A stretch of 21,618 nt of DNA. Origin: a virus. Location: the IMG/VR virus record IMGVR_UViG_3300030116_003403, positions 1-21,618 of that record; one strand, written 5' to 3'. Shown here in pieces: positions 1-21,618 of the stretch. How positions within the stretch are numbered: the stretch's first letter is position 1; every line of letters starts with the position of its first letter. Below the pieces are notes generated by a model. That model was not told where the DNA came from, made no database searches, and was given only the letters and a program-made list of their open reading frames with translations. Position numbers and translations under genes: made by a program.

Positions 1-223
1 TTGCAGTGATTTTTTGCAATCCTTGTTTGTGCTCTAAGTCTAGTTGACCTATCGAATTGCCAAAACAATGGACAAATTTTTCAAAACCAACAACCCATGT
101 ATCTCTACTTCTGGGAGATTCAAAATGGAACCATAGAGAACCATCAAGAACATCAAACTCAAAACTGAAAGTATCTTCTTTTTCAAGCTCGTGTCTTGTT
201 GTACTTTGCATTTGGTATTTCAT
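1..223 (-). CDS. Unknown protein, C-terminus cut off by window edge
   Basis: An open frame starts at an ATG at 223 (minus strand) and runs without a stop for 74 codons off the left edge. The product begins MKYQMQSTTRHELEKEDTFS and continues with alternating aromatic and charged residues (SLWFHFESPRSRDTWVVGF), which reads like a folded beta-rich protein rather than a chance ORF. A weak AGG lies about 7 nt upstream of the ATG. It has the same orientation as the two genes to its right, so it is probably the next member of that leftward group. I do not recognise the family. A plus-strand ORF over the same bases (57-239) has a chance-like composition and was not accepted. Confidence 0.55.
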   Translation of the reverse strand, partial: MKYQMQSTTRHELEKEDTFSFEFDVLDGSLWFHFESPRSRDTWVVGFEKFVHCFGNSIGQLDLEHKQGLQKITA

Positions 224-310
224 AAGAAAGCCTATATAATGTGTATGCCTTGTTATCATAGCACGAAGATGGCATCACTTTAGACTTGTCTTAACATTAA
301 GATAATTCTT

Positions 311-841
311 TTACGAATATCCGTTCATCATTGACCAAATAACTATATCTTCAAGCAGTTTTGAATTGGCCATTCGGCCTCCTTCTAACCCACTTTTCTT
401 CTCTAATGTATCTTCAAACCACTTTAATAAAGTTCCTTGAAAACTTATGCTGACAGATAACTTTGATTTCTTTTCATAATTATCTTTTTTATACTGCTGT
501 GGCTCAAGAGGCATGTTAAATAATGTCTCCATAGTATTTTCCATGTTGCCAGCAATTTTTCTATCATTATTTAATTTGGCAATAAATTCTTTTGCCTCAT
601 CAGTTTGCAAGTTTAAACTATGACATGTTGTAGCATGCCTAGTTGGACCTTTCTTAAAAACTGGTCGTAGTTCTCTTATATTTAGAAGTAAACCTATTGG
701 TAGTGCTTTCACATCAATAGTTTTATCATCATCTGCATAGATAAAAACTTCTTCCTGTGTTGAAGTAAGTTGACCTTTTATCCAGGCACTATCACCATTG
801 CCGTTTGATACAACAATAGCTTGAGGTGAGTTCATAATCAT
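311..841 (-). CDS. Hypothetical protein, 176 aa
   Basis: The product is soluble, with no signal peptide or membrane segment. The N-terminal half (residues 1-60) is beta-like with a conserved-looking stretch KALPIGLLLNIRELRPVFKK. The C-terminal half is Lys/Glu-rich and probably helical, ending in LLEDIVIWSMMNGYS. A second in-frame ATG lies two codons in (835), so the start is uncertain by 6 nt and no Shine-Dalgarno sequence helps. A promoter-like pair lies just upstream at 876-904. It sits next to a candidate ssDNA-binding gene and a replication protein, so an early or DNA-metabolism role is possible, but that is only context. I do not recognise the family. Confidence 0.65.
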   Translation of the reverse strand: MIMNSPQAIVVSNGNGDSAWIKGQLTSTQEEVFIYADDDKTIDVKALPIGLLLNIRELRPVFKKGPTRHATTCHSLNLQTDEAKEFIAKLNNDRKIAGNMENTMETLFNMPLEPQQYKKDNYEKKSKLSVSISFQGTLLKWFEDTLEKKSGLEGGRMANSKLLEDIVIWSMMNGYS

Positions 842-875
842 GTGAGTAAAAATGAGTTAAAAATTTGTACAAAAA

Positions 876-904
876 AATATAGGTCTTACGCATTTGAAAA
901 ACAA
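876..904 (-). promoter_or_regulatory. Sigma70-like promoter for the 176-aa gene
   Basis: On the minus strand TTGTTT (904-899) and TATATT (881-876) are separated by 17 nt. Transcription would start near 869, giving a leader of about 28 nt before the ATG at 841. This is a visual match to the consensus only. Confidence 0.4.
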
Positions 905-936
905 CCTTAAAAAAACAAATGCTGCCTATATATTAT

Positions 937-1551
937 TTATTCTGCTTTAGAAGGATCGCCATTCTCTAATAGTCGGTTTAAATCCCAACCATTATCTTGT
1001 GCTTTATCCCAAGCTGTTTCAAGTTCTTCCTGAGTTGATTCATCTCTTGGAACAACTTGTAGGTTGTAAGAAGTTTTAGCTCCTACCATTTTACCTAGCT
1101 CAATATTCCAATCAAGTAGATTTCTGTATTTTCTATTTAAAGAAACACTTTGAATCTGCTGTTGAATTGTAAACTGATGAATTTTTAATGCTCTAACACA
1201 TTTATTGTCAAAGTCATAAACGCTCCAGTTCATGCAAAGCTGTGGTTTTCTTGGTGGCTTTGGGCTTTCGTCTGAGTATGTGTTTACAGCCCTTTGATAT
1301 TCTCCTCCTAATTCTTTTAGGATTTCATTATCAGTTGGCTCTTCAATAAATCTGAATGGCTTTTGCTTATCAGTAGTTATGTGAATACCCCATACTTCAA
1401 AAAAGCAAAGTGGGTCTTTATGTAAGAAAGCAAACTCTGCTGGTTTTTTCGGGTCGATTTCACCAGGATTCATGTAAATACTTGTGCCTAAACCATCTTC
1501 TTGGTTCTCGGCTTTTTCTACACGCTCTAAAAAGGAAGCTGGAAATTTCAT
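937..1551 (-). CDS. Putative phage single-stranded DNA-binding protein
   Basis: This 204-aa protein has a middle section NWSVYDFDNKCVRALKIHQF (residues about 107-126) followed by TIQQQIQSV, a helix, DWNIELGKMVGAKTSYNLQVV and a charged, mildly acidic tail. That order of a W-x-V-Y-D strand, an 'ALKIHQFT' strand, a helix, 'DWNIE' and '..YNLQVVPRDE' resembles phage OB-fold ssDNA-binding proteins of the gp32-like or unclassified phage SSB type, judged from memory and not by search. The N-terminus names no known motif. The gene is transcribed divergently from the primase-helicase at 1710 through a shared 158-bp control region, which fits a replication role. Homology to a nucleotide-binding protein of another sort cannot be excluded. 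Confidence 0.5.
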   Translation of the reverse strand: MKFPASFLERVEKAENQEDGLGTSIYMNPGEIDPKKPAEFAFLHKDPLCFFEVWGIHITTDKQKPFRFIEEPTDNEILKELGGEYQRAVNTYSDESPKPPRKPQLCMNWSVYDFDNKCVRALKIHQFTIQQQIQSVSLNRKYRNLLDWNIELGKMVGAKTSYNLQVVPRDESTQEELETAWDKAQDNGWDLNRLLENGDPSKAE

Positions 1552-1607
1552 AAAATTAGTTTGAATTTGAATGAATTTGATTTTGGTAATCTTACGACTA
1601 CAATCTC

Positions 1608-1635
1608 ATTCTAATACATTGACGTTATATTGCAA
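1608..1635 (-). promoter_or_regulatory. Leftward sigma70-like promoter for the 204-aa gene
   Basis: On the minus strand TTGCAA (1635-1630) and TAGAAT (1613-1608) are spaced by 16 nt. The expected start is near 1601, about 50 nt upstream of the ATG at 1551. It overlaps the -35 box of the rightward promoter at 1619-1647, so the two would compete for RNA polymerase. Confidence 0.45.
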
Positions 1636-1647
1636 ATAATTTAAAAT
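1619..1647 (+). promoter_or_regulatory. Rightward sigma70-like promoter for the primase-helicase gene
   Basis: TTGACG (1619-1624) and TAAAAT (1642-1647) are separated by exactly 17 nt, a near-consensus pair. Transcription would begin near 1654, immediately before the hairpin at 1655-1682, so the mRNA would carry this hairpin at its 5' end ahead of the ATG at 1710. No Shine-Dalgarno sequence is close to that ATG. Confidence 0.55.
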
Positions 1648-1648
1648 G

Positions 1649-1682
1649 AAAAAACCTCCAACCCGTAGAATGAGGTCGGAGG
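1649..1682 (-). terminator. Hairpin with minus-strand U-tract: intrinsic terminator or 5' leader hairpin
   Basis: CCTCCAACC (1655-1663) faces GGTCGGAGG (1674-1682) across a 10-nt loop. In the minus-strand transcript the stem pairs at all nine positions (one G-U) and is followed by six U (1649-1654), a classical Rho-independent terminator. In the plus-strand transcript there is one A-C mismatch and no U-run, so there it would serve as a leader hairpin. No minus gene ends to its right for 3 kb, so as a terminator it would block antisense transcripts coming out of the replication gene. Confidence 0.55.
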
Positions 1683-1709
1683 CTTTAACTTCTCTTACTA
1701 GAATGATAC

Positions 1710-3833
1710 ATGAACATTACTGATTTCGTCAATACCCTACCAAAGGACTTGGTTTATGCTCCTATTTACATAAAAGGAGCAACTATGAAATCTGGTAGAA
1801 AAGCTACTGGTAAAAATCCTTTTGAAGAAAGTTGGGAAAGAGCTTTTGATAGAGATGATTTAAAACATGCAATACAAAAAAATCCTGATCTACAAGCTGT
1901 TGGTCTTTATACAGGAATTAGAGGCAAGGGAATTGTTATTCTCGATATTGATAAAAACCATGCTCAGTTAAAAAAACGTTGGTCTGAAACCCTCGTAAAT
2001 GCTCCTAAAATTACTTCTACTAAAAAAGATGCTGCAAAGTACCTGTTTACCGTTCCACAAGAGTTATGGGGTGAGGTAAAGGGTCATGGGCTTAGAAAAG
2101 AAGATGGTGGTGATTACGAAATACTTTGGGGTCGTAGACAAGGTGTTATTTTTGGTGCTTATCCAGGTGGTCATAGTTCAGAAGCTGGTGAATATAGATT
2201 AAAAGGTGATCTTTCAAAAATACCTGTAGCACCTGCTTGGCTAATTGCAGAGATGAAAGCACCTGCAAAGCCAGTACAAAATAAAAAAGATTTAGATTTC
2301 AGCGATAGAACAGAAGATGAAATAGCTCAAATTATTCATGAATGTCTTTCTGTTATTTCTCATCAAGGTATTGGCAGTAGAGATCATTGGTTAAGAGTTG
2401 GAATGGCTATCAACTCTGCTTTACCAAATGATATGGGTTTAGCTTTATGGTCATTCTGGTCACAACAAGACCCTGATTATGCAGATGAATGGGAAGAAGC
2501 TGGAGATCATCATACTCCTTGTACTGAAACTTGGTATTCATTTAAAAATGGTGGTGTTGGTTTAGGTACTTTAATCTGGTTAGCAGATAGAGAAGATCCT
2601 GAAAGGCATAGATTTTCTAAAGAAAGCAAGAAAATTGTTAAAGATGCTGAAGATAAAAAAGTTCAAGAAATTAGAACTTCAACTCTTGATTTTAAAGAAG
2701 TCATAAAACGTGCCAAAAATATTCTTGATCTTGATAACCCTGCTGAAATGAATTACAAGTTAAATACTTTGGCATTAAAAGCTGGTTATAGAGATCAATC
2801 TTCTTTAGAAAAAATTATTGTCGATCAAATTCAATATGAAAGCCAAAAAGGTATTATGAGCCTTGAAGAGCTTTACGATTTGGATATAAAAAGACAATAT
2901 TTAATTCCTGATGTTTTACCAACACCTTCTGTTGTTTTGATATATGGAGCAGGTGGTGATGGTAAGTCTATAAGTGCTTGGACTATGGCAAAACATATAG
3001 CTACAGGTAGTCCATTTTATGTAAGAGAAAATTTAGTTCCTGTTGAAAAAGGTCCAATTCTTTTACTAAATGGAGATCAACCTTTAACTCAGCTAAAAGA
3101 GCAACTTGAAGAAGTTGATTTTCCTGTCAATACAAACACTAAAATTCTTACTGATTGGCAATTACAAAGGTATGCTCAATTTATCAAACTGATGAATGAC
3201 CATGAACCTAAATTAGTTGTGATTGATTCTTTGATTGGCTGTAGCGGTGGAAGAGCATTTGATGAAAATAAATCAGATTTTGCACAACCTCTTTATTGGC
3301 TAACTAGAAATAATGGTGTGCTTTTCCCTTCTACAACAATCCTTATAATTCATCACGCAAATAAGAATGGTGGTTTTAGAGGAACATCTGCTATTAGAGA
3401 TGCTGTTGATGAAGTATGGGCATTAAAAAAACCTACCGAAGAACAAGTTGGGCAAATTGGTCGTTCCAGTAGACTTATTTCTATTGAAAAATCTAGGTCT
3501 GGAAGAATGGGAACTCAGCTAATTATGAAAATGTCTGAGGATCTTACTTTTTCATTAGAAGATTTCACACCTGAAGTTGCTATGGGTGCAAATTCTCCTA
3601 CTAGCGTTAGTGATCGTGTTTTACAAAAGTTAAGAACTGTTCACCCTGAAGCACGCACCACAAATGAATTGATTAATGATCCTTTGCTTGATGGTAAACC
3701 TGCTGCTATAAGAAAATCGCTCCAGAGATTATTAAAAAGAGGATTAATTGAAGTAAGGGAAAGAAATTCTTACCTTTCTTATAAAGCAGTCCTCGTGCGT
3801 GGAGAGGGTGCAATAAGTGTCCCATCTAGCTAA
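1710..3833 (+). CDS. PrimPol-helicase replication protein (primase/polymerase, PriCT-like, RepA-type AAA ATPase)
   Basis: This 707-aa replication initiator is probably bifunctional. Residues about 10-185 match the bifunctional DNA primase/polymerase N-terminal fold: VGLYTG followed by ILDID with the metal-binding pair D79/D81, a candidate catalytic stretch near GDYEILWG (134-141), and the end PVAPAWLIAEM. Residues about 200-293 look like a PriCT-2 domain (DHWLRVGMAINSALP ... LALWSFWSQ ... ETWYSF). Residues about 400-615 form a RecA-fold ATPase of the RepA/AAA_25 type, with Walker A GAGGDGKS (413-420), Walker B LVVIDSL (D506) and a His-His pair at 548-549. Residues about 635-695 look like a winged helix that could bind DNA. 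Such multidomain proteins are typical of plasmids, satellites and some phages. The 3' end overlaps the first site of the dyad array at 3817-3990, suggesting that the protein or its neighbour acts there. Confidence 0.85.
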   Translation: MNITDFVNTLPKDLVYAPIYIKGATMKSGRKATGKNPFEESWERAFDRDDLKHAIQKNPDLQAVGLYTGIRGKGIVILDIDKNHAQLKKRWSETLVNAPKITSTKKDAAKYLFTVPQELWGEVKGHGLRKEDGGDYEILWGRRQGVIFGAYPGGHSSEAGEYRLKGDLSKIPVAPAWLIAEMKAPAKPVQNKKDLDFSDRTEDEIAQIIHECLSVISHQGIGSRDHWLRVGMAINSALPNDMGLALWSFWSQQDPDYADEWEEAGDHHTPCTETWYSFKNGGVGLGTLIWLADREDPERHRFSKESKKIVKDAEDKKVQEIRTSTLDFKEVIKRAKNILDLDNPAEMNYKLNTLALKAGYRDQSSLEKIIVDQIQYESQKGIMSLEELYDLDIKRQYLIPDVLPTPSVVLIYGAGGDGKSISAWTMAKHIATGSPFYVRENLVPVEKGPILLLNGDQPLTQLKEQLEEVDFPVNTNTKILTDWQLQRYAQFIKLMNDHEPKLVVIDSLIGCSGGRAFDENKSDFAQPLYWLTRNNGVLFPSTTILIIHHANKNGGFRGTSAIRDAVDEVWALKKPTEEQVGQIGRSSRLISIEKSRSGRMGTQLIMKMSEDLTFSLEDFTPEVAMGANSPTSVSDRVLQKLRTVHPEARTTNELINDPLLDGKPAAIRKSLQRLLKRGLIEVRERNSYLSYKAVLVRGEGAISVPSS

Positions 3834-3990
3834 ATCGTAGTCATACCAATGTGTTTACTATGGGACACTACCATGAGACACTTAAGATGTGTCCCATCAA
3901 GTTAAATTCAATGGGACACTTTTATGTGTCCTATACATGTGTCCCATACCAAATCGCTGTTGTGGAACGTGATTTCACGAAATGGGACAT
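3817..3990. repeat. Eight-site dyad-symmetric 9-bp repeat array (candidate iteron origin or operator)
   Basis: The 9-mer ATGGGACAC occurs eight times in 174 bp, with at most one mismatch: 3817-3825 (reverse), 3860-3868 (forward), 3873-3881 (forward, ATGAGACAC), 3889-3897 (reverse), 3911-3919 (forward), 3926-3934 (reverse, GTGTCCTAT), 3939-3947 (reverse) and 3982-3990 (forward, ATGGGACAT). The site centres pair symmetrically about 3903.5: 3821/3986, 3864/3943 and 3877/3930 all sum to 7807, and 3893/3915 sum to 7808. The array follows a replication protein and precedes a ribbon-helix-helix-like gene, as expected for an iteron origin, a copy-control operator or both. A weaker partial copy (TGAGACAC) lies at 4378-4385. 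Confidence 0.85.
3968..3979. promoter_or_regulatory. Short palindrome CGTGA-TT-TCACG inside the array
   Basis: Perfect 5-bp arms CGTGA and TCACG flank a TT centre, between the seventh and eighth repeat sites. It differs in sequence from the ATGGGACAC sites, so it may bind a second protein such as a phage repressor or a host factor. Confidence 0.3.
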
Positions 3991-4003
3991 CTACAGCCAC
4001 TCT

Positions 4004-4012
4004 CCCCAGGGG
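4004..4012. promoter_or_regulatory. Perfect GC palindrome CCCC-A-GGGG
   Basis: A nine-base perfect palindrome lies in very AT-rich surroundings between the dyad array and the promoter at 4016. Its GC content stands out locally. Just to its left, CTCTCC (4000-4005) mirrors GGAGAG (3801-3806) across the array centre to within one base. Confidence 0.3.
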
Positions 4013-4015
4013 TTG

Positions 4016-4044
4016 TTGACGAATTTATCGTATTAAAGTATCAT
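4016..4044 (+). promoter_or_regulatory. Sigma70-like promoter for the ribbon-helix-helix-like gene
   Basis: TTGACG (4016-4021) and TATCAT (4039-4044) are spaced by exactly 17 nt. The expected start near 4051 gives a very short leader of about 12 nt to the ATG at 4063. This supports that ATG over an upstream in-frame ATG at 3982 that lies inside the repeat array. Confidence 0.55.
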
Positions 4045-4062
4045 TCTAGATATATATTTACT

Positions 4063-4338
4063 ATGGCCGAAACTAAAAAATCTCATGGTAATAAAAAGTA
4101 TTATCATGTTTTAATTGATATAAATAGAGGCGAATTGTTTGATGAATACATAAGAGAACAATTAAAAATAAAACCTACGTCTTGGATTAGAGATAAAGTT
4201 TATGATTTTTTACAAGACAATATTGATAAAGAAGTTTATGATATAGCTTTACAAAAAGATTTACAAAATTGGCAACAAGCAGTCCAAAATCGTTTGAAGG
4301 CAAGGGCTTTGAACAAACTACAAGCTGCACAAGAGTAG
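4063..4338 (+). CDS. Small ribbon-helix-helix-like protein, candidate regulator of the array
   Basis: The 91-aa product runs MAETKKSHGNKKYYHVLIDI, then GELFDEYIREQL, a turn with KPTS, and WIRDKVYDFLQDNI, followed by a long charged helix to the end. A basic start, one strand (YYHVLIDI) and two helices with a turn before the second fit the ribbon-helix-helix fold (Arc/MetJ/CopG type), a DNA-binding dimer. The match is by pattern only and the family is not certain. I start it at 4063 because the promoter at 4016-4044 would begin transcription near 4051, and because the upstream in-frame extension (3982-4062) is encoded by the repeat array. It lies directly downstream of the eight-site array, so autoregulation or copy control is a reasonable inference. 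Confidence 0.6.
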   Translation: MAETKKSHGNKKYYHVLIDINRGELFDEYIREQLKIKPTSWIRDKVYDFLQDNIDKEVYDIALQKDLQNWQQAVQNRLKARALNKLQAAQE

Positions 4339-4417
4339 TTTCAGATGGTATCCGTCATTATAAAATTATTAATGGTGTGAGACACTGGTTATCTTATCCT
4401 CCTTCTAACTACAAAAA

Positions 4418-4699
4418 ATGAGCGATTCTTTAAAACTACGCAGATTAAAAGAAATCAGACGTAAAGATTTAGAAAAAAATCTTTTAGATATAGAGTTAAA
4501 AGGTTACGACCACTATATTTTTATCAACGAAAGGAACAAAGCTCAAGTCGTTTCAAAACAAGGAGGTTGGGTTACAGAGCATATTCGTACGGCAATTTTA
4601 AAATTTAATTTTGAAGTTGATAAAACTGAAAGCATGCTTGTAAAAGATTTTGAAAAGAAATACCTTACTGAATACGAAAGAATTTTTTTAAAGGATTAG
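4418..4699 (+). CDS. Hypothetical protein, 93 aa
   Basis: A soluble, strongly charged product (many K, R, E, D). Residues 1-25 are predicted helical (MSDSLKLRRLKEIRRKDLEK), followed by a short strand region YDHYIFINERNKAQVVSKQG, then further helices. No Shine-Dalgarno sequence precedes the ATG. It follows the ribbon-helix-helix-like gene on the same strand after 79 nt. Its last 35 nt overlap the 3' end of the opposing gene at 4665-4940. I do not recognise a family. A role in replication control is suggested only by position. Confidence 0.55.
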   Translation: MSDSLKLRRLKEIRRKDLEKNLLDIELKGYDHYIFINERNKAQVVSKQGGWVTEHIRTAILKFNFEVDKTESMLVKDFEKKYLTEYERIFLKD

Positions 4700-4940
4700 T
4701 TGGTTTCTTAGTTCTCATTTCTGTTATTACACGATTAGCTTCTAGTTCTATCAATCTGTTTAATAGCGAAGCCATAAAAATGTCTTGGTCAAATTTCTTT
4801 CTAACAAGATGAGTGCAATATCTTTTTATATTATCTAAATCATTAGCTTTCATAATATCTCTACATTGCATTTCAATTTGCAGTTCCATTTCTGGAGGTG
4901 CTGGTTCTATGTCAATGTTGAGAAATTTAGTAATTTTCAT
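4665..4940 (-). CDS. Hypothetical small helical protein, 91 aa
   Basis: The product starts MKITKFLNIDIEPAPPEMEL and is then almost entirely helical, with ELQIEMQCRDIMKANDLDNI, a YCTHLVRKKF segment, and FMASLLNRLIELEANRV near the end. I have an impression of similar small proteins ('QCR.IM...L..I..Y...LVRK..' then '.F....L.RI.ELEA') in cyanophage genomes, without a known function; this is memory, not a search. Its ATG overlaps the stop of the upstream minus ORF (4937-5098) as ATGA, indicating translational coupling. Its 3' end overlaps the convergent gene at 4418-4699 by 35 nt. Confidence 0.65.
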   Translation of the reverse strand: MKITKFLNIDIEPAPPEMELQIEMQCRDIMKANDLDNIKRYCTHLVRKKFDQDIFMASLLNRLIELEANRVITEMRTKKPTNPLKKFFRIQ

Positions 4941-5098
4941 TTAGTAGGAAAAAGTTGTTTTTCTAATATTGCAACTGCTTTATCATCAAGAGTATTTGTA
5001 GTTTGTTTTGCTATAGATTTCAATAAATCTACGACCAATCGTTTAACAGCAGTTGTTGTTAAAAAGGTCATCAAGATTGGTTTTAAAATTTTATACAT
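4937..5098 (-). CDS. Small 53-aa protein coupled to the 91-aa gene
   Basis: An ATG at 5098 on the minus strand opens a 53-codon frame that ends in a TGA overlapping the next ATG (ATGA, 4937-4940). The product begins MYKILKPILMTFLTTTAVKR and goes on LVVDLLKSIAKQTTNTLDDKAV. It has a hydrophobic/amphipathic N-terminal half and an 'NTLDDKAVAILEKQL' tail like many tiny phage proteins near lysis genes. A minus-strand promoter-like pair lies at 5123-5151. The ATGA coupling, the good promoter and the sensible composition argue that it is real. Function is unknown; a holin partner or lysis accessory is possible but unproven. Confidence 0.6.
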   Translation of the reverse strand: MYKILKPILMTFLTTTAVKRLVVDLLKSIAKQTTNTLDDKAVAILEKQLFPTK

Positions 5099-5122
5099 GG
5101 AATAAATATGTGTTACTTCCCA

Positions 5123-5151
5123 AACATAGCTAAAATGCTAGTATTGGACAA
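5123..5151 (-). promoter_or_regulatory. Leftward sigma70-like promoter for the 53-aa/91-aa gene pair
   Basis: On the minus strand TTGTCC (5151-5146) and TATGTT (5128-5123) are separated by 17 nt, placing the start near 5116, about 18 nt before the ATG at 5098. It overlaps an extended -10 motif for the opposite direction (TGCTAGTAT, 5136-5144) that could serve the gene at 5166. Confidence 0.45.
5136..5144 (+). promoter_or_regulatory. Extended -10 promoter motif for the gene at 5166
   Basis: TGCTAGTAT fits a TGn-extended -10 box. No clear -35 box lies 17 nt upstream. Transcription would start near 5151, leaving about 15 nt before the ATG at 5166. Support is weak because only one box is recognisable. 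Confidence 0.3.
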
Positions 5152-5165
5152 GAATCTTTACTTTT

Positions 5166-5435
5166 ATGGCTGAAGAGAAGGAAGAAAAAGAAGGCATTGA
5201 ATGGGGTGATTTGTTTGGTCATGCGATCAGATTTCTAATTTTGACTTGGAGTTTATCAATGATGACCCTTGGATACATGGGTAAGGTAAGGATTGATGGA
5301 GCGTTTACCGCAGGTTTAGTTAGCGGTGTTCTCGGAAGCTATGGAATTAGTGTAGGACAGAAGAAAAGTGGCATAAGTAACAGCAATGGCCCTAAAATAG
5401 TAGATAATAGTAAAAACAAAGTAGGTATCAAATGA
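5166..5435 (+). CDS. Two-helix membrane protein, holin candidate
   Basis: An 89-aa protein with an acidic, lysine-bearing N-terminus (MAEEKEEKEG), a first hydrophobic segment at about residues 17-39 (FGHAIRFLILTWSLSMMTLG), a short hydrophilic turn (KVRID), a second, Gly/Ala-rich segment at about 44-64 (GAFTAGLVSGVLGSYGISVG) and a basic, polar tail. Small size, two membrane segments and charged ends match phage holins with two transmembrane helices. I recall similar 'W..SMMTLGYMG' proteins in cyanophages but cannot name a family. Its stop overlaps the next ATG as ATGA, so it is translationally coupled to the secreted protein at 5432. No endolysin is recognisable in the window, so the holin role remains inference. 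Confidence 0.6.
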   Translation: MAEEKEEKEGIEWGDLFGHAIRFLILTWSLSMMTLGYMGKVRIDGAFTAGLVSGVLGSYGISVGQKKSGISNSNGPKIVDNSKNKVGIK

Positions 5436-5953
5436 AAAAACTGTTTGCTTTACTTTTATTTATGCCTTGCGGTTCCTTACTCGCAGACATAAAACAAGAA
5501 TTTGTGACATCTGCTCAGATTAGTGTAGATATGCCATACGTTGTTACAAACAAGGTGGGAACTACATATAGTCTTAGCGGAAATAACATTACACCATCTG
5601 TGACTGTAGGAGATACAACTACATCAGGGAAGATCGGAGGGATCAATGTTGGCTCGTTATCCAACGGAGTGCCAGCTATGATTCAAACAGACACTACGAT
5701 CACAACTGCTGGATCAGCTTTCTCAAAAACTGAATCGGTGACAATGGGTGACGCTACACCTTCTGCCGTAACTCCTTCTAGCGGTATAGCAGCTTTACCA
5801 GTTCTAGGTGGACAAACCACTGTTGGATCTGGAGGTACTCTTGGATCTGGAGCAATGACTTCTTTATCATCAGGAGTTCATACTTGTACTGGTGCATTTG
5901 GATCTGGTTCTAGTTGCATAGGTAGCACTACAGTTCGCATAACCATAGACTGA
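5432..5953 (+). CDS. Secreted Ser/Thr/Gly-rich protein
   Basis: The 173-aa product has a clear signal peptide: basic MKK, a hydrophobic core LFALLLFMPCGSLL and a likely cut after LLA before DIKQEF. The mature part is low in charge and rich in S, T, G and V, with strand-turn patterns (TYSLSGNNITPSVTVGDTTT) and a single Cys pair near the C-terminus (CTGAF...SSC) that could form a disulfide. This suggests a beta-rich exported protein. It is the first of several exported proteins in a row after the holin-like gene. I have an impression of similar proteins in cyanophages, none with a known role. No lipobox is present, so a lipoprotein is unlikely. Confidence 0.7.
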   Translation: MKKLFALLLFMPCGSLLADIKQEFVTSAQISVDMPYVVTNKVGTTYSLSGNNITPSVTVGDTTTSGKIGGINVGSLSNGVPAMIQTDTTITTAGSAFSKTESVTMGDATPSAVTPSSGIAALPVLGGQTTVGSGGTLGSGAMTSLSSGVHTCTGAFGSGSSCIGSTTVRITID

Positions 5954-6121
5954 ATGATTATTCCAATAGTTACCGTTCTCTTGGCAATTTTAATTTATGG
6001 CACTTGTTCTTTTGCGTTGTATAAGGTTTTCCTTGATAGGGGTAATACTTACATGGATAGACTTCGCAGAAGCCGTGCCCGTAGTACCTCAATTTCGTAC
6101 AGGGACTTCTCAGACAACTAG
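5954..6121 (+). CDS. Small membrane protein (55 aa) overlapping the next gene
   Basis: The ATG lies immediately after the stop of the 5432 gene (TGA then ATG with no gap). The 55-aa product has one N-terminal membrane helix (MIIPIVTVLLAILIYGTCSF, then ALYKVFL) followed by a strongly basic tail (DRLRRSRARST), fitting an inner-membrane protein with its basic tail in the cytoplasm. It overlaps the start of the 5997 gene by 125 nt in another frame. Position directly at the upstream stop and the clean membrane-plus-basic layout favour a real gene, yet the overlap means at least part of this frame may be constrained by its neighbour. Function unknown. Confidence 0.45.
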   Translation: MIIPIVTVLLAILIYGTCSFALYKVFLDRGNTYMDRLRRSRARSTSISYRDFSDN

Positions 6122-6452
6122 CACATCTGAATCAGTAATAAATGAAACGATTACAAGCCACCAATACAGAACAGGCTACAGCTATTCGGCATCAGGACAT
6201 AATATCGAATCTGAAACAGGATATATCAATCCTACTCCTACGACTACGAATGAACAAACAGTTGGAGGAGTAAACTTTCATTGGACTTCACCAAACTTAG
6301 AAGCTATACCTCGCTGGTCAATAACAAACGATGGAGCAGCCTTTTCTCTTCAAGAAACACTAATCACTCCAGGGCTAGATACAACAACAACTATAACTCG
6401 TCAAATAAATACAAGCACAACCACAGAAACTACAACTACATTTGGGCAATAG
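5997..6452 (+). CDS. Secreted Thr-rich protein, 151 aa
   Basis: The N-terminus MALVLLRCIRFSLIGVILTW then IDFAEA|VP reads as a signal peptide with a cut after AEA. The mature part is rich in T, S, N and Y (TGTSQTTSTSESVINETITS) and ends in a tract dominated by Thr (TTTTITRQINTSTTTETTTT). It is a likely exported beta-rich protein, similar in style to the 5432 product. Its 5' part overlaps the 55-aa ORF at 5954-6121, and its 3' 172 nt overlap the open frame of the next exported protein. The start at 5997 is the only ATG that gives a whole signal peptide. Function unknown. Confidence 0.6.
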   Translation: MALVLLRCIRFSLIGVILTWIDFAEAVPVVPQFRTGTSQTTSTSESVINETITSHQYRTGYSYSASGHNIESETGYINPTPTTTNEQTVGGVNFHWTSPNLEAIPRWSITNDGAAFSLQETLITPGLDTTTTITRQINTSTTTETTTTFGQ

Positions 6453-7030
6453 CTTTACTTCTTTGTCCTACAAAATTATTTGCTAATACCACGGTTGCCT
6501 CCCCATCTAGTAATGCCCAAGGGGTAGTGAATAACAATGCCACGATGATTACGCCATCCAGTATGCCGAGCTTTAGAATGAGTCAGGGTATAGTTTGTGC
6601 TTCTCCTAGCCTTACAATTACACCCTACATAACAGATAGCTGGTCTTTCGCACTACCTAGAGAAACTGTTACTAGAACACCAATATATGACGAAGAAACA
6701 GGAGAGATTTTATATTATTCAGAAATACCTAGATTTGAAAAAGATACATTTAATTTGAATTACGGAATTTCGGCTCAAGTAAACATACCATTGGGAAAAT
6801 CACCAGCCCTTTGCCATGAAGCAACAGCAGTAAATATTGAAGCTCAAAGACTATTGATAAAGAAAACTAAAATGGAGATCAGTTTATATCGTTTGGAGAT
6901 GTGTGCAAAACAAGCGAAGTTGGGAGCTACATATAAACCTGGAACGCCAGAGGCAGCTACTTGCCAAAATATTATTGTAAATATACCCCCAAACCAAGTT
7001 ATGCCGCACAATCACAAATTAACCCAGTAG
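6440..7030 (+). CDS. Secreted protein with unusual start, about 196 aa
   Basis: The frame is clearly coding: a signal-peptide-like start (WAIALLLCPTKLFA|NTTVAS), a polar linker, then PSFRMSQGIVCASPSLTITP, a charged region DEETGEILYYSEIP, an IPLGKSPALCHEATAV segment and a helical Cys-containing part (ISLYRLEMCAKQAKLGATY). No ATG, GTG or TTG lies at the signal peptide. The nearest initiators are ATT (6440) and ATA (6449, overlapping the upstream stop). The only standard start is TTG at 6281, preceded by GGAGGAG (6264-6270), but this would add about 53 Asn/Arg/Lys/Tyr-rich residues read out of frame from the Thr-rich tail of the 5997 gene. I place the start at 6440 with low certainty. A fusion by frameshifting, or a sequencing error, are alternatives. 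Confidence 0.55.
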   Translation: MWAIALLLCPTKLFANTTVASPSSNAQGVVNNNATMITPSSMPSFRMSQGIVCASPSLTITPYITDSWSFALPRETVTRTPIYDEETGEILYYSEIPRFEKDTFNLNYGISAQVNIPLGKSPALCHEATAVNIEAQRLLIKKTKMEISLYRLEMCAKQAKLGATYKPGTPEAATCQNIIVNIPPNQVMPHNHKLTQ

Positions 7031-7064
7031 ATAAGTCACGGGCATTAAACTCATCTACGGATAA

Positions 7065-7706
7065 TTATTCTACATCTTTTTTCTTCTTTGTCAGTTTCTT
7101 TATTAAATTTTTTACTAAGGGTTTGACAATATTAAGCAGTAGTGGAGTAGTGGCAGCAACAGCAGCAATAGCAGCAGTACTAATAAGCTGTGGAGGATTT
7201 GGTATGTATTTTTCGATGAATTTAACGTCTTCATACAAAGTTATACATTCAGTTTTATCTTCGCTTCTTTTATGCCCTATGACACGCTCCAGTTTAAGTT
7301 CTGAAGCATATTGACCTATTCTTTGATCTTTAGGCCCAGGGCAGGGAGGAAAATCTGGTGGGGGTGGTTCAGGTAAATCAGGAATTTTTGGCTGCTCTGT
7401 TTCTGGTAAGGGCGGTGGTTCATTATTGATAGGTGCTTCTTCTGTAATGACCATATTCTCAGGTGTATAGTCAAGAGGAATAAAACTAGGAAACGGAAAA
7501 TCACACGTTGTAAATACACCATTTGGATCTTCCAGTAATAAATTACGATTACCAGTATTTTTTATATCACGATGTTGATAGGTACAACCAGGAACATCAA
7601 TATCTGGTGGCTTTGTAATACTTAGATAATGAGGAGTATATATTTCTGGAACGTCTGGAATGTGTATCTCAGGGATACTTATATCAGGTATTTCAATCGT
7701 AGGCAT
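7065..7706 (-). CDS. Pro-rich C-terminally anchored membrane protein, 213 aa
   Basis: The N-terminal part is rich in PxI/PxV dipeptides (MPTIEIPDISIPEIHIPDVP). A middle section contains GCTYQHRD and TTCDFPFPSFIP, then a Pro stretch of about 45 residues (EEAPINNEPPPLPETEQPKI and on to PPPPDFPPCPGPKDQR), a conserved-looking VIGHKRSEDKTECITLYEDV, and a C-terminal hydrophobic helix (AAIAAVAATTPLLLNIV) followed by a very basic tail (KPLVKNLIKKLTKKKKDVE). This suggests a membrane-anchored protein with a rigid Pro-rich spacer, in style like TonB or a spanin. I recall relatives in cyanophage genomes without a function. The gene converges with the secreted-protein cluster. Confidence 0.65.
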   Translation of the reverse strand: MPTIEIPDISIPEIHIPDVPEIYTPHYLSITKPPDIDVPGCTYQHRDIKNTGNRNLLLEDPNGVFTTCDFPFPSFIPLDYTPENMVITEEAPINNEPPPLPETEQPKIPDLPEPPPPDFPPCPGPKDQRIGQYASELKLERVIGHKRSEDKTECITLYEDVKFIEKYIPNPPQLISTAAIAAVAATTPLLLNIVKPLVKNLIKKLTKKKKDVE

Positions 7707-7860
7707 TTCTTGGTAAATATACTTCTACGAAAGAATGACATTTAGGACAAGATAAATTAGTTATCATGCTGTATTCTCCAGACCTTAATGGGTAATCCTC
7801 TTCATCTAAGCTATGATCTCCACCCCAGATAAGTTCAGTTTTACAATGCCAACAATTCAT
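7693..7860 (-). CDS. Small zinc-ribbon protein, 55 aa
   Basis: An ATG at 7860 opens a 55-codon frame with a zinc-ribbon signature: MNCWHCKTELIWGGDHSLDE (CxxC at residues 3-6) and LSCPKCHSFVEVYLP (CxxC at 38-41), two Cys pairs 34 residues apart. This fits a treble-clef or zinc-ribbon fold. Small MNCWHC-type proteins of unknown role are familiar to me from cyanophages. Its ATG overlaps the TGA of the 72-aa gene upstream (ATGA), and its own stop overlaps the start of the Pro-rich gene by 14 nt, so it is part of one leftward unit. Likely role is nucleic-acid or protein binding, unproven. Confidence 0.8.
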   Translation of the reverse strand: MNCWHCKTELIWGGDHSLDEEDYPLRSGEYSMITNLSCPKCHSFVEVYLPRNAYD

Positions 7861-8075
7861 TTGATAATAGGCATTGATGGACCAGTAACTTTAGGTAAAC
7901 CTTGATCTAATAATTTAGGCATCATACCTTGTACATTACCAAGAATCTCATTCATAACTTTTGATTTAAACTGTTCTGAAGTTACATACTTGTAACCAAA
8001 GTACGCTCCACCACTCATTGAAGCTACCATTACAAATGAGATAATACTTAAAACATTAGCTATTTTTTGAAACAT
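7857..8075 (-). CDS. Small membrane protein, 72 aa
   Basis: The product begins MFQKIANVLSIISFVMVASM and continues GGAYFGYKYVTSEQF, so one membrane helix sits at about residues 7-30. The rest is amphipathic and ends in Pro-rich VTGPSMPIIK. Small proteins of this build are familiar to me from cyanophages. It is coupled to the zinc ribbon by an ATGA overlap. No Shine-Dalgarno sequence precedes the ATG. The start CATG is shared back-to-back with a plus-strand ORF at 8074. Function unknown. Confidence 0.6.
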   Translation of the reverse strand: MFQKIANVLSIISFVMVASMSGGAYFGYKYVTSEQFKSKVMNEILGNVQGMMPKLLDQGLPKVTGPSMPIIK

Positions 8076-8205
8076 GATAAGAGAAGCACTAATTAAAGCA
8101 AGCGTACCAATAACATTTATGGTGCTTTTCCTGATTATAGGATTAGCACCACTTTATGTCATGTACGGAATTATTGATAGAAATATTCCTGTAAAAACTA
8201 ACTAG
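8074..8205 (+). CDS. Candidate 43-aa plus-strand membrane ORF
   Basis: ATG at 8074 opens a 43-codon frame ending in TAG at 8203-8205. The product is MIREALIKASVPITFMVLFL followed by IIGLAPLYVMYGIIDRNIPV and KTN: a short basic-amphipathic start, one membrane helix and a polar end, a sensible composition for a tiny membrane protein. It fills most of the gap between two minus-strand genes, so it explains DNA that would otherwise be non-coding. Against it: no Shine-Dalgarno sequence is seen, it opposes its neighbours, and it is short. Treat as a candidate. Confidence 0.35.
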   Translation: MIREALIKASVPITFMVLFLIIGLAPLYVMYGIIDRNIPVKTN

Positions 8206-8500
8206 CTGGTACGAAACTTCCTTGCGTAGGAGTTTTTTCTTCACTGATTTTTAAAGTCAATCCAGTTAAAATCTCATCAACTCTATCCGTTCCAAGAACA
8301 GCTTTTACATCAGCAATAATATCTGTTGTTTTTAAGTCAGTTCTAGTTGTTAAAGATTCTGGTTTAGTCAACGCACAGCTACCATAAGATGATGCAGAAT
8401 AATCTCCATCAACTCTAGTTACAGTCCAGTGTGCAGTATGGCAAAAGCCATCGTCTACGTCAAAGTCAACGTTAGCTAATGCCCAGGTAACACTAGCCAT
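8198..8500 (-). CDS. Small conserved phage protein (DUF7936-like)
   Basis: A 100-aa protein that starts MASVTWALANVDFDVDDGFC and has a typical HTAHWTVTRVDGDYSASSYG stretch (residues about 21-40), then a region LKTTDIIADVKAVLGTDRVD and a Pro/Ser tail. The 'VTW.L......HWTV...DGDYSAS.YG' pattern resembles a family of small phage proteins common in cyanophages that I associate with DUF7936; this is from memory and should be checked. It is probably a virion or tail-associated protein but has no known function. It overlaps the coiled-coil gene upstream by 8 nt. Confidence 0.65.
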   Translation of the reverse strand: MASVTWALANVDFDVDDGFCHTAHWTVTRVDGDYSASSYGSCALTKPESLTTRTDLKTTDIIADVKAVLGTDRVDEILTGLTLKISEEKTPTQGSFVPAS

Positions 8501-8702
8501 CGACTACGGCCTCTGCACCTTCTTCTTCTTGAACCATTTGTACTAATTCTGCATATTGAGAATTTTTAATGTTGAACTGTTCAAGAACTTGTGTTTTTTC
8601 GTTTTCTATCTTCTTACCTTCTTCAGCAAGAGCATTGAACTTATCAGCAAGAGCCTGTGCTTCCAGCTTACGTTCTTCGCATCTTTCAGATAATTTTGAC
8701 AT
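8493..8702 (-). CDS. Small coiled-coil protein, 69 aa
   Basis: Nearly the whole product is one charged helix with heptad-like spacing (EERKLEAQALADKFNALAEE, then KTQVLEQFNIKNSQYAELVQ), ending in an acidic EEEGAEAVVDG tail. It resembles the small coiled-coil chaperone or linker proteins often found between phage fibre genes, but no family is certain. Its stop overlaps the next ATG by 8 nt, suggesting coupled translation. It may be a fibre-associated or tail assembly factor, which is inference from position. Confidence 0.6.
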   Translation of the reverse strand: MSKLSERCEERKLEAQALADKFNALAEEGKKIENEKTQVLEQFNIKNSQYAELVQMVQEEEGAEAVVDG

Positions 8703-8730
8703 AAGTTTTAAATAATTGTACTAATGATAC

Positions 8731-8982
8731 CTAAGAATAAACTTTTTTACCATCAACAACAGCTTTGTCAATAGCAGTAAAATCTTCTGATGTCCAAATT
8801 GATGTTGTTTCATCAAGCTTTTTGTATTCCTTGATAATTTCAAGATGCTCTACATTACGCTTGATTTTGTCTTTGTAATCATCATCAGTTTCATCTGATG
8901 TTTGAGCAGTATTGATAACAGTTACGCTATCACCAGCAGCAGAGAAGATTGCTGCAATTTCATCTGCGGTTTTTTCTTCCAT
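8731..8982 (-). CDS. Hypothetical protein, 83 aa
   Basis: An acidic product starting MEEKTADEIAAIFSAAGDSV, with DETDDDYKDKIKRNVEHLEI in the middle and SEDFTAIDKAVVDGKKVYS at the end. It has a mixed helix and strand pattern, no signal peptide and no membrane helix. It lies 24 nt downstream of the giant fibre gene and 28 nt before the coiled-coil gene on the same strand, so it is likely co-transcribed with them. It may help fold or attach the fibre; this is only context. Confidence 0.6.
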   Translation of the reverse strand: MEEKTADEIAAIFSAAGDSVTVINTAQTSDETDDDYKDKIKRNVEHLEIIKEYKKLDETTSIWTSEDFTAIDKAVVDGKKVYS

Positions 8983-9006
8983 GATAAAAAGGTAGTTAGT
9001 TACAGT

Positions 9007-12000
9007 TTACCCTGCTTCGAGGGCTGTGACTTTTGCTGATAGTTCTTTTATTGCGTTGACAAGAACAGGTATTAATCTTGCATATCTTAAACCATAATGT
9101 TTTTCATCATCTGACTTATCTATAAATAAACAATCATTTTCAGATGAACCATATCCGTTAGCTTTTTCTACTGTTTCAACTTCCTGTGCAATTAATCCAA
9201 TTTCTGTTTTATTGCTTTTCTTTGAACCATCAGGAGTAACACTTAAATCATTACTATAGTTAGATCTCATATCCCATTTATATGTTACTGGTCTAAGAGA
9301 ATTTATAATATCAAGACCCTTTGTAAAATCAGCTATATCTGCTTTATCTCTTTCATCAGAAGTTACAGTCCAATCAACTTTTATATGTGCATTTGTAATA
9401 TTACTATTACCTAAAACAATTCTATTGCTGTGAGTTGTATGATTACCGTTAGGAGAACCTGTGATTCCAGCTTCATAACCTAAGAATAAATTATTGCTTC
9501 CCGTTGTTAGATTTTGACCACTATTATAACCAATCAAGGTATTATAATTACCTGAAGTAGCACTTTCTCCAGATTGAGAGCCACAACCTGTATTACCTCC
9601 TCCAGTACCATTTTTAAAAGATTCATTTCCTATATATGTGTTATGTGATGATGTAGTGTTGCTGGCTCCAGCTTCTCTACCTACAGCAGTATTTTGATCT
9701 CCAGTTGTGCTTGCACTTAATGCACTTTTTCCTACTGCTACGTTATTTGTTCCAGTAGTGTTAGAGTTCATACAACTAGCACCCACCGCAGTATTTTCTC
9801 CACTTGTTGTGTTTTCTAAAGCGGTATGACCAACAGCGGTATTATTGTTTGCTGTAGTGGCTTTATATAATGAAAAACTACCTATAGAAACGTTAGATGC
9901 ACCTGTGGTAATGTCTGTTGCAGCTTCATATCCAACAGCAGTATTTCTATTTCCAGTGGTATTTGCAGTTAAAGCATTATAGCCCACAGCAGTTAGATAA
10001 ATTCCAGATGTGCTAAGTCTTAAAGCTTTATAACCTACAGCTGTAAGACCATCTTCAGTCACATTATCTGCCAACGCATTAAATCCTATAGCTACGTTAT
10101 TACCTCCAGATGTGTTATCTTGCATAGAATCTTTTCCAATAGACACGTTGTTATCACCTGTAGTACTTGTTAAAAATGCACCCTTACCCACAGCGGTATT
10201 ACCTACTCCAGTTGTGACATTCATTGCACAATCAGTACCAACAGCAGTATTATTATCTGCTGTTGTATTGTTCAATAATGCTCTTGAACCAACTGCTGTA
10301 TTATATTGTCCATTCGTATTTTCATACAAACAATTCATACCAACGGCTGTATTTTGACTACCTGTAGAGTTAGTTAAAGCTTGACGGCCTATTGCTGTAT
10401 TTCTTTCACCTGATACGTTAGCCTCTAATGCTTTAAATCCTAAAGCACTGTTATATAGTCCAGTTGTATTTTCTTCCATTGCTGAATAGCCAACCGCTGT
10501 ATTTTCATTAGCTGTAGTAGCGGATTTTAAAGAAAGTGCACCTACAGCTACATTATTATTTCCTGTGGTATTTGCATATAAGGCTAAAGACCCTAACCCA
10601 GTGTTACTAGAACCAGTTGTGTTAAATACCAAAGCATTATCGCCCATTGCAGTATTATCATCTCCAGTGGTATTAGCAGCTAAAGCTGAATTACCAACAC
10701 CAGTATTGTCTTCACCTGATGTATTAACAGTTAAAGCTTGATTTCCAACTGCTACATTATAATTTGCTGTATTTTCTTTTAAAGCATTAACACCAACAGC
10801 CGTATTTGAATGTCCAGTTGTGTTTGCATTAAGAGCCAAATCTCCAACAGCAGTATTGTTACTTGCAGTTGTATTAAAACCTAAAGATCCTCTACCTATA
10901 GCAACGTTAGATGCACCTGTGGTATTTGCTGTTAAAGCATTATGACCAACTGCTGTGTTGTCAGATCCTGTAGTGTTAGCATCTAGAGAATAATTACCAA
11001 CGGAAACATTTTTTGCACCAGAAGTATTTGAAAATAAAGAAGTTCTACCTATAGCTACATTATTTGCTCCAGTTGTATTTGTGTATAACGCACTAAGTCC
11101 AACTGCTGTGTTGTCTGATCCTGTAGTAGTTCCAGACATAGCACCTTGTCCAACTGCTGTGTTGTTATTAGCTGTGGTTGCTGCATCTAAGGTTAAAGAT
11201 CCTACCGCTACATTATTTGCTCCAGTTGTGTTTACATCTAATGCTTTATAGCCTACAGCAGTATTATTATCGGCTGTGGTGTTTGAACCCAAAGCACCCA
11301 TACCGATTGCAGTAAGGTAGTTACCTGTTGTACTAGCATCTAAAGCTAAAGCTCCTACAGCTACGTTTGAACCTCCAGTTGTGTTTGCTGTTAAAGCGTT
11401 TTGACCTACAGCAGTGTTGTTTGATGCAGTTGTATTAGCATCTAAGGCTTTATCACCTATAGCTACGTTGTTATTTCCAGTTGTGTTTGCAAATAAAGCA
11501 CCTTTACCAACAGCAGTGTTTTCTGCACCTGTTGTATTGGCATCCATAGTTCTCCACCCAACAGACGTATTGTTATCTGCTGTAGTAGCTTGTCTTAAAG
11601 CTTGATAACCAACAGCAGTGTTTTGTGCTCCTGATGAATTATTTGATAAAGAATATGCACCAAAACCAGAGTTTTGTGCTCCTGTAGTAACTTTTAAAGC
11701 TGAATAACCAAAAGCAGAACAAGTGCTAGATGTAGTAATTGATTGAAGAGCTAAAGAACCTACGGCTGTGTTCTGAGTTCCAGTTGTGTTTGCTGCTAAT
11801 GAGTTGTAACCTACAGCCGTATTGTTATCGGCAGTAGTATTTGCATATAAAGCAACTCTACCAAAAGCAGTATTGTTACTTCCTGTTGAATTTGAATATA
11901 AAGCACTTGAACCAAAAGCAGAGTTAAAACTTCCAGTTGTTGTTGTTGTTAAAGATGTCTTACCAACAGCAGTATTCTGTGTTCCAGTTGTGTTTGCTGT

Positions 12001-13545
12001 TAAAGATTGATAACCTACAGCAGTGTTGTTATCAGCTGTAGTGTTGGCGTTTAATGCTGTTTGACCTACTGCAACATTCTGCGTTCCAGTTGTATTGTAA
12101 AGCATTGCTTGGTGTCCAACCGCAACATTATTTGAAGCTGTTGTATTTGAATCTAATGCTTGCATTCCAATAGCTACGTTACTTGCACCTGTTGAGTTAT
12201 TATTAAGAGCATTTAAACCAAGACCAGTATTACCATCGGCGGTTGTAGTTTCTTTACCTGCATTTCTACCAATAAATGTATTATTATCTCCTGTTGTTAA
12301 TGCTTTTCCAGCCGAAAGTCCAACGGCAGTGTTCTTTACTCCAGAAGTTAAAGCTGTTAATGCTTCTTTACCGATAGCAGTATTTTCTCCACCAGTAACA
12401 GCAGCATCTAAAGCACTTTCTCCAAGAACAGTGTTACCAGAAACAGAGTTTGCACCTTTACCAATATTTACGCTGTTTATACTTGCATCAACAGTAAACG
12501 TAGCCTTTCCTGTACTGTCTATTCTTAATCTTTCAGTAGGAGAAGAAGCACCATCAGCCGTTGTGCTAAATACCAAACGACCTGGCATATCATTAGCTCC
12601 AGGTGTGCCATCTACTTCACCAGCTATTTGTGCTCCTACTGTTTCAAGGTCAACTCCATCGCCCCCAGCAAAACGAATATGACCCATAGCGTCATCTTCT
12701 AAAAGAATACCTGATGCACTTCCTCTAGCGTGTCCTAAAGCAAGAGTTCCTGATGGTCCTGTAGAATTTACAGTGCTATAAAAAGCAGCAGATATGTTAC
12801 CCGAAGTATGTTCAACTTGTAGTAACGAGGCTGCACTTGATGCGACATCAACACTCGTACTCGATCCAATAAGCAATCGTTGTGAACTATCAACTCTTAG
12901 GGCTTCACTGCCACCAGTCTCAACAGAAACAGTATCAGCAGCAGGGAATCTTACAGCAGTATTAGTATCTCCAGAATGAATTATCTTATCTGCAATAGTT
13001 AAATCACTTGTAGATGTTATAGCTCCTGTTACAGCTAACGTACCAACAACACTTACTCCTGTATCAGCAGTTAATCTTGTTGTTCCTCCAGCAGCTAGAC
13101 TAACAGTATTCGTTCCACCAAATATTCCGCTATCGCTATCTCCAAAGTTTATAGCAGGTGCAGAATTAGAACCATTAGGCATGGTCAATACACCTGTTAA
13201 AGTACTACCAGCTTTTGCTACATAGTTAGTATTTGATGTGGTACGTTCTGCAACTGTTACCGCATTTAAACCAGCAGGGGTTACAACTCTATTTGTAGCT
13301 GTTCCAGTTGTTGTCTCACTATTAGTTGCTAATTCAGATATACCCGAAACTGTAGTTGTAGCAGTGGGTGTTGATAAACTTCCTGGGCCAAATATTTTTA
13401 CGATACTATTATCACTGGCTCGCATAAAGCCACCGATGCTATTTATATTTGCGTTAAGTGCTATCTCACCTACAGCAGGTAAATCAGATGTACTAGGAGT
13501 ACTATCCTGTACAACACTATTCTTTAATTTAATTTGAATTGCCAT
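9007..13545 (-). CDS. Giant tail fibre with YadA-head-like repeats and C-terminal S74 self-cleaving chaperone
   Basis: The 1512-aa protein has an N-terminal virion-attachment-like region (MAIQIKLKNSVVQDSTPSTS, about residues 1-110), a linker with fibre repeats (about 110-365), about 59 copies of a 17-residue repeat with core NTAVGxxALxxNTTGxxN (about 370-1365), and a C-terminal Peptidase_S74 domain beginning TSDERDKADI. The dyad expected in that domain is S1396 and K1401 (SDERDK). The domain continues with LRPVTYKW and IGLIAQEVE, and ends in a coiled helix (AIKELSAKVTALEAG). In this family the domain trimerises the fibre, then cuts itself off just before the Ser. The repeat resembles the left-handed beta-roll head of YadA-type adhesins (Hep_Hag), so the fibre is probably a long trimeric rod that binds the host. 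AAGG lies 6 nt upstream of the ATG. Confidence 0.88.
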   Translation of the reverse strand: MAIQIKLKNSVVQDSTPSTSDLPAVGEIALNANINSIGGFMRASDNSIVKIFGPGSLSTPTATTTVSGISELATNSETTTGTATNRVVTPAGLNAVTVAERTTSNTNYVAKAGSTLTGVLTMPNGSNSAPAINFGDSDSGIFGGTNTVSLAAGGTTRLTADTGVSVVGTLAVTGAITSTSDLTIADKIIHSGDTNTAVRFPAADTVSVETGGSEALRVDSSQRLLIGSSTSVDVASSAASLLQVEHTSGNISAAFYSTVNSTGPSGTLALGHARGSASGILLEDDAMGHIRFAGGDGVDLETVGAQIAGEVDGTPGANDMPGRLVFSTTADGASSPTERLRIDSTGKATFTVDASINSVNIGKGANSVSGNTVLGESALDAAVTGGENTAIGKEALTALTSGVKNTAVGLSAGKALTTGDNNTFIGRNAGKETTTADGNTGLGLNALNNNSTGASNVAIGMQALDSNTTASNNVAVGHQAMLYNTTGTQNVAVGQTALNANTTADNNTAVGYQSLTANTTGTQNTAVGKTSLTTTTTGSFNSAFGSSALYSNSTGSNNTAFGRVALYANTTADNNTAVGYNSLAANTTGTQNTAVGSLALQSITTSSTCSAFGYSALKVTTGAQNSGFGAYSLSNNSSGAQNTAVGYQALRQATTADNNTSVGWRTMDANTTGAENTAVGKGALFANTTGNNNVAIGDKALDANTTASNNTAVGQNALTANTTGGSNVAVGALALDASTTGNYLTAIGMGALGSNTTADNNTAVGYKALDVNTTGANNVAVGSLTLDAATTANNNTAVGQGAMSGTTTGSDNTAVGLSALYTNTTGANNVAIGRTSLFSNTSGAKNVSVGNYSLDANTTGSDNTAVGHNALTANTTGASNVAIGRGSLGFNTTASNNTAVGDLALNANTTGHSNTAVGVNALKENTANYNVAVGNQALTVNTSGEDNTGVGNSALAANTTGDDNTAMGDNALVFNTTGSSNTGLGSLALYANTTGNNNVAVGALSLKSATTANENTAVGYSAMEENTTGLYNSALGFKALEANVSGERNTAIGRQALTNSTGSQNTAVGMNCLYENTNGQYNTAVGSRALLNNTTADNNTAVGTDCAMNVTTGVGNTAVGKGAFLTSTTGDNNVSIGKDSMQDNTSGGNNVAIGFNALADNVTEDGLTAVGYKALRLSTSGIYLTAVGYNALTANTTGNRNTAVGYEAATDITTGASNVSIGSFSLYKATTANNNTAVGHTALENTTSGENTAVGASCMNSNTTGTNNVAVGKSALSASTTGDQNTAVGREAGASNTTSSHNTYIGNESFKNGTGGGNTGCGSQSGESATSGNYNTLIGYNSGQNLTTGSNNLFLGYEAGITGSPNGNHTTHSNRIVLGNSNITNAHIKVDWTVTSDERDKADIADFTKGLDIINSLRPVTYKWDMRSNYSNDLSVTPDGSKKSNKTEIGLIAQEVETVEKANGYGSSENDCLFIDKSDDEKHYGLRYARLIPVLVNAIKELSAKVTALEAG
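9450..12440. repeat. About 59 tandem 51-bp repeats within the fibre gene
   Basis: The coding period is 51 bp (17 residues), and about 59 units can be counted in the protein. Units differ from each other in sequence, while NTAVG, the AL pair and NTTG are well kept. A few units are 16 residues, for example the one ending ALKVTTGAQ. Near-identical neighbours suggest expansion by duplication, so the copy number may vary and the assembly of this section could be wrong. Confidence 0.9.
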
Positions 13546-13579
13546 AGTTTACCTTGACTTAACTAAAGGATACATCAAT

Positions 13580-15691
13580 TTAGTAAGTTCCTCCACTAAG
13601 TACGGAAACATTTGCGAATTGACCGCTTGCCTGAAGTACTAATAATTGACCAGTTGTAGGACTTGATACTGTTACATCAGATAAATCATTCAAACTGGAA
13701 ACACTACCTGGTCCAGATAAAGTATCAATTCTATCCCAATTATCCGCACCCACGCATAAACACCAATCACCTGCATCAAAGCTAGTACTTGGTACAACTG
13801 CTGTTCCATTTCCAGGAGTAACACAAACAAAATAAGCACCAGTTAATGTTGTTGTACCTGCTGGAATTGCGTTGCTTACAGTAAAACCTGCTGACGTTCC
13901 AAAGGCTGTAAGTGTAACTATTGTTCCGTTAGTAGCATTAAATGTTCCGCAAAATCTAAGGTTTTCTTCTGCTAATCTTCCAAAACCAACAGAGAAAAAA
14001 CTGTTGCCGTTAAATATTCTTAGCTGTCCTGTAGATTCTTGTAACCAGAAAACTCCAGTAGGTAAATCAGATATATCAGGAGATGCTTCTTGTATAAATC
14101 CAGTAGATAAGTTTGCCAGCTTATCCATTGTAATAGCATCATTTGCTACAAAGCTTGTTCCAAACGTACCAGTAGTGATTTTTGAAGTAGCCAAATCAGG
14201 AATATCACTAGCAGCAAGAGTTGTTCCTGAAGTAACAAAACCTTGAGCCGATACTGTAACCTTTGGATATATACCTGCTGTTACTCCACTATTTGCAATA
14301 GATAAAACACCTGTACCAGAAATAGCTAAAGGAGCAGAAGCAACTGGTATTGATACAGCACCAACAGCAGATGCAGTAGCTAAAGGTAAATCACTCGCAG
14401 CAAGAGCAGCCGTTCCTGTTATTAATCCTTGATCGTTAAAAGTAATTCCTGATCTAGTTGCAGCAGTAACAGTGTTGTTTATAGATAATGCACCTGCTGC
14501 TGTAACAGCCAAACCACCTGCTGATGGTACGCTTACACCTCCAACTGCTGATGTTGTAGCTTCTGGAATGTCACTAGCAACTAATGCTGCTGTAGCTGTT
14601 ATTAATCCCTGTGCATTATATGTAATACCATTTCTTGCAGAAGCACCACCTGTTACTGCATTATTTATTCCTAAATTACCTGATGCTACATTTAATGATC
14701 TATCAATATTAGATGTATTTAATTTTGCTGCTGTAATTGTTCCATCTGTTATTTTTGTACCTGCAATACCTGATGCTATCTTTGCGTCAGTTACAGCAGT
14801 ATTTGCTATAGCTGCGGTATCAACAGCATTATCAGCTAATTCGCTAGAACCAACTGCGTTTGCAGCTATTTGTGTAGCAGTAATAGTATCACTAGCAATC
14901 TTGGCAGCAGTAACTGCATTGGCAGCTAACTTATCTGTAGTAATATTTAAATCTGTAATTTTTACAGTTGTGACAGCATTTGTTGCAATAGCTGCTGTAT
15001 CTACCGCATTATCAGCAAGTTCAGACGCTCCAACAGCATCCGCTGCAATGTTATCAGCAGTAATAGTATTAGAAGCAATTTTTGCACTTGTTACAGCAGT
15101 GTTTGCAATAGCAGCCGTATCTACGGCATTATCTGCTAACTCGTTTGCAGTTACAGCATTGTTAGCAATTTGAGTTGCAGTAACAGAATCAGCAGTAAGT
15201 TTCGCTCCAGGAATATCACCATCACTGAAATTAGTTTTAACAAAAGTAACAGCACTATCAGCTATTTTTGCAGTTGTTACAGATGTCGCTGCTAATTTAT
15301 CTGTTGTTACATTTAAATCTGTTATTGCTGCTGTATCTACTGCGTCATCTGCAAGCTCACTGGAAGTAACAGCATTTGCTGCTATCTGCGTAGCTGTAAT
15401 CGTATCATTTGCTAATTTTGCACCAGTTATAGTTGCATCTGTGATTTTTGCATTAGTAACGGCACTATCGGCTAAAGTAGCAGTAACAATTTGTCCTACA
15501 GATAAAGGATAACTAAGTGCTGTAGCTGGTATTGACGCTGCATCTACTAATCCAAAAGCACCCTGTACAAAGTTTTTTGCAGTTATTTTCTTAGTTTCTG
15601 TTGCACTGACATCTGCAAGAGCAATCGGGTCTGTTGCTTGCAGTTGGGCTGAACCTAATTCTGGTAATTGTGTAATCTGTAGATCAGCCAT
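13580..15691 (-). CDS. Tail fibre with 10-residue coil repeats, 703 aa
   Basis: The start MADLQITQLPELGSAQLQAT, then DPIALADVSATETKKITAKN, matches the attachment end of many cyanophage fibres. Residues about 70-330 are built from a 10-residue unit (ITATQIAANA / VTSSELADDA / VDTAAI type), including four copies of ELADxAVDTAAI at residues 112, 184, 224 and 284. Residues about 350-480 hold three copies of a shaft motif (ITYNAQGLITATAALVASDI-like). The C-terminal part (about 520-703) is a non-repetitive, presumably receptor-binding region with SFDAGDWCLCVGADNWDRID and a final SLNDLSDVTVSSPTTGQLLV motif common in phage fibre ends. No S74 domain is present. It lies between the tail-tip genes and the giant fibre, 34 nt upstream of it. 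Confidence 0.8.
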   Translation of the reverse strand: MADLQITQLPELGSAQLQATDPIALADVSATETKKITAKNFVQGAFGLVDAASIPATALSYPLSVGQIVTATLADSAVTNAKITDATITGAKLANDTITATQIAANAVTSSELADDAVDTAAITDLNVTTDKLAATSVTTAKIADSAVTFVKTNFSDGDIPGAKLTADSVTATQIANNAVTANELADNAVDTAAIANTAVTSAKIASNTITADNIAADAVGASELADNAVDTAAIATNAVTTVKITDLNITTDKLAANAVTAAKIASDTITATQIAANAVGSSELADNAVDTAAIANTAVTDAKIASGIAGTKITDGTITAAKLNTSNIDRSLNVASGNLGINNAVTGGASARNGITYNAQGLITATAALVASDIPEATTSAVGGVSVPSAGGLAVTAAGALSINNTVTAATRSGITFNDQGLITGTAALAASDLPLATASAVGAVSIPVASAPLAISGTGVLSIANSGVTAGIYPKVTVSAQGFVTSGTTLAASDIPDLATSKITTGTFGTSFVANDAITMDKLANLSTGFIQEASPDISDLPTGVFWLQESTGQLRIFNGNSFFSVGFGRLAEENLRFCGTFNATNGTIVTLTAFGTSAGFTVSNAIPAGTTTLTGAYFVCVTPGNGTAVVPSTSFDAGDWCLCVGADNWDRIDTLSGPGSVSSLNDLSDVTVSSPTTGQLLVLQASGQFANVSVLSGGTY
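14702..15484. repeat. Degenerate 30-bp (10-residue) repeats in the 703-aa fibre
   Basis: About 26 units of ten residues, alternating patterns such as TITATQIAAN, AVTSSELADD and AVDTAAITDL. The ELADxAVDTAAI block recurs four times at residue spacings of 72, 40 and 60, so the unit is longer in places and has been duplicated in blocks. Confidence 0.75.
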
Positions 15692-15726
15692 GTCAAGTTA
15701 CTTTTAAGTACATCATAAATCTTATT

Positions 15727-16587
15727 TTAAGGATCTTCAAGTAAAATACCATCTCCATCCTCTTGCAATATCTTATCACTACTTTCTAATAACAAGAATG
15801 ATGGTGGAACTCCATTATGTAGTTTAATCTCACCATTAGTTATAAACTCTATTCGTGCTTCTACCAAACCACTTGCAGGTACATTAATAGCTACATTAGT
15901 TACCACACACATTGATTGATACCACACGCTGTTCGTAGTTTGAGTTGGATCGTGATAGACATAAAATCTTCCTTCAAAATCTGCTCCCTGCTGCATCCGT
16001 ACCAATAATTGACTTAGATAAACAGGAAATTCTGGACTAGCAAAATCAGCCGTATCATTTTGAAAATTTCTATGCTGCCATATTGTTTGTATTGTTCCCT
16101 GTCCTGATATAAGACCATTTTCATATTGTTTTCTAAATTCTGATCCTAAATTAGTAATATCAACAGTATCTCTTGTTGTTGTAATTTCAAATTCTGTAAT
16201 TTTTGCAAGCGGTCTAAACCTAGTATTTCTGGTGCGTATCAATATGAGTTTTGTTGAAGATGGTGCGGTTAATGTAAGTGCATCTGTTACTTCACCAGCT
16301 AATGCAGATGCAAAAGTGTCATAGAGTTTAATTCCACCCATATCATCAATATGAATATATTTACGAAGATCAGGAAAATTATGACCAGCTAATAACTCTA
16401 AATTAGTTCCATCAGTAGTTTCTATTTCAATTTGATCTCCTGTAATTAATGAACCAGAAACGTTTTCTACAGAAAATCTTTTTTTAGTTGTATTTACGTC
16501 AGCAGGGTTTATAGATGTTGATATTTCAGAATTTAAAGCATCACGTTTTAATTCAATAAAGCCTGTTGATCCAAAATATATAGACAT
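15727..16587 (-). CDS. Phage tail protein, 286 aa, tail-tube-like
   Basis: The product starts MSIYFGSTGFIELKRDALNS and contains TGDQIEIETTDGTNLELLAG, a YIHIDDMGGIKLYDTFA stretch, TTRDTVDITNLGSEFRKQYE and ISGQGTIQTIW. This succession of 'T..D.ID...LG..FR..Y..GLISG.G.I' strands is typical of tail-tube-like and associated proteins in cyanophages, judged from memory. The C-terminus ends in short acidic runs (LLESSDKILQEDGDGILLED). It starts at the stop of the 155-aa tail protein (TAATG, sharing one base), so the two are translationally coupled. Likely a structural tail protein. Confidence 0.65.
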   Translation of the reverse strand: MSIYFGSTGFIELKRDALNSEISTSINPADVNTTKKRFSVENVSGSLITGDQIEIETTDGTNLELLAGHNFPDLRKYIHIDDMGGIKLYDTFASALAGEVTDALTLTAPSSTKLILIRTRNTRFRPLAKITEFEITTTRDTVDITNLGSEFRKQYENGLISGQGTIQTIWQHRNFQNDTADFASPEFPVYLSQLLVRMQQGADFEGRFYVYHDPTQTTNSVWYQSMCVVTNVAINVPASGLVEARIEFITNGEIKLHNGVPPSFLLLESSDKILQEDGDGILLEDP

Positions 16588-17054
16588 TAATAACGACTTT
16601 CAGTAGGAATACCATCCGCTTCAAAAGATATATCTGCTGCCATAACTTCTCCTACAGAACTTGTCATTGCAAAGGAGGTAATAATTGCGTTCATATCTAT
16701 ATAATGATTACTGTCTACTTGTAGCCTAAATTTTACTTTTGGTCTTTCTTGGCTTTGAGGTGTATTACCTGACCTCGGCATTATTTTATCTATTACTCTG
16801 GTTGATAATAAACCAGAATTATGTGTACCACTCGTAGATTCTGCGTAATAATAAATACTTGCAGATCCAGTTGTACTTGTCATGCCAGGAATTATTGTTC
16901 TATCGAAATCACCTAACGATACAGTTTCTAATACTGAAGTGTTAATAGTAAAAGACCATGACCTTACTTTTGCAATTTCATCTGTACTTGAAACGGCCCT
17001 ATCTTCAAGCTCTACAAATAACTTACCATCTTGACCCGAATAAAACTTAGACAT
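16587..17054 (-). CDS. Phage tail-tube-like protein, 155 aa
   Basis: The product starts MSKFYSGQDGKLFVELEDRA and shows the tail-tube pattern VRSWSFTINTSVLETVSLGD (residues about 30-49), then TIIPGMTSTTGSASIYYY and the C-terminal ITSFAMTSSVGEVMAADISF. The arrangement W-S-(T)...ET.SLGDF...PG..S.TGSAS.YYY matches the major tail protein family of marine siphophages in my memory. Its stop shares a base with the start of the 286-aa gene. Two tail-tube-like genes lie side by side, an arrangement possibly due to duplication or to a tube plus a distal tail protein. Confidence 0.65.
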   Translation of the reverse strand: MSKFYSGQDGKLFVELEDRAVSSTDEIAKVRSWSFTINTSVLETVSLGDFDRTIIPGMTSTTGSASIYYYAESTSGTHNSGLLSTRVIDKIMPRSGNTPQSQERPKVKFRLQVDSNHYIDMNAIITSFAMTSSVGEVMAADISFEADGIPTESRY

Positions 17055-17080
17055 CGTTTTAGTTTAATTTTAAGTACATT

Positions 17081-17515
17081 CTAATCCCCATCGAGGCAAG
17101 CGACAAATTTACATTGCACATTTACTCTGTTAGGTCTGACACTTGTAACTGTTGGAGGGCCATCAAACCTGTATCTTAACAGAGTTCTTCCAAAACCTTC
17201 AATTTCTCTAAATTTATCAAATAAATTCATGTTTGTTGTATCAGGAAGAGTCATCCCTGCAAGTGCATCACCAGTATTAAATTCAATATAATCATAATCA
17301 GAGTTAACTTCTTCGTATAAATTTAAAATATCACTAGCTTGATTTTCTGTAATATTTGTAAACCCTAAAGTTAATTTTGCATCTACTTTTTTGTTTCCAT
17401 ATCTAAGTACAGTTTTTGCACCATTTTGTGCGACAAATTCTGTCTGTGGGTACGTTCCAGGGGTGTAGCTTCTAGAAGAAGGTTCTATAGGTGGGAAAAA
17501 TCTACTGGTTGCCAT
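17081..17515 (-). CDS. Minor tail protein, 144 aa
   Basis: The product begins MATSRFFPPIEPSSRSYTPG, then TYPQTEFVAQNGAKTVLRYG and LTLGFTNITENQASDILNLY, followed by a Tyr/Phe/Asn-rich region DYDYIEFNTGDALAGMTLP and a C-terminal PPTVTSVRPNRVNVQCKFVA. This 'P..RSY.PG.YPQT.F...NG......G....L.L.' beginning is found in tail-tip-associated proteins of cyanophages as far as I recall. The stop of the gpJ-like gene shares one base with its ATG (TAATG), so the pair is coupled. It lacks a signal peptide or membrane helix and is likely virion-associated. Confidence 0.6.
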   Translation of the reverse strand: MATSRFFPPIEPSSRSYTPGTYPQTEFVAQNGAKTVLRYGNKKVDAKLTLGFTNITENQASDILNLYEEVNSDYDYIEFNTGDALAGMTLPDTTNMNLFDKFREIEGFGRTLLRYRFDGPPTVTSVRPNRVNVQCKFVACLDGD

Positions 17516-20500
17516 TACACACCTGTAAAATCATTAACGGGATCATAATTTATTGTAGCAAGAGTTCCATCAGATAAAAGAGGTGCATGACTTCCTGATA
17601 ATTCAATTAATCCTTCATCTGTGTATGTAATTGATTCAACTTTATATAGTCTATTAGATTCACTTGTTTGTTTTACTGTAAAGACAGATCCATATAAGTT
17701 TGCATCTGTAGCATACCCATCTACAACATTTAGATTAGATTCTTTAACTTCTTCTGTTCCTGGTTTCCAATGATAAATATTGACATTTGTAAGACTATTA
17801 TTACCCACGCTTTGTACAACTCCATCAGGAGATATTACACCGTTTTCAAATCTGCTAGTATGTGTAGCCTCTGAAATAAACCTTATATAATCTCCAGGCT
17901 TTAATCCTAATGCAGCCTGTGGTGTAGTTTCAAATTTAATACCATGATCTACTTTTTTTCTTATCATTAATGCGTGTTGTAAAAATTCTTCAGCGTGATT
18001 TTGAGTTGTACAGAAATCTGACATATCAAATACTTCTATTGGTAATTTTTCAATATCGCTCTGCGTTATAAAATCATCTTCAGCAACTGCTAAAGTAATT
18101 GACTCTGTTTCGGAAAAACCATTTGGAACTTCTCTTCTAAAGTAAGCTGTGCCTATAAAATTTTGACGTTCCTCTGGAGATAAGAAGCTAACCTTTAAAT
18201 TCCTTGTATTGCCATCAGTAAACAAAGCCCGAACTAATGGTTTTTGTGTAGGCTCAATTACATAAGTACTAGGATTAAAAGGAACAGAGGGAAATAATGA
18301 AAATTTACCACCAAGAATTGTAAAATCTAAAAAATTAAATACTGCGTTTTGGTAAATAAACTCTCTTACGTTTTGCTTATCAGTTATAACTCCATCCCAA
18401 TAAAATTTATTAGCTTCGCAAAATTTAGCAGCAGTTACCATTCTATCTTTATCAACAGAACTAACTCCAATAGAATTTGCAAGACCAAATTTTTTATCCG
18501 TTAATAAAGCATATACGATTTCAGGAAATAGATTAGTTGCTCCGAATATTGGGAAATCCGCTGGTCTGCCTTTAGCTATGTTTTCAACTTTAATACCCTC
18601 CTTAATATATGCAGAAAATTGCGAAAAACTATTCCATTCTTTAGAACTGCTAAGACGTAAGGCAACGTTAGCAATACCTGCATTATCTACAGCGTATGGT
18701 GGTGAACTCCCTAGATTACTCTGTTCGTTTACATAAACTATTTCATGCTCTGGTCCGTCTTGATGACTACTGCGTTCTGCATCGTATTGATAGTAGTCAC
18801 ATAAAGCATCAAATGGGTTTAAATTTTTACCTTCAGGCCAAGGATCTGATACAAACTCACTAAAATCAGTAACTATATCAATATTATTTTTACCTGGGAA
18901 GTTTCCTGTAGCTGGAATACTAATCCTGTCACTATCTTTATAACCACTACCTCTTTGATTAATCTCCCAGGTAGCAGCAGCATATTGATTATTAATAGGG
19001 CTTAAATAAACTTTAATATTTACAGTTAATCCAGATCCGTTTCCGCTTGTTGAAGTTGAAATATTTTCATGCACTATAGGATCTACGTCACGGGTTAACA
19101 TTTCATATTTAATTATTCCGTAATATTCACCTCGTCTGTTTTTTGGTCTGCCTCTAAAAGTTTGTATATGTGGACCAACACCATATCTAAAACCATCTCC
19201 AGGTTCATAATAAGGATGAACATAAGGATTTCCAATAGTAATTGTATTTGGATTTCTTAAAGGACCATTTATTGTCTGATTTCTATTTCCAATATACGCT
19301 GACCAATGAGGTGGTCTATCTCTTGTACTCCACACCCAAGTACTACCATAATTTTGTGTTTTATAAAAAATTACAGCTTCGCCTCTTAAATTTGCATCCA
19401 TATTAGATGTCTTTCTATCTACTTCTATCCATCTCGTAGATTGTGGTATCGTTCCATCAACAGTCTCAAGAATCCTATTAACTTTACCTCCGTCTACATC
19501 AGTCGGTAAATCACCTAAATACCATTCAGTATTTGATACGTCACCACTTCTTAGCTTTTCTTGAGATCCTTTAAAATAAATATTATAAACTTCTTCATTT
19601 GGGCTAGTCTCATACGAAAGAAGTTCTCCAGCAGAACTTAATATTCTTACAGGATTGTTTCGATCAACAAAATCTCTTTTTACTAAATTTCCTGGAAAAG
19701 GCAAAAATCTAAATTCGTATTCTTTTTTTGGTATACTGCGATGATTAATTCTTATAAAATTATATTGAGGTTGCGGTGAATTACCTCTAACACCAAAAGG
19801 TATGCCTTGGTCTATATAATTCCAATCTGCCTCACCAACACCAGCAACTCTTGCCTGTAATCTAAAAAAACTATATCTAGTAAGATATTTACTCATTCCA
19901 CCTAAACTAATATTTCCATCATCATCGTTATATCTTTTGACAACTCCTTCTGTAGTATCAGCATTTTGTTCATTCCAGCCGACAGCACCAGGATGACTAT
20001 TTACATTAGGAAAACTTGTTATTTGTTTAAAAACTTTTGACTTCAAACCTATTTCTGTTACATCACAAACTTTACTGTTACTTATGGTTCCGATAGCAAC
20101 TTTCTGCAATGTTAATAATTGAAAACCTGCATGAGCACCTAGTAATCCCTCTGTACCGCTTCTTACATCAATTTTGCCAGGTGTATCAACTCTAAAAGTA
20201 AAATCTTGATAATGTTCTGGTGTCCATATAGGTTTGCTTTTTTTAATGCAAACGGCTAAAGCAGATCCTATTAAGTAGGATTCACCCACTTGAATAGCAT
20301 CATCTGATTCTTCTCTTGAAGCATTAACGGCTGATTTAACATCTTCTACACCCCAAGGGTCAAACTCATCACCATACTGTGTTTCACTATCCATGTCTCC
20401 AATCTTGTACTGTATATCTTTATTTTTTGTAACATTAAAACTGGTTCTATTTGTATTACTACCGCTATAACTTACTATCGAAGCATATCTTGGAAAATTT

Positions 20501-21477
20501 GTTCTAAGCTTTTGTCTTTTTTTATCTATATCTCTTTTATTATCGCTTTTTAAGTTTTTCTGTTTTAAAACTAATTCGTAAGGAACCCTATATCTCATGC
20601 TGTTTGGCATAGGTGAATACGCTCCAAACTGCACTTGTGTATTAGGAGTTCTTGCACTGCTGACAATAGTATCTATAGCACCAAGCTGTTCATCCCAATC
20701 AACAGACATTACATCTCTAAAGTTACTGCCGTTTCTGTCAACTTGCGGTTCCAAAGTGCCTTCTGAATATTTTTCTGGTCCTTCTTGTGGTCTACCACCA
20801 TCAGTCATTATATATAAAGCTAATTTTTTGTTTATATAATTTTTAAGTAATAAATCACCTATTGCGTAACCTGCAAATTCTGGTTTAGCTGCTAAATCTG
20901 CCAAGCCGATCATAAATAAAGCCTTTAACTGTTGCCCTGTGCCAAGACTTATCATTTGCGACCATAGCAATCTAGTGTTAACACGAACACCTCCATAATA
21001 ATATTTATAATCTCCTATTATCTCTGTTTCTTGCTTAGTAAAAACAAGAGGCACTATTTCTCCAAGTTTTGCAAGTTCCTGTACTGAATTAAAACCTGTC
21101 TGTGGAGCAAATCTTTTTGGACCTGTTTGACCAGCAGTTGTAAGACTAGGAGGAGTTTTTGGTGCTCTAGGCTTTGGTGCTAATAATATTGAAACAACTG
21201 TAAGAATAATTCCTAAAAGTAGTTGTGCTCCAATATTACCTGCCATTGCAGAACCTATAAATGTCGCAACAAATCCATTTACAACATAAGGAATCTCATC
21301 ATATTCTTTAGGTCTTTTTCCATTATATGCTTGTGTTAATTCTACAAAATACCAATATTCATCTTCTGTTATTCCTATTGTTTCACATAATTCAATTTCT
21401 GCGGGGAGTAACACCCTACGACCTCCAGGCCGTCTAAAGGACTCCATCTTACCTCCGATTCTCCGCAGTTTATCCAT
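17515..21477 (-). CDS. Host-specificity protein J-like tail tip protein, 1320 aa
   Basis: The product begins MDKLRRIGGKMESFRRPGGR, followed by LLPAEIELCETIGITEDEYW, a Gly-rich hydrophobic segment at about 66-100 (IGAQLLLGIILTVVSILLA) and a Pro-rich linker (APKPRAPKTPP). The motif SVQELAKLGEIVPLVF and GVRVNTRLLWSQMISLGTGQ follow, as in the gpJ-like proteins of tailed phages, which form the tail tip and contact the receptor. Sections ADFPIFGATNLFPEIVYALL and FYWDGVITDKQNVREFIYQN are also of gpJ type. A GSGY segment (YAAATWEINQRGSGY, about residue 800) could be an inserted domain. A second ATG lies at 21447 with GGAGGT just upstream; the first at 21477 has GAGG. The start overlaps the 3' end of the upstream gene. 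Confidence 0.85.
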   Translation of the reverse strand: MDKLRRIGGKMESFRRPGGRRVLLPAEIELCETIGITEDEYWYFVELTQAYNGKRPKEYDEIPYVVNGFVATFIGSAMAGNIGAQLLLGIILTVVSILLAPKPRAPKTPPSLTTAGQTGPKRFAPQTGFNSVQELAKLGEIVPLVFTKQETEIIGDYKYYYGGVRVNTRLLWSQMISLGTGQQLKALFMIGLADLAAKPEFAGYAIGDLLLKNYINKKLALYIMTDGGRPQEGPEKYSEGTLEPQVDRNGSNFRDVMSVDWDEQLGAIDTIVSSARTPNTQVQFGAYSPMPNSMRYRVPYELVLKQKNLKSDNKRDIDKKRQKLRTNFPRYASIVSYSGSNTNRTSFNVTKNKDIQYKIGDMDSETQYGDEFDPWGVEDVKSAVNASREESDDAIQVGESYLIGSALAVCIKKSKPIWTPEHYQDFTFRVDTPGKIDVRSGTEGLLGAHAGFQLLTLQKVAIGTISNSKVCDVTEIGLKSKVFKQITSFPNVNSHPGAVGWNEQNADTTEGVVKRYNDDDGNISLGGMSKYLTRYSFFRLQARVAGVGEADWNYIDQGIPFGVRGNSPQPQYNFIRINHRSIPKKEYEFRFLPFPGNLVKRDFVDRNNPVRILSSAGELLSYETSPNEEVYNIYFKGSQEKLRSGDVSNTEWYLGDLPTDVDGGKVNRILETVDGTIPQSTRWIEVDRKTSNMDANLRGEAVIFYKTQNYGSTWVWSTRDRPPHWSAYIGNRNQTINGPLRNPNTITIGNPYVHPYYEPGDGFRYGVGPHIQTFRGRPKNRRGEYYGIIKYEMLTRDVDPIVHENISTSTSGNGSGLTVNIKVYLSPINNQYAAATWEINQRGSGYKDSDRISIPATGNFPGKNNIDIVTDFSEFVSDPWPEGKNLNPFDALCDYYQYDAERSSHQDGPEHEIVYVNEQSNLGSSPPYAVDNAGIANVALRLSSSKEWNSFSQFSAYIKEGIKVENIAKGRPADFPIFGATNLFPEIVYALLTDKKFGLANSIGVSSVDKDRMVTAAKFCEANKFYWDGVITDKQNVREFIYQNAVFNFLDFTILGGKFSLFPSVPFNPSTYVIEPTQKPLVRALFTDGNTRNLKVSFLSPEERQNFIGTAYFRREVPNGFSETESITLAVAEDDFITQSDIEKLPIEVFDMSDFCTTQNHAEEFLQHALMIRKKVDHGIKFETTPQAALGLKPGDYIRFISEATHTSRFENGVISPDGVVQSVGNNSLTNVNIYHWKPGTEEVKESNLNVVDGYATDANLYGSVFTVKQTSESNRLYKVESITYTDEGLIELSGSHAPLLSDGTLATINYDPVNDFTGV

Positions 21478-21618
21478 CCTTCCTCATAGTAAACAGCAAG
21501 ACCAAATCCATTATTAGATTTACATAATGCAACTGTACCTATATTAAACTGTTTTGTCTCGTTTCCCCACTTTTCAAGTTCTTCTTTAAATATTCCAAAA
21601 TCTTTTTTTCTTACTCTT
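21375..21618 (-). CDS. C-terminal part of a tail-assembly protein (cut by window edge), perhaps NlpC/P60-type
   Basis: A frame open from the right edge continues for 80 codons to a TAG at 21375-21377. It includes FGIFKEELEKWGNETKQFNI, GTVALCKSNNGFGLAVYYEE, GWINCGESEVRWSPLDG and LEVVGCYSPQKLNYVKQ. The 'GTVALC....GFGLAVYYEEGWINC' section resembles the C-terminal half of an NlpC/P60-type cysteine peptidase, and in tailed phages such a gene often precedes gpJ; the Cys-His catalytic part would lie outside the window, so this remains a guess. It overlaps the gpJ-like start by 103 nt (or 73 nt for the second ATG), in another frame. Confidence 0.45.
   Translation of the reverse strand, partial: RVRKKDFGIFKEELEKWGNETKQFNIGTVALCKSNNGFGLAVYYEEGWINCGESEVRWSPLDGLEVVGCYSPQKLNYVKQ

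Follow-up and report, generated by a model that had tools for sequence, protein, structure and literature searches.

What could be the role of eight copies of a short word set out in mirror symmetry across the end of a phage PrimPol-helicase gene? This is the question raised by the window, that is, the whole stretch of 21,618 bases that was analysed, which makes up one IMG/VR record classed as linear and is probably a fragment. A search allowing at most one mismatch places eight ATGGGACAC-like sites at 3817-3990, in the order - + + - + - - + (Table 1). An earlier, sequence-only reading had counted the 9-mer eight times in these 174 bp; the eight sites are there, five of them as exact ATGGGACAC and three with one mismatch. 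It had also described the order of the sites as its own reverse complement, and recomputation gave the same result: the site centres sum to 7807, 7807, 7807 and 7808, with the axis at 3903.5 and a mirror that holds to within 1 bp. The motifs GGAGAG (3801-3806) and CTCTCC (4000-4005) that it had noted on either side are likewise present. Over the whole 21.6 kb, one-mismatch matches number 9 against 2.7 expected (the largest count in 100 shuffles of the window was 7), and 8 of these 9 lie inside the 174 bp. When the window's own gaps and orientations were shuffled, a full mirror arose in 41 of 20,000 trials. The array does adjoin the PrimPol-helicase gene, as had been proposed, but it is not simply next to it: the reading frame stops at 3833 with site 1 inside, so the array straddles the 3' end of the gene.

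Table 1. Coordinates of the array, its flanking boxes and the PrimPol-helicase gene in the window
Feature	Position	Strand	Description
PrimPol-helicase gene, 707 aa	1710..3833	+	Prim-Pol, PriCT_2, RecA/RepA-type AAA_25 helicase, C-terminal winged helix
C-terminal winged-helix domain, about residues 633-695	3606..3794	+	Proposed array binder; AlphaFold2 model, fold matches
Arg668 codon	3711..3713	+	Recognition-helix residue co-varying with the site word
Gln672 codon	3723..3725	+	One helical turn past 668; Glu in the TGCGACA clade
Left outer box	3791..3806	+	CCTCGTGCGTGGAGAG; inside PrimPol gene; family-wide CTCGCGCGgGGA box
Site 1	3817..3825	-	ATGGGACAC, exact; inside PrimPol gene
Site 2	3860..3868	+	ATGGGACAC, exact
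Site 3	3873..3881	+	ATGAGACAC, 1 mismatch
Site 4	3889..3897	-	ATGGGACAC, exact; left half-array ends here
Dyad centre	3898..3910	.	Axis 3903.5
Site 5	3911..3919	+	ATGGGACAC, exact; right half-array begins here
Site 6	3926..3934	-	ATAGGACAC, 1 mismatch
Site 7	3939..3947	-	ATGGGACAC, exact
Site 8	3982..3990	+	ATGGGACAT, 1 mismatch
Right outer box	4000..4012	-	Minus strand reads CCCCTGGGGAGAG

The 707-aa product of this gene gives Pfam matches to Prim-Pol (PF09250), PriCT_2 and AAA_25. Its 82-residue C-terminal stretch (residues 618-699) was predicted by AlphaFold2 to fold as a winged helix (mean pLDDT 81), with helices at positions 16-26, 34-38 and 47-60 of the stretch and a two-strand wing. The fold matches of this model are of the ArsR, MarR, MecI and Z-alpha types, with a plasmid centromere-binding protein among many others; the P4 origin-binding domain is absent among the fold matches listed, which excludes nothing. 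Profile comparison against PDB sequences gave no match for the whole 707-aa protein, and mostly weak matches to regulators for the winged helix. Winged helices usually touch bases through their third helix; in the model this helix carries residues 668 and 672, separated by one turn.

Is this arrangement particular to one record? We fetched 42 loci with a PrimPol about 80% identical. Among those that extend beyond the gene, alignment with the window recovers all eight positions with few exceptions; the final C of the window's word is an A in these relatives, a change shared by nearly all sites at once. While the array is kept in near relatives, the sequence following it varies. A search with the DNA pattern only, and thus blind to the protein, returned 63 loci; the same PrimPol is encoded in 32 of them, at 45-100% identity to one or other of two queries, and most have the same layout. 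Wider protein searches brought the set to 230 distinct proteins for which downstream DNA is available; an array can be recognised in about 200 of them, located at the 3' end of the PrimPol-RepA-type-helicase gene or just behind it, in metagenomic contigs of aquatic phages; nearly all of these arrays consist of two mirrored half-arrays. In many relatives the reading frame continues through the whole array, so this DNA is conserved in coding and non-coding contexts alike. The sequence-only reading had proposed examining relatives with the same genes for loss of the spacing or of the symmetry; this check was run, and its outcome does not refute the reading. In one locus (L072, 72-2624) an array and an Arg668 like those of the other relatives accompany a PrimPol whose ATPase part is strongly diverged, possibly as a result of domain exchange.

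In 11 near-complete relatives the main cluster of the array word is found at the PrimPol gene: four to eight exact copies occur within 300 bp, against maxima of two to six for shuffled words, while zero to ten copies are scattered elsewhere. Several near-complete relatives are contigs of 38-47 kb, and one of these, G030 (42.4 kb), encodes a terminase, portal, capsid and tail proteins and a family-A DNA polymerase, as read from the translations, and its upstream nuclease gene matches PD-(D/E)XK nucleases. The genome collection gave five matches, all metagenome-assembled. The relatives L182-L186 stand in metagenome-assembled bacterial bins of unrelated phyla; these are probably mis-binned phage contigs, so nothing sure can be drawn from them about hosts. 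The search for cultured relatives returned only weak partial matches in phages and plasmids. S-CBS4 and most of the other partial matches examined are without such an array, as is cyanophage S-2L, whose PrimPol has another helicase. In Vibrio phage 1.076.O, an isolated phage (MG592452), 9 of the 12 GGACA words of the locus fall within 200 bp (4342-4542), mostly as CGGACA, behind a DnaB/RepA-like helicase gene; this cluster, whose layout is not clearly mirrored, is a possible distant and culturable analogue.

Two further genes of the window can be mentioned here. Upstream of the PrimPol gene, a divergent gene of 204 aa (937-1551, minus strand) has no Pfam or PHROG match and resembles by eye the gene in the same place in G030 and in L109 (7415-7996); its product is perhaps a single-strand-binding protein. 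A 1512-aa protein (9007-13545, minus strand), made largely of short NNTAVG-type repeats, is probably, judged by eye, a tail fibre whose end is chaperone-like and self-cleaving.

The arrays follow a common plan, R-43/44-F-(13-F)-16-R, then the centre, then the mirror image. Variants either drop the optional site (28-29 bp in place of 13 + 16) or have steps of 18 and 10 bp, and some arrays have only 4-6 detected sites. The outer step is constant at 42-45 bp, partly since the detector looked for that step. In the 101 arrays that have at least six sites, a mirrored partner exists for 93% of the sites (49% when shuffled); 70 of the 101 are fully mirrored, against 1.3% of shuffles, and 31 are not. 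Complementarity across the axis reaches 87% in the sites and 36% in the flanking spacers, so the symmetry is one of sites and not that of a long hairpin. The distances from half to half cluster near 10, 21, 33, 44, 53, 65, 76, 90 and 99 bp, with almost none between, according to a period of about 11.1 bp (p <= 0.0002 by simulation, which holds on the distinct values alone). The half-arrays thus sit a near-integral number of helical turns apart. The L028 array (from 8111) shows one route to an altered half-to-half distance: through a duplication of 11 bp it has gained a ninth site, and its halves stand one helical turn further apart. Outside the outer sites, at 14-18 bp, there is in addition a mirrored CTCGCGCGgGGA box, on the left in 93 of 108 arrays and on the right in 94 of 108, for a chance expectation of 13% per flank. 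The left box doubles as coding sequence. The outer box does not follow the site word and is therefore probably read by something else; one guess is that these boxes (CTCGCGCGGGGA) are priming sites.

The site word itself varies across the family. TGGGACA is found in most arrays, and GGGGACA, TAGGACA, CTGGACA, GTGGACA, TTGGACA, CAGGACA and TGCGACA in others, each change hitting all the sites of an array in concert; as the sites were anchored on GACA, changes within this core would be missed. To relate these switches to the protein, a tree of 122 representatives was built on residues 1-630, which excludes the winged helix, and changes were placed on it by parsimony. Of the 29 branches with a motif switch, 18 also carry a change at residue 668, which has 25 changes in all over 242 branches (hypergeometric 1.8e-14, against 1.4e-5 for the next column, both p-values treating branches as exchangeable). 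Residue 668 came first of 599 variable columns in 60 of 60 re-runs, which covered three trees, including the primase part alone and the helicase part alone, and random tie-breaking. The correspondence is as follows: Arg668 goes with xGG, TGC and TAG words (79/81), Lys668 with GGG words (8/10), His, Gln or Thr668 only with xTG words (20/20), and Gly668 with CAG, AAG, GTG and CGG words (11). Glu672 in place of Gln accompanies TGC words (7/7), as a single event. Exceptions at 668 are the Arg retained in the TAGGACA clades, L212 and L221. The tree-based test did not include the most distant clade (L331 and others, TTTTGACAA); in plain mutual information over all members, that clade included, 668 did not stand out at each motif position, an effect of shared ancestry. 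Codon 668 is 106 bp upstream of site 1, so the co-variation is no effect of overlap.

Which protein reads the word? The sequence-only reading had named two candidates, the 707-aa protein and a 91-aa one; the candidate binder is the former, with whose winged helix the word co-varies, and nothing points to the latter. It is the PrimPol-helicase that tracks the word, so the array very probably serves to bind it; physical binding is very likely, with strong support from co-evolution. That the mirror is kept while the word and one residue change together makes the array very probably the place that the protein binds for starting copying. Taken as a whole, we are fairly confident that this is the binding array of the phage's own PrimPol-helicase and, most likely, its replication origin, its working as an origin being likely. 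The C-terminal winged helix would read each 7-9 bp site, and the four sites on each side, mirrored and in fixed register, would gather two helicase oligomers in opposite orientation. Two forks could then set off away from each other, on primers made by the fused PrimPol. Two face-to-face assemblies and a bidirectional start are plausible in view of the mirror and of the helical register. An origin with two facing initiator complexes was one of three readings offered earlier, and it emerges as the best supported of them through the link to the gene, the winged-helix co-variation and the register, whereas the start and its direction are inferred. The GC skew check that had been suggested for it gave no support: among 12 relatives there is no switch at the array, and by inspection the skew follows the coding strand. 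The array centre also lacks a classical unwinding element, since its AT content of 51.6%, compared with 49.8% for the gene, does not make it AT-rich.

The same array could be thought of as a cooperative operator, on which the PrimPol-helicase would control its own or the following gene while replication starts elsewhere. Mirrored multi-site operators exist, and a promoter-like match lies just after the array, at 4016-4044, although such matches are no commoner than in shuffles. However, the array lies inside the gene or at its distal end, some 2.1 kb away from the gene's start, the sequence that follows it differs in near relatives, and a register kept over up to nine turns with eight sites exceeds the needs of an operator. 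This second of the earlier readings is thus improbable as the main function, and is better retained as a possible second role.

Less probable still is that the signal would be the hairpin itself, extruded as a stem-loop or cruciform in the manner of pRN1. The single strand does fold better than its shuffles (z -5.1), and a stem-loop of 100 nt following the PrimPol gene is indispensable to pRN1 (PMC4234260); but only the short sites pair across the axis, sites such as GAGACA break the pairing, and the word co-varies with a protein residue. The third earlier reading, a resolution or telomere-like site, can be weighed with recombination and partition sites in general. Mirrored arrays outwardly resemble res sites or centromeres, and the centromere-binding protein among the fold matches goes in the same direction. 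The co-evolving partner is, however, a replication protein; serine recombinases were found in 0 of 16 records (fragments, which cannot prove absence), a tyrosine recombinase match in only 1 of the 16, and no match to ParA-type AAA_31 in any. We regard this reading as largely refuted and its probability as very slight.

How does the proposed binding array and origin compare with known systems? SaPI-type origins have an AT-rich region flanked by repeats; here, the centre is without AT-richness, and a strict mirror in helical register is found, in phages. Initiators whose origin lies at the end of the gene encoding them are already known. SaPI Rep helicases bind, through their C-terminal domain, iterons directly downstream of their own gene, apparently as two hexamers, and SaPI Rep with its origin and SCCmec Cch2 share with the present system an initiator helicase, a C-terminal DNA-binding domain and short repeats directly downstream (PMC7581432). 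The likeness extends to a C-terminal domain reading the repeats, which here is a predicted winged helix whose reading of the sites is supported by co-variation only. The helicases differ: SaPIBov1 Rep and SaPI5 Rep are related to DUF927 and to Primase_Cterm/D5 helicases, respectively, while here an AAA_25 helicase goes with a PrimPol (PMC7581432). P4 alpha also combines, in one protein, primase and helicase parts with a winged helix for binding origin repeats (PMC4234260), but its primase is of the bacterial TOPRIM type, in contrast to the archaeo-eukaryotic Prim-Pol (PF09250) and RecA-type helicase found here. ORF904 of pRN1 is close in having Prim-Pol, helicase and C-terminal winged helix, with an essential sequence behind the gene (PMC4234260). 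Its helicase belongs to SF3, unlike the RecA-type AAA_25, and the sequence is one 100-nt stem-loop with no iterons per its authors (PMC4234260), whereas the spacers here are 36% complementary, despite the folding score given above. As each of the SaPI, P4 and pRN1 systems has defining features that are missing here, the array is not filed under any of them, though it would work like them.

In its symmetry, the array recalls Site II of the polyomavirus core origin, where palindromic short sites are bound by the initiator helicase and double hexamers form (PMC3930596), and it is by this likeness too that mirror and register suggest two assemblies facing each other. The protein is unrelated, however, and Site II has four pentanucleotides in place of six to eight sites in two spaced halves. 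Classical plasmid iterons are direct repeats, unlike the orientation mirrored throughout that is seen here. In domain make-up, the 707-aa protein is akin to the PrimQH-type primases of mobile elements, which have Prim-Pol, PriCT, a P-loop ATPase (including the RepA family) and a winged helix (PMC5862659); the extracts consulted contain no passage on such an array. A strict mirrored and register-bound layout with PrimPol and RecA-type helicase, with repeated residue-word switches, was not found in the open-access literature searched, which is weak evidence.

A basic question is how a single origin comes to hold two helicases pointing in opposite directions, and the natural variation over about 200 arrays amounts to ready-made experiments on spacing, symmetry and specificity. 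The protein-DNA code is here unusually readable: the residue-to-base correspondence predicts single changes that would switch origin specificity, and this can be tested with a small domain and short duplexes. The array also points to candidate origins in metagenomic phages with this PrimPol. The most general form of the proposal, which we hold to be evenly balanced between right and wrong, is that in a large and as yet uncultured phage lineage the origin layout would encode the face-to-face loading of two self-loading RecA-type PrimPol-helicases, through mirrored half-sites in strict register one to nine turns apart, and that one or two winged-helix residues would form a simple code by which origin specificity may have been switched repeatedly.
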